Source: Arcobacter sp. (lineage in GTDB: Bacteria > Campylobacterota > Campylobacteria > Campylobacterales > Arcobacteraceae). Taken from it: a stretch of DNA of 52,247 nt. Made by a program: the position numbers and the translations under genes. The notes beneath the pieces were generated by a model. That model searched no databases. It was given only the letters and a program-made list of their open reading frames with translations, and was not told the origin of the DNA. The stretch covers positions 1 through 52,247 of the forward strand of contig PKUK01000008.1 in the NCBI GenBank assembly GCA_002869535.1, written 5' to 3'. Positions 1 to 52,247 of this stretch are shown one piece after another (the stretch's first letter is position 1; every line of letters begins with the position of its first letter).

Positions 1-95
1 TTATAAGATACTGCATCCAATACTTTTATAGCTTCATCAACTATTTCTGGTCCAATTCCGTCACCTTTTATTACTGAAATATTATATGTCTTCAT
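1..95 (-). CDS. leuB: 3-isopropylmalate dehydrogenase, N-terminal fragment (cut by window edge)
   Basis: Only the first 31 codons are in the window. The reverse-strand translation begins [20 protein letters not shown], the nucleotide-binding start typical of isopropylmalate/isocitrate dehydrogenases, including the GDGIGPEI motif. The enzyme oxidatively decarboxylates 3-isopropylmalate in leucine synthesis. The ATG lies two bases after the leuD stop codon, and the AAGGAAAA ribosome site sits inside the last leuD codons, so the two are translated as an operon. The rest of the gene lies beyond position 1. Confidence 0.9.
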
Positions 96-97
96 TA

Positions 98-598
98 TTA
101 TTTTTCCTTACCCATTTCAGCTTTTGCATAATTTATTAACCCACCTGTTTGTATCAATTCTTGCATAAAAGGAGGTATAGCTGTAAATCTGTAAGTTTTA
201 TTTTGTGTATTATTTGTAATTTCACCATTGTCTAAATCAATTGAAATTTCTTCACCCTCTTTTATCTCTAAAGACTCAGGTAATTCAAAAATTGGTAATC
301 CCATATTAAATGCATTTCTATAGAAAATTCTAGCAAAAGACGGAGCAACAACAGCAGCAACTCCTGCAGCTTTTAAAGCAATAGGTGCATGTTCTCTTGA
401 ACTTCCACATCCAAAGTTCTCACCAGCAACTATAATATCACCTTTTTGTAATTTTTTTGGAAATTCAGGATCTGCATCTTCCATAACATATTTTGCCAAA
501 TGCTCTGGGTCTGAACTATTTAAATATCTTGCAGCAATAATAACATCAGTGTCAATGTTAGCCCCAAAATTCCATACTTTACCAGTAATTTTACTCAT
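98..598 (-). CDS. leuD: 3-isopropylmalate dehydratase small subunit
   Basis: 166 aa, the usual length for the archaeal/epsilonproteobacterial type of LeuD. It pairs with LeuC to isomerise 2-isopropylmalate to 3-isopropylmalate in leucine synthesis. Visible signatures are the N-terminal GxVWxFGxNIDTDVI region, the swivel-domain motif [14 protein letters not shown] (about residues 59-72) and the [15 protein letters not shown] segment. The ATG at 598 is preceded by AAAGGAT. The gene is followed immediately by leuB. The 203-bp gap to rpoD must hold its promoter. No leuC is visible in this window. Confidence 0.95.
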
Positions 599-757
599 AT
601 TTTTAATCCTTTAAAATTAAAAAATAAACGATACATAACGATCAAGTTTTATTTTCTTTTAATAATTTTTATCTTCAAATAAAGTCGAATTTTATCTAAA
701 TTTTTAGAAAATATAGATTAAACACTTAAAATTAATAGTTATTTTAGCAACTTTGGA

Positions 758-763
758 TATAAT
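758..763 (+). promoter_or_regulatory. Probable -10 box of the rpoD promoter
   Basis: TATAAT preceded by TTTGGA, 38 bases upstream of the rpoD ATG, in the divergent leuD-rpoD gap. A start near 770 would give a leader of about 32 bases that contains the AAGGAA ribosome site. Campylobacterota sigma70 promoters depend mainly on the -10 element and often lack a clear -35, which fits here. Called by eye only. Confidence 0.55.
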
Positions 764-801
764 ATCTGACTTATCTTTCAAGCAAGGAACTTACAAAAAA
801 T

Positions 802-2670
802 ATGAGTGCAAAAGATTTAAATAAAGAAATTGAAAAATTAGCGAAAGAATATAAAGATTCAACGTTAACTTTTGAAAAAGTCATAAAGTTATTCCCTAAA
901 GCTCCATCAAGTCAAAATATTAAAAAACTAATTGCCCTTATGCAACTATATAATGTAAATATGATGACTTCACAAGAACAAGCTAAAGTGATGAATGCTT
1001 TTGAAGCTAAAAAAAGAGAAGACCAACGAAATAAAATGATTGATGGTGAGAGTAGTGTTTACGACTTACTTAAAAATAAAGAACTTTTAGAATGGTCAAG
1101 ATCTGATTCTCCCGTGAGAATGTATCTAAGAGAAATGGGTCAAATTCCATTACTTACAAAAGAAGAAGAGATAGAGATCTCTAAAAAAATAGAAATGGGT
1201 GAGGATATAATCCTTGATGCTATTTGTTTTGTTCCATATTTAGTAGATTTTATTTTAGAATATAGAGAGCCTTTAGTAAATAGAGAAAGAAAAGTTAAAG
1301 AGCTTTTTAGAAACTTTGATGATGAAGACAATGATTCAGCTGATGAAACAGAAGATAGTTCAACTGATGATTCTGAGGAAATTGAAGAGACTGAAGAGGA
1401 AACTAGTGGAAAAAAACAAAAGAAACTAGATAAAAGAGCTGAAACTATTATTGCTGCATTTAAAGTATTAGAAAAAGCAAAAAAAGATTGGTTAAAATTC
1501 CAAGCAAAAGAGACTCCAAAATCAAATGATGAACTTGATACTATAACATTCAACCTATCAACTGCATTTAAAAAACAGATTTTAAAACAAGCTCTAATTG
1601 ACTTAGGACCAACATCTAAACTTATTACAGAGATTGTAAAAGCTATGGAAACTGCTCTTAAATCAGATACTGGTTTTGATTCAGAATTAAAAAGATTAGA
1701 GTATAAACTACCACTTTTTAATGATACTCTAAAGAAAAACCATGAAAAACTTTTAGAGAATATTATTAACTTATCTAAAATACAAATTACATCTATGGTT
1801 CCAGAAGCAACTATGGTTTCTACTTATATGGAAATCAAAAAACTTTTCCAAACAGCAGAAGCATCTAAGGGTGGATTTGACTTATTACCTGAAGAGTTAG
1901 TAGACGTTTTAGAGCAAATCAAACGTGGTAAGAAAATCACAGATGAAGCTAAAACTAGAATGGCAAAATCGAACCTTAGACTTGTTGTATCTATTGCAAA
2001 AAGATATACAAATAGAGGTTTACCTTTCCTAGACTTAATCCAAGAAGGAAACATAGGTCTGATGAAAGCTGTTGATAAGTTTGAGTATAAAAAAGGTTAT
2101 AAATTCTCTACTTATGCAACTTGGTGGATTAGACAAGCAATATCAAGAGCAATTGCTGACCAAGCTAGAACTATTAGAATTCCAATTCATATGATTGAGA
2201 CTATTAATAGAATCAATAAGATTATTAGAAAAGGTATTCAAGAAAACGGAAAAGAGCCAAATGTGGATGAAATCGCAAAAGAAGTTGGACTACCTGTTGA
2301 TAAAGTTAAACAAGTTATTAAAATCACAAAAGAACCAGTATCTTTAGAGGCTCCTATTGGATCTGATGAAGATGGTAAATTTGGAGATTTTGTACCTGAT
2401 GAAAAAGCTCCAACTCCTGTTGATAATATTATGAAAGAGGATTTACAAAATCAAATTGATCAAATATTAGCTCAACTAAATGAAAGAGAACAAGCAGTTG
2501 TTAGAATGAGATTTGGTCTTATGGATGATGCTAGTGATAGAACTCTTGAAGAGATTGGAAAAGAGTTAAGTGTTACAAGAGAGAGGGTAAGACAAATTGA
2601 ATCAAGTGCAATTAAAAAACTAAAACACCCTAAAGTTGGTAAAAATCTTAAGAATTACGTAGAAAGCTAA
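802..2670 (+). CDS. rpoD: RNA polymerase primary sigma factor (sigma70)
   Basis: 622 aa housekeeping sigma factor directing RNA polymerase to promoters. N-terminal region 1.1 is about residues 1-80. Region 1.2 ([19 protein letters not shown]) is followed by a long non-conserved region holding a very acidic stretch (Asp/Glu/Ser-rich, about residues 172-206). Region 2 ([19 protein letters not shown], then the [15 protein letters not shown] core-binding and -10 melting helix), region 3 and region 4 ([20 protein letters not shown] helix-turn-helix) are complete. Start chosen at the ATG with AAGGAA upstream. A small PAS-like gene follows after six bases. Confidence 0.97.
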
Positions 2671-2676
2671 TATTTA

Positions 2677-3369
2677 ATGAGTATCTATGAAAATTGGGTA
2701 GAGCAAGATTTAAATCCTATTTTATCTTTCTCTTCCCAAGGTAAAATTTTATATACAAATCAAGAAGCTCAATTTTTACTAAACAGAGTAAAAAAAGAGC
2801 AACTTTATGACCTGGCACTAAAACATGCTCCAGCAAACTATGGTTTTGAAACCTCATATATAAACTTAATATTGCACAACTATATTTTTTATGCTATTTC
2901 AGTTACATATGAAAATGACAATGAAATTCATATGAAACTGTATAAAAGTACAAATGTTAAGCAAGATAAAAAATATGCACCTAAAAATGTTTCAAAAACA
3001 AATATTTTCACGCTAGTTGATTTGACAATCTCAACAAGAAAAACTAAATCAGAGATTAAATTTATCAAAAATTATGATCCATCTATTCCAGAGTTTATGA
3101 TGGTTGCTTCAGATTTTCTAAAACTTTTAAATAGTATTTATGACTCATTTAATAGTGATTGTAAACTTATAAATACATCTGTGAAGTTAAAAACAGGTGA
3201 ATATATTAGATTAGAAGAGAAGAAGTACTCATTAGTTACTATTGAAATTTATGGAGAGAACTATAATTGTGATTCTGACTTGATAAGACATGATAAAAAT
3301 AGAAGCTCTATGATTTTATCTTTAGAAAGAGATAAGGCTATAATAGACTTACCACTTATTTTAAAATAA
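2677..3369 (+). CDS. PAS-like domain protein of unknown function, cotranscribed with rpoD
   Basis: 230 aa, soluble, no signal peptide or membrane segment. The N-terminus (NPILSFSSQGKILYTNQEAQ, about residues 13-32) looks like the first strands of a PAS domain. The rest is not recognisable. It starts six bases after the rpoD stop with no good ribosome site, suggesting translational coupling to rpoD. Its last four codons overlap, tail to tail, the membrane-protein gene on the other strand. It has no kinase, GGDEF or DNA-binding motif, so any sensory role is inference. Confidence 0.7.
   Translation: MSIYENWVEQDLNPILSFSSQGKILYTNQEAQFLLNRVKKEQLYDLALKHAPANYGFETSYINLILHNYIFYAISVTYENDNEIHMKLYKSTNVKQDKKYAPKNVSKTNIFTLVDLTISTRKTKSEIKFIKNYDPSIPEFMMVASDFLKLLNSIYDSFNSDCKLINTSVKLKTGEYIRLEEKKYSLVTIEIYGENYNCDSDLIRHDKNRSSMILSLERDKAIIDLPLILK
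3356..3369. other. 14-bp palindromic convergent gene overlap
   Basis: TTATTTTAAAATAA is a perfect palindrome in which the stop codons of two convergent genes (PAS-like on plus, membrane protein on minus) interlock. Both proteins therefore end in Ile/Leu-Leu-Lys encoded by the same bases read in opposite directions. Confidence 0.8.
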
Positions 3370-3886
3370 ATTTAGCACAAAGCATTGATAGTGGGACAAT
3401 AAAAAGTCCTACTAGATAAGGCATTGCATTAAATATCCCATTGTTATTCAAAGAAAAAAATCCAAATATAAGTATTACATAACCTACTATTCTGTAAATA
3501 GATATAAAGCTACCACTACTATAAATAGTATTTTTAAAGCTATTTTGTTTAATTCTTGACTTCTCTTCTTTTATTATCTCTTTTATTTCTGAAGCTGAAA
3601 AGTCTTTTTTCTCATTTATCTCATCTTCATCGTATAAATCATAGGGATCATCAATTTTATCAATCTCATCCCTATCATTAGAAAGCTGAGCATCATAATC
3701 AATATTTTCTAGCCTTTTACTTACATTTCTTTTATATGAAAGAAATGTGGCAAAGGAGATAAATAAAGAAGATATAAATGCCACTTGTGTATTTATAAGC
3801 CATACATAGTTATTTGACAAAATACAAAAAATAACAACGCCAAAATCTATTATAAAAAATAGTTTGGCAAACTTTTTAATCATCAT
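3356..3886 (-). CDS. Four-helix membrane protein of unknown function
   Basis: About 176 aa from the chosen ATG at 3886 (3883 is also possible). The open frame continues up to 3952, but that would overlap the upstream atpZ gene by 77 bases, and the residues before MIKKFAKLF do not look conserved. Two hydrophobic segments lie near the N-terminus and two near the C-terminus, with an acidic, charged middle (DDPYDLYDEDEINEKK) that is probably cytoplasmic. It is the last gene of the hemL-ppnP-atpZ run. Function unknown. The position after an AtpZ-like gene suggests an energy-membrane role, which is only inference. Confidence 0.65.
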   Translation of the reverse strand: MMIKKFAKLFFIIDFGVVIFCILSNNYVWLINTQVAFISSLFISFATFLSYKRNVSKRLENIDYDAQLSNDRDEIDKIDDPYDLYDEDEINEKKDFSASEIKEIIKEEKSRIKQNSFKNTIYSSGSFISIYRIVGYVILIFGFFSLNNNGIFNAMPYLVGLFIVPLSMLCAKFILK

Positions 3887-4184
3887 CGTCGTTTGACTTA
3901 TCACCATATTTTGCTCTGTGGGCATATCTTGGGTCATTTTCCAAGCCTTCATACTCTTTTTGAGCTCTTTTATATGCTCTATAGATATTCAGTCCAGCAG
4001 CAGCTAGTCCCCAAGATAGACCTAACCACAAGGTCCAAGTATATCCTGTCCATTGTTTTAAGCCATAACCTATAGCAAAACCAATAAATACTGCAACTAC
4101 AATTGAAATACCTAAAGATAAACTATCTAAAGCAACTAGTTTTGACTGATGTTTTGGTTTTTCTTCATTTGTTTTATTATCCAT
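3876..4184 (-). CDS. AtpZ/AtpI-family membrane protein
   Basis: 102 aa with two predicted transmembrane helices (about residues 24-43 and 50-67) and charged ends, finishing in four aspartates. The GFAIGYGLKQWTGYTW segment between and within the helices, with conserved Gly residues, is the AtpZ/AtpI signature. AtpI/AtpZ proteins assist assembly or Mg/Ca supply of the F-type ATP synthase. No atp operon is in this window, so the link is by family only. AAGGAATTTT precedes the ATG. It lies nine bases after ppnP. Confidence 0.8.
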   Translation of the reverse strand: MDNKTNEEKPKHQSKLVALDSLSLGISIVVAVFIGFAIGYGLKQWTGYTWTLWLGLSWGLAAAGLNIYRAYKRAQKEYEGLENDPRYAHRAKYGDKSNDDDD

Positions 4185-4192
4185 AAAATTCC

Positions 4193-4507
4193 TTATTTAA
4201 GATACGAGCAACAATAATCAGTCAAAGTCTTAACTTTTATATCAAAGCTAGAATTTGCAGGCACTAAAAAAGTTTCAGTTGCGCTATATGTTTTCCACTC
4301 GTTTGAATCTTTTAATTTAACTTCACATTCCCCATCAATGATTTCCATAAGTTCAGCTGCTGCAGTTCCAAAGTTGTAAGTTCCTGGCATCATTATACCT
4401 AAGGATTTTCTTTCGCCCTCTTTATCTACAAAACTTCTACTTGTAACTTTTCCATCAAAATAAACATTTGCTTTTTTTTCTAAATCTATATTTTTTAAAA
4501 TACTCAT
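4193..4507 (-). CDS. ppnP: Pyrimidine/purine nucleoside phosphorylase (DUF1255, cupin fold)
   Basis: 104 aa, the usual length for this one-domain cupin family (E. coli YaiE/PpnP). Recognisable pieces are the VYFDGKVTSRSF start, LGIMMPGTYNFGTAAAELME, and the FLVPANSSFDIKV strand followed by the YCCSYL C-terminus. Family members phosphorolyse several nucleosides. It sits nine bases downstream of hemL in a four-gene minus-strand operon, with no obvious functional tie to haem synthesis. Confidence 0.9.
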   Translation of the reverse strand: MSILKNIDLEKKANVYFDGKVTSRSFVDKEGERKSLGIMMPGTYNFGTAAAELMEIIDGECEVKLKDSNEWKTYSATETFLVPANSSFDIKVKTLTDYCCSYLK

Positions 4508-4516
4508 CTTCTATCC

Positions 4517-5797
4517 TTAAAAACTTTTCATAATTTCATCAGCTGCATTTATACAAGCATCAATATCTTCATTTGTAATAACAGTTGAAATAAATCCTAA
4601 CTCATACTGACTACAAGCAAAATAGAAACCTCTTTTTATCATCTCTCTATGAAAAGTTGCAAATCTATCAAAGTCAGAACTACCAACATCTTTGAAGTTT
4701 TTAGGTGCTTTTTCACTAAAGAAAAACCCAAACATACTCCCTCTTACTGTTGTTTGAAATGGAATATTATATTTTGCTGCAACATCTTTTAGTCCAGTCA
4801 TAAGTCTTGTTGACTTTGCAGTTAATTCATCATAAATAGCTGGATTTGCTTTTAGTTTTCTCAAACTTGTAAGTCCAGCTGCCATTGCTACTGGGTTACC
4901 ACTTAGTGTTCCTGCTTGATAGATTTTACCTTCAGGGCTTAATTGTGCCATTATTTTACTGTTTGATGCAAAAGCACCAACAGGCATACCAGCACCAATT
5001 ACTTTTCCAAAAGTAATAATATCAGCTTGTGGACCAACAACACCACTAGCACCTGTTAAACTTGCTCTAAACCCAGACATAACTTCATCATAAATTAGTA
5101 ATGTACCATTTTCATCACATAGTTTTCTACAAGCTTCTAAAAACTCAATATCAGCAGGGATCAATCCCATATTTCCTGCTATTGGTTCAATAATAATACA
5201 AGCGATATCTGAACTATCTTCAAAACATTTTTTAAGATTTTCTATATTGTTATATTCACATAAAAGTGTATGTTTTGTTAAATCAGCAGGAACACCAGGA
5301 GAACTTGGAGCTCCACACGTAGCCATACCAGAACCAGCTTGTACTAATAGCGAATCAGAGTGTCCATGATAACACCCTTCAAACTTGATAATATCATTTT
5401 TACCAGTAACACCACGAGCTAGTCTAATAGCACTCATTGTAGCTTCAGTTCCGCTACTTACAAATCTTACTTTATCAATATTTTCATACATATCAACAAT
5501 TTCAGCAGCAAGCTCTGTTTCTAATACTGTTGGTGCACCAAATGACAAACCATCTTTTGCTGTTTTAATTACTGCTTCTTCAATATCTTTATCACAATGC
5601 CCAAAAATAAGAGGACCCCAGCTTTGTACAAAATCTAAATATTTATTACCATCTAAATCAATTAAATAAGCGCCCTCACCTTTTGATATAAAAGGAGGAG
5701 TTCCCCCTACACTATTAAAAGCACGAACAGGAGAGTCAACTCCACCAGGTATTACTTTTTTAGCATCTTCATAAGCATTTATTGATTTTTCAAACAT
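4517..5797 (-). CDS. hemL: Glutamate-1-semialdehyde 2,1-aminomutase
   Basis: 426 aa PLP enzyme that makes 5-aminolevulinate from glutamate semialdehyde, the C5 route to haem. It shows the class-III aminotransferase pattern: [17 protein letters not shown] (phosphate site), [10 protein letters not shown], the Asp in [12 protein letters not shown] that holds the PLP pyridine, and the Schiff-base lysine in [18 protein letters not shown] at 5797 was preferred over an ATG two codons earlier because AGGA is seven bases upstream of it, but only one base from the earlier codon. First gene of the hemL-ppnP-atpZ-membrane protein operon. Confidence 0.96.
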
Positions 5798-5841
5798 ATA
5801 CATTCCTAAACTTTTATTTTAAATTAAAAGCAACATTGTAC

Positions 5842-5847
5842 TATAAT
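5842..5847 (+). promoter_or_regulatory. Probable -10 box giving a leaderless tonB-like mRNA
   Basis: TATAAT ends seven bases before the tonB-like ATG at 5855, so the expected transcription start falls on or next to the start codon. No Shine-Dalgarno sequence is present between. This is inference from spacing alone. Confidence 0.4.
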
Positions 5848-5854
5848 AGACTTT

Positions 5855-6646
5855 ATGAAATACATCATTTTTGCCTTAATTTTATCAATATCTATACATC
5901 TGTTAACTTTCAAAACATTTCACATAAAAAATGATGAAGTTCAAGACTCACCATCAACATCTAAAGATAATAAAAAATCTGCTGTAAATTATGTGAGACT
6001 AAAATCAACTCCAAAATCAGTGGAGCAAAAAAAAGAAACACCTAAAAAAAGTGAAGTAAAAAAAGAGATAATAAAAGAAGTTACTAAAAAAGAGACTATT
6101 TATAAGAAAGTCACTAAAAATCAAATTGAAGTTGCAAAAAAAAGAGAAGTTAAAAAGGATGTTCCTAAAAAAATTGAGCCAAAGCCCAGTGAACAAAAAG
6201 AGGTTACGCCCAATTATGCAAAATTAAATCCTACAAAACTTCAACAAGATACTTTAGAGACTTATTTAGCAACACCTCCTGAAGATGTAGAACTTGTAGA
6301 TGAAATAACTCAAAGCTATATTAAACTTTATGGAGAAGAGTATAATTCATATACAAAAGTTCAAAAAGTATTTTTACGAAAAAACCTAAAAACAATAGGT
6401 TCAATCACTCAAAAATATTTAAGATATCCTGCTATTTCTGTTCGTACAAGACAAAGTGGTCTGAACATAATAGAGTTCATTCTACATCCAAATGGAGATA
6501 TTACTCAGCCTTTAATTACTACTTCATCTGGATATGAAGCTTTAGATAAAAATACAATTAAAACTATTGAAATTGCATATAAAGACTATCCAAGACCAAA
6601 TGAGCCTACGAAAATAAGAATCTATGTTACTTATAGGCTTTATTAA
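5855..6646 (+). CDS. TonB-family energy transducer
   Basis: 263 aa. A single N-terminal membrane anchor (about residues 2-20) is followed by a long Lys/Glu/Pro-rich periplasmic linker (about 45-130) and a C-terminal TonB fold (about 185-263, with YLRYPAISVRTRQSG and LITTSSGYEALDKNTI and ending in a YVTYRLY strand). TonB proteins carry energy from ExbB-ExbD in the inner membrane to outer-membrane receptors. No exbBD or receptor is next to it, so the partner is unknown. It is transcribed divergently from hemL across a 57-base gap. Confidence 0.85.
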   Translation: MKYIIFALILSISIHLLTFKTFHIKNDEVQDSPSTSKDNKKSAVNYVRLKSTPKSVEQKKETPKKSEVKKEIIKEVTKKETIYKKVTKNQIEVAKKREVKKDVPKKIEPKPSEQKEVTPNYAKLNPTKLQQDTLETYLATPPEDVELVDEITQSYIKLYGEEYNSYTKVQKVFLRKNLKTIGSITQKYLRYPAISVRTRQSGLNIIEFILHPNGDITQPLITTSSGYEALDKNTIKTIEIAYKDYPRPNEPTKIRIYVTYRLY

Positions 6647-6694
6647 TAAAAAACTTTGTAGAATACAAAAAAACTATAACTTTAAAAGAGAATT

Positions 6695-7615
6695 ATGTTA
6701 ACTGATAAAATACGAAACAAACAAAGTGGAATATTACTATATGGTATTACTCCACCAAAAATAAAACATACAGAAGATGAAATAAGAGATATTGCAGCTA
6801 GACACATTGAAAGAATTTCAAAACTTCCTATAGATGGATTAGTTCTTTATGATATACAAGATGAATCAGATAGAACAGATGAAAAAAGACCCTTTCCTTT
6901 TATAAAAACCTTAGACCCATGTGAATATTCAAGAACTTATTTAAAAGATTTAGAGATACCAAGAGTAGTTTACAGAGCTGTAGGAAACTATACAGAGAAA
7001 ACATTTCCTGCATGGCTAGAAATTACAAAAGAGAATCAAGTTCACTCTGTATTTGTAGGTGCTGCTTCACATAATATAAAAAAACCAATGACACTTCCAG
7101 AAGCGTATAGATTAAAAAAAGAGATTAATAATAACCTTTGTTTGGGTGGAATAGCAATCCCTGAACGACATATGGTAAAACATGATGAACATATTAGAGT
7201 ATTTTCAAAAATAGACAACTCATGCGAATACTTTATTACTCAATGTGTGTATAATCTTGAAGCATCAAAAATATTTTTAACTGACTATGCAAAATATGCA
7301 AAAGAGAATGAAAAAGAAATAGTACCAATTATATTTACTCTTACTCCTTGTGGTAGTGCTAAAACCTTAGATTTTATGAAATGGTTAGGGATTAGTATTC
7401 CAAACTATTTAGAAGAGGATTTAAAAGCTTCAGGGGATATTTTACATGACTCTATGAAACTGTGTATTGATATTTTTAAAGAGCTTTATACTTTTGGAAA
7501 AGAAAAAGGTATACCAATTGGTTGTAATGTAGAAAGTGTAGCCATAAGAAAAGAAGAGATTGAAGCTTCAATTGAATTGCTTCATGAGATAAAAAAGATA
7601 ATGGAAGAAAACTAA
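6695..7615 (+). CDS. Methylenetetrahydrofolate reductase-family protein (MetF-like)
   Basis: 306 aa, a complete TIM-barrel-sized protein. LGGIAIPERH and FITQCVYN match the MetF barrel, where such segments contact FAD and folate, and the N-terminal GILLYGITPPK resembles the MetF start. It differs from classical MetF elsewhere, so it may be a divergent paralogue rather than the main 5,10-methylene-THF reductase. AGAGAATT precedes the ATG. It faces speB with a hairpin between the two stops. Confidence 0.75.
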   Translation: MLTDKIRNKQSGILLYGITPPKIKHTEDEIRDIAARHIERISKLPIDGLVLYDIQDESDRTDEKRPFPFIKTLDPCEYSRTYLKDLEIPRVVYRAVGNYTEKTFPAWLEITKENQVHSVFVGAASHNIKKPMTLPEAYRLKKEINNNLCLGGIAIPERHMVKHDEHIRVFSKIDNSCEYFITQCVYNLEASKIFLTDYAKYAKENEKEIVPIIFTLTPCGSAKTLDFMKWLGISIPNYLEEDLKASGDILHDSMKLCIDIFKELYTFGKEKGIPIGCNVESVAIRKEEIEASIELLHEIKKIMEEN

Positions 7616-7621
7616 GTTCTT

Positions 7622-7643
7622 GCTACAGTTATTTAACTGTAGC
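7622..7643. terminator. Hairpin between convergent metF-like and speB genes
   Basis: GCTACAGTT-ATTT-AACTGTAGC is a perfect 9-bp stem with a 4-base loop that overlaps the speB stop codon. There is no long T tract on either side, so it may be a weak bidirectional terminator or an mRNA 3'-end stabiliser. Confidence 0.5.
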
Positions 7644-8480
7644 TAATACTAATTCTCGAAGTGTTTTACATGCAACTGCAGTTGAAATACCACTTGCATC
7701 ATATTTAGGACTAAGTTCAACAACATCCATACCTACAACATTGTTAAGTTTACTTAGCTCTTTTATTATATTTAGCATATCATGAAAATCTATTCCACCT
7801 GGTTCTGGTGTTCCTGTTCCTGGAAATACTGAAGGGTCTAAAACATCTAAGTCTATTGTTATATATACAGGTTTATCTTTAAGTCTTTTTACACATGAAG
7901 GCAGAGTATTATATGTAAACTTTTCTAAGTGAGTATGTTTTTTTGCCCACTCAAATTCATCTTTTAATCCACTTCTTATACAAAATTGATTTATCTTACC
8001 ATCACCTAGTTGATCATATATTCGTCTTATAACTGTAGCATGACTTAATGCCTCACCTAAATAATCCTCTCTTAAATCAGTATGTGCATCAAAATGTATT
8101 ACGTGTAAGTCATCATATTTTTTACTAAGTGCTTTAACAGGAGCTAAGGAGACTAAATGCTCTCCTCCAATCATAATTGGAATTTTATTTGCATCAATAA
8201 TTTCTTGAACATGTTCTTGAATCATTCTAAGAGCATTTTTTTTATCTCCAAAGGGTAATTCAAGATTTCCATAATCAAAAAGTTTTAAATCTTCTAAATC
8301 TTTTTCTAAATATGGACTATAGCTCTCTATTGCCCATGAATCTTCTCTCATAACATTTGGTGCAAATCTAGCTCCTGGTTTAAATGAAGTTGTTCCATCA
8401 AATGGTGCTCCAAATAAAACTGCTTTTGACTCTTCAAAATCATCTTCAAATCCAATAAAACCACTAATTTGTGCTTCCAC
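7629..8480 (-). CDS. speB: Agmatinase / arginase-family ureohydrolase
   Basis: 283 aa. All three Mn-binding signatures are present: GGEH (about residue 105), HFDAHTD (about 132-138) and DLDVLDPSVFPGTGTPEPGG (about 208-227). The FKPGARFAPNVMRE start and the length favour agmatinase, which makes putrescine from agmatine. The start is a GTG sharing one base with the rodA stop (TAGTG), with AAGGA seven bases upstream. Cotranscribed with rodA. The substrate cannot be proved from sequence alone. Confidence 0.88.
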   Translation of the reverse strand: MEAQISGFIGFEDDFEESKAVLFGAPFDGTTSFKPGARFAPNVMREDSWAIESYSPYLEKDLEDLKLFDYGNLELPFGDKKNALRMIQEHVQEIIDANKIPIMIGGEHLVSLAPVKALSKKYDDLHVIHFDAHTDLREDYLGEALSHATVIRRIYDQLGDGKINQFCIRSGLKDEFEWAKKHTHLEKFTYNTLPSCVKRLKDKPVYITIDLDVLDPSVFPGTGTPEPGGIDFHDMLNIIKELSKLNNVVGMDVVELSPKYDASGISTAVACKTLRELVLATVK

Positions 8481-9586
8481 TAAAGTTTCCTTTCAAAATT
8501 ATATAAATCCATAAACCTAAATGCTAGTAGGTTTTCTAAAATTGCGAATATTACAATAAAATTTATAAAAGAACTCCCACCATATGAAACTAAGGGTAAG
8601 GGCAGTCCTACAACAGGGGCAAAACCTATGACCATAAAAATATTTACACTCATATTTAAAAATACTAATAATGCAATCCCCGAGGCGAAACAACGCACAA
8701 CGTAATCATCGGAAAAATAGTAGTTCATGGAGAGTAGATGCAAAATTAATAATATATAAATAACAATAAGAATTAAAGAACCAACATAACCATGTCTTTC
8801 CACTAAATATGCAAAAATAAAATCACTTGTGGCAATTGGCAAAAACTTCAACTGTGCTTGGGTTGCCTCTTCTGATGATTTACCAGTTAATCCACCTGAA
8901 CCTATGGCAATAATTGATTGCTGTACGTGATAACTGGGTTCCTCTGATATAAAGTCTTTTATTCTTTGCTTTTGATAATCTTTTATTAGGTTTGTATAAA
9001 TAAAGGGAGATAGTGTTGCTAAGACAACTAAAATAGTTGCCCAAATTCTCCAATTTACTCCAATAATAAATAATATCCCATAACCTACTAATAATAATAT
9101 TAATGCTGTTCCTAAATCAGGCTCTTTTGCAATCAATATAAAAGGAATCCAAATATACAAAGAAAAGTATAAAAAATCTTTTAAATCATAACCATCACGA
9201 GGTGGTGGTCGATTTTTAACTAAATATCCAATCATCAATAAAAATATCGGTTTTATTAGTTCTGAGGGTTGAATTGTCATGGCAATACCTGGTATTTGAA
9301 GCCATCTTTGTGCTCCAAGTTTGGTAACACCAACAAACTCCACAGCAATCAATAAAGCAATACCTATCCAATAAAAAAATGGAATAATTCTTAAGTTTCT
9401 TCGCAAAGGTAAAAAGAATACACCTAAAAATAGAAAAATAGAAAGAGTAAAATATCCTAATTGTCTTTGTGCCAAAGATTCATTAATCTCACTCACTAAA
9501 TGGTAAGACAATGCTATTAATGGTATAATAAAAACTATCAAGGGATAATCAAATTGTGAAATAATTCTTTTGTCAATAAATCTCAT
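8480..9586 (-). CDS. rodA: Rod-shape peptidoglycan glycosyltransferase, SEDS family
   Basis: 368 aa with about ten transmembrane helices. SEDS-family hallmarks include GAQRWLQIPGIAMTIQPSELIKP, KEPDLGTALILL (the loop with the catalytic Asp region) and GLPLPLVSYGGSSFINF near the C-terminus. RodA polymerises peptidoglycan strands during side-wall elongation together with a class-B PBP, which is not in this window. Length and the compact loops favour RodA over FtsW. Divergent from the pseudouridine synthase with almost no gap, so the promoters overlap the coding ends. Confidence 0.92.
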   Translation of the reverse strand: MRFIDKRIISQFDYPLIVFIIPLIALSYHLVSEINESLAQRQLGYFTLSIFLFLGVFFLPLRRNLRIIPFFYWIGIALLIAVEFVGVTKLGAQRWLQIPGIAMTIQPSELIKPIFLLMIGYLVKNRPPPRDGYDLKDFLYFSLYIWIPFILIAKEPDLGTALILLLVGYGILFIIGVNWRIWATILVVLATLSPFIYTNLIKDYQKQRIKDFISEEPSYHVQQSIIAIGSGGLTGKSSEEATQAQLKFLPIATSDFIFAYLVERHGYVGSLILIVIYILLILHLLSMNYYFSDDYVVRCFASGIALLVFLNMSVNIFMVIGFAPVVGLPLPLVSYGGSSFINFIVIFAILENLLAFRFMDLYNFERKL

Positions 9587-9605
9587 AGTGAAAGAGTATC
9601 GAAAT

Positions 9606-10568
9606 ATGCATAAAAACTTTATTGTTTTGGAAGAATCAAGACTAGATAAATATTTATCACAAAAGCTTGAAGAAACAAGAAATCAAATAGAACAACTTAT
9701 AAAAAAAGAGTACGTAAAAGTTGATGGTAAAATCATCACAAAAACAGGCTATAAATTAAAAGAAAATCAAGAGATATTAGTGGAACTTCCAGAAGCAGAA
9801 GAACCAAAGGATTATGAAGTAGATTTTGATGTTGAAATAATATATGAAGATGAACATATTTTAGTAATAAATAAACCTTATGACTTAGTAGTTCATGGAG
9901 CACCAAGTGTAAAAGAGGCTACTTTAGTGGATTGGCTCAAAGCTAAAAAAGTATCCCTATCAACTATTAGTGGTGAAGAGAGACATGGCATAGTACATAG
10001 GTTAGATAAAGGAACTAGTGGTGTAATGGTTGTAGCAAAGACAAATGAAGCTCATGTGGGGTTGTCTAAACAACTTGAAGATAAAACAATGGGAAGATAC
10101 TACTTAGCTATTTTAGATATGCCATTAAAAGATAATATAGTAATAGAAAAACCTATAGGAAGAAGTCCAAATAATAGATTAAAAATGGGAATAGTACCAG
10201 ATGGCAAAAATGCAAAAACTGCTTTTGCAAAACTACAAACAAGTACAAATGAAAAATACGAGCTTATTTGTTGTAAACTTTTTACAGGAAGAACCCATCA
10301 AATTAGAGTTCATTTAAATAGTATCAATCGTCATATCTTAGGTGATAATTTATATGGATTTAAGGGCGAATTAAATAAAATAAACAGGTTTTATCTACAC
10401 GCTTTTAACTTATACTTAATTCATCCTATTACAAATGAGAAGATGGATTTTAAAGCAAATATCACAAATGATATAAATGAATTTATAAATAAAAACTTTA
10501 ATATGGAGACCGTAAATGAGAAATTGGGTAAAGATTACATTAACTCTGCTTTTAGCTTTATTGATTAG
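9606..10568 (+). CDS. RluA-family 23S rRNA pseudouridine synthase
   Basis: 320 aa from the ATG at 9606. The open frame begins at 9570, but that would overlap the start of rodA and has no ribosome site. An N-terminal S4 RNA-binding domain (SRLDKYLSQKLEETRNQIEQ, about residues 8-27) precedes the pseudouridine synthase domain, whose catalytic Asp is in HRLDKGTSGVMV. GRTHQIRVHL is the second RluA motif. It probably belongs to the RluD/RluC group. The last 53 bases overlap the following lipoprotein gene in another frame. Confidence 0.9.
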   Translation: MHKNFIVLEESRLDKYLSQKLEETRNQIEQLIKKEYVKVDGKIITKTGYKLKENQEILVELPEAEEPKDYEVDFDVEIIYEDEHILVINKPYDLVVHGAPSVKEATLVDWLKAKKVSLSTISGEERHGIVHRLDKGTSGVMVVAKTNEAHVGLSKQLEDKTMGRYYLAILDMPLKDNIVIEKPIGRSPNNRLKMGIVPDGKNAKTAFAKLQTSTNEKYELICCKLFTGRTHQIRVHLNSINRHILGDNLYGFKGELNKINRFYLHAFNLYLIHPITNEKMDFKANITNDINEFINKNFNMETVNEKLGKDYINSAFSFID

Positions 10569-11790
10569 TGGTTGTAGCACTAAGAATTTAGGAGAAGGAA
10601 ATAAACCAAAAATTGATGAAACCTTAGAAGTAATTGATTCTGGATCTATTAGAACAATATCAGGAATAACATCAATTGCCTTTGAATGGCAAAAGGTTGA
10701 TGACTCTAGAGTTATTGGATACAATCTTTACAGAGCAAACTTGAGTGAAGAGAGCACAAAACTTAAATTAGTAAACTTTATTGAAAATAGATATGCTTCT
10801 CACTTTTTAGATGAAGATTTAACACCAAATACAAAGTATGCTTATACTTTTTCAAGTGGTACTGCAAATGATATAGAATCAAAACCTACAAAAACATTTC
10901 AAGTAATGACACTTCCCCAGCCAGAAGGAATTGCTTTTATCCAAGCTATTTCTAACCTACCAAGACAAATAAAAATAATCTGGAGACCACACGAAAGTGA
11001 AGCTATTGAGTACTATAAAGTATTTAGATCAACTCCTCAAGACTCTGATTGGGAAAAACTTGAGACTCTTGATGGTAGATTACAAGCAGAATACATAGAT
11101 ACAAAACTAAAAGATAATATTGTATATTTATATAAAGTTGTTGCTTATACATTCCAAGATATTCCTTCACTTGATAGTGAAATAGTTAAAGCTCAAACAA
11201 AAGCATTACCAGCTGGTGTGCAAAACTTAACTGCTACAAATAATCAACCTAAAAAAATAACACTTAATTGGGAACCTTCACCTTCAGTTGATGCTGTTAG
11301 ATATATCATATATAGAAACACTACACCAGATGGTTCTTTTAGTGAGTTAAAACAAATAAATAATGCTACTTTTACTTATGAAGACTTTATAAATGAAGAT
11401 GGAAAAAGATACTTCTATAAAGTAACTACAATAGATAAAGATGGTTTAGAAAGTAGTCCAGAAGTAAATCCAGTAATGGGTATTACCTTAACAAAACTTA
11501 ATAAGCCTATCCTAACGCTTGCTCAAATTCAAGGTGAAAAAGCTATATTAAATTGGCAACCAGGTGACAATAGAGCAAAATTTTATAATATTTATAAAAC
11601 TATAAAAGATAGTTTTTTCAAAACTAGAAAAGAGAAATATACAAATATTACTGATCTTAGATTTGAAGATAAAGATATAGTAAGAGGAGTTGAATACCAA
11701 TACGCTATTGAAGCAGTAGATGAAAATGGTATAGTCTCTGAAAAAACAAATGAAACACTTTTAGTATTACCTAAGTTATTAGATAAATAG
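10516..11790 (+). CDS. Fibronectin type III repeat lipoprotein
   Basis: 424 aa. A lipoprotein signal (hydrophobic stretch ending ISGC, Cys20) is followed by about four FN3-like repeats near residues 35-135, 137-230, 232-325 and 330-420. Each has a Trp before mid-domain (EWQK, IWRP, NWEP, NWQP) and a YNLYR/YYKVFR/YIIYR/YNIYK strand, the usual FN3 C-strand pattern. The protein is probably exposed in the periplasm or on the outer membrane. GGAG lies seven bases before the ATG, inside the pseudouridine synthase gene. It heads a run leading into trmB and ftsEX-envC. Function unknown. Confidence 0.85.
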   Translation: MRNWVKITLTLLLALLISGCSTKNLGEGNKPKIDETLEVIDSGSIRTISGITSIAFEWQKVDDSRVIGYNLYRANLSEESTKLKLVNFIENRYASHFLDEDLTPNTKYAYTFSSGTANDIESKPTKTFQVMTLPQPEGIAFIQAISNLPRQIKIIWRPHESEAIEYYKVFRSTPQDSDWEKLETLDGRLQAEYIDTKLKDNIVYLYKVVAYTFQDIPSLDSEIVKAQTKALPAGVQNLTATNNQPKKITLNWEPSPSVDAVRYIIYRNTTPDGSFSELKQINNATFTYEDFINEDGKRYFYKVTTIDKDGLESSPEVNPVMGITLTKLNKPILTLAQIQGEKAILNWQPGDNRAKFYNIYKTIKDSFFKTRKEKYTNITDLRFEDKDIVRGVEYQYAIEAVDENGIVSEKTNETLLVLPKLLDK

Positions 11791-11791
11791 T

Positions 11792-12982
11792 ATGCCCCAC
11801 ATAGTATTTAGTGAAAATAAAAAATTAATCACGCCATCAAATAGTGATGGCGTAGATTTTAATTTTATAGCAAAATCTTATAATAATAGTGATAAGCCTA
11901 GAAAAACAGAGTATAAAATAGGCGTTACAAGTCAAAATAAAGAGTTTTTGTTAACTCTAAAAGATAACAATGAAAATAAGATGATAAAAGCTGACAAAGT
12001 AACAAGAGTCACACCTGTTACTATTGTAAAAGATGCACTAAATACTTACTCTACCTTTACTCAAGCCCAAACTGTTTTTTCAAATACAAATAACTTTAAT
12101 CAGAAACTAGAACCTCAAAAAGAGTATCTAAAAGATATAAAATATTTTGTAGATGAGTTTGAAACCAACAAAGAAATTCAAATTGAAATAGGTTTTGGTT
12201 CAGGAAGACACCTGCTTTATCAAGCACAAAGTAATCCTGACGTTCAATTTATTGGTTTAGAGATTCATACTCCATCAATTGAACAAATGTTAAAACAAGT
12301 CAAAATTTTAGGTATAAAAAATATCTTAGCTATCAATTATGATGCACGACTTTTTATGGAGTTTATAAAATCAAATAGTGTGGGGAAAATATTTGTTCAT
12401 TTTCCAGTACCTTGGGATAAGAAACCACAAAGAAGAGTTTATAGCAATGAGTTCATCTATGAAGCAAAAAGAGTTTTAAAATATAGTGGGACACTAGAAC
12501 TTAGAACTGATAGTAGAAAATATTTTGATTTTTGTGTAGGATTATTAACAAATTTACCTAATGGTAGAATTGAGATTGATATTAATAAAGATTTGCCAAT
12601 ATATAGTAAATATGAAGATAGATGGAAGAAGCAAAATAAAAATATCTATGATGTTACTTTATACTCTAACTCTAATGATGATGAAATAGAACAAGATAAA
12701 GATTTTTCATTTGAAGAAAAAATTGATTTAATAAATATCTTTCAAGCCTTACCTAAAAAATCCCAAGTATTTGATGACTTTTTTTATCATATAGAAGATT
12801 TATTTGTAATTGAAAATGAAGAGAATTCTGGGCTTATTCAAGTGACTTTTGGCTCATTTAATAGACCAGTTTCAAAATATCTATTAATAAATAAAGGTAA
12901 TATATCATACTTTCAAGGGGAACCAATCCCCACAAGTAGTAATATAAAAGCCCATAATAAAATGAAAGAGATATTAAAATGA
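11792..12982 (+). CDS. trmB: tRNA (guanine-N7-)-methyltransferase
   Basis: 396 aa, nearly twice the length of E. coli TrmB. The methyltransferase core is in the middle: IEIGFGSGRHLLYQAQSNPD (SAM motif I, about residues 130-149), FIGLEIHTPSIEQ, and VHFPVPWDKKPQRRV, the TrmB signature for tRNA G46 methylation. The N-terminal 100 and C-terminal 130 residues are extra segments typical of Campylobacterota TrmB. It begins one base after the lipoprotein stop and ends in an ATGA overlap with ftsE. Confidence 0.92.
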   Translation: MPHIVFSENKKLITPSNSDGVDFNFIAKSYNNSDKPRKTEYKIGVTSQNKEFLLTLKDNNENKMIKADKVTRVTPVTIVKDALNTYSTFTQAQTVFSNTNNFNQKLEPQKEYLKDIKYFVDEFETNKEIQIEIGFGSGRHLLYQAQSNPDVQFIGLEIHTPSIEQMLKQVKILGIKNILAINYDARLFMEFIKSNSVGKIFVHFPVPWDKKPQRRVYSNEFIYEAKRVLKYSGTLELRTDSRKYFDFCVGLLTNLPNGRIEIDINKDLPIYSKYEDRWKKQNKNIYDVTLYSNSNDDEIEQDKDFSFEEKIDLINIFQALPKKSQVFDDFFYHIEDLFVIENEENSGLIQVTFGSFNRPVSKYLLINKGNISYFQGEPIPTSSNIKAHNKMKEILK

Positions 12983-13641
12983 TAACTGCTAAAAATATAT
13001 ACCTTGCATATGATGAAAATAAGTTTATTATAAAAAAATGTACATTTCATATTGGTCATAAAGAGTTTATCTTTATAGGTGGAGCTAGTGGTAGTGGTAA
13101 ATCTACTCTGATAAAATCTATGTATGGTGATATAGCTTTAAAACATGGAAGTTTTGTAATTGATAATTTTGAATTAGCACATATAGGAAATAAAAATTTA
13201 CGAAATTTACGAAAAGATGTTGGAGTAATATTTCAAGATTACAAACTTATTAAAGAGTGGACAATTGAAGAAAATATCATGTTGCCGCTTAAAATAAATG
13301 GATATTCAAATGAAATATCAAAAGAACAAGCAAATAAGCTATTAAACCACGTAAAACTTTCTCATAGAAAAGGTTACTACCCAAATGAGCTAAGTGGTGG
13401 GGAACAACAACGTGTTGCAGTAGCACGTGCACTAGCACACAACCCAAAAATAATTATAGCAGATGAACCTACAGGAAACCTCGATGATTATTCTGCGGAT
13501 GTTGTTTGGAACTTACTAAAAGGTGCAAATGAACAACTTGGCATCACAGTAGTAGTTGTAACACACAGAGTACCAAAAAACTTCGGAATTAGATTTAGAC
13601 AATTATCAATTGAGGATGGTATAATATATGAAGTCTCTTAA
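12979..13641 (+). CDS. ftsE: Cell-division ABC transporter ATP-binding protein
   Basis: 220 aa ATPase with Walker [12 protein letters not shown] (about residues 34-44), ABC signature [15 protein letters not shown] and Walker [13 protein letters not shown]. FtsE pairs with FtsX to control periplasmic peptidoglycan hydrolases at the division site. Identification rests on the FtsE-like sequence together with ftsX and an EnvC-type gene immediately downstream. The start ATG overlaps the trmB stop (ATGA). Confidence 0.93.
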
Positions 13642-14446
13642 AAATATCTTTACCTTTGTTATACCATTAACAGTAATGTTAATTACATTTTCAATATATC
13701 TATTGACTAACAATATTGTAAATAATTATAAAGAAACAATATCAAATGATTATTCAATTGTAATAATCACTCACACCCCTTTGATAAAAGAGGATTTCAA
13801 TACAATTGCTGGTATAAAAGTAGATAGAATAAATACCCTATCAAATAAGAGTATTATCAACAATGTAAAAAGTACCCTATCTGAAAGTTCAATTGACTTA
13901 TTAAACAAAAGACTACCCCACTTTTATGAAATTCATTTGGAAGTATTTCCAACTTCAACAGAACTGAAAAAAATAAGAGCTGCTCTTTTAAATAATAAAA
14001 ACATCAAAAGAATAGAGATATTTTCAAAAAACCATAATCAAATTTATCTTCTGCTTTTAATGATTAATGATATTATAATTACTCTTTTTGGTTTAATCCT
14101 TGTTTTTGTTGTAATTATATTATCTAAGCAAGTTACAATTTGGTTCCTTGCACACAATCAAAGAATTATGATTTTTCAACTACATGGTGCATCTATTTTA
14201 TATAGTGCGGCACCAGTGATTAAACATGCGGTTTATGGTGCATTTTTATCTTTTATTATTTCAGGAGGATTATTTCTCTTTGTATCATATAATTTAAAAA
14301 TGATTCTACCTATTGAATTAGATGAGATATTAAACACCAAGATTTTTGTTGAACTTGAAGTTCTAAAACTATTTTTATTATCATTTGGGATATCAATAGT
14401 TACAATTTTTGGAGTACTTTTTAGATATAAAATAAAAAATGCATAA
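13628..14446 (+). CDS. ftsX: Cell-division protein FtsX
   Basis: 272 aa, with one N-terminal transmembrane helix (about residues 9-28), a periplasmic domain of about 110 residues, and three C-terminal helices (about 145-168, 195-220 and 242-263), the FtsX layout. The periplasmic domain is the part that engages EnvC-type activators, and such a gene follows directly. Overlaps ftsE by 14 bases and envC by 8, which indicates tight translational coupling. Confidence 0.9.
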   Translation: MKSLKNIFTFVIPLTVMLITFSIYLLTNNIVNNYKETISNDYSIVIITHTPLIKEDFNTIAGIKVDRINTLSNKSIINNVKSTLSESSIDLLNKRLPHFYEIHLEVFPTSTELKKIRAALLNNKNIKRIEIFSKNHNQIYLLLLMINDIIITLFGLILVFVVIILSKQVTIWFLAHNQRIMIFQLHGASILYSAAPVIKHAVYGAFLSFIISGGLFLFVSYNLKMILPIELDEILNTKIFVELEVLKLFLLSFGISIVTIFGVLFRYKIKNA

Positions 14447-15749
14447 ATTAATATATTCTCTCTTACTTATCACTATAATTGTTAACGCAGCATCTATTGA
14501 TGACAAAATTAAAAATAATAAAACTATATTAAATAAAAGTGAAAATGTTAAAAATAAAACAGAACAAAAGATTCAATCTATTGCTGATCAAATACGAGAT
14601 CAAAATGAAGAGTTGAAAAAACTAGAAAAAGAGATTAATTTAGTAACTAAAGATATTGTGCAACACAAAGAGTTATTAGAAGGTTCTAAAAAGAACCTTA
14701 CAACATTGAGTGTTAAAAGTGAAATACTACAAAATCAAAAAAAAGATTATGAAGAAGAGTTGATTAACACAATAATTGAAGACTACTCTTCTGCTGTTGC
14801 TATGAGACTTGCAAATAAAGACTCTATTCAAGAGTTAACAGATAGTGAAGTTTATGAAATATTGGCTTCAGAAGCAAAAGATAAAATGCTAAAAATTGAT
14901 AATCAATATATTAAAATATCTCAAGATAAAGCAGATAATGAAAGAGAAATAAGAAAGTTAAATGTATATATTCAAAAAAGAGAAAAAAAGAAAAAAATAT
15001 TAAACTATTTACTAAACAAACACTCTAAGTCTTTAGCATCTATTGAGAATAAACATAAACTCTATCAAGAAGAGTTGAAAAATATTATTAAAAAACAAAA
15101 CTCCCTTACAAACTTACTTTCAACCTTGAATATCTTAAAGGAAAAAGAACTAAAAGCTGAAGAGAAGAGAAAAAGAGATAGATTAATTGCCCTAAAAAGA
15201 AAAAGAGAAAGACAAAAAGAGATTCAGGCTTTAAAAAATAAAGATAAGCCTTCCAACGAAATTGAAAAAACCCAAGAGTCTGTACAAAAGAATTATGCTG
15301 AAGATATTGATTTAGATGTTAGAATTCTTGGTTCTTCTACTAAAGGTGTTAAAATAAGTAGATATAGAGGTTCAAAAACGATTGCACCTTTAAAGTCATA
15401 CACTATATTAAAAAAGTTTGGGAAATATTATGACCCTGTTTATAAAATCAAACTTTTTAATGAATCAATTTTGTTAAAATCTAATAGTAAAAATGCAAAA
15501 GTATACTCTGTATTAGATGGAAAAGTAATATATTCAAAACAAGATTCTGGTATGCTTGAAAATGTTGTAATTATTCAACATAAAAATGGTCTTCATACTA
15601 TTTATTCACACTTAGACCAAATATCTCCTACTTTAAAAGTCGGAAAGTGGATAAAAAAAGGTTATGTGGTTGGAAGAGTTGATGAAAACTTAACTTTCCA
15701 AGCAATTATAAATAACTCCTATGTAAATCCAGAAAATCTTTTTTATTAA
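14439..15749 (+). CDS. envC: EnvC-type murein hydrolase activator (coiled coil plus degenerate LytM domain)
   Basis: 436 aa. A short signal peptide (about 1-18) leads into a long coiled coil (about 20-270, Lys/Glu-rich) and a C-terminal M23/LytM fold (about 335-436, YSVLDGKVIYSKQDSGMLEN, then IYSHLDQISPTLKVGKW). The metal-site HxH of active LytM peptidases, usually PHLHFE, reads ENLTFQ here, so the domain is probably catalytically dead, as in E. coli EnvC. It likely activates amidases under FtsEX control. Confidence 0.88.
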   Translation: MHKLIYSLLLITIIVNAASIDDKIKNNKTILNKSENVKNKTEQKIQSIADQIRDQNEELKKLEKEINLVTKDIVQHKELLEGSKKNLTTLSVKSEILQNQKKDYEEELINTIIEDYSSAVAMRLANKDSIQELTDSEVYEILASEAKDKMLKIDNQYIKISQDKADNEREIRKLNVYIQKREKKKKILNYLLNKHSKSLASIENKHKLYQEELKNIIKKQNSLTNLLSTLNILKEKELKAEEKRKRDRLIALKRKRERQKEIQALKNKDKPSNEIEKTQESVQKNYAEDIDLDVRILGSSTKGVKISRYRGSKTIAPLKSYTILKKFGKYYDPVYKIKLFNESILLKSNSKNAKVYSVLDGKVIYSKQDSGMLENVVIIQHKNGLHTIYSHLDQISPTLKVGKWIKKGYVVGRVDENLTFQAIINNSYVNPENLFY

Positions 15750-15751
15750 AA

Positions 15752-15776
15752 AAGTTATTAATAATATAACTTCTTT
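15752..15776 (+). terminator. Probable terminator after ftsEX-envC
   Basis: Stem AAGTTAT (15752-15758) and ATAACTT (15766-15772) with a 7-base loop, followed by CTTT. The stem is short and AT-rich, so efficiency is uncertain. Confidence 0.4.
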
Positions 15777-15816
15777 AATAATTAATAGACTAAAATATTA
15801 TTTTTGAAAGGTAAAT

Positions 15817-17646
15817 ATGAAAAAAAACATAATAGTACAATTTTTAATCCTTTTGATTTTAGTTGCTATTTTTATAACAGGAATTTCACTTTATAACTTA
15901 AGAACTGTTTCTATTAAATCATCTGTTACAAGTGCAGAATCAATATCAGAAGTTATTAAAAGTGGTTTAGATTTACATATAAAAGATAATTCAAATGTTG
16001 ATGAATTTTTAAAATCTGTCTCAAGTATGAAAAACGTAAAAGACTTATGGCTTGTAAAAAGTGATTTAATAAGCTCACAATTTGAAAATTCAAAATTTAA
16101 AGATCCCAAAGATGACTTAGATAGAACTGTTTTAAGAGCTGGTAAAACAAAATATATAGTTTCGGAAGGTTTTATCAATACAAATGTAAGGGTTACAATA
16201 CCTTATAATGCAAATGTTACTTGCCTATCTTGTCATAATGTAAAAGAGGGACAAACTTTAGGAGCAATTAGTATTGTTCTAGATGTAAGTACATTAAAAG
16301 AGATTGGTATTAGATCTATTTATGTGATTATAACAATTATACTTTTAGCTGTAATCATGGTATTTTTATTCTCTAAAAAAGTATTTAATCCATACTTTTC
16401 ACTATATACAAAACTAAGAGATAATATAAATCAAGCAAAAGTTGGTAAATTTATAAATATTAGTATACCCCCTGGACTTTCATCAGAAGTTGTTCAAGTT
16501 ACAAAAGATTATAATAATTTAATTACAATTTTTAAAGATACATCACTAGATATTGATGAAAAGCTTCAAGGATTTGTTGGATATAGGGATAAAACTACAT
16601 TAAATACAAACCCTCTAAATGAATCAAAAGATATCATTGATAATCTATCAAATCTATATCAATTTAAAAAGCAAGTTGAACTTGATAATACAAAAAATGA
16701 AATCTATAATAGAATTGCACAAGTTTTTGAAAATAAATTCAACCTAAAAAACTTTACATTCTTTGAAATAGATATTAAAAAACAGAAAATGGAAAGAATT
16801 ATTAGTGTTGGAGAATCTCTTTTTTGTTATGATTCAATAAAGGATAATCCACATTTATGTAGAGCTGCTAGGACAAAAAGTGATGTTATCTCAATAGATT
16901 TTCATGAAAGTTGTCCATTCTTTAACAAAAAAGATAAATTTTACTACTGTTTAAATATAGACATTATTGAAAACTTATACTTAATAGTTCATTTTGTAAC
17001 TGATACAAAAGAAGAGCTTGAAGAGATAAAAAATAAGAGTCTATTTATTAGTAGATTTTTAAAGGAAGCTAGACCTGCTGTTGAAGTTAAACTTTTAATG
17101 CAAGCATTAGAAGAGTCTGCCTTTAAAGATGGATTAACACAACTTTACAATAGAAAATTCTTAGATGAAAATTTAAAAATTCTTATTCCTCAAATTAAAA
17201 GAGATAAGAAAAATATTGGTCTATTAATGTTAGATATGGATCACTTTAAAGCTGTAAATGATGAGTATGGACATGATATAGGGGATAAAGTATTAAAAGA
17301 GTTATCTAGAATTCTTGAAGAAAATGTAAGAGAATCTGACATATTAGTTAGATATGGTGGAGAAGAGTTTATGGTACTTCTTATTGGTGTTGATTCAGAA
17401 GAGAGTGCCCTTGCTATTGCACATAAAATTGGCGCAAAAGTAAGAGAAAATGAAATAGATGTATATGCAGGTACAACTATCAAAAAAACTGTTAGTATGG
17501 GACTTTCTATGTTCCCTGAAGATTCTAGTTCATTTGAAACAGTTGTTAAAAATGCAGATATTGCTTTATATGAGGCAAAAAGTAATGGTAGAGATAAAGT
17601 TGTTAGATATACAAAAGAACAAAAGACTAGTGTGGAACTGTTCTAA
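15817..17646 (+). CDS. Membrane diguanylate cyclase with periplasmic CxxCH (haem c) motif
   Basis: 609 aa. Transmembrane helix 1 (about 8-25), periplasmic sensor domain (about 30-165) containing Cys136-x2-Cys139-His140 near its end, helix 2 (about 168-188), a HAMP-like linker, a cytoplasmic region with four cysteines (337, 348, 366, 378), and a C-terminal GGDEF domain with GGEEF at 514-518. An RxxD inhibitory site lies five residues before GGEEF. It should synthesise c-di-GMP in response to a haem-sensed redox or gas signal. GAAAGG precedes the ATG. Monocistronic, with its own strong terminator. Confidence 0.9.
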   Translation: MKKNIIVQFLILLILVAIFITGISLYNLRTVSIKSSVTSAESISEVIKSGLDLHIKDNSNVDEFLKSVSSMKNVKDLWLVKSDLISSQFENSKFKDPKDDLDRTVLRAGKTKYIVSEGFINTNVRVTIPYNANVTCLSCHNVKEGQTLGAISIVLDVSTLKEIGIRSIYVIITIILLAVIMVFLFSKKVFNPYFSLYTKLRDNINQAKVGKFINISIPPGLSSEVVQVTKDYNNLITIFKDTSLDIDEKLQGFVGYRDKTTLNTNPLNESKDIIDNLSNLYQFKKQVELDNTKNEIYNRIAQVFENKFNLKNFTFFEIDIKKQKMERIISVGESLFCYDSIKDNPHLCRAARTKSDVISIDFHESCPFFNKKDKFYYCLNIDIIENLYLIVHFVTDTKEELEEIKNKSLFISRFLKEARPAVEVKLLMQALEESAFKDGLTQLYNRKFLDENLKILIPQIKRDKKNIGLLMLDMDHFKAVNDEYGHDIGDKVLKELSRILEENVRESDILVRYGGEEFMVLLIGVDSEESALAIAHKIGAKVRENEIDVYAGTTIKKTVSMGLSMFPEDSSSFETVVKNADIALYEAKSNGRDKVVRYTKEQKTSVELF

Positions 17647-17665
17647 TAACATATTTTATAATTAT

Positions 17666-17702
17666 AAAAAAAGGGGATGATTTTTAAATCATCCCCTTTT
17701 TT
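17666..17702. terminator. Strong bidirectional terminator between the diguanylate cyclase and dapD
   Basis: GGGGATGATTT and AAATCATCCCC form a GC-rich stem (17673-17683 with 17686-17696), flanked by seven A on the left and six T on the right, so it works for transcripts from either strand. It serves both convergent genes. Confidence 0.9.
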
Positions 17703-17720
17703 ATTGCTTAAAACTTTTGA

Positions 17721-18908
17721 TTAATGTAAATCTGAATTAAGTTTTACTTCTCTAGTACTTCTCATAGCAACAGTTTGACCCGTTTGAGAGTTTACTCTAA
17801 AATGAACTCCATTAACTCCAATAAAATCACTACCTTTCATTACTGTTGTAATCTCTTTATCTGGATTAATCTCTTTTAATGAAGCAACAGCTTTTTCTGA
17901 TAGTGTGATTTTTGTCCCTGGTAAAATTGTTACACCCGCATCTAGGATACAAGAATCACCAATAGCTGTACCTGTACAAGAGTTTGCACCTAAAAGTGTA
18001 TTTTCTCCAATAGAAACAGGTACACCATCAGTTCCTGATAAAACTCCTAAGATAGAAGCTCCACCACCAACATCTGAACCAGCTCCAACTACTGCACTTG
18101 AAGAAATTCTTCCTTCAACCATAGCAGCACCTTCTGTACCTGCATTAAAGTTAATATAAGCAGCTCCTGGCATAACAGTTGTACCAGCTGCTAATTGTGC
18201 TCCAAATCTAACTTTTGATGTCTCAAGGATTCTAGTATTATCAGCAGGGATAACATGAGATAAAAATCTTGGGAATTTATCTACCATAGTGATTTCTGGG
18301 TATTGATTAGTAATTTTTAATGAAATTTCATTTGCTCTTAACCAATCTAATTCTATAGGTTGACTTCCAGTCCATGCGCAATTTTCCAATACTCCAAATG
18401 CACCATTTAAGTTCAAGCTTCTTAATTTTGCTTTACCTAAAGATAGAGCATAAAGTTTTAAATAAACAGTTTCTACGCTTAATGGATTTGCATCTTCAAA
18501 TATAAATACTACTTTAAAATCATCAGCACTAAGACCTGAATCTAGTGGTAATGTAGCAAGTGAAGAGATAACTTGTACGTTTCTATGTGCATCACCTTTA
18601 GCTTCTGGGTTAAAAGGTCTAAATGCCTCAATACAAGAAGTTAAAAACTCATCTGTAACATTACATACTAATTCTGATTTTGTAGTATCAACATTGGCAC
18701 CTGATTTTTTTAATGCATTTAAAAATATAGCCGCACTTCCAAAGTTTTCATTCTAGTTTAAAACTGGGTATGTTGCTTGAAGAATCTTATCTGGATTTAA
18801 TTGTCCTCTATCAACTCTTGCAATACCAAATCCAATTGGATTTCTATACCAATCTTGTCCTTGTACTTCTTCTACTAATTTTTTAAATTCATCTGCTGTG
18901 TAAATCAT
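17721..18908 (-). pseudogene. dapD: Tetrahydrodipicolinate N-succinyltransferase interrupted by an in-frame TAG
   Basis: The full frame from the ATG at 18908 to 17721 would encode 395 aa with one internal stop: codon 52 is TAG (complement of 18753-18755). Everything before (MIYTADEFKK to YPVLN) and after (NENFGSAAIFLNALKK onward) is intact dapD sequence. The C-terminal left-handed beta-helix with hexapeptide repeats is complete. DapD succinylates tetrahydrodipicolinate for lysine and meso-diaminopimelate, and so for peptidoglycan. It has a good -10 box and an AGGA site, so expression seems maintained. A TGG (Trp) to TAG change by one transition at 18754 explains the break. A sequencing error, a real null mutation or amber suppression are all possible. 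Confidence 0.85.
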
Positions 18909-18934
18909 ATATTATCCTATGTAAATTTTTGCCG

Positions 18935-18940
18935 ATTATA
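18935..18940 (-). promoter_or_regulatory. Probable -10 box of dapD
   Basis: TATAAT on the minus strand, 27 bases upstream of the dapD ATG, followed by AGGATAATAT next to the start codon. It indicates that the 51-codon segment before the TAG is the true 5' end of the gene. Confidence 0.5.
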
Positions 18941-18974
18941 CTATAAACTATACTAAGAGAAAATAAAACAATAT

Positions 18975-20825
18975 TTAATAAATAGTATCCATATCTATGC
19001 TCACCATTGGTGATTCAATACTATGCAGTACTTCCAGTAGGGGTTTTACATTTCTAGAACGTACTATTATTTCATATCTATATTTATTTGCCAATTTAAA
19101 TATAGGAGATTGGTTTGCACCTACCAGTTCGATATTTTCATTTGTTTTTAAAATATTTGTATATTTATCAAACTCATCTTTTACTTTTAGTCCATTGGTA
19201 TGGGCAAAAAGTATTTTGGCCAATTTATAATATGGAGGATATAAGTCTTCTCTAAAGGTGAGCTCTTCATCTAAAAACTCTTTATAATCCCTATTATTTA
19301 AATAAAAATCAAAGAACTCTCTATTTTGAGTTTGTATAACAACTTCACCCTCCCCTTTTCTACCACTTCTTCCAGAGATTTGAATCAAGAGTGAAAGTGC
19401 TCTCTCTCTTGCTTTATATGAGTTCATTTTAAGTATTGAATCAATCCCAAGTACAACAGCTAGTTTGACATTGTGATAATCATGTCCTTTAGAGAGCATT
19501 TGAGTACCAACTAAAATATCTATTTTATTTGAGTTGAAATCCTCAAGAACTTTTCGTAACTCTTTATCAGTTTTTACTTCGTCCCTATCAAATCTCTTAA
19601 CAGTTTTATCTTCAAAAATAAAGTTTAACTCCTCTTCAATTTGTGCAGTTCCAACTCGTAAGTTATGAATTACTCCAGTATTACAAGAAGGACAACTTTT
19701 GGGGATTTGTTGTGTATATCCACAATAGTGACATTTTAAAGCAAGTGAATTTTTATGCAAACTCATAGATACAGAACAAAATGGACACTCTACAGAACTT
19801 CCGCAAGTTGTACAAACTTGATATTTATAGTTTGCTCTTGTTGGAAGGAAAATAATTACTTGATGATTTTGCTCTATTGTACTTTTTATTTTATTTACAA
19901 TCTTAGGACTAAGATTTGATGTACTATCATCATAATTTATACTTTTTTTAGTATCAAAGTATGTCTTAGACAATCTATAAAAAGGAACTTTATGATAACT
20001 GTTTAAAGAAGGGGTTGCACTTCCAAGTATAACTTGAATATCTAAAGTTTTCGAAATATAAAGTGCTAAGTCTTTTGTATTATATCTTGGTTTACTATCA
20101 CTTTTATATGATTCATCATGCTCTTCATCTACAATAATCAAACTCAATTTATCCAAAGGTAAAAACAGAGCTGAACGTGCACCCGCTACTAATTTTATAT
20201 CTCCACATAAAATATTTTTGATAATCTCATTTTTTCTTTTTTTAGTAATCTTAGAGTGCCAAATAGCAACTTTTTCTTTAAATACCTTTTCTAATCTTTT
20301 TTGCATCTGTGGGGTTAAAGAGATTTCTGGCATAAGTAATATGGCTTGATTGCCGCTATTTAGATGTGCTTCTATTGCCTTAATATAAATCTCTGTTTTT
20401 CCAGCACCTGTATTTGCAAAAAGTAATGATTGTTTATTTTTTAAGCAAAATTCATAGGCTTCTTCTTGCTCTTTTGATAACTCTATGTTTGATTTAAAAT
20501 TATCATTCTCATCTTTTTTATCTATTGTTTTATCAAAAGGAATATATAAAGACAGAGCTTCTCCAAGAGAAGAGACATAATACATAGAAGTAAATGTTGC
20601 AACTTTAATCATCTCTTTAGAGTAATATTGTTCTGTGACTGTTTGAATTGTAGTACATTTAAAAGCTGGCTTTTCAACCTCTTTTATAACAACTGCTTTT
20701 GATAAGACTTTTCTTCTTTGCAGACTAACTTCAACTAAAGAACCAATATCAATTTTTTCATCACTGCAATAAGTTAGATTATCTAAAGGAGATTTTAGAA
20801 GTGCCAATTCATAAAAAAAACTCAT
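18975..20825 (-). CDS. priA: Primosomal replication-restart helicase PriA
   Basis: 616 aa, shorter than E. coli PriA (about 730), as usual in this phylum. Helicase motif I is LLFANTGAGKTEIYIKA, motif II is DEEHDESYKS, and the eight zinc-binding cysteines are in the CTTCGSSVECPFC to CPSC segment (about residues 337-378). Late motifs include VGTQMLSKGHDY and ISGRSGRKGEGEVVIQTQ. PriA reloads the replisome at collapsed forks. The ATG overlaps the pseudopilin stop (ATGA), so it is the last gene of a four-gene operon. Confidence 0.95.
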   Translation of the reverse strand: MSFFYELALLKSPLDNLTYCSDEKIDIGSLVEVSLQRRKVLSKAVVIKEVEKPAFKCTTIQTVTEQYYSKEMIKVATFTSMYYVSSLGEALSLYIPFDKTIDKKDENDNFKSNIELSKEQEEAYEFCLKNKQSLLFANTGAGKTEIYIKAIEAHLNSGNQAILLMPEISLTPQMQKRLEKVFKEKVAIWHSKITKKRKNEIIKNILCGDIKLVAGARSALFLPLDKLSLIIVDEEHDESYKSDSKPRYNTKDLALYISKTLDIQVILGSATPSLNSYHKVPFYRLSKTYFDTKKSINYDDSTSNLSPKIVNKIKSTIEQNHQVIIFLPTRANYKYQVCTTCGSSVECPFCSVSMSLHKNSLALKCHYCGYTQQIPKSCPSCNTGVIHNLRVGTAQIEEELNFIFEDKTVKRFDRDEVKTDKELRKVLEDFNSNKIDILVGTQMLSKGHDYHNVKLAVVLGIDSILKMNSYKARERALSLLIQISGRSGRKGEGEVVIQTQNREFFDFYLNNRDYKEFLDEELTFREDLYPPYYKLAKILFAHTNGLKVKDEFDKYTNILKTNENIELVGANQSPIFKLANKYRYEIIVRSRNVKPLLEVLHSIESPMVSIDMDTIY

Positions 20826-21283
20826 AACATAAATTCTTTACAAAAAGTATCTTTTTTATCACAGGAAAAAAGAGCTTCATTTGGGTCAAATTGAAAATCT
20901 AAAGATTTTTCTTTTGTTAAATAGACTCTATAATTTGTATCTGAGACTTTAATCCATTTACCAAGTTCTTTATTATCCAAGGAGCTTGACAAGATAACAG
21001 TATCTAGTAAGACATACTCTTCATAACCTATAAATAGGGATTCATCGCTTCCATTAATAGAAGCATCATCTAATCGTTCTAAAACAAAGTTTGAATTACC
21101 CAATAAAATTTGATTTGAATATACTCTATTTATTGCTTCATTTATAAGAGCAACTTCTGATTTGATTTTAAATTCATTTGCTTTATCAATAGAGTTAAAA
21201 AATTTAGTTATAGCAAATGTTCCTATTAAACCAATTATTAATATAGTTACAATAATTTCTATTAAGGAAAAAGCTCTTTTCAT
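20822..21283 (-). CDS. Type IV pilin-like / pseudopilin protein
   Basis: 153 aa. The N-terminus has a short basic leader and a prepilin site, KRAFSLIEIIVTILIIGLIG, with Glu5 of the mature protein replaced in the usual position (F-S-L-I-E) and a following hydrophobic helix. The globular part contains three cysteines, two in the CDKKDTFC C-terminal motif. Such proteins are minor pilins or pseudopilins of type II secretion or type IV pili. No other pilus genes are near, so its system is unknown. Its ATG shares a base with the preceding stop (TAATG). Confidence 0.85.
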   Translation of the reverse strand: MKRAFSLIEIIVTILIIGLIGTFAITKFFNSIDKANEFKIKSEVALINEAINRVYSNQILLGNSNFVLERLDDASINGSDESLFIGYEEYVLLDTVILSSSLDNKELGKWIKVSDTNYRVYLTKEKSLDFQFDPNEALFSCDKKDTFCKEFML

Positions 21284-21495
21284 TAAAGTTGAGGAAGTTT
21301 ATTTGAGATATCTTCAATCTCTTCTTTCATGGTGTAGTGTTCTTGGGCTTTACAAAGATAAGCGTATAAAAGTTCTTTTGTTGTATGGGATCTATCTGGA
21401 GATAAAAATTTTGTAAGTTCTTTTTCTAATTTTGGGTCAATATTAATACTATATGCCATATTATCAATATGAAAAGTAAGTTTTTTATTCACCAT
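21283..21495 (-). CDS. Small conserved-looking protein of unknown function (possibly ZapA-like)
   Basis: 70 aa. The start KKLTFHIDNMAYSINIDP looks like a beta-hairpin followed by helices (LEKELTKFL and KELLYAYLCKAQEHYTMKEEIEDI). A hairpin plus helix is the layout of ZapA, the FtsZ-ring protein, but this protein is shorter and the resemblance is weak. AAAGG lies before the ATG. It overlaps the coiled-coil gene by 11 bases and touches the pseudopilin gene. I do not firmly recognise the family. Confidence 0.6.
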   Translation of the reverse strand: MVNKKLTFHIDNMAYSINIDPKLEKELTKFLSPDRSHTTKELLYAYLCKAQEHYTMKEEIEDISNKLPQL

Positions 21496-21685
21496 TTTTT
21501 GCCTTTGTTAAAGTAAGAGTACTGTCAATTTTTAAAAGCATATCTTGATTATTTCTTATTAATTCATCATTCTTATTTTTTAATTTATCTAATTCAATTG
21601 CCAAATATTGATTTTTTGATTTTAATAATTCGTACTCTTGTAATAGTTTTTCTATTTGAGCATTAAGCTTTTCAGTTATTTCCAT
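21485..21685 (-). CDS. Small coiled-coil protein of unknown function
   Basis: 66 aa, almost entirely one heptad-patterned helix (LNAQIEKLLQEYELLKSKNQ, then ELDKLKNKNDELIRNNQDML). No signal or membrane segment. It resembles ZapB-like or other short coiled-coil partners that are often encoded next to zapA. Low-complexity helices are easily over-matched, so no symbol is given. First gene of the operon with the 70-aa protein, pseudopilin and priA. Confidence 0.6.
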   Translation of the reverse strand: MEITEKLNAQIEKLLQEYELLKSKNQYLAIELDKLKNKNDELIRNNQDMLLKIDSTLTLTKAKNGE

Positions 21686-21730
21686 GTGGTGATTTTATCT
21701 AAATTTTATAACTATTACAATAAATTTTAG

Positions 21731-21736
21731 TATAAT
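21731..21736 (+). promoter_or_regulatory. Probable -10 box of the VOC-family gene
   Basis: TATAAT 28 bases before the ATG at 21765, followed by a TAAGG ribosome site. Located in the 79-base divergent gap with the coiled-coil gene. Confidence 0.45.
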
Positions 21737-21764
21737 AAAAAAGAAAATAAGTAAGGTTTGGTTT

Positions 21765-22145
21765 ATGAATATTAATCTTGTCCACTTTATAGTTCCATGT
21801 ATTGACTCAATAGTTGCTAGAAACTTCTATAAAAGAATTTTTGGATTTAAGTGCGTAAAAAAAGAGAAGAATAACATAACCATCAAAATAAATGAAAAAA
21901 TGGAATTTAAACTTGAAAATACACAAGAGTATATAAACAACCACTATATTTTTGAAGTTGATCAAAACTTTTTTGATACTATTATTATGAATTTAAAAAA
22001 AGAAGAGATGTATTTTGGAGATAATATTAATAATCTTGAAAATAAAAAAATAAAAAAAACCTCCACTAAAAGTGAAGTTTTTTTTATAGACCCAAATAGC
22101 CATCTGTTTCAAATATTTACAAAAGTTTCAACTAATCCTCAATAA
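21765..22145 (+). CDS. VOC-superfamily (glyoxalase/dioxygenase-like) protein
   Basis: 126 aa, a single VOC unit. HFIVPCIDSIVARNFYKRIF is the first beta-alpha element with the metal-site His near the start, and FFIDPNSHLFQIFT is the typical VOC end with another ligand-like His. Substrate unknown. Monocistronic, overlapping the TerB-like gene tail to tail by 14 bases. Confidence 0.78.
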   Translation: MNINLVHFIVPCIDSIVARNFYKRIFGFKCVKKEKNNITIKINEKMEFKLENTQEYINNHYIFEVDQNFFDTIIMNLKKEEMYFGDNINNLENKKIKKTSTKSEVFFIDPNSHLFQIFTKVSTNPQ

Positions 22146-22533
22146 AAAGTTTTCCTTGTTCATAAAGTGAAGATACAGCTTTTCCCCAATAAGAAAAATA
22201 TTTTAAATCTTTTTCCTTTATTTTAAAAAAGTCTACTATTTTTTTTGTTAGTTCATGCTCTTTATTATCATATTTATCATCTATATGTACAAGTATCATA
22301 AGCTCAAGAATTACTATCTTTTTGCTTTTTATTGATTTAAAAGCTGATAAAATATCATCTAAATTGAAATCTTCTTCATTAAAGATTGTTGGCTTATCAA
22401 TTCCCATTTCAACACAATACTCATCAATTACATCTTGCTCTTTATTTCCATATTCCCCATCAACTCTTGCTAAATATTGTGCAAGTTGCAAAAAAGCAAA
22501 TTTCTCTTTTGTTTGTAATTTCATCAATAACAT
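22132..22533 (-). CDS. TerB-like domain protein
   Basis: 133 aa, all-helical. FLQLAQYLARVDGEYGNKEQ and ILVHIDDKYDNKEHELTKKI are the two repeated acidic D-G/D-x-Y-x-x-K-E motifs of the TerB fold, which bind metal in TerB itself. No other ter genes are present, so a tellurite role should not be assumed. AGGA lies nine bases upstream of the first ATG. Isolated gene just upstream of the liv operon's end. Confidence 0.75.
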   Translation of the reverse strand: MLLMKLQTKEKFAFLQLAQYLARVDGEYGNKEQDVIDEYCVEMGIDKPTIFNEEDFNLDDILSAFKSIKSKKIVILELMILVHIDDKYDNKEHELTKKIVDFFKIKEKDLKYFSYWGKAVSSLYEQGKLFIED

Positions 22534-22596
22534 ATATTATTTTCCTATTTTTGTATATGACATACTACTGTTAATTTATTAATAAGTAGTAAACAA

Positions 22597-23292
22597 TTAA
22601 GCACCTAAATACTTTGCTTTTATCTCATTTGATTTTAAAAGTTCACTTCCTTTACCCTCTAAAGCAATCTTTCCATTTTCTAAAACATAACTGTAATCTG
22701 AAACCTCTAAAGCTGCATAGGCATTTTGTTCAACTAGCAATATAGTAATACCTTCATCTTTAAGTTTGATAATTGTCTCAAAAAGTTCTCCGATTATCTT
22801 AGGTGCAAGTCCTAAAGAAGGCTCATCAAGCATAAGAAGCTTTGGTGAACTCATCAAAGCTCTTGCAATCGCAAGCATTTGTTGTTCCCCTCCACTCATG
22901 GTTCCTGCTAATTGTTCTTTTTTAGCTACAAGCCTTGGAAAAAGTGTATAAACATGTTCTCTTAACTCTTCATATTTATCATCATTGTTAAAAGCACCCA
23001 TTCTAAGGTTTTCATCTATTGTTAGATTTATAAAAACCCTTCTTCCTTCAGGAACAAGTGAAATACCACTTTGAACAATTTTATGTGTTTGAAATTTTGA
23101 AATATCTAAATTATTAAAAAGAATAGTTCCTTTTTTCTTTACGTCATTTACAATTGATTCTAAAGTTGATGTTTTTCCTGCTCCATTTGAACCAATCAAA
23201 GAGACTATTTGTCCTTTCTTTACATCAAAGCTAATCCCTTTTACACCTTTAATAAGGCCATAATAGACTTCTAAATCATTTATTTTAAGCAT
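22597..23292 (-). CDS. livF: Branched-chain amino-acid ABC transporter ATPase LivF
   Basis: 231 aa ATPase. Walker A GSNGAGKTSTLESI, signature MSGGEQQMLAIARAL, Walker B LLMLDEPSLGLAPKI and the ILLVEQNAYAALEVSDY H-loop region (Asn for His, as usual in LivF) are all present. Energises uptake of branched-chain amino acids or related amides. Overlaps livG by eight bases and is the last gene of the operon. Confidence 0.93.
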   Translation of the reverse strand: MLKINDLEVYYGLIKGVKGISFDVKKGQIVSLIGSNGAGKTSTLESIVNDVKKKGTILFNNLDISKFQTHKIVQSGISLVPEGRRVFINLTIDENLRMGAFNNDDKYEELREHVYTLFPRLVAKKEQLAGTMSGGEQQMLAIARALMSSPKLLMLDEPSLGLAPKIIGELFETIIKLKDEGITILLVEQNAYAALEVSDYSYVLENGKIALEGKGSELLKSNEIKAKYLGA

Positions 23293-24052
23293 GTTTAAAA
23301 TCTCCTAAATAAGCCTTAATCACTTCTTCATCTTTAATTGCATCTTCAATTTTACCCTCAAATATAGTTTTCCCATAGTCAAGTACCATTACTCTATCAC
23401 ACAAATGATTTACAAATTTCATATCATGTTCTATTAGTAAAATAGTTATATCAAACTTATCTCTTATCTTAAATAAAAGTTCTGCTAACTCTTTTGTTTC
23501 ATTTGGATTCATTCCAGCTGCTGGCTCATCAAGAAGTAGTAACTTTGGAGAAGTAGCAAGAGCTCTTGCAATTTCTACTTTTCTTTGACTACCATAAGAT
23601 AAAGAGGTTGCTAATTCATCTTTGAATTTTTCTATTCCTAAAAACTTCATAATATCAACTGCTTTTTCTTTTACTCTTTTTTCTTGAGAGAAATATCTTG
23701 GAAGTCTTAGTATTGATTCTAAATATGTATAATTTGTCTCATTTTCAAGACCTATTAGTATATTATCAAGAACACTCATTGATGAAAAAAGTCTAATATT
23801 TTGAAAAGTTCTTGCAATCCCTGCTCTTACAATTTTAAAGTTATTTTTATTTGTAATTTTATTTCCATCTAAAAAAACTTGACCAGAGGTTGGCTTATAA
23901 TTACCTGTAATAATATTAAACATCGTAGTTTTACCAGCTCCATTAGGACCAATTAAACCAAAAATCTCATTTTTATTTATAGAAAAAGAAGTATCATTTA
24001 TAGCAACAACACCACCAAAACTTTTAGTAATATTCTTAATCTCTAAAATCAT
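23285..24052 (-). CDS. livG: Branched-chain amino-acid ABC transporter ATPase LivG
   Basis: 255 aa ATPase. Walker A GPNGAGKTTMFNIITG, signature LSYGSQRKVEIARAL (LSYG is the LivG form), Walker B LLLLDEPAAGMNPNE and H-loop LIEHDMKFV are complete. The ending with KAYLG is typical of LivG. The ATG overlaps the livM stop (ATGA). Confidence 0.94.
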   Translation of the reverse strand: MILEIKNITKSFGGVVAINDTSFSINKNEIFGLIGPNGAGKTTMFNIITGNYKPTSGQVFLDGNKITNKNNFKIVRAGIARTFQNIRLFSSMSVLDNILIGLENETNYTYLESILRLPRYFSQEKRVKEKAVDIMKFLGIEKFKDELATSLSYGSQRKVEIARALATSPKLLLLDEPAAGMNPNETKELAELLFKIRDKFDITILLIEHDMKFVNHLCDRVMVLDYGKTIFEGKIEDAIKDEEVIKAYLGDFKHA

Positions 24053-25056
24053 TTTCTTCTCCTTTTAAAAATATCACTAAATTCTTTTCTTCCCATAATT
24101 CCTTCTCTTGCAAATAACATTACAATAATTAAAATTAGAGAGAAAACTACCATTCTAAGCCCTGGATGGGCATCTGTTTGGTATCCAAAAATATTTAAAC
24201 TATCATCTATGAATCTAAGCCATTCGCTTCCACCAATAACTAGAATTGTTCCTAGTATTGCTCCACTCATGGAACCTAAACCACCAAGAACGATGATAAT
24301 TAAGAGTTGAAAAGTTAAAAAGAAGGTAAATAAATCAGGACTTATTGTTGTAAGTAAAACAGCCAATAATCCTCCACCAATACCTTCAAAAAAAGCAGAA
24401 GTTCCAAATGCCATAGTTTTGATTTTAAAAGTATTTATACCTATTGCACTTGCTGCATCTTCATCATCTCGAACAGCTTTCATAGCTCGTCCATACTTTG
24501 AATATATAATATTTAACATAATAATAACTGTTAAAATAGCAATACCACCAGTCCAATATATATTTATCACAGATGGTATTTCATTTAAACCAATACTACC
24601 ATTTGTAATCTCTGGTGAATTTATTGCAATAACTTTTATAATAAAACCAAAACCTAAAGTAACAATAGCTAAGTAATCGCCCCTTACTCTAAATACAGGA
24701 ATAGCTAAACAAATAGCTACAAAAGTAGCTGCTAAACCACTAAGAAGTAATGCAGGCACTAGTGATGTATTCAGTGCAAGTACCCAAGGTGCAGGATCTT
24801 CAAGTTGGAAAAGCTCCCATTTTAAATCTTCACTCAATAAACATAAGGCTGTAACATAAGCACCAATTGCAGCAAAACCATTTGGTTCTAAAGAAAACTG
24901 TCCAGTAACCCCATTTATTAAGTTATATGAAGCTGCTAAGATTATAAATATAAAAATATTATTTATAATTCTCATTCCATAATCATCAAAAATATATGGT
25001 GTAAAAACAATTATTAAAATAGATACTAGTAAGTAAATAACAAAATTTTTATTCAT
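24049..25056 (-). CDS. livM: Branched-chain amino-acid ABC transporter permease LivM
   Basis: 335 aa from the ATG at 25056, one base after the livH stop and with TAGG before it. An upstream TTG in the same frame overlaps livH and is less likely. About eight to ten transmembrane helices. The LivHM signature VRDDEDAASAIGINTFKIKTMAFGTSAF is the ATPase-contact loop. GGLGSMSGAILGT is also typical. Partner of LivH in the membrane channel. Confidence 0.93.
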   Translation of the reverse strand: MNKNFVIYLLVSILIIVFTPYIFDDYGMRIINNIFIFIILAASYNLINGVTGQFSLEPNGFAAIGAYVTALCLLSEDLKWELFQLEDPAPWVLALNTSLVPALLLSGLAATFVAICLAIPVFRVRGDYLAIVTLGFGFIIKVIAINSPEITNGSIGLNEIPSVINIYWTGGIAILTVIIMLNIIYSKYGRAMKAVRDDEDAASAIGINTFKIKTMAFGTSAFFEGIGGGLLAVLLTTISPDLFTFFLTFQLLIIIVLGGLGSMSGAILGTILVIGGSEWLRFIDDSLNIFGYQTDAHPGLRMVVFSLILIIVMLFAREGIMGRKEFSDIFKRRRK

Positions 25057-25057
25057 A

Positions 25058-25954
25058 TTAAAACCTACTCTTTTCAAAATTTATTCCCATAATTCCTGTT
25101 GGTTTAAATAGCAATACAAAGATTAAGAATATAAAAGCAATAGCATCTTTATATCCACCAAGTTCAGGGAAAAATGCTACAAATATTACTTCTGTAAAAC
25201 CTAAAATAAATCCACCTAAAACTGCCCCTGTTACACTTCCTATTCCACCTAAGACTGCTGCTGCAAATGCTTTTAGTCCAATCATTACACCCATATATGG
25301 AGTTAAAATTGGATAAGAAATAGCCCAAAATATACCAGAAACAGCAGCTAGTGCTGAACCTATAATAAAGACAATCATAATAATTCTATTTGAATCAATT
25401 CCCATAAGAGATACTGTTTTAATATCAAAAGCAAGGGCTCGTATTGCCATTCCATATTTTGTTTTAAATAGTATAAAAAGTAGCACTGCAAGTAAGCATA
25501 GGGTAACTATTGGAACAATAATAACAGTAGGAGTTAAAGTGGTTCCTTTTACATTTATTACTTGGTCAAAAAACTCTGCAACAGTAAAAGCTTTTGGAGT
25601 ACCTCCAAATGTAACATTTACTATATTTTCTAGAAAAAATGAAACACCAATTGCAGTTATTAAAAGTGAGATTCTAGGAGAGTGTCTTAAAGGTTTATAA
25701 GCAATTTTGTCAGTTAATACCCCAACTATAATAGAAATCATTACAGCAAAAAGAGTAGCAAAAGCCAAAGATAAACCTAAAACATCACTTGCATAAAAAG
25801 CAGCAAAAGCTGCTACCATCATAACATCAGCATGGGCAAAGTTTATAAGTCGTAAAACTCCATAAACCATAGTATAACCTATGGCTATTAGAGCGTATAT
25901 ACTTCCTAAACTTATTCCATTTATTATCTGCTGAAAAAAAGTCAATAAATCCAT
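25058..25954 (-). CDS. livH: Branched-chain amino-acid ABC transporter permease LivH
   Basis: 298 aa, about eight transmembrane helices. SLGSIYALIAIGYTMVYGVL is the typical LivH start, IRALAFDIKTVSLMGIDSNR the ATPase-contact loop, and AVLGGIGSVTGAVLGGFILG the glycine-rich C-terminal segment. Follows the binding-protein gene after 14 bases. Confidence 0.94.
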   Translation of the reverse strand: MDLLTFFQQIINGISLGSIYALIAIGYTMVYGVLRLINFAHADVMMVAAFAAFYASDVLGLSLAFATLFAVMISIIVGVLTDKIAYKPLRHSPRISLLITAIGVSFFLENIVNVTFGGTPKAFTVAEFFDQVINVKGTTLTPTVIIVPIVTLCLLAVLLFILFKTKYGMAIRALAFDIKTVSLMGIDSNRIIMIVFIIGSALAAVSGIFWAISYPILTPYMGVMIGLKAFAAAVLGGIGSVTGAVLGGFILGFTEVIFVAFFPELGGYKDAIAFIFLIFVLLFKPTGIMGINFEKSRF

Positions 25955-25968
25955 ATAATTTTATAACC

Positions 25969-27099
25969 TTATGGATTAACTGTAGTTAAATATTTTTTTT
26001 CACCATTAACTATTCTATTTATAACAGCTGATCTTACTGCATCACCATTTTCTAAAGTAATCACTCCAGATGCTGCTTGAAAATTCTTTGTTGCTCTAAT
26101 ATTTTTGTTTACACATATTTTATCTGTAGGATCTTCACATTTGTTCATTGCTGCAACTATTACATTGTATGAATCTGCTGTTAAAACACCAAAAGGATGA
26201 ACCTCTTTATTCAACTCTTTTTTATAAGCTTTTTCATATTTTTTTGATAAATCTGTAGTTTTTGGAGCATCACTTGAATAAAGGTCTGTTCCATAAAAAC
26301 CTTCAACAGCATCTCCACCTGCATCAAAAAATACTTTATCAGCAGTCATACCATCAGTACCTAAAAACTTAGCTTTTATTCCAAGTTGTTTAGCTTGCTT
26401 TGCAATAAGCCCTGCTTCTGCTGAGTAAATAGGGAAAAAGATAAGTTCTGGGTCTAATGCTTTAATATTTGAAAGCATTGCTTTAAAATCACTATCACCA
26501 GAGTTTATTTTTGCAACTTGCATAATAGTTCCACCAAGTTTTTTATAAGCTCTTCTAAAAACTTTAGAAATACCAATTGAATAATCAAGTTTTACATCTG
26601 TAATTAAAACTGTTTTTTTTAGTTTTAAGTTATTAATTGCAAAATTTGCAGCCACTTCACCTTGAAAAGCATCTGAGAAACAAACTCTACTAACAAAATC
26701 TTTTCTTTTTGTTACTAAAATATTTGTAGCAACTGGTGCAACAACTGGTGTTTTTGCATTTTCTGCGATTTTTGTCATTGCCATTGTATTTGTAGAAGTT
26801 AAAGCGCCAATTATTGCTGTTACTTCATTATAAGAAATTAACTTAGATGCAGCATTTGCTGATTCAATCTTGTCAGACTTATTATCTACTAACACAAGTT
26901 TGATATCATCACCATTTTCTAATTTAGGGGTTAATTTATGCATAAGATTTAATCCCTCAACAGCACTTTGTCCAAATCCACCAATTGGTCCAGACATTGG
27001 CATAATTACACCAATTTTAACTTCTTTTGCCACTAATACTGAGCTACAAGCCAGAAGTGATGTAAGTGTAAGACCTAAAATTTTTTTTAAAATATTCAT
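25969..27099 (-). CDS. livK: Periplasmic branched-chain amino-acid binding protein
   Basis: 376 aa from the ATG at 27099, with GGAG eight bases upstream. An in-frame start ten codons earlier lacks a ribosome site and would spoil the signal peptide. The signal peptide (about 1-24, cleavage near VLVAKE) precedes a type-I periplasmic binding fold: IGVIMPMSGPIGGFGQSAVEG, then AIIGALTSTNTMAM. Five genes in the order K-H-M-G-F form a complete transporter. Ligand (Leu/Ile/Val or an amide) cannot be told from sequence. Confidence 0.9.
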   Translation of the reverse strand: MNILKKILGLTLTSLLACSSVLVAKEVKIGVIMPMSGPIGGFGQSAVEGLNLMHKLTPKLENGDDIKLVLVDNKSDKIESANAASKLISYNEVTAIIGALTSTNTMAMTKIAENAKTPVVAPVATNILVTKRKDFVSRVCFSDAFQGEVAANFAINNLKLKKTVLITDVKLDYSIGISKVFRRAYKKLGGTIMQVAKINSGDSDFKAMLSNIKALDPELIFFPIYSAEAGLIAKQAKQLGIKAKFLGTDGMTADKVFFDAGGDAVEGFYGTDLYSSDAPKTTDLSKKYEKAYKKELNKEVHPFGVLTADSYNVIVAAMNKCEDPTDKICVNKNIRATKNFQAASGVITLENGDAVRSAVINRIVNGEKKYLTTVNP

Positions 27100-27157
27100 A
27101 TTTTTTTCTCCAATCAATAATAAATGCAACTATACTCTTTATTAAATAAAAACAAAA

Positions 27158-29053
27158 CTAAACTATTTTATTTTTTCCATCTTTTTTTGCATCATACAAG
27201 CTAGTGTCGGCTCTTTTAATTAAAGTATTAATTTCTTTATCATTGTTATTGTATTCTGAAGTTCCTATACTTACTGTAAACTTTTTATTACTTTTTGTAT
27301 TTTCACTTATACAATCAATTAATTTTTGCGCAACAATTTTTGCTCCATTGATATTGGAATTAGGTAAAAGTATTAGAAATTCATCTCCACCTAGTCTTAC
27401 AATGAAATCATTTTCTCTTATATTTTCTTTCATAATATCAACTAAATCCAATAATACTTGGTCACCCATATCATGACCATAATTATCATTTATAGCTTTA
27501 AAATCATCTATATCAACTAAGAGAATAGATAAAATACCTTTTTCTCTTTTCATTATTTCAAAATATTTTTTAGAAAAATCTTCTAAAAATCTTCTATTAT
27601 AAACTTTTGTTAAAGCATCTGTATTTGAAAGTTCTTCATGCATAGCTCTACTAGCTTCTGTTTTAATTAACTCTTTTGTTCTATTTTCCAACTCTTTTGC
27701 AAGTGTATTAAAGTTTTTATTTACTTCATCAATTTCTGTTATTCCACAATCTACTAAGTGTGTTTGATTTTTATTACGTCCAAGAGTTTTTGTCATATTT
27801 ATAATTTTGCTCAAGGGTTTATTTATTGTGTAAACAAAATCATTAGATTTTTTATGTAAATATATAAAAAATATTAAATAAAATAAAACTATAAATATAA
27901 TTACAATAATTCCTAAATACAAATACTCTTTTTCTAAATCTTTTACGTCACTTAAAATATCATCTTCACTGACTAGTGTAATTGTATACCAAGATAACTC
28001 TTCAATTTTTTCTGTAAAAACAAAGTACCTTTTACCATCTAAAAGAAAGTCATTCTTATAGTTTTTATTATTTACAATATCTTTTAGAATACTTTTTAGT
28101 TCAACACTTTTGTATTTTAATGGCTCTTTTTCACTTTTAAATATAGTATTTGAAATCTTTTCATCTTTTTTATATACATAGTTGTTAAAATTTTCAACCT
28201 TTAATATCTGTGCAATTTTTCTACTCATTGCAATAATCTCTAGGTCTTTATCAATTAAAAAACTTTCTCCCTTATAAGGGATTTTTAAAGTTAAGAAGTT
28301 ATCAATAATCTTATCGACTGTTACATCAAGTCCTACAACTCCTTGCAAAACATCACTCTTATAAATAGGTGCAATTGCACTTATCATCCAGCCTTTACCA
28401 ACAGGATCTAAATATACATTTGTCCAAACTATTTTTTTCTCTGGATTATGTTTAATATCTGCTTTATAGTAAAAATTATAATTTTGCATATCTAAATCTG
28501 CTGGAAAGTTATTGTATGCATTATTATTAAAGGGATAATAACGACTATAATTATGTCTTGAATTAAAATATCCAGCAACTACAATTTGATTGTTTTCAAC
28601 ATTTGATTTTAAATTCTTCTCAAGATATTTTGTTTTTTTTATTTCTTCTATCAACTCACTTGTTATCGAAGTATTCTTCGAAACTATTACAGAAGAGTCA
28701 GTTTCATTATTTGTATTATAGTAGATTCCATTTTCTGCAAATTTATATTTTTCATTGTTTGATACTTTTAGATTATCTATTTGCTCAAAAAAGTTTTCTT
28801 GTTCATTTTGCAAAGATTTCAAACTGTTTTCTACCACATAAAAAGAGTTATTAAAATGATATTTTATATCTTTAACTCTATCATAGACACTCTCTTTAAC
28901 ATCTTTTAAAACAAATTCTGTACTCTTTTGCAAGATATTATTATTGGCGTTAAAATAGAGTATTAATAATGCTAATTCAATAAAAAGAATAGAAGTTAAT
29001 GTAGTTTTTAAATAATTTTTATAAATAATTTTTTTTAGCGTTATTTTTTCCAA
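27158..29053 (-). CDS. Membrane diguanylate cyclase with a periplasmic Cache domain
   Basis: 631 aa. Transmembrane helix 1 (about 16-34), a long periplasmic double-Cache-like sensor (about 40-375, with YYKADIKHNPEKKIVWTNVY and VVGLDVTVDKII), helix 2 (about 376-398), a HAMP-like linker and GGDEF (GGDEF at 555-559). RxxD, the c-di-GMP inhibitory site, lies five residues before it. Cache domains of this type often bind amino acids or other small molecules. It lies just upstream of livK, which hints at a shared ligand but proves nothing. Confidence 0.88.
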   Translation of the reverse strand: MEKITLKKIIYKNYLKTTLTSILFIELALLILYFNANNNILQKSTEFVLKDVKESVYDRVKDIKYHFNNSFYVVENSLKSLQNEQENFFEQIDNLKVSNNEKYKFAENGIYYNTNNETDSSVIVSKNTSITSELIEEIKKTKYLEKNLKSNVENNQIVVAGYFNSRHNYSRYYPFNNNAYNNFPADLDMQNYNFYYKADIKHNPEKKIVWTNVYLDPVGKGWMISAIAPIYKSDVLQGVVGLDVTVDKIIDNFLTLKIPYKGESFLIDKDLEIIAMSRKIAQILKVENFNNYVYKKDEKISNTIFKSEKEPLKYKSVELKSILKDIVNNKNYKNDFLLDGKRYFVFTEKIEELSWYTITLVSEDDILSDVKDLEKEYLYLGIIVIIFIVLFYLIFFIYLHKKSNDFVYTINKPLSKIINMTKTLGRNKNQTHLVDCGITEIDEVNKNFNTLAKELENRTKELIKTEASRAMHEELSNTDALTKVYNRRFLEDFSKKYFEIMKREKGILSILLVDIDDFKAINDNYGHDMGDQVLLDLVDIMKENIRENDFIVRLGGDEFLILLPNSNINGAKIVAQKLIDCISENTKSNKKFTVSIGTSEYNNNDKEINTLIKRADTSLYDAKKDGKNKIV

Positions 29054-29144
29054 AACAGACCTTTTTTAAAGGGGTTTAAAATATTATAATAATATAAGAT
29101 TTTTTAACTTTTCATGTAATAATTAATTAATTTTTTACTTTAAG

Positions 29145-29486
29145 CTAAGATAACTCAAGAGTCATTAAATACATATCTTCACCATCAATTACTTTTGTAC
29201 TGTATGAATCACATTTAGGGCAGTTAAACTCATTTTTTTCTAAGGTAGATTGTTCTTTACAATCAAGACATTCGATGACTACTTTTTGATAATTTATCAC
29301 AAACTCACAGCCATCACATATGGTCTTTTCTTTAAAAGTATCAAATGCAGTTTGTAATAAGTCAGGCTCAACACCACTTAAAGCACCTATTTTTACTATT
29401 ACTTTTGTAACTTTTGTAGCTTCATTTTCTCTAGCATGTTCTTCACAGCTTTCTAGTAATGATTGGACAATTGAATATTCGTGCAT
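29145..29486 (-). CDS. hypA: Hydrogenase nickel-incorporation protein HypA
   Basis: 113 aa, normal length. The start MHEYSIVQSLLESCEE holds the nickel ligand His2 and the following Glu3. The zinc loop has CxxC pairs at CDGC, CLDC and CPKC (about residues 74-93). HypA delivers Ni to the hydrogenase large subunit with HypB. AGGAAAGGAAA precedes the ATG. Last gene of the hypBCD-DUF2132-hypEA run. Confidence 0.95.
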   Translation of the reverse strand: MHEYSIVQSLLESCEEHARENEATKVTKVIVKIGALSGVEPDLLQTAFDTFKEKTICDGCEFVINYQKVVIECLDCKEQSTLEKNEFNCPKCDSYSTKVIDGEDMYLMTLELS

Positions 29487-29550
29487 CAGTTTCCTTTCCT
29501 AATGCCCCATTAAAAAAGGGACTTATATATTTTTTAACTTCTTTTAACAA

Positions 29551-29571
29551 GGGAAATAAATTCCCTTTAAA
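29551..29571 (-). terminator. Hairpin between hypE and hypA
   Basis: AAGGGAA-N5-TTCCCTT sits in the 95-base hypE-hypA gap. It has no T tract of note on the minus strand, so it could be a weak terminator or an mRNA processing stem separating hypA expression from hypE. Confidence 0.35.
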
Positions 29572-29581
29572 GAAGCAAATC

Positions 29582-30580
29582 CTAACAGATTCTTGGAAGT
29601 AATTCACCAGTTGGAACATCCAAAAATCTTTTTGTTCCCCATTGGCTATGTATTACAACTTTTTGTTCATACTCTTTTGTAACTTTTCCTATGATACTTG
29701 CATTTTTTGCCTCTTCAAAAGTCTGTAAAACTTCAAGGGCTTTTTGAGCATCTTCTTTTTTTATAGCCAAAACAAAAGTACCTTCATTGGCTAAGCTTAA
29801 AGCTTCAAACCCTAGTAACTCACAAATACCATTTACTTCATCACATACTGGTATTTTTTCTTCTTCTATTTCTATACAAACATCTGATTGTTTTGCCCAC
29901 TCATTTAAAACAGCACTTACTCCTCCACGCGTAGCATCACGTAAAGCAGTTATTTTTACCCCAGAGTCTATCAAAGCTTTTACTTGTGGATATAAAGAGT
30001 TACAATCACTTTTTAAAGATGTAGTTAAATCCATACCTTCTCGCGCTGCAAATATAGTAGCCCCATGAGCTCCAATATCTCTACTTACAAGTATCAAATC
30101 ATCAGCACTAATATTGTTTGAACTAATACCTTTATATAAAATCTCTCCAATACCAGTAGTATTTATAAAGATTTTATCAACAGCACCTTTGGGTACTACC
30201 TTTGTATCACCACTTACAACAATTGCACCGTTTTTTTCCAACTCTACTTTCATACTCAAAACAATCTTTTCCAAATCACTAACAGAAAAGCCCTCTTCAA
30301 TAATCACAGAACAAGTAAGGTATTTAGGCTTTGCACCCATCATAGCTAAGTCATTGCAAGTACCACAAATAGCAAGCTTACCAATATCTGCACCATTGAA
30401 AAATATTGGACTTACGGTAAAAGAATCCGTAGAAAAAGCTAAAGTTCCATCTTGAATAACTGCTGCATCTTCACTCTTTCTTAATATGTCATTTTTAAAA
30501 GCTTTATAAAAAACCTCAGTTATAAGCTCATTATTTTCCTGCCCACCATTACCGTGTGCTAGTGTTATTGTTTTATTCAT
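29582..30580 (-). CDS. hypE: Hydrogenase maturation factor HypE (carbamoyl dehydratase)
   Basis: 332 aa with the AIR-synthase-like ATP-binding fold: LAHGNGGQENNELI start, FSTDSFTVSPIFF, GDTKVVPKG and RDATRGGVSAVLNEW. It ends exactly in PRIC, whose Cys carries the thiocarboxamide turned into thiocyanate for the Fe-CN ligands. Works with HypF and hands cyanide to HypCD. The stop codon is TAG. Confidence 0.97.
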   Translation of the reverse strand: MNKTITLAHGNGGQENNELITEVFYKAFKNDILRKSEDAAVIQDGTLAFSTDSFTVSPIFFNGADIGKLAICGTCNDLAMMGAKPKYLTCSVIIEEGFSVSDLEKIVLSMKVELEKNGAIVVSGDTKVVPKGAVDKIFINTTGIGEILYKGISSNNISADDLILVSRDIGAHGATIFAAREGMDLTTSLKSDCNSLYPQVKALIDSGVKITALRDATRGGVSAVLNEWAKQSDVCIEIEEEKIPVCDEVNGICELLGFEALSLANEGTFVLAIKKEDAQKALEVLQTFEEAKNASIIGKVTKEYEQKVVIHSQWGTKRFLDVPTGELLPRIC

Positions 30581-30587
30581 TTTAATC

Positions 30588-30818
30588 CTACTTTTCTTTT
30601 GCTCTAGTTTTTAAATACAACTCTTCCACTTTTGCTCTTGCCCATGGAGTTTTTCTAAGAAATTTTAAACTTGAATTAATAGATGGGTCTACTAAAAAGC
30701 ATTTGATATTTATACGATTGCCCAACTCTTTAAATCCAAAATTCTCCACAAGATATTCTAATATATCTTGTAGTTTTACGCCATGAAGTGGATTGTTTTT
30801 ATTTTTTTCATCTGTCAT
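30588..30818 (-). CDS. DUF2132 (VF530-type) small DNA-binding-like protein
   Basis: 76 aa. [40 protein letters not shown] and [14 protein letters not shown] match the DUF2132/VF530 family closely. The structure of family members is a small helical, putatively DNA-binding domain, and function is unknown. It is inserted between hypD and hypE in an otherwise standard hyp operon and starts after the 146-bp hairpin element, so it may have been carried in. AGGAATAAAA precedes the ATG. Confidence 0.85.
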
Positions 30819-30838
30819 TTTTTATTCCTATATTCACG

Positions 30839-30984
30839 ATAAATTGATTTAGTGTATTGAATTTTTGTTAAAATCAAGACGAAAAAATAAATTTAGGAAG
30901 GAGCTTACACGAAGTAAGTGAGTTTCTAAATTTAATTTTTCAACGCCGAGTTTAGCAAAAAGGCGATGCTATAAATCAATTTAT
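30839..30984. repeat. 146-bp imperfect inverted repeat (hairpin element) at the hypD 3' end
   Basis: Outer arms are an exact 13-bp match (ATAAATTGATTTA at 30839-30851 against its complement at 30972-30984). The arms stay alignable inward for about 65 bases each and close on CTTAC-ACGAA-GTAAG (30904-30918). The right arm includes the last hypD codons and stop. It looks like a MITE- or REP-like palindromic element, or a large transcript hairpin that attenuates hypE-hypA expression. It fills the whole hypD-DUF2132 gap. Confidence 0.75.
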
Positions 30985-32103
30985 TAGATTTCCGTATTTA
31001 TAGTACGCCGCACATGCTCCCTCTGAGCTCACCATACAAGACCCTAAAGGACTACTCGGCTTACATGCCGTACCAAACACTTTACAATCCTTCGGATTTG
31101 CCTTCCCCTTTAATATCTCACCGCAAATACATAACTTATGATCATCTATCTCTTCATTTGGCAGTATACTCTCATAGAGTTTTTCAGCATTTAGATAATC
31201 ATATTGCTCTTTTAATTGTAAAGCACTATTTGGAATATCTCCAATACCTCTCCATCTAAAATGGCTTCTTCTTTCAAAAAACTTATCATTTAACTCTTGA
31301 GCTTTTATATTTCCCTCATATGACACAAGTCTCTTATACTCTACTTCTAATTCACATCTATTTTCGACAAATTGTTTAACTATCATAGAGATTGATTGCA
31401 TTACATCAACTGGCTCAAAACCAGAAACTACAACAGGCTTTTTATAATCCCTTGGAAACTCTTCATAAATCTTACTTCCAGTTATAACACTCACATGTGA
31501 AGGTCCAATAAAAGCATCTATTGTGTTTGTTTCATCATCTAAAATTACTCGCATAGGTTCAGGTACAGTTATATGATTTATATGAAATAATATATTTTTA
31601 ATATCTTTTGTTATTACTTGATTAATTAAAGCACTGGTCATAGGAGTTGTTGTTTCAAATCCTATAGCAAAAAAGATAATCTTTTTATTTGGATTTTCAT
31701 CTGCTATTTTTATACACTCTAAAGGAGAATATACAAACCTTACATCTGCTCCTTTACTTCTTGCATCTTGTAAGTTGCCACTGCTTCCAGGCACCTTTAT
31801 CATATCTCCCAAGGTTACAAGTATCACATCTTTTTGCATACTTAAAATATATGCATGATCAATTCTCTCTTTTGGCATAACACAAACAGGACAACCAGGG
31901 CCATGTATAAAGTTAATATTTTCAGGAAGTAATTGTAACAATCCATATTTCATAATAGTGTGGGTATGACCACCACACACTTCCATAATATTAATATTTT
32001 TTTCTAATTTTTTAGCATCTTCTTGAATAAGTTTTTGATATGCTTTTATAGTTTTAGCATCCCTAAAACCATCATATAAATCTTTTAGTTGTAGTTCACC
32101 CAT
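30976..32103 (-). CDS. hypD: Hydrogenase maturation protein HypD
   Basis: 375 aa from the ATG at 32103 (AGG eight bases upstream). A GTG two codons earlier overlaps the hypC stop and is an alternative. CGGHTHTIMKYGL, GPGCPVCVMPK and GFETTTP are the HypD active-site motifs. The C-terminal cysteines (CICGEILKG to GACAAYYKY) hold the [4Fe-4S] cluster. With HypC it builds the Fe(CN)2CO unit. The stop TGA lies inside the arm of the hairpin element, so the extreme C-terminus (NLIN) may be element-derived. Confidence 0.96.
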   Translation of the reverse strand: MGELQLKDLYDGFRDAKTIKAYQKLIQEDAKKLEKNINIMEVCGGHTHTIMKYGLLQLLPENINFIHGPGCPVCVMPKERIDHAYILSMQKDVILVTLGDMIKVPGSSGNLQDARSKGADVRFVYSPLECIKIADENPNKKIIFFAIGFETTTPMTSALINQVITKDIKNILFHINHITVPEPMRVILDDETNTIDAFIGPSHVSVITGSKIYEEFPRDYKKPVVVSGFEPVDVMQSISMIVKQFVENRCELEVEYKRLVSYEGNIKAQELNDKFFERRSHFRWRGIGDIPNSALQLKEQYDYLNAEKLYESILPNEEIDDHKLCICGEILKGKANPKDCKVFGTACKPSSPLGSCMVSSEGACAAYYKYGNLIN

Positions 32104-32108
32104 CAACA

Positions 32109-32390
32109 CTACCTGCTAGGACAATTTTCAGCTTCTAATATCGCTTCTTGCCTATCTAGTTCATCCATTTTATCTATTATCTCTTTGTAAACTTTCAAAG
32201 ACTCTAGGGCATCTTCTTCATCTATTTTATTCATGGCAAAACCTATATGAATAAGTACATAATCACCTACAACTACATCCCTATCAATCAAGTCTAAACT
32301 TGCACTTCTTTCTACTCCCATAGTATCCACTATACAGCTATTCATCTCTGTATTTATACTTTTTATTTTTGATGGTATTGATAAACACAT
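32109..32390 (-). CDS. hypC: Hydrogenase assembly chaperone HypC
   Basis: 93 aa. The start MCLSIPSKIKSI has the essential N-terminal Cys2, and GDYVLIHIGFAMNKIDEEDA is the other HypC signature. The chaperone carries the Fe(CN)2CO moiety from HypD to the large subunit. AGGAGAAAA precedes the ATG. The TAG stop shares a base with a possible GTG start of hypD. A 91-base gap separates it from hypB. Confidence 0.96.
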   Translation of the reverse strand: MCLSIPSKIKSINTEMNSCIVDTMGVERSASLDLIDRDVVVGDYVLIHIGFAMNKIDEEDALESLKVYKEIIDKMDELDRQEAILEAENCPSR

Positions 32391-32481
32391 TTTTATTTTC
32401 TCCTCATCCTGTCATCGGTGCTAACGCACATCGATTTTGGCTCTAAACTAAAAAAGCAAAGCAGTTTACTTTTTCTTACGC

Positions 32482-33267
32482 TTATCGCATCCTTCGTTTA
32501 AAATTAATCCAATCAATTACTTTTTGAACTGAACTTTCATCTTTTGTTGATACTTCTAAAATATCTACACTAGGATTTAGTTTTCTAGCTGCTTCTTTTT
32601 CTTTTTGAATATCATAATCAAAATATGGCAATAAATCTGTTTTAGTAATCAAAATCAAATCTGCACATCTAAACATTACAGGATATTTTTCTATTTTATC
32701 TTCACCTTCAGGAATAGAAACCAAAACAATATTTAAGTGAGTCCCCACATCATAAGAAGCTGGACACACAAGATTTCCAACATTTTCTACAAAACATACA
32801 TCTATATCACCTAAAGATATATCATGTAATCCTTTGTGTACCATAAAAGCATCTAAGTGACAGGCACTTCCTGTTTGTATTTGAACAGCCTTTATACCTT
32901 TTGCAGTTAATCTATCTGCATCTCTTGATGTTTCTAAATCACCTTCTACAACAGCAAATTTAAAATCAACCATACTTGCAAAACTTTCTAAAAGTGTTGT
33001 TTTACCACTACCAGGGCTTGACATAAGATTTATACCCAATACGCCATTTTTTTCAAAATGAGCTCTATTATGCTCTGCTTCATGGTCATTTTTATCAAGT
33101 ATTTTTTTGATTACTGATATTGTTTTAGCATCATTTAATTGTGGATTATGATTAAGTGTTTCATGTGCCGCTTGGTGACTATGACTTTCGTGTGAATGAG
33201 TATGTTCATGCTCGTGGTCATGATGATGGTGATGGTCTGTAATACTGCAACCGCAATCTTTACACAT
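32482..33267 (-). CDS. hypB: Hydrogenase nickel-incorporation GTPase HypB with His-rich N-terminus
   Basis: 261 aa. N-terminal MCKDCGC is the high-affinity nickel site (CxxCGC). It is followed by a His/Glu/Asp-rich stretch (about residues 12-38, some 15 His) suited to nickel storage. The GTPase has the P-loop SSPGSGKTTLLE, then CHLDAFM metal-site residues and LITKTDLL base recognition. Drives nickel insertion with HypA. AAAAGG precedes the ATG. First gene of the hyp operon, with an inverted repeat about 150 bases upstream. Confidence 0.97.
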   Translation of the reverse strand: MCKDCGCSITDHHHHHDHEHEHTHSHESHSHQAAHETLNHNPQLNDAKTISVIKKILDKNDHEAEHNRAHFEKNGVLGINLMSSPGSGKTTLLESFASMVDFKFAVVEGDLETSRDADRLTAKGIKAVQIQTGSACHLDAFMVHKGLHDISLGDIDVCFVENVGNLVCPASYDVGTHLNIVLVSIPEGEDKIEKYPVMFRCADLILITKTDLLPYFDYDIQKEKEAARKLNPSVDILEVSTKDESSVQKVIDWINFKRRMR

Positions 33268-33302
33268 AAGTTATCCTTTTAAAATAGTACATTTTAAAAG
33301 GG

Positions 33303-33393
33303 ACCTTTAGTTCTTTGTCTACTTTTTAGCGCAATTTATAAAAAATTGCTAAAAGTAGCAAAACCTAAAGAAGGTAACGAGTTACCTTTTTTT
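33303..33393. repeat. Tandem hairpins upstream of hypB
   Basis: Two stem-loops lie side by side. The first is imperfect, CTACTTTTTAGC paired with GCTAAAAGTAG (33319-33358), extended by ACCTTTAG against CTAAAGAAGGT. The second is perfect, AAGGTAAC-GA-GTTACCTT (33371-33388), followed by five T on plus. They lie in the hypB leader (minus strand) and could be terminators, attenuators or intergenic palindromic repeats. They fill most of the 259-base gap between hypB and the NifX-like gene, together with the next two entries. Confidence 0.6.
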
Positions 33394-33416
33394 AATTATC
33401 CCATTTAAAAATATTT

Positions 33417-33432
33417 ATGAATAGTTATTCAT
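33417..33432. promoter_or_regulatory. Inverted repeat ATGAAT-N4-ATTCAT (candidate operator) upstream of hypB
   Basis: ATGAATA-GT-TATTCAT, 16 bp with 7-bp arms, about 150 bases upstream of the hypB start. The same 6-bp arms and spacing occur at 49042-49057 upstream of hydA. The size and symmetry suit a TetR-family operator, and a TetR gene lies in this region. Inferred only. Confidence 0.45.
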
Positions 33433-33499
33433 TTGATGTAGTTTAATGAAACTATTCTAAAAGGAAACTAAAAAAAGATTTACTTGTGCATATTTAGAA

Positions 33500-33540
33500 C
33501 AAGTTTTGATAAATAGGAACTTCTATTTATACAAAACTTG
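33500..33540 (-). terminator. Long hairpin overlapping the end of the NifX-like gene
   Basis: CAAGTTTTG plus ATAAATAG (33500-33516) pair with CTATTTAT and CAAAACTTG (33523-33540, one bulged A) around a 6-base loop. The stem includes the last codons and stop of the NifX-like gene. There is no clear T tract, so it may be a transcript-end stabiliser or weak terminator. Confidence 0.55.
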
Positions 33541-33919
33541 CAGATGTCTCTTTTAATATACTATTTACATCTAAAGATTCACCATTGTATTTTACTAACT
33601 TTATACCTTGTGAAGTAAAAGATTTAGCTGTATTTTTACAAGCTTTTTTTACTACTATATAATTACAATCATTAAGTGCAACACCCATTTTGTTGTGTTG
33701 AGCAATATGTTCTTCATCATCATGAGCATGGTCACAAGCGTGATCTTCTTCTGCATGGTCATGGTCTATATCTGTTCTTGGGTTTTGAATAACTGAGTTC
33801 AATTTAAAAGAACGAAACATTCCTGTTCCACTTTGTTCATATATAGCAAATTTAGGAGTATGTCCTGCGTTGCTAAAAAATGTTAAATTTTCATCTTTTA
33901 CTGGAATTGCTATTTTCAT
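33527..33919 (-). CDS. NifX/NifB-type iron-molybdenum cofactor-binding domain protein with His-rich insert
   Basis: 130 aa. MKIAIPVKDENLTFFSNAGHTPKFAIYE is the start of the dinitrogenase FeMo-cofactor-binding (NifX-like) fold, and a KLVKYNGESLDVNSIL end completes it. A His/Asp/Glu-rich insert (about residues 52-75) is suited to binding nickel or zinc. No nif genes are here. The place between hypB and the nickel transporter suggests a metal-carrier role in hydrogenase maturation, which is inference. AAGG precedes the ATG. Confidence 0.75.
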   Translation of the reverse strand: MKIAIPVKDENLTFFSNAGHTPKFAIYEQSGTGMFRSFKLNSVIQNPRTDIDHDHAEEDHACDHAHDDEEHIAQHNKMGVALNDCNYIVVKKACKNTAKSFTSQGIKLVKYNGESLDVNSILKETSASFV

Positions 33920-34018
33920 TTTATTTGCCTTATTTTATTTTTTTGTTAAAGAGTATACTACACTTTCTCCTATATGCAATTATTACTCCATATGTATTAA
34001 AAAAAGGTTATAAATTTA

Positions 34019-34660
34019 TTATAATTTTTCCAAACTATTATTGTGTAATTTATAAATAGTAGGAGTAAGACTATCTATAAAACTTTTGTGGTGAGATACT
34101 ATTATCATAGATTTTTTTATTGTTTTTAATATATTCACAATCTTTTTTTCAGAATCTTCATCTAAAGCATTTGTTGGTTCATCAAGAAGTAATATCTTTG
34201 GTTCTAAAATCAAAAGTCCAGCTAGTGCTACTATTTTTTGTTCTCCACCACTTAAATCAAATATTACTCTATCTTTTAAATGTGATATATGTAATTCTTC
34301 TAAAATCTTTTCAGCTTTTTTTAAAGCTTCAAATTTATCTTCACCTCTTGCACGTAAGGAGAATATCACATCTTCTATAACAGTAGGACATAAAAAGTGA
34401 TTTGTTACATCTTGTGGAAGATATGCAATATCATTTCTAAATCTTTTAAAGTCTTTTAACTTTTCCATTTTATTATGAAATATTTCTACATAGCCCTCAC
34501 ATGGTTTTATAAATCCTGCAATAATCTTCAAAAGTGTACTTTTACCACTTCCATTTGATCCAATTATTGCAATCTTTTCCTCATGTCCTAGATTTAAATT
34601 TATATCTTTTAAAAGCTTATCTTTATAGGATACAGCTCTTAAGTTAATTGAACAACTCAT
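34019..34660 (-). CDS. nikO: Nickel ECF transporter ATPase
   Basis: 213 aa from the ATG at 34660 (AAAGG six bases upstream; a TTG two codons earlier is an alternative). Walker A IIGSNGSGKSTLLK, signature LSGGEQKIVALAGLL and Walker B LLLDEPTNALD mark an ECF/CbiO-type ATPase. It powers nickel uptake with NikQ and the NikM-NikL-NikK membrane parts. Overlaps nikQ by 17 bases. Nickel rather than cobalt is inferred from the hyp-hyd context. Confidence 0.88.
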   Translation of the reverse strand: MSCSINLRAVSYKDKLLKDINLNLGHEEKIAIIGSNGSGKSTLLKIIAGFIKPCEGYVEIFHNKMEKLKDFKRFRNDIAYLPQDVTNHFLCPTVIEDVIFSLRARGEDKFEALKKAEKILEELHISHLKDRVIFDLSGGEQKIVALAGLLILEPKILLLDEPTNALDEDSEKKIVNILKTIKKSMIIVSHHKSFIDSLTPTIYKLHNNSLEKL

Positions 34661-35288
34661 ACCCAACCTTTAATAAAACTACTATAATCGTGCAAGATAA
34701 TACTTTTTCAAAAAGAATAATTTTATTTGAATTTATAAAAAATATTCTATCTTTAAAACCTCTAGCTTTCATACTTAGTTTCATATCCTCTGATTTTTTT
34801 AATTCTTTTATAAATATCATGCCAAAAATATTACCATAAGTTTGGTATGTAAATATGGAAGTGTTACTTACAAAACCTCTTGCTTTTAGAGTATTTTTTG
34901 TCTCTTTAAAATCTTTTGTCAAAAAAGTTATAAGTGAAAGAGTAAAATAAAATACACTAACAATCTTTGGAGGAAAACTCAAACTATCTAGTCCCCTTAC
35001 TATATCATAACCCTTTGATTTGTAAAAAAGTGTAATATTAAAAAGAAGAATTAAATTTGTGCGAATAAGTAAACTAAATGCTTCACTACTATTTTGAAAA
35101 TATACAAAAAAAACAAGAACCAATATAAATGTATTTAGTAAAACAAGCTTTTTTATTATCTGAAAAAAAGACTCTCTTTCCATGAATAAAACAATAATCA
35201 AAGGAAGTAAAAATATATAATGTAGTGAAGAAAAAGCTACTACAAATGAGTATAAAAAGGAGTTGATTAGTTTTAATGATTCTTTCAT
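34644..35288 (-). CDS. nikQ: Nickel ECF transporter transmembrane component
   Basis: 214 aa CbiQ-type protein with about five transmembrane helices. Two Ala-Arg-Gly coupling motifs (TLKARGF near residue 136 and MKARGF near 176) contact the ATPase, as in the family. It overlaps the previous gene by four bases (ATGA). Confidence 0.85.
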   Translation of the reverse strand: MKESLKLINSFLYSFVVAFSSLHYIFLLPLIIVLFMERESFFQIIKKLVLLNTFILVLVFFVYFQNSSEAFSLLIRTNLILLFNITLFYKSKGYDIVRGLDSLSFPPKIVSVFYFTLSLITFLTKDFKETKNTLKARGFVSNTSIFTYQTYGNIFGMIFIKELKKSEDMKLSMKARGFKDRIFFINSNKIILFEKVLSCTIIVVLLKVGYELFN

Positions 35289-35698
35289 TTTCTTTTTACT
35301 AACTTTAATATTAAAAATATTAAAACTATTAGTGCCAATCCAATTATAATATTTATATATTCTTTACTTTGTTCATCTTTTATATGCTCTTCTAGGTCTT
35401 CATGTTTTATATTTTCTACTTGAATTTTTTCGCTAGCTCTATGTCCACCATCTGCTTCTACTATCACCTCAAGATTTTTTATCTTTGGAGAGTAGAGATA
35501 TTTACCTTCACTATTAAGTTTATTATCTAAGATAATCTTATCTTTGTCTTTTATTATAAGCTGGCAATTCATACAAGGTTTACCACTAGAAAAATAAGAG
35601 TAGATATCTAAAATACTATTCTCTTCACTTATGAAAAGATTAACCTTATGTGCGTTTGAAAAGCTACATAATAAAAATAGTAAAATAAAATATCTCAA
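35285..35698 (-). CDS. nikL: Nickel transporter accessory protein NikL-like
   Basis: 137 aa. A signal peptide (about 1-16, ending near SNAHK) precedes a small periplasmic beta domain with a Cys pair (CMNC, about 42-45) and a C-terminal transmembrane helix (about 113-132). This matches NikL, a small subunit of NikKMLQO-type nickel ECF systems. The start is a TTG with AAAGG six bases upstream. The exposed CxxC and His residues could bind nickel. The name rests mostly on order and topology. Confidence 0.7.
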   Translation of the reverse strand: MRYFILLFLLCSFSNAHKVNLFISEENSILDIYSYFSSGKPCMNCQLIIKDKDKIILDNKLNSEGKYLYSPKIKNLEVIVEADGGHRASEKIQVENIKHEDLEEHIKDEQSKEYINIIIGLALIVLIFLILKLVKRK

Positions 35699-35699
35699 A

Positions 35700-36293
35700 C
35701 TAAACCTTTAGTACCTTAGGATATACTTTTTTTATAAATAAAAGTAAAAACATACTTACTATACCTTCTATTACCATAGTTATAGTATTTACAGAAAATA
35801 TTGTCATTGATACATAGTTATATTCATCTTTTGAAAAATATAAAATTGCAGTTAAAAAAAGTGTCGCAAAAAAAGTTCCAATAAAACCTACTAAAAAGAA
35901 CTTTAATTTATCATTTATTTTTTGCACAAAAGTAGTGTTATAAATATAGTGTACTATTACTGCTGGCATTGCCATTACGAAAAGATTTACTCCTATACTT
36001 ACAATACCACCATATCCTAAAAGTAAAGCTTGAAGTAAAAGTGCTACAAAGATAGCAACAAAAGTACTCCAAGATATAAGTATCCCTATTACACCTATAA
36101 GAATAAGATGTATTTGAGTAACACCAAAGGGTATATGTATAAAAGAAGATATAAAAAACATAGCACTTGCAACTGCTGTAAGTGATATATCTTCATTTTT
36201 TAAATCTTTTATTGCTTTAACTAAAGCTATTAAAGATATAGCAGAGACTACAACTGTAGCCTCTAAACTTAATACCCCATCAGAAATATGCAT
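35700..36293 (-). CDS. nikM: Nickel ECF transporter substrate-binding membrane protein NikM/CbiM
   Basis: 197 aa with about six transmembrane helices. MHISDGVLS at the N-terminus is the CbiM/NikM motif, where the free amine and His2 help bind the metal. FISSFIHIPFGVTQIHLILIG has the further conserved His residues. It starts one base after nikK and ends two bases before nikL. Confidence 0.92.
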   Translation of the reverse strand: MHISDGVLSLEATVVVSAISLIALVKAIKDLKNEDISLTAVASAMFFISSFIHIPFGVTQIHLILIGVIGILISWSTFVAIFVALLLQALLLGYGGIVSIGVNLFVMAMPAVIVHYIYNTTFVQKINDKLKFFLVGFIGTFFATLFLTAILYFSKDEYNYVSMTIFSVNTITMVIEGIVSMFLLLFIKKVYPKVLKV

Positions 36294-36294
36294 C

Positions 36295-37017
36295 CTAGTA
36301 TGCCTTTATCCAAAGTAATGCACCATTTTCTATTGGATAGCTTTTCCCATCATGTTTTAATTCACCCTCTTCTATTAAAGCAGCAAATCCCCACCAGCCT
36401 TTATGATTCATTGTAAATACAAATACACCATTGTCATCTGTTTTTACAACTTGTGTAATATGAGCCTCAGTTGGTGCTTTTAATCCAAACTCATTATAAA
36501 GTTCAACTTCCACTTCTACATTTGCGGCTGGCTTATTATCGTGGAAAACTTTACCTGTAAATGTATTTCCACTATAAACTCCAAAAGGTTTAGTAAGTGG
36601 AATAATTTCATACTTTAATCCTAAAGGTTCATCCCATCCATCCTCAAATCCAAATGAACTAATAATCACTTTTGGTATATGGGAGATAAACTTTTCTTCT
36701 GCTGGTTCAAAATATGCTTGTGGTTCTACAAAAAATTTATATACTCCAGGTCTTTTTATTGTGTAACTACTTTTCCAGGCTTTATGATTAAACTTTGTAG
36801 TTTCGATTAAAGGTAATGTAGTTTTTTTGTTTTCTAAATAAATCTTTGGTTTTTCTAATGTCATTCCAGTTTGCTCAAATGGATGAATAAAAGCTATATC
36901 AAAATCAATCTTAGCCTCTTTTTTATCTGATACATTATCTGTATTTGGTAAAAAAGTAAGAAAATGTGCATTTGCATATAATCCAATAAATATTAAAACC
37001 GATACTATTTTTTTCAT
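36295..37017 (-). CDS. nikK: DUF4198 periplasmic nickel-uptake protein NikK
   Basis: 240 aa. A signal peptide (about 1-17, ending NAHF) precedes a two-part beta domain of the DUF4198 family: HPFEQTGMTLEKPKIYLEN, YKFFVEPQAYFEPAEEKFI, and a C-terminal HKGWWGFAALIEEGE. Such proteins are linked to nickel or cobalt ECF transporters. First gene of nikKMLQO. AGAAGG lies before the ATG. The 145-base divergent gap to the MFS gene should hold a nickel-responsive promoter. No clear NikR site was found. Confidence 0.85.
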   Translation of the reverse strand: MKKIVSVLIFIGLYANAHFLTFLPNTDNVSDKKEAKIDFDIAFIHPFEQTGMTLEKPKIYLENKKTTLPLIETTKFNHKAWKSSYTIKRPGVYKFFVEPQAYFEPAEEKFISHIPKVIISSFGFEDGWDEPLGLKYEIIPLTKPFGVYSGNTFTGKVFHDNKPAANVEVEVELYNEFGLKAPTEAHITQVVKTDDNGVFVFTMNHKGWWGFAALIEEGELKHDGKSYPIENGALLWIKAY

Positions 37018-37162
37018 ATTAATTAACTTTCCTTCTCTATATTTTCAAAATTATATATCGTGTGTTGTTATAGTATAATAAATTTTTATATTGTCTTATG
37101 TATTTTTAGAACAAAAAATATACAGTTTTCGAAATTAAAGAAATAATGGTACAATTTCGCAA

Positions 37163-38311
37163 ATGAAAAATATACCTAAACTTCTACTTTTAACACTTCT
37201 GTTACTTGCAATGACAACTATGATGTCAAACGTTGCAATAGTAACATCACTGCCACACCTTAAAGAATATTTTACACATATAGATAATATAGAGTTTTAT
37301 TCAAGACTAATGTTGACCTTGCCATCTTTAATAATAGCGCTTCTTGCTCCTATTCTAGGTCATTTTATTTTTAGATTTGGGAAAAAAAGATCAGCTTTAA
37401 TAGCCCTATTTTTCTTTTCACTTTTTGGAACAGCAGGCTTATATCTTGATAGCATAGAATCACTTCTCATTTCAAGAGCTCTATTTGGTTTGTGTGTTGC
37501 TACGTTGATGATTGTTTCAACTTCACTAGTGGGAGATTATTTCAAAGAAGAAGAAAGACATAAATTCATGGGCTTTCAAAGTGCATTTATGGCTATTGGT
37601 GGAGTCTTTTTTGTCATAGGTGGAGGATTTTTATCTGATATAAATTGGAGACTACCTTTTGGTATATATTTTATGGGATTGGTTTTATTACCTTTAGTTT
37701 TTGCAAATCTAAAAGAAGTAGTTATTGAACATATTCAAGAAGATGAGATACTAAATATTAGTAAAAATATCTTAGTAGTCTATTTTCTTGCCTTTATTTA
37801 TATGCTACTATTTTTTGTACTACCAACTCAAATTCCTTTTTTATTAATAGAGAAGTTTAATGCAAGTGGTTCTTTTGCAGGAACTATTATCGCCACTGCC
37901 TTTTTTTGTAATGCTTTAGGTGCTATTGCTTTTTCAAAGTTAAAAACTAAATTCTCTTTTTCAACTATTTATTTAATAGGCTTATTGCTTATTGCCTTGG
38001 GTTTTACTACGGTTGGTTTTATAAATAATATATATTTCTTTTTTATTACAAGTCCTATTTTAGGTTTTGCTGGTGGAATTATGATGACAAATGTAACTGC
38101 CTGGATGTTAAGTAAAACTACTATTAAAAAAAGAGTAAAAAGTTCTGGATACTTTACCTCATGTTTATTTTTAGGACAATTCTCATCCCCAATAATTTTT
38201 CATCCTCTTATTGAAATATTTGAAATACAAGATTTCTTTTTAGTAATAGGCTTAGGATTGTTTATAATAGTAGCTATTACAATTGCTACAAAAAGATTTA
38301 TACTGAAATAA
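37163..38311 (+). CDS. Major facilitator superfamily transporter
   Basis: 382 aa, about twelve transmembrane helices. PILGHFIFRFGKKRSALIAL is the MFS loop 2-3 signature (GxxxDRxGRR-like), followed by LISRALFGLCVATLM. Substrate unknown. It is divergent from the nickel operon. It overlaps the DsrE gene tail to tail by 14 bases. Its ribosome site is weak. Confidence 0.82.
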   Translation: MKNIPKLLLLTLLLLAMTTMMSNVAIVTSLPHLKEYFTHIDNIEFYSRLMLTLPSLIIALLAPILGHFIFRFGKKRSALIALFFFSLFGTAGLYLDSIESLLISRALFGLCVATLMIVSTSLVGDYFKEEERHKFMGFQSAFMAIGGVFFVIGGGFLSDINWRLPFGIYFMGLVLLPLVFANLKEVVIEHIQEDEILNISKNILVVYFLAFIYMLLFFVLPTQIPFLLIEKFNASGSFAGTIIATAFFCNALGAIAFSKLKTKFSFSTIYLIGLLLIALGFTTVGFINNIYFFFITSPILGFAGGIMMTNVTAWMLSKTTIKKRVKSSGYFTSCLFLGQFSSPIIFHPLIEIFEIQDFFLVIGLGLFIIVAITIATKRFILK

Positions 38312-38636
38312 CAGTTTCACCACTTTTTATCCAAGAACTTAAAAGCTCACCTGTATAATAAACTTGCATATTACAAGCTTGTAATTCATCTTTTACACCT
38401 AGGTTTTCTGAACATTTCTGACAGGCAATTATTTCAACACCATCTGCAATCATTGATTTTACTTCTTCTTGAATCTCTTTATCTTCGCTTATAAGTTTTT
38501 GAGAAGCACCCCAAACCAATATTTGAACATTTTCAATCCAGCCTTTAAGTTTTGCATTGTGAGCATAAAGACAAACCATATTTAAAGCAGTCTCTTTATT
38601 ATCAGTTGTCCATAAAATTTTTGCACAATTATTCAT
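38298..38636 (-). CDS. DsrE-family protein
   Basis: 112 aa. ILWTTDNKETALNMVCLYAH and VQILVWGASQKLIS are the two beta-alpha halves of the DsrE fold, and IIACQKCSENLGVKDEL carries the CxxC-like Cys region of this group. DsrE relatives move sulfur or bind small ligands. No other sulfur genes are near. AGGAGAT precedes the ATG. Confidence 0.8.
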   Translation of the reverse strand: MNNCAKILWTTDNKETALNMVCLYAHNAKLKGWIENVQILVWGASQKLISEDKEIQEEVKSMIADGVEIIACQKCSENLGVKDELQACNMQVYYTGELLSSWIKSGETVISV

Positions 38637-38710
38637 AAATATCTCCTAGAGTTTATATTTTTAGATTATATATATTCTAACTTATTAATTTATATAAATA
38701 GAACTTTAGC

Positions 38711-38716
38711 TATAAT
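38711..38716 (+). promoter_or_regulatory. Probable -10 box of a possibly leaderless IS1595-like gene
   Basis: TATAAT ends five bases before the ATG at 38722, with no ribosome site. The spacing suggests a leaderless transcript, or that the real start is downstream. Confidence 0.35.
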
Positions 38717-38721
38717 TTTTT

Positions 38722-39393
38722 ATGAACATAACAATCTGTCCCTTTTGTAATCACAACTCTCTTTATACTTTACAAGACAACTATAAAAAATGTAAAGCTT
38801 GTAAAACTAAGTTCTCAATAACTAAATTAGAAACAGATTTAAAAATTATAAACTTTTTTTGTAACAATATAAATGCAAACAAAACATCCAAGCTTTTAAA
38901 TGTAAACTATCGTACAGTACAAAATCGTTATATGCTTTTTAGAAAGTTAATAGCTAGTTTTCTAGAAGATGAATATAATAGCAGCATAAAAGATAATAGT
39001 TCTTATGAAGAGTATTATTACTTTACACAAAGAAAACAAAATAAAAAAAATCGTTCACTTTTTGAAGCTATTAATATCATAGGATTTTATTCAAATCAAA
39101 AAATTTATACTCTACTTATGCCAAGATTACCTAAGTATAGTATTCAAAGTAGTACAAAAGATTATGAATACTATTTAAAGTGGCATAAACTATACTCAAT
39201 AAACTCTTACAAAACTCCATTGAGTATTTTTTGGAAATATTTATAGGAAAACCTAAAAAAATATAAAGGTATTGATGAGAAGAATTTTTTTTATTATTTA
39301 AAAGAGTGTGAGTTTAAATTTAATTATTTACAAAATAGACAAATAGAGATTTTAAAAAATCTCTATTTTAATAAAAATGGCATATCTCGTTGA
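38722..39393 (+). pseudogene. Degenerate IS1595-type transposase-like gene with an in-frame TAG
   Basis: The first open piece (174 aa, to 39246) starts with a zinc ribbon (CPFCNHNSLYTL, then CKACKTKFSI), as in IS1595 transposases. The region after the TAG at 39244-39246 reads on in frame for 48 codons (ENLKKYKGIDEKN, then YYLKECEFKFNY), matching the end of the IS1595/ISXO2 DDE domain. The first catalytic acidic residue, normally in a DESYFG-like motif, cannot be found with confidence, so it is probably inactive. No terminal repeats were seen. It could be a remnant or a domesticated DNA-binding protein. Confidence 0.65.
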
Positions 39394-39896
39394 AGTGATT
39401 CTAATAAATCTTCATTTAAAAAGAATTTTGCAAACTCTTCTTTACTTTTATGGGCTTTAACACAGACATATCTATTTCTTTTTATAAGATTTAAAGGCTC
39501 TTCTATGAAATTTTTATACTCTAAATTTTCATGATAGTATTCATACATTTTTTTCAAATTATCATTAGTAATATTATCTTTTAACATTACTACATTATCC
39601 TCTAAAAATTCTATAACATTTTCTTCATCATCTTTTAGATGACAAAAAGCCTCAACAACATCAATAAATCTCATATCAAATTTAAAACCCTTTAAAAGAA
39701 GCTCTTTTAGCTGTTCTACTTTGTTGTTTTGAAAATAGTATTGCATAAGAAGAGTAAAATAGTGTTCTATAATATCATCCTCTTCATCACTTAACTTATC
39801 TTCAATTTTTTCTAAATCATCTACTATATTTTCATTTATATTTGTCTCATGTATTATGGCACATCGTGCAATTATTTCATGTAGTCTATCATCCAT
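39363..39896 (-). CDS. Acidic helical protein of unknown function
   Basis: 177 aa, predicted all-helical, very acidic in the first half (DDLEKIEDKLSDEEDDIIEH), with no signal or membrane segment. A good AGGA site precedes the ATG. It overlaps the end of the IS1595-like remnant by 31 bases. I do not recognise the family. Confidence 0.65.
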   Translation of the reverse strand: MDDRLHEIIARCAIIHETNINENIVDDLEKIEDKLSDEEDDIIEHYFTLLMQYYFQNNKVEQLKELLLKGFKFDMRFIDVVEAFCHLKDDEENVIEFLEDNVVMLKDNITNDNLKKMYEYYHENLEYKNFIEEPLNLIKRNRYVCVKAHKSKEEFAKFFLNEDLLESLQRDMPFLLK

Positions 39897-39995
39897 AAAT
39901 ATTCCTAATTAAATTTAATTGTAGATTATAGCAAATAATATTAATTTAATATTAAATCAAACTAGCTAATATTACACACTTAAAAAAGGAATTAT

Positions 39996-40286
39996 ATGTT
40001 TAAAACTGCTTTACATAGATTTAGATTCATTTCATATATTGAAGGATTATCTTATCTAGTACTTCTTTTTATTGCTATGCCTATAAAATATATTGGTGAG
40101 AATCCATATCCAGTAAAAATCATAGGTATGACTCATGGTATTTTGTTTATACTATTTATGATTTTTTTGTTTGAATCACTTAGGAAATACAATTGGGAAA
40201 ATAGATTTAGTGTGAGGTTATTTATATACTCAATTATCCCCTTTGGTTCATTTATCATAGAGAAAAAAATAAAAAAACTTATATAA
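39996..40286 (+). CDS. DUF3817 small membrane protein
   Basis: 96 aa with two to three hydrophobic helices. FRFISYIEGLSYLVLLFIAMPIKY and MTHGILFILFMIFLFESLRK match the DUF3817 family, whose conserved His is in the GMTHG segment. Function unknown. AAGGAAT precedes the ATG. Confidence 0.82.
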   Translation: MFKTALHRFRFISYIEGLSYLVLLFIAMPIKYIGENPYPVKIIGMTHGILFILFMIFLFESLRKYNWENRFSVRLFIYSIIPFGSFIIEKKIKKLI

Positions 40287-40380
40287 ATAAAACAAATACT
40301 TTTAGAATAAAAAATTTTGTAACTAAATTGTATTGAAATTGTAGTATCATTAGAATATCTAATATATACAAGGATTCAAA

Positions 40381-40605
40381 ATGACTAAAAATATAGGTAA
40401 AGTAGATAGAATAATAAGAATTGTTGTTGGTGTTGCAATTATACTTTTTGGTGTAGCAACTAATAGTTGGTTAGGTGTTATTGGGTTAATCCCATTAGGT
40501 ACTGCACTTATTGGATGGTGTCCACTATATTGTCCACTTAAAATCAATACAAGTTGTTGTGATAAAGAGAGTTGTAACAAAGAAGAATCAGATAAAAAAG
40601 AGTAA
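40381..40605 (+). CDS. DUF2892 membrane protein with Cys-rich tail
   Basis: 74 aa. KNIGKVDRIIRIVVGVAIIL and the following hydrophobic pair of helices ending GWCPLYCPLKI are typical of DUF2892 (YgaP-like inner-membrane domain). The extra C-terminal tail has four further cysteines (CCDKESC with one before). Related proteins sometimes carry rhodanese domains, and this one is bare. AAGGAT precedes the ATG. Confidence 0.85.
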   Translation: MTKNIGKVDRIIRIVVGVAIILFGVATNSWLGVIGLIPLGTALIGWCPLYCPLKINTSCCDKESCNKEESDKKE

Positions 40606-40629
40606 AAGTTAGAGTTTTCTCTAACTTTT
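40604..40629. terminator. Bidirectional terminator between DUF2892 and hypF
   Basis: AAAAGTTAGAG-TTTT-CTCTAACTTTT, a perfect 11-bp stem followed by T on plus and preceded by A, so T on minus. Its stem contains the hypF stop (TAG) and abuts the DUF2892 stop. Confidence 0.88.
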
Positions 40630-42855
40630 TTTATAATATAACTGTCCTAAAGAAATACCCTGATCATTTAGAGGTATTGATTTAGAATAATAAAACTCCC
40701 TTTTTTCATTTTTAAACTTTTTAGACAATTGCTCTAATAGTATTTTATTTTGAAAGACTCCACCAGAAAGTATTACTTTTAAATTTTTATTTTCAAATGA
40801 AATATCACAAATTATATTTATAATCATATTTATAAACTTAGAACAAATCTCTTTTTTATCTTTATCTCTTAAAATTTCATATATTGCTTTGGATAAATCA
40901 ATTTGATTATCAACTATTTCATAAGTGTATGCATCTTTTATATTTTCATCATACTCTTTTTCTATGAGAAGCCCTGTTTCTCCCTCATAAGTTTGTACTT
41001 GTAAAATATTTGCAAAGGAAGCAACTGCATCAAAAACTCTTCCAAAAGAGCTTGCTAATGGAGCATTTAAATTTTTCTGCCACATTTTATGAAGTAGAAC
41101 TATTTCATCTTTTGAAAAAGAGTCTACACAAGCATTATCCAAAGATAACACATCTTCTAAAGTAAAGTTATCAAACAATAAAGCTAAAGCGACACGTCTT
41201 GGCTCTTTTACAGCTTTTTGTCCACCTAAAAGTTTATAATATTTTATATGATTAGTTCTTTTATATGAACTTCTATTTGCGATAAAAACTTCGCCACCCC
41301 AAATATTTCCATCATCTCCATATCCTGTTCCATCAAAAATAAAAGCCAAAACATCTTCATCTATATCATTTTCTAACATACAAGATAAAACATGAGCATA
41401 ATGATGTTGTATTTGAATAAGTTCTTTATTTTGTTTTTTTGCCCATTTTGTTGTTTCATAATTTGGATGCTTATCGCAGATTATAGTCTCAGGCTCAAAA
41501 TCATAAAACTTTTTAAAGGTATCTACACTTCTTTGGAAATAATCCATTGAAACTATTGAATTCAAATCCCCTATATAAGGTGAAGATATCATATTATCCT
41601 CAAAACCTATTGTTATGGAGCTTTTTTGATTTGCTCCAAGGGCTAAAATATTTTTATCAAATTTTTTGTCTGTTTTAAATGATATGGGAGTGTAACCACG
41701 TGCTAATCTTAATATTTGCATATCATTATTCACAACTTGAACAATAGAGTCATCACAAGCATTTATTATCTCTCTATTAAAATCAACTACATACTCAACT
41801 ACATTTGATAATTTTGTAAAAATATCCTCAACACTTTTTATTATTGGTTCATCTTTTAAATTTGCACTTGTGGCAATAATAGGATTATCTAAATATCTAA
41901 AAAGTAAATAATGCAAAGGTGTATATGGCAAGAAAACTCCAAGTCTATCTATACTGGGAGCCACAGTTTCACAAATCTTTTTATTATCATTTTTATTTAC
42001 TATTACTATGGGTTTTTCTTTTGATAATATTATCTCTTCTTCTTTTTGTGAAAGTATTGTATGATTTTTTATCTCTTGGATATTTTTAAACATAACAGCA
42101 AAAGGTTTTGTTGGACGATTTTTCTTTTCTCTTAAACTTTTTATTGCATCTTCATTTGTAGCATCACATACTAAATGAAAACCTCCCATACCTTTTATGG
42201 CAACTATCTTGCCACTATTTATTAAATGGGCTATTTGTTTTATGGCATCAATATTTGAGGCTAGTTTATTTTTTTTATTATCATATAGACTAACTTGAGG
42301 GCCACACTTTTCACAAGATACAGGTTGGGCATGGTACCTTCTATTTGTTGGGTTTTCATACTCTTTTTTACACTTAGTACAAAGTTCAAACAAAGCCATT
42401 GAAGTATTACATCTGTCATAGGGAACTGTTTTAATTATAGAGTATCTTGGACCGCAATTTGTACAGTTTGTCAAAGCATAGTTATATCTAAAATTATTCT
42501 CATCATTTATATCAGATATGCAATCATCACAAATACAAATGTCAGGAGAGATTATTGTTGATTTATTATTTGAGTTTTCACTTTCTTTAATTTCAAAAGA
42601 GTTATATTCTAACTCTTTTTTTTCTTCTTTAATGAGTATTTCATTGATTTTAGCTAGTGGTGGGGGATTGTTTTTTAGTTCATATAAAAATAACTCAATA
42701 GCTTTTTCATCAACTGATGACAAAAGTATATTTACACCCTTATCATCATTGTTTACCCAACCTTTAAGGTCATATTTTAAAGCTAAATTATAAATAAATG
42801 GCCTAAATCCAACTCCTTGGACTAGTCCTTTTACTTGAACTCTTTTTTGTATCAT
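40621..42855 (-). CDS. hypF: Carbamoyltransferase HypF
   Basis: 744 aa, full length. Acylphosphatase domain (KGLVQGVGFRPFIYNLAL, residues about 9-26), two zinc fingers (CICDDC to CGPRYS and CTKC to CEKCGPQ), YrdC-like domain (AIKGMGGFHLVCDATN) and Kae1-like domain (HHYAHVLSCML, FDGTGYGDDGNIWGGE, LSGGVFQN). Makes the carbamoyl group passed to HypE. Unlike the other hyp genes it ends the hyd operon, 9 bases after hydE. Confidence 0.96.
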   Translation of the reverse strand: MIQKRVQVKGLVQGVGFRPFIYNLALKYDLKGWVNNDDKGVNILLSSVDEKAIELFLYELKNNPPPLAKINEILIKEEKKELEYNSFEIKESENSNNKSTIISPDICICDDCISDINDENNFRYNYALTNCTNCGPRYSIIKTVPYDRCNTSMALFELCTKCKKEYENPTNRRYHAQPVSCEKCGPQVSLYDNKKNKLASNIDAIKQIAHLINSGKIVAIKGMGGFHLVCDATNEDAIKSLREKKNRPTKPFAVMFKNIQEIKNHTILSQKEEEIILSKEKPIVIVNKNDNKKICETVAPSIDRLGVFLPYTPLHYLLFRYLDNPIIATSANLKDEPIIKSVEDIFTKLSNVVEYVVDFNREIINACDDSIVQVVNNDMQILRLARGYTPISFKTDKKFDKNILALGANQKSSITIGFEDNMISSPYIGDLNSIVSMDYFQRSVDTFKKFYDFEPETIICDKHPNYETTKWAKKQNKELIQIQHHYAHVLSCMLENDIDEDVLAFIFDGTGYGDDGNIWGGEVFIANRSSYKRTNHIKYYKLLGGQKAVKEPRRVALALLFDNFTLEDVLSLDNACVDSFSKDEIVLLHKMWQKNLNAPLASSFGRVFDAVASFANILQVQTYEGETGLLIEKEYDENIKDAYTYEIVDNQIDLSKAIYEILRDKDKKEICSKFINMIINIICDISFENKNLKVILSGGVFQNKILLEQLSKKFKNEKREFYYSKSIPLNDQGISLGQLYYKKS

Positions 42856-42864
42856 TAATCTCTT

Positions 42865-44403
42865 TTAATAGTCTAATGCAGTATCTCTTGGTAATATAAT
42901 ATCAAAAGTTTTATTTAATCCATCATTTACTTTTGTCAATAAAATATTATTAGCAAACATATCTCCACATAAGATTACATCTTTTGTGTTTAGTTCACTA
43001 TTTATTTTTGTTACATTATCTTTTATAAGGTCACTTAGGCTTTCATAAAAAGAGTAGGCTAACATTCTATTATCAACATCTGCCATTTTGTAGCTCATAA
43101 TACTTTGCACTACTCTTCTATAGTCCAAATAGTTTTCCCCATCTATTTTTGCTAACTTCATATCTATTTGAATACCACTTTTAGAGTTATAAGCAAAAGC
43201 TGCATCTTCAAACTCCAAGTAGTCTTCCATACCTAACATATAAGCACATAGATTTAAGATGGCTTCAAAACCATTTGCATCTTTGTTTTTTAACTCTTTT
43301 TCAAAATTTTGTGAGAATTTCTTTTTATAGTTTTCAGTTAATCTTTGAGTATTTTCATCGATTGCTGATATTTCATCTAAAGCATTTGATACATCACAAA
43401 TAATATTTGGAACTTTTATAATATCTTTTAAACCTTTTCCTGGAACATTTACAGAAATTGTACTGTTTTCACTAGCATACGAAAAATATATTGCAATACT
43501 TGGTTTTATTCTTTTGTTTCTAGAAGCTAGTGTTGCTTTTATCACTCCACCATTGTCATCAAAAAACTCTTTTGAGCTGTTATATTTCTTATCTAAATTA
43601 TAATCATATCTTGGAAACAAAGATTTTTCACCATTGATTACTAATATTTCATCATTAAAATATGTAACTTTTAAACCATCTTGTAAACTCTCTTCTTTTG
43701 CATAAAGTAAATAATCAATTCCCTCTTTTTGTAAAGCATTTGCAAAAAGAATTGTCTCTTTATCATCAGGTAATTTTACATTTATGAAGTTAGTTTTTGA
43801 GTACTCTTTATCTTTGTTTTTTAATACATCAAATTTTAGTTTTACCAAAGGTCTTTCAACAGAACATAGAAGTTGTAAATCTTTCTGATTTAAAGATACT
43901 ATTTGTGATAATTTATTTAAATTACAAACAAAAAGTTTTACTTCTAAATCTTTAGCTTCAAACTCTTCCCTTAAACTCTTTGAAGGTAAAAACAAATCTT
44001 TAAAACCATTATGGGTCTCTATTTTAGATACTTTTCCCTCTTTTATTCTATTTATATCATTAGAAAAATTGATATTTTCATTCTCTTTTATTATATTTGC
44101 AATATCTTTATTTGTAAACATTGATATATTTTGAATTATCTTTTTATCTTCTAACTCTTCTAGTGTTTCATCAAAGAAGTCAATTGTATATGACTTACCT
44201 AAAAATATAGATAGGGGAAGATTCTCGCCTAAAAAGCTAAAAAACTCTTCGATTTTTTCTTCACTATCATCACATGTAATTAAAATAAACCCTATGTATT
44301 GTTTAACCGTCGCATTTATTTTATTCTCTTCTACTAAATTTTCTAGGATATGTTTATAATATAAATTTGTACTATTGAACTCTATTTTATAAAACAGTTT
44401 CAT
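42865..44403 (-). CDS. hydE: HydE-type hydrogenase accessory protein
   Basis: 512 aa. The position after hydD and the length match HydE of Wolinella and Helicobacter, a protein needed for hydrogenase activity whose role is not clear. This is not the radical-SAM HydE of [FeFe] hydrogenases, as there is no CxxxCxxC. The end (DVILCGDMFANNILLTKVND) resembles the Kae1/HypF motif LSGGVFQNKILL, so it may be a HypF-derived relative. No zinc finger or acylphosphatase part. GAGGAT precedes the ATG. Confidence 0.78.
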   Translation of the reverse strand: MKLFYKIEFNSTNLYYKHILENLVEENKINATVKQYIGFILITCDDSEEKIEEFFSFLGENLPLSIFLGKSYTIDFFDETLEELEDKKIIQNISMFTNKDIANIIKENENINFSNDINRIKEGKVSKIETHNGFKDLFLPSKSLREEFEAKDLEVKLFVCNLNKLSQIVSLNQKDLQLLCSVERPLVKLKFDVLKNKDKEYSKTNFINVKLPDDKETILFANALQKEGIDYLLYAKEESLQDGLKVTYFNDEILVINGEKSLFPRYDYNLDKKYNSSKEFFDDNGGVIKATLASRNKRIKPSIAIYFSYASENSTISVNVPGKGLKDIIKVPNIICDVSNALDEISAIDENTQRLTENYKKKFSQNFEKELKNKDANGFEAILNLCAYMLGMEDYLEFEDAAFAYNSKSGIQIDMKLAKIDGENYLDYRRVVQSIMSYKMADVDNRMLAYSFYESLSDLIKDNVTKINSELNTKDVILCGDMFANNILLTKVNDGLNKTFDIILPRDTALDY

Positions 44404-44465
44404 CTTGTAGTATCCTCATTATTAGGAATTCTATCATCGTATTCATCATTGTAGGAACCTAAAAG

Positions 44466-44975
44466 TCATTTACAAATTTGAGCAATAGATTTTTGTTCCT
44501 CTTTTTTACTTACTTTTATACCTAGATTTTCAACATCTATAATTGCTTGATTAATCAGCCCTATAAATTTCTCTTCAATAGTTTTTGTAAGTCCAATTTG
44601 TACACTTACAATATCTTCAGGAATAATTCCTATAATTGTAACTTCTGCATGTTTATCTAAAACTGAACAAATCTCTAACATCTCTACAATTTCAACTTCA
44701 TGGGCTGTTTTTCTATATTGTCCAAGTCCCAATAAAACATCAGAAGGAAGTCTAAAGATATCCCCTGCTTTATCTTCAATTGAAACTGTGTCTAAAATAA
44801 TCACATTATCATACTCTTGAAAATAGGTCATTAGTTTAAAACCTAATGTCCCCCCATCCATAATCTCGATATCACCTTCAAATTTATAATTCTCTTCTAA
44901 ATACTTAGCAGCTAAAATACCTACACCTTCATCTTTAAAGAGTAAGTTTCCAACACCTATTACTATATTTTTCAT
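44466..44975 (-). CDS. hydD: Hydrogenase maturation endopeptidase HydD
   Basis: 169 aa HyaD/HybD-family protease. VIGVGNLLFKDEGVGILAAK has the first nickel-sensing Glu, and the later IMDGGTLGF and DKHAEVTIIGI contain the other metal-site residues (Asp, His). It removes the C-terminal peptide of HydB after nickel insertion. AAGGT precedes the ATG. Confidence 0.92.
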   Translation of the reverse strand: MKNIVIGVGNLLFKDEGVGILAAKYLEENYKFEGDIEIMDGGTLGFKLMTYFQEYDNVIILDTVSIEDKAGDIFRLPSDVLLGLGQYRKTAHEVEIVEMLEICSVLDKHAEVTIIGIIPEDIVSVQIGLTKTIEEKFIGLINQAIIDVENLGIKVSKKEEQKSIAQICK

Positions 44976-45049
44976 ATATAACCTTCACATTTATTTAATA
45001 CATTCAAAAACAAAATAGATTTTACTTGTGGATATATTAAGAGGAAGTT

Positions 45050-45078
45050 AAAAGGATATGGTTTTTCCATATCCTTTT
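45050..45078 (-). terminator. Hairpin between hydC and hydD
   Basis: AAAAGGATATGG and CCATATCCTTTT form a perfect 12-bp stem with a 5-base loop just after hydC, with T4 on the minus strand. It probably ends most structural-gene transcripts and lets a fraction run into hydDE-hypF, lowering accessory gene expression. Confidence 0.7.
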
Positions 45079-45084
45079 ATTTTT

Positions 45085-45798
45085 TTATTTTTTTTGAGAA
45101 TTAGCTTTTTTGTTTACGAATTTAGTTCCACCAAATACAATATTGATATCACCCTCTCTCCAAAAAATAGTTCTCCATACTTGATAATAAATATGAGACA
45201 TAACCCACATCAACAATAAATACATTGCTGTATGATGTGCAATTCTTACACCCATATTTCCACCAAATACATCTAAAGTCCAATCAGTTGAGAAATGTAA
45301 TAGCCATGGCCACCAAGCTCCAATAGAACTCTGTCCTGAAGCTAAACCATGAACATACATTTGAAGTCCAGTTAAAAGCATAAACACTAATAATATATGA
45401 AAAAGTGTAAAAAACATAATGTTATAACTATCACTATGTGTTGAATCAAACTTTTTTCTTCTATTAAAAGTTATAAGGTTAAAAAATACTTCACAAAACT
45501 CAATAAAGTTTTTCTTAGTCGGTAAAATCTTCTTATATGGTTTTTCAAATCTAGAAAATAGATATAAATAACCAATCAAAATAGCTGTAACATCAAAGAT
45601 GATTGCCACTATAAAGTGTCCCCATCTATTCCATGCCATAACATATTTATCAACTGCAGGATCTGCAATAAAAGTTTGATAATATGGATGACCTATATAA
45701 AGTCCGGTTGCAACTGCAACAATCATACAAATCGCATTTGTCCAATGGATAGTTCGCATGATTGGAGTCATTCTCTCAACCCTATTAAATTTAGGCAC
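45085..45798 (-). CDS. hydC: Hydrogenase cytochrome b subunit
   Basis: 237 aa from a GTG at 45798 (AGGTG six bases upstream). The open frame runs from 45831, and an ATG at 45771 is also possible. Four transmembrane helices (about 13-34, 56-78, 130-150 and 186-206). Haem His candidates lie in IHWTNAI, WGHFIVAI, FHILLVF and AHHTAMY. HydC passes electrons from HydA to menaquinone. Overlaps hydB by 8 bases. Confidence 0.9.
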   Translation of the reverse strand: MPKFNRVERMTPIMRTIHWTNAICMIVAVATGLYIGHPYYQTFIADPAVDKYVMAWNRWGHFIVAIIFDVTAILIGYLYLFSRFEKPYKKILPTKKNFIEFCEVFFNLITFNRRKKFDSTHSDSYNIMFFTLFHILLVFMLLTGLQMYVHGLASGQSSIGAWWPWLLHFSTDWTLDVFGGNMGVRIAHHTAMYLLLMWVMSHIYYQVWRTIFWREGDINIVFGGTKFVNKKANSQKK

Positions 45799-47527
45799 GG
45801 CAAACACCTGTAGGATCGATTTTGTAAACACCTAATTCTTTACCCTTAGTATCAACAATATGAACTGCACATGCAATACATGGGTCAAAACTATGAATTG
45901 TTCTTAAAATTTCTAATGGCATATTTGGGTCAACAACTTTAGTACCAACTAAAGAAGCTTCATAAGCACCCATTCTATTTTTATAATCTTTTGGTGCTGC
46001 ATTCCAAGTAGAAGGAACAACTGCTTGATAGTTTACAACTTTTCCATCTTTAATTTTAATCCAGTGACCTAATCCACCTCTTGGTGCTTCTGCCATACCA
46101 AAACCTTGAGCATCTTTAGAAACTTTATCAAAGTCAAACTCTGTCCAAGTAGATAAATCTCCACCTGCAGCATTTTTAGCTAACTCATCTGCCCACTCAA
46201 TAACTACATCACACATCATTTCAGTTTCAATTGCACGAGCTGCTGTTCTTCCTACAGTTGAGAATAATACAGAAGTTGGAAGATTACCTTGTTTTAAGAA
46301 TGTTGTAACATATTTACTAATTCTTTCATCACCACGTGCAACTCCAACTATCATTCTAGCCAATGGTCCAACTTCAATTCTTTCATCATCATATAATGGT
46401 GACTTAATCCAAGAATATTTGTTTTTTAAATCTAGATATGCAATACCATCTTTTTTCTCTTTAAATCCAGTATATTTTGGTTTTGTTTCACCATCATATG
46501 GATGTAAATTTGTTTCACCTTCATACCAAGCATGAGTAACATCTTCAGTAATTTTTGTTTGGTCTAAATCAAATACTTTTGATAAGTCTTTGTTCATAAC
46601 TATTCCAGAAGGGAAAAGTTTAGCAGCTTCATAAAATGGTGTATCATCTAAGTTAAAGTCACCATAAGACATAAAGTTACCTAAACCACCACCAGTTCCA
46701 TTTAATGCTTCATCAGCATACATAGTTCCAGCCATATAAACATCTGGTAAATATGCTTGTTTTGTAAATTTTTGTGCTTTTTGAATGATATCTTTAAACT
46801 CAGCAATTCTTGCAGGGTTTTTAATATCTTGAACACAAGTAACCCCACCAACAACTATTGATTGAGGATGTGGATTTTTACCACCAAAAATAGCTTGTGC
46901 TTTAGCAATATCTCTTTGTAAGTCTAAAGCATCTAAATAGTGAGAAAGACCAATTAAATTTTGCTCAGGAGTAAGTTTATAAGCTTTACTTCCCCAATAT
47001 GCATTTCCAAATACTCCAAGTCTACCTTGTTTTACAAACTTAGTAACTCTTTCTTGAACTTCTGCAAATACATCTTCACTTGCATTCCAAGGTCTTTGCC
47101 CTGAAAGTTTTGCCCACTTTTGAGCTTCTGCAACTGCTTTTTTAGGATCAGCTTCTAAAGCTTTTGTGATATCTACCCAATCAAGTGCATGTAAATGGTA
47201 AAAATGAACAATATGATCATGAATATATAAACCACCTTGCATTAAGTTTCGCACCAATCTTGCATTTTTTGGAATAGTAACTTTAAATGCATGCTCAACA
47301 GCTTCAATACTTCTTTGGTAGTGAGTACCAGTACATACTCCACAGATTCTCATTGCAAGTAAACCACAATCTCTTGGATCTCTTCCTTTTAAAATCTCTT
47401 CAATTCCTCTAAACATTGTAGAAGAACTGTAAGCGTCAGTAACAACATTATTGTCATCAATTACCGCTTCAATTCTTAAATGTCCTTCAATCCTTGTTAT
47501 AGGATCAATTACGATATGTTTACTCAT
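45791..47527 (-). CDS. hydB: [NiFe] hydrogenase large subunit
   Basis: 578 aa. N-terminal nickel ligands in RICGVCTGTH (Cys62 and Cys65), C-terminal ligands in DPCIACAVH (Cys550 and Cys553), followed by a 22-residue tail removed by HydD after His556. Catalytic site of the H2-uptake enzyme. It lies between hydA and hydC in a tight operon (1-bp overlap with hydA). The large subunit of the periplasm-facing hydrogenase supplies electrons to fumarate, nitrate or other respiration. Confidence 0.97.
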   Translation of the reverse strand: MSKHIVIDPITRIEGHLRIEAVIDDNNVVTDAYSSSTMFRGIEEILKGRDPRDCGLLAMRICGVCTGTHYQRSIEAVEHAFKVTIPKNARLVRNLMQGGLYIHDHIVHFYHLHALDWVDITKALEADPKKAVAEAQKWAKLSGQRPWNASEDVFAEVQERVTKFVKQGRLGVFGNAYWGSKAYKLTPEQNLIGLSHYLDALDLQRDIAKAQAIFGGKNPHPQSIVVGGVTCVQDIKNPARIAEFKDIIQKAQKFTKQAYLPDVYMAGTMYADEALNGTGGGLGNFMSYGDFNLDDTPFYEAAKLFPSGIVMNKDLSKVFDLDQTKITEDVTHAWYEGETNLHPYDGETKPKYTGFKEKKDGIAYLDLKNKYSWIKSPLYDDERIEVGPLARMIVGVARGDERISKYVTTFLKQGNLPTSVLFSTVGRTAARAIETEMMCDVVIEWADELAKNAAGGDLSTWTEFDFDKVSKDAQGFGMAEAPRGGLGHWIKIKDGKVVNYQAVVPSTWNAAPKDYKNRMGAYEASLVGTKVVDPNMPLEILRTIHSFDPCIACAVHIVDTKGKELGVYKIDPTGVCRA

Positions 47528-48774
47528 TATTCCTCCTCACTTTCACCATTATTTATTGATCTTTTTCCAGCTACTGCTGAAGCTACTGCATGAACACCTA
47601 TACCAATAGTAGTTGCAGTTAATAATCCTAATCCAAACTCATCAACAGTTTTTTCAACTCCACCTGTTGGTGCTTTGATATTTGCATCTGCCATTGGTCT
47701 CTCATAAGCATATTTATCCCAGAAGTCTGGCTCAGAACATCCAATACAACCTCGACCGACACCAATTGGCCAGTTTGCACCTTCGTTATATCTGATAATT
47801 GAACAGTTATTAAATGTCATAGGTCCTTTACAACCTACTTTATATAAACACCAGTTATTTTTAGCACCTTCATCACCAAACTCTTCTACATATTCACCAG
47901 CATCAAAGTGTGCTCTTCTTTCACAGTTATCATGAATTCTATATCCAAATGCAAATTTTGGTCTAAGAAGTGAATCTAATTCTGGAATTTGACCAGTTAA
48001 AACATAATGTAATACAACCCCAACCATATTTGCTGGGTTTGCAGGACAGGCAGGAATATTAATAACAGGTTTACCTTTTACTAAATCCATAACACCAACT
48101 GCACCAGTTGGATTTGGAGCAGCAGCTGGAATTCCTCCAAAAGTAGCACATGCACCTACAGCAACAACAGCAGCTGCATCTTTAGACAATCTCATTAAAT
48201 GTTCATGGAAAGTTTCACCAGATGCTCCAATAGTTCCATATTGACCATTCATAGCCATAGTAATTGACCCTTCTACAAACAGTAAATATTTACCTTTAAA
48301 GTGCTCAATTGCATCTTCAAGTTGTGCATCAGCTTGATGTCCAGAAGCTGCCATAATAGTTTCATGGAACTCTAATGATAATACATCAAATAATAAATCA
48401 TCAACAGTAGGTGCAGATGATCTTAACAGTGCTTCAGAGTTTCCAGCACAATCTTGAAGCTCAATCCAAATTACAGGAACTCTATTCATAAGTTCAGTTG
48501 CTTCTGCAACCAATGGAGTAAACATAGGAGGTAACATAAGCGTTGCAGTTGTTGCACTTGCCCACTTCATGAAATCTCTTCTATTTACACCTTCACTCTC
48601 TACTACTTCCATCAAATCAATATCTTTAAGTGCAGGTTGATTTCTAAGACTACTCAATCTAGCTTTTGCTTTTTCAAACATGCTGTTGTAGTACTCTTCA
48701 CCTTTGTTCGTATCCACTCTTGCAGAGTTCTGATTAAAAACTTTTTTAACCATCTCCTGAGAATCGTATGCCAT
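47527..48774 (-). CDS. hydA: [NiFe] hydrogenase small subunit
   Basis: 415 aa. Tat signal NRRDFMKWAS (Arg65-Arg66) after an unusually long 60-residue cytosolic lead. Cluster ligands: Cys109, the VGACATFGG Cys, IPACPANP, HDNC, KVGCKGPMTFNNC and GCIGCSEPDF. The usual CxxC start of the proximal site reads CAGN (Cys109, Asn112). A C-terminal helix (about 380-400) anchors it to the membrane. AAGGAG precedes the ATG. First gene of hydABC. Confidence 0.96.
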   Translation of the reverse strand: MAYDSQEMVKKVFNQNSARVDTNKGEEYYNSMFEKAKARLSSLRNQPALKDIDLMEVVESEGVNRRDFMKWASATTATLMLPPMFTPLVAEATELMNRVPVIWIELQDCAGNSEALLRSSAPTVDDLLFDVLSLEFHETIMAASGHQADAQLEDAIEHFKGKYLLFVEGSITMAMNGQYGTIGASGETFHEHLMRLSKDAAAVVAVGACATFGGIPAAAPNPTGAVGVMDLVKGKPVINIPACPANPANMVGVVLHYVLTGQIPELDSLLRPKFAFGYRIHDNCERRAHFDAGEYVEEFGDEGAKNNWCLYKVGCKGPMTFNNCSIIRYNEGANWPIGVGRGCIGCSEPDFWDKYAYERPMADANIKAPTGGVEKTVDEFGLGLLTATTIGIGVHAVASAVAGKRSINNGESEEE

Positions 48775-48796
48775 ATGTTCTCCTTTTAGTTTAAAA

Positions 48797-48810
48797 AATG
48801 AATGTTCATT
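48797..48810. promoter_or_regulatory. Inverted repeat AATGAA-TG-TTCATT just upstream of hydA
   Basis: Perfect 6-bp arms (7 if the flanking A/T pair is counted) centred about 30 bases before the hydA ATG, between promoter and ribosome site. Same half site (TGAA/TTCA) as the other candidate operators, but with a two-base spacer. It resembles a short repressor site, and could block early transcription of hydABC. Confidence 0.4.
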
Positions 48811-48896
48811 TACTTACGTAATTTAGCTTTTAAAAACTTATAATAAACTTAATTGTACACGTATAAATATCGCTTAAATAGCAATAAAATAGCATT

Positions 48897-48918
48897 TTAT
48901 ACAAAAAAATTTGTATAA
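48897..48918. promoter_or_regulatory. 22-bp palindrome in the hupL-hydA gap
   Basis: TTATACAAA-N4-TTTGTATAA, perfect 9-bp arms around AAAA, about 130 bases upstream of hydA. It can be a dimeric-regulator site for hydA, or a terminator stem for hupL (the T stretch in the loop gives no run after the stem). The 282-base gap between hupL and hydA holds no gene, only this, two smaller repeats and AT-rich promoter sequence. Confidence 0.45.
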
Positions 48919-49041
48919 CTTTAAGGAGCATTTATAGTTTATTCGGTAAATTGGTATTTAAATAAGATTTTATACTAAAAGTACATAAGTAATATATAAA
49001 TTTAAGAAATTTTAAACATTGTTACAAAAGTACTCTACTTT

Positions 49042-49057
49042 ATGAATGATTATTCAT
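49042..49057. promoter_or_regulatory. Inverted repeat ATGAAT-N4-ATTCAT at the hupL stop, upstream of hydA
   Basis: ATGAATGATTATTCAT, 6-bp arms with a 4-base spacer, overlapping the hupL stop codon by one base and lying about 270 bases upstream of hydA. Its arms and spacing equal those of the site upstream of hypB. Confidence 0.4.
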
Positions 49058-50409
49058 TAATGAGTTGTGCAAACTGAACAAACATCAAAAGAGCGTAAAA
49101 TAATTGTCGCTTCTTCTAATGACTTTGAACCAATAATTGCTTTTTGTGCAACACCTAGTTCTTTATTATGTTTAGGGCTTAAATTCCAAACTGTTGGAGT
49201 AATCACATCATATTTTGCAATCAATCCTTTTTTAACCGTAATATTGTGCAATAAAGAACCTCTACATGCTTCAACTGTTGAAGTTGCACTAATATCATCT
49301 AGTGATTTTAAATCAACTGTTGGCTTTATATATGACTCTTGGGATATATCTAATTGACTTATTAACTTTTTACTATAAACTAATAGATGTGCAATTTCAT
49401 CAACCCTTGCCATTACTCTTGTAAAAACAGAATCATCATACTTTTTATGAATATCTTTTATAAACTCTCTTTTATTGATAATTGCACGAGACAGTGGACC
49501 AACTTCATAAAACTCATTATTGTATTGAACTGATTTTGACCAAGTATGTGCTTTTCTATCATTTTTGCTATTTACTTTAAATGTATACTCATCATGTTCT
49601 ACAATTTTATCCATATCAATTTTTCTAGAAATTCTATGTTTATGAATTCCAGGTTCCATATCTAGCATATTTCCTAAAACAATATGACTGTTATGTGATT
49701 TTCCAACCTGCTCCAATTTAGTTTCAAATGCAATCTCAGAAAAATCTCTTAATGATGAAGAAATAGTATCTATTTCCTCAAATCTTTTTAAAGACAAATA
49801 ATTTTCAATACTAATTCCTGCAATACTTTTTTCAAAATACTTAATAGTTTGGTCAAGATAATTTTCACAAGTAACAATATCCAAAAGAGTTGGATCACTA
49901 ACAACTCCACCAGGAACCATATAAGATGTATGTGGCCACTGCCCTGCATAAATGGCTAGAGCTTTTATTGTTTCACTCGCTGCCTTTTGGGCTTCTAACC
50001 ACTTTTCACCTTTTATAGGTGTGTAACCACTGTATTGTTTTTTTGATTGATTTACTACATCTGGCATTATAAACATATAAAACCATTTAATATGAGAATC
50101 TATTATCTCTATAATCAAACCAAGTTCTCTAAGTATTTTTGCTTTATTTGTTATTTCTAATTCTATACCTGCATTTTTATATAGGTTTTCTATGGCATTT
50201 ACAGTTGCTAATAGATGTGCTTGTCCACAAATACCACAGATTCTTGGGGTATAAACTAAAGCATCTAAAATAGGCTTGTTTTCTAATATATATTCAAATC
50301 CTCTAAAATTTAAGAAATCAATTGAAGCATCACTTACTTTTTCATTTCTCCAAGTTAAACTAAGTTTTGCTTCACCTTCAATTCGTTCAATTATATCAAC
50401 TGTTTTCAT
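49057..50409 (-). CDS. hupL: Second [NiFe] hydrogenase large subunit, no C-terminal extension
   Basis: 450 aa. Nickel ligands in RICGICGQAH (Cys58 and Cys61) and CSVCTTH (Cys444, Cys447), with the protein ending at that final His450. The absence of a cleavable tail is typical of sensory (HupV/HoxC) hydrogenases and other group 2 enzymes, and it means HydD is not needed. No Tat signal, so it is cytoplasmic. The start overlaps the hupS stop (ATGA). Group 2 uptake or sensory role cannot be decided. Confidence 0.88.
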   Translation of the reverse strand: MKTVDIIERIEGEAKLSLTWRNEKVSDASIDFLNFRGFEYILENKPILDALVYTPRICGICGQAHLLATVNAIENLYKNAGIELEITNKAKILRELGLIIEIIDSHIKWFYMFIMPDVVNQSKKQYSGYTPIKGEKWLEAQKAASETIKALAIYAGQWPHTSYMVPGGVVSDPTLLDIVTCENYLDQTIKYFEKSIAGISIENYLSLKRFEEIDTISSSLRDFSEIAFETKLEQVGKSHNSHIVLGNMLDMEPGIHKHRISRKIDMDKIVEHDEYTFKVNSKNDRKAHTWSKSVQYNNEFYEVGPLSRAIINKREFIKDIHKKYDDSVFTRVMARVDEIAHLLVYSKKLISQLDISQESYIKPTVDLKSLDDISATSTVEACRGSLLHNITVKKGLIAKYDVITPTVWNLSPKHNKELGVAQKAIIGSKSLEEATIILRSFDVCSVCTTH

Positions 50410-51332
50410 TTGTCTTTACTTTCATGGAATTGATTTAATCTTTGATTTAACCTAGGTATTGTAAATGTTTTTGCAACACCAGAAATAGATAGATATGCTC
50501 TTTTAGAAATTCCTAAAGGTGGCTCAAGTGGAATTCCTATATGTTTTTTTGTTTCAAACATATTTAATCTTGGAAAATCATATTCAGTACAACCAATACA
50601 AGGCATACCTACTCTTGTCTTACTACTTACATCATTCCAAAGTATTTTATTACAGTTTGAGTGAGTCATAGGACCACGACACCCTTCATTATAAAATAAG
50701 CATCCCTCTTTAAGTCCAAAACTTTTAGCTTCAACTTTCCATTCAAAATATTCATTTCTTGTACAACCATGATGTGCTAATCCACCATAAATCTCAATAG
50801 GTCTTGATTTATCATCAAGTATTATTGAAGCATTAAATTTTAGTGTAAATAGTGTTTGTAGTATCCATTCAGGATGAACTGGACATCCAGTTAGATTTAT
50901 TATTTCATGGGAGAGTAAAGATTCGTTTTGTGAACTTATATAATCTTTCACTCCAGCAATATCATCATTTTCTTCAAATCTTGAATGTATACCGCCATAT
51001 GAAGCACAAGAACCAACAGCTATTATAAATTTAGATTTTGAAATTAATTGGTTTAAAATATCTGATATTTTTTTATTAGATATTGAAAAATAGAACTCAT
51101 TATTTGTTATTGCACCCTCAACTAACAAATAATCAATTCTATCATTTGATTGTAAAATCTCATCAAGTGATATATTTGTACTTAAACTTGGATGATAAAT
51201 TAAATTAAAATTATTATTAAACTGCTCAAATCTTGATGAACTTGAAGATAAAAAAGAGTGAGTATTTCCATTGCAAGTAATACCCTGAAGCCAAACTACT
51301 CTTGGCAAGTTTGGTTCATTACTCTTCTTCAT
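50406..51332 (-). CDS. hupS: Second [NiFe] hydrogenase small subunit, cytoplasmic
   Basis: 308 aa with no Tat signal and no membrane anchor. Cluster ligands: Cys20 in ITCNGNTHSF, VGSCASYGG, LTGCPVHP, HHGCTRNEYFEW, EGCRGPMTHSNC and PCIGCTEYDF. The first CxxC is CNGN, so the second proximal-cluster Cys is Asn23. Pairs with HupL. The gene overlaps tetR by 14 bases, so expression should be tied to that regulator. Similar to group 2 HupS/HoxB-type proteins. Confidence 0.87.
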   Translation of the reverse strand: MKKSNEPNLPRVVWLQGITCNGNTHSFLSSSSSRFEQFNNNFNLIYHPSLSTNISLDEILQSNDRIDYLLVEGAITNNEFYFSISNKKISDILNQLISKSKFIIAVGSCASYGGIHSRFEENDDIAGVKDYISSQNESLLSHEIINLTGCPVHPEWILQTLFTLKFNASIILDDKSRPIEIYGGLAHHGCTRNEYFEWKVEAKSFGLKEGCLFYNEGCRGPMTHSNCNKILWNDVSSKTRVGMPCIGCTEYDFPRLNMFETKKHIGIPLEPPLGISKRAYLSISGVAKTFTIPRLNQRLNQFHESKDK

Positions 51333-51912
51333 ACTTTAATGCTCGATAGATATTTTCAGCTATTGAATCTGAATATTCTAGTAAATCTTTTTCTAAAACA
51401 TTCTCTCCATTCATAAAAGCAAAGCCACCTAAACTTCCCATTAACATACCAAATGCAGGGAAAAACTCTTGATCTCTGAACTCTTTTTTTTGTGCACCAT
51501 CATCAAGTAAAATCATAACTTCTGTTACAAACTCACCTACACACAAAAAACCTTCACATCCATCTTTAAAAACTTCCCTATTTGATAAATAAACCCTTAA
51601 AAAATACTCTATAACTTCAGGAGAATTTTTTACATTTGTTAGATAGTTTTTAATAAACATATAAAGTTTTTCTTTTGAGCTAATATCCATATTATTGATT
51701 ATTCTTAAATCATCAGCAATAATATTTGTAGAGTATTTTATAGCAACTTTTGCTAACTCCTCTTTTGAAGAAAAATAGTTATACATATTTCCCACACTCA
51801 TACTCATAGCTTTTGCTATATCTGGAATTGTTGTATTATAAAAGCCTTTTTTTGCAAATAATTTTAATGATTTTTGAATAATATTGGTTTTTTTATCTTC
51901 TTTTGCAGACAT
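51319..51912 (-). CDS. TetR-family transcriptional regulator of the hup operon
   Basis: 197 aa. The N-terminal helix-turn-helix is clear: LFAKKGFYNTTIPDIAKAMS and MSVGNMYNYFSSKEELAKVAI, the TetR pattern. The C-terminal ligand domain is not recognisable, and has a GCEGFLC segment with two Cys. First gene of tetR-hupS-hupL, with AAGGT before the ATG. It probably controls this operon, and by the repeats noted elsewhere perhaps hyd and hyp. Ligand unknown. Confidence 0.9.
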   Translation of the reverse strand: MSAKEDKKTNIIQKSLKLFAKKGFYNTTIPDIAKAMSMSVGNMYNYFSSKEELAKVAIKYSTNIIADDLRIINNMDISSKEKLYMFIKNYLTNVKNSPEVIEYFLRVYLSNREVFKDGCEGFLCVGEFVTEVMILLDDGAQKKEFRDQEFFPAFGMLMGSLGGFAFMNGENVLEKDLLEYSDSIAENIYRALKYEEE

Positions 51913-51971
51913 ATTTTTTTACCTTAGTTTAATAATGATATATGATATTAAAAAATATGTTAATTATAAAT

Positions 51972-51981
51972 GAATATTCAG
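51972..51981. promoter_or_regulatory. Palindrome TGAATATTCA upstream of tetR
   Basis: A perfect 10-bp palindrome 60 bases before the tetR ATG, in the 124-base acnB-tetR gap. It shares the TGAAT/ATTCA half sites with the other candidate operators and suits an autoregulatory site. Short enough to arise by chance in AT-rich DNA. Confidence 0.35.
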
Positions 51982-52002
51982 TAGATAGAGGAAATAAAAT
52001 AA

Positions 52003-52030
52003 AAACTCAAGCAAAATTGCTTGAGTTTTA
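52003..52030 (-). terminator. acnB terminator
   Basis: AAAACTCAAGCAA and TTGCTTGAGTTTT form a 13-bp stem seven bases after the acnB stop. On the minus strand a T tract follows, so it is a standard intrinsic terminator. Confidence 0.85.
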
Positions 52031-52036
52031 TATCTA

Positions 52037-52247
52037 TTAAGAGTGAACTAAGTTAGTTAATTCAGAATCACTAATAGTGTGGAAGTTTAAGTATTTATAA
52101 ATATCATCTCTTTTTTCAGGAGTGATTTTCTTAGGTACCATATCAAGGTATTCTTCTTTAGTTGGAAGTCTTCCTAAAAGTGCAGATAATGCTGCAACTT
52201 CAGCAGATCCAAGATAAACTTGAGAATCTTTTCCAAGTCTGTTATCA
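52037..52247 (-). CDS. acnB: Aconitate hydratase B, C-terminal fragment (cut by window edge)
   Basis: The last 69 codons of a minus-strand gene. VYLGSAEVAALSALLGRLPT and EEYLDMVPKKIT match the C-terminus of AcnB, the bifunctional aconitase / 2-methylisocitrate dehydratase of the TCA cycle. The frame is open to the window edge. A terminator follows at once. Confidence 0.9.
   Translation of the reverse strand, partial: DNRLGKDSQVYLGSAEVAALSALLGRLPTKEEYLDMVPKKITPEKRDDIYKYLNFHTISDSELTNLVHS

Follow-up and report, generated by a model that had tools for sequence, protein, structure and literature searches.

In the 52,247-nucleotide stretch of Arcobacter sp. DNA analysed here (the window), the genes for a TetR-family regulator and for a cytoplasmic NiFe hydrogenase, HupSL, lie upstream of a respiratory hydrogenase operon, and we propose that they form an H2-responsive repressor circuit in which HupSL relays H2 to TetR, a reading to which we give a probability of roughly 0.6. 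Specifically, TetR would bind a 16-bp palindrome (consensus AAATGAA-YR-TTCATTT) before hydA and thereby repress the respiratory hydrogenase operon, and would bind more weakly before tetR itself; in some relatives its control would extend to a further hydABCD operon and to that of the hyp maturation genes. HupSL, which is tailless and cytoplasmic, would act as a low-abundance H2 sensor rather than as an energy enzyme, and its reaction with H2 would lift the repression by TetR, either by contact between the proteins or through electrons donated to an invariant C-x4-C of the regulator. Comparison among genomes supports both the coupling of TetR, operator and hydA and a functional tie between TetR and HupSL; we infer that H2 is the signal and HupSL the sensor, that H2 leads to derepression and that electrons may be relayed. 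The TetR-based H2-sensing switch suggested in the initial annotation is thus supported, in that the operator is lost with TetR, the linkage is kept and HupL falls outside the Huc enzymes.

All of these genes lie on the minus strand, in the order tetR-hupS-hupL and then hydA, hydB, hydC, hydD. The features discussed below are as follows.

51968..51983, no strand: operator 2, TACTGAATATTCATTT, predicted imperfect copy of the palindrome upstream of tetR, beside a predicted -35
51319..51912, minus strand: tetR, 197-aa TetR-family regulator with Pfam TetR_N
50406..51332, minus strand: hupS, 308-aa small subunit with NiFe small-subunit domains
49057..50409, minus strand: hupL, 450-aa large subunit with NiFeSe_Hases
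49042..49058, no strand: possible operator 3, AATGAATAATCATTCAT, weaker, at the 3′ end of hupL and about 270 bp upstream of hydA
48796..48811, no strand: predicted operator 1, AAATGAACATTCATTT, perfect palindrome 22–37 bp upstream of the hydA ATG
47527..48774, minus strand: hydA, small subunit of the respiratory (group 1) hydrogenase, with a Tat signal; predicted target
45791..47527, minus strand: hydB, large subunit of the respiratory hydrogenase, with its C-terminal tail present
45085..45831, minus strand: hydC, cytochrome b subunit
44466..44975, minus strand: hydD, hydrogenase maturation endopeptidase

The overlaps between tetR, hupS and hupL just upstream of the hyd genes, which had been pointed out in the initial annotation, were confirmed together with all coordinates: tetR and hupS share 14 nt, hupS and hupL overlap at ATGA, and a gap of 282 bp separates the end of hupL from the start of hydA. 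The palindromes upstream of hydA and tetR are a detail absent from that annotation. No gene for a PAS histidine kinase or an NtrC-type regulator adjoins hupSL in the window.

The arrangement is widely conserved. Among the loci read in 80 relatives, tetR, hupS and hupL were all readable in 77, the remaining three being truncated by, or running off, contig ends. The order tetR-hupS-hupL was kept, with all three genes co-directional, in 77/77 readable loci, with hydABCD next in most, and the layout is therefore not a matter of chance; the linkage, whose conservation in relatives the initial annotation had made a test of its proposal, holds across the Campylobacterota, including the Arcobacteraceae. 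Named carriers include Sulfurospirillum diekertiae, Poseidonibacter lekithochrous and a plasmid of Sulfurimonas paralvinellae (NZ_CP041407), the annotation of which reads TetR/AcrR, hydrogenase, large subunit and hydABC. In most Arcobacteraceae the identity to the window protein is 74–85% for TetR, about 66% for HupS, about 60% for HupL and 82–92% for HydA and HydB, so that the two HupSL subunits have changed faster than TetR, HydA and HydB; judged by these identities, TetR is more tightly constrained than the adjoining hydrogenase. A truncated TetR of 161 aa, seen in many relatives, proved to be an artefact of the ORF caller at an ATT or ATA start codon.

The distribution of the genes points in the same direction as their order. 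TetR is found in 67 and HupL in 65 of 104 Arcobacteraceae genomes, the corresponding figures for the whole order are 179 and 175 of 399, and the two occur in equal numbers of genera. HydB is present in 85 of the 104 Arcobacteraceae, and about 18 genomes keep hydB while lacking both TetR and HupSL. On this pattern of presence and absence, gain or loss of TetR goes with gain or loss of HupSL throughout the Campylobacterota. An apparent case of TetR without HupSL in one family (f15) was discarded, as the weak HupL matches there proved to be divergent HupL.

A scan of genome contigs detected the same TetR in the Aquificota, where 60 of 136 genomes have TetR, 56 have a tailless HupL and 54 have both (TetR only in 6, two of these being partial TetR matches; HupL only in 2; neither in 74). 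Of 51 mapped pairs, 20 are linked and 6 are separated by 12–14 kb; the other 25 show no linkage or fall on different contigs. The Hydrogenothermaceae carry the complete tetR-hupSL-hydABCD cluster; in the Aquificaceae tetR lies mostly between hypB and hydA with no adjoining hupSL, and the operator is again found upstream of hydA (for example L249, GAATGAACATTCATTT). All five Aquificaceae genomes that the scan brought up have a tailless HupL elsewhere (5/5). Because the co-occurrence persists when the genes are not linked, it argues for a functional tie between TetR and HupSL. This tie is not absolute: two Campylobacterota (G240 and G316) have TetR without HupSL and yet retain TetR-hydABC and the operator, and these genomes, with the six Aquificota that have TetR only, show that the regulator need not have HupSL in the genome in order to persist or function, a point that weighs against the circuit.

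The proposed target is defined by the palindrome. Operator 1 sits between the hydA promoter region and the ribosome-binding site, and the exact 16-mer is present in a single copy, at hydA, in the 2.68 Mb genome to which the window belongs. The position of operator 2 (-66 to -95 of tetR) recurs in many relatives, and its presence suggests autoregulation; a palindromic operator is thus found in silico in the regulator's own promoter as well as in that of its predicted target. Weak sites like operator 3 occur at about -150 to -285 of hydA in several relatives. A search of the window by itself, allowing one mismatch, was not informative (20 matches against 16.7 expected), and it is the comparison with relatives that gives the palindrome its significance. 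For this comparison, a PWM was built on 40 hydA sites from TetR-bearing Arcobacteraceae and scored against dinucleotide shuffles with a threshold of p<0.02. Read descriptively, as p-values from related genomes must be, the best site before hydA reached this threshold in 44/44 main-type Arcobacteraceae with TetR, the family that supplied the training sites, in 26/33 loci from other families, which were held out of training, and in 7/11 divergent-type loci, and in only 1/18 hydA genes of TetR-less Arcobacteraceae (median p 0.52). Likewise, exact 14-mers counted genome-wide numbered 71 against 26 for the reversed control in 52 main-type genomes with TetR, and 8 against 8 in 36 genomes without it. 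A site that vanishes together with the regulator is what would be expected of a true operator, and because this conserved operator is lost with TetR, control of hydA by TetR through the predicted operator is well supported.

In many Arcobacteraceae the same palindrome also stands before hydA2 of a second hydABC operon. Five genomes of a single genus have it before hypB as well; in the Hydrogenothermaceae weaker sites stand at -26 to -33 of that gene, and a site precedes nrfHA in two genomes; hypB of the window genome has no operator site. Extra copies stand before unrelated genes in single genomes (L351–L353, L355 and L356). A whole-genome scan allowing two mismatches gave 157 matches against 155 for the reversed control, and weak sites elsewhere should accordingly not be read as targets.

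It is informative to compare HupSL with the known H2-sensing hydrogenases. As the initial annotation had observed, HupL ends at the CxxCxxH motif with no tail (C-terminus SFDVCSVCTTH), and HupS has neither a Tat signal nor a membrane anchor. HydB is tailed, and a domain search gave no Tat match for HupS and a match for HydA. None of the intact HupL copies examined has a tail, the final residue being H, Q or K; the active-site residues E11, C58, C61, C444 and C447 are all kept, and I60 and F113 occupy the narrow-gas-channel positions of HoxC. In being a cytoplasmic two-subunit NiFe enzyme without a Tat signal, in having a tailless large subunit (as is HoxC) and a small subunit with a C-terminal segment, which is conserved in HupS, and in being encoded near hydrogenase genes possibly under its control, HupSL resembles HupUV/HoxBC (group 2b). 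It differs from them in sequence, in that HoxC has Gln in place of the conserved His after the first CxxC (PMC5665086), whereas the window protein has His and, among the aligned sequences, only L084 and L085 have Gln; and unlike HoxB, HupS has Asn for one Cys of the proximal cluster (C20-N-G-N23), the fourth proximal Cys being gone. The absence of both features also counts against the sensor reading.

In our tree, the tailless HupL proteins of the Campylobacterota and Aquificota fall into a single group-2 clade (support 84 at the stem and 98–100 at the main inner nodes), apart from the HoxC/HupV clade (support 100). A second, tailed HupL of the Aquificota, with its own protease gene nearby, clusters with Huc (support 97–100). 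Membership of HupUV/HoxBC was rejected on the tree, the missing Gln and the lost proximal Cys. Phylogenetically placed, HupSL is not HupUV by descent, although the tailless, cytoplasmic, two-subunit form is common to both. HupSL does not fit group 2a either. Huc and cyanobacterial HupSL are the closest solved structures and have Asn at the same proximal-cluster position, but Huc-type large subunits are tailed, with a protease gene nearby, whereas HupL has no tail or cognate protease and lies apart from Huc. The phylogeny on which the initial annotation had made its proposal depend thus puts HupL outside the catalytic uptake enzymes Huc/HupSL, in a group-2 clade of its own. Published work places the Campylobacterota homologues in group 2d (PMC5401914, PMC12286921) or in 2b (PMC7952632), and HupSL resembles the group 2d enzymes HupSL/HuaSL (A. 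aeolicus Hase III, A. butzleri HuaSL and S. multivorans HupSL), the function of which is disputed in the literature and which, in S. multivorans, also have a TetR gene upstream.

This dispute bears on the chief alternative, which we consider unlikely but worth weighing: HupSL would be an uptake enzyme working catalytically in the cytoplasm, where it supplies ferredoxin or biosynthesis with low-potential electrons and has no sensing role, and TetR an ordinary ligand-responsive repressor of all hydrogenase operons, including hupSL. The fully conserved active site would suit such an enzyme, as would the assignment to group 2d with its proposed role in the rTCA (PMC5401914), the persistence of TetR without HupSL in two Campylobacterota and the proposal that the TetR encoded directly upstream of hupSL in S. 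multivorans represses hupSL (Kruse 2017, PMC5357620). However, there is no ATP-citrate lyase match above cut-off in the window genome, and on that ground a role as rTCA reductant in this organism was rejected; no gene for an electron-acceptor partner of HupSL was found, the tailless HupL of the Aquificota, when unlinked, is not accompanied by a protease or cytochrome b gene, and the second, tailed enzyme of that phylum fits the proposed role better. The faster divergence of HupL and HupS also speaks against a catalytic HupSL, and the joint loss of HupSL and TetR where hyd stays is unexpected for a separate enzyme.

Published physiology likewise sits poorly with a catalytic function. Hase III of A. 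aeolicus is scarcely detected and has been called possibly regulatory (PMC10052474), HupSL is undetected in Sulfurospirillum proteomes (PMC6242987), and S. denitrificans lacks soluble H2 uptake although the hupL transcript is present (PMC4584964), a paper that cites Nakagawa 2007 for an earlier proposal of H2 sensing by a HupSL-type hydrogenase. In A. butzleri under H2, in an H2/acetate comparison that alters more than H2 alone, both hynAB sets rose, 3.7/2.3- and 6.2/4.2-fold, nrfA was raised and huaSL was lowered (PMC12286921). The rise of hynAB is consistent with the direction of derepression proposed here, and the fall of the hua genes with H2 is awkward for a catalytic HupSL; it also weighs against our own circuit, for which simple autoregulated derepression predicts otherwise. 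A further point against the circuit is that hydB of S. multivorans does not respond to H2 (PMC5357620), an observation qualified by the fact that bacteria of this type produce their own H2 from pyruvate.

How a signal might pass from HupSL to TetR can be considered in light of the regulator itself. TetR matches the Pfam TetR_N domain with 51 bits (cut-off 24), with its helix-turn-helix at about residues 11–55, and no NCBIfam equivalog matched it above its cut-off. An AlphaFold2 model (32 sequences, pLDDT 90) has the TetR fold, the nearest PDB structure being that of B. subtilis FadR (3whb; TM-score 0.80–0.83), from which TetR differs in being only 19% identical and in having the C-x4-C. These cysteines (C119 and C124), which the model places in the ligand domain, in the loop joining predicted helices 6 and 7, are invariant in two sets of TetR orthologues (78/78 and 80/80), including those without linked HupSL; a redox or iron-sulfur role for them is a guess based on sequence. 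The most specific form of the circuit would make HupSL and TetR a direct redox pair, in which H2-reduced HupSL passes electrons to the C-x4-C, as a disulfide or an iron-sulfur cluster, and so releases TetR from the hydA, hydA2 and hyp operators; we offer this tentatively, as somewhat less probable than even.

Alternatively, TetR may itself sense a redox, thiol, iron-sulfur or nickel signal through the C-x4-C, with HupSL only modulating its response or making a local redox signal, in which case the hydrogenase genes would track redox or metal state and not H2 as such. The invariance of the motif, even without linked HupSL, and its place in the ligand domain would fit, but the near-complete co-occurrence with HupSL, even when unlinked, and the H2-dependent induction of hynAB in A. 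butzleri make this improbable. That tetR and hupSL adjoin hydABC by chance, without any regulatory connection, is hardly credible, given a gene order conserved over two phyla, an operator conserved and then lost with TetR, and co-occurrence of TetR and HupSL when unlinked.

An H2-sensing hydrogenase that controls a respiratory hydrogenase is a known kind of system. Unlike HupUV/HoxBC with HupT/HoxJ and HupR/HoxA, however, the output of the H2-responsive circuit proposed here would be TetR and its own operator, not a PAS kinase and a sigma-54 regulator. The literature searched had no report of a TetR output, of the operator, of the predicted regulon or of a spread over two phyla, nor of any tie of a group 2d hydrogenase to a TetR operator at hydA; the TetR output and the operator appear to be new. 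The role of cytoplasmic group 2 hydrogenases in the Campylobacterota and Aquificota, whether as source of rTCA reductant, starvation enzyme or H2 sensor, has been disputed for about two decades, and a defined repressor, operator and predicted regulon make the question of what HupSL does testable. If HupSL and TetR are indeed a redox pair, they would constitute a phosphorylation-free H2 sensor common to both phyla and would provide a function for most tailless group 2d-type hydrogenases. If the circuit as a whole is correct, H2 respiration at vents and H2-driven nitrate ammonification would be controlled through a one-component TetR circuit that takes the place of a kinase cascade.

In about 20 Arcobacteraceae loci (including L037, L040, L049, L056, L057, L096 and L103), tetR lacks an ATG, GTG or TTG start, and its conserved reading frame is opened by ATT or ATA behind an AAGGA-type ribosome-binding site. 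Such a rare start codon may result in low levels of the TetR repressor. Three or four copies of the hupSL-linked TetR family are found in some genomes, among them G111, G125 and G253; at locus L088, one tetR copy lies beside hupSL and another beside a separate hydABC operon. In genome G073 (locus L166), hypF is preceded by a divergent TetR (45%), with a GAATGAATATTCAT site in between. In the window, a 512-aa protein with HypF_C_2 (C-terminal) as its only domain is encoded at 42865-44403, between hydD and full-length hypF, a position at which nearly all relatives keep a gene.

Some clusters contain additional genes. In some Arcobacteraceae, a gene of ~211 aa with a GDCEDFVIAKY motif, a putative transglutaminase-like peptidase, is inserted between hupS and hupL:

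L042:9178-9813, antisense, ~211-aa gene
L048:10745-11392, antisense, ~211-aa gene
L050:10942-11577, antisense, ~211-aa gene
L106:9598-10248, antisense, ~211-aa gene

In two Aquificaceae, a 291-aa gene lies between tetR and hydA (L246:8628-9503 and L247:1495-2370), and its product, judged by eye, is possibly PAS/GGDEF-like.

In the respiratory small subunit HydA (window 47527-48774), too, Asn takes the place of a Cys of the proximal cluster (CAGN); therefore, the Cys-to-Asn substitution is not specific to HupS. A second group-2 hydrogenase exists in Aquificota (for example L246:569-3947 and L278:4859-8261) that, unlike the tailless TetR-linked hydrogenase, is tailed, and it has its own maturation protease; published surveys may have counted the two as one.

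Finally, in two Arcobacteraceae an nrfHA-like operon for nitrite reductase is preceded, at a distance of 58 bp, by the exact predicted operator (L350:1972 in genome G053; L354:1996 in G056), in line with the induction of nrfA by H2 reported for A. butzleri (PMC12286921).
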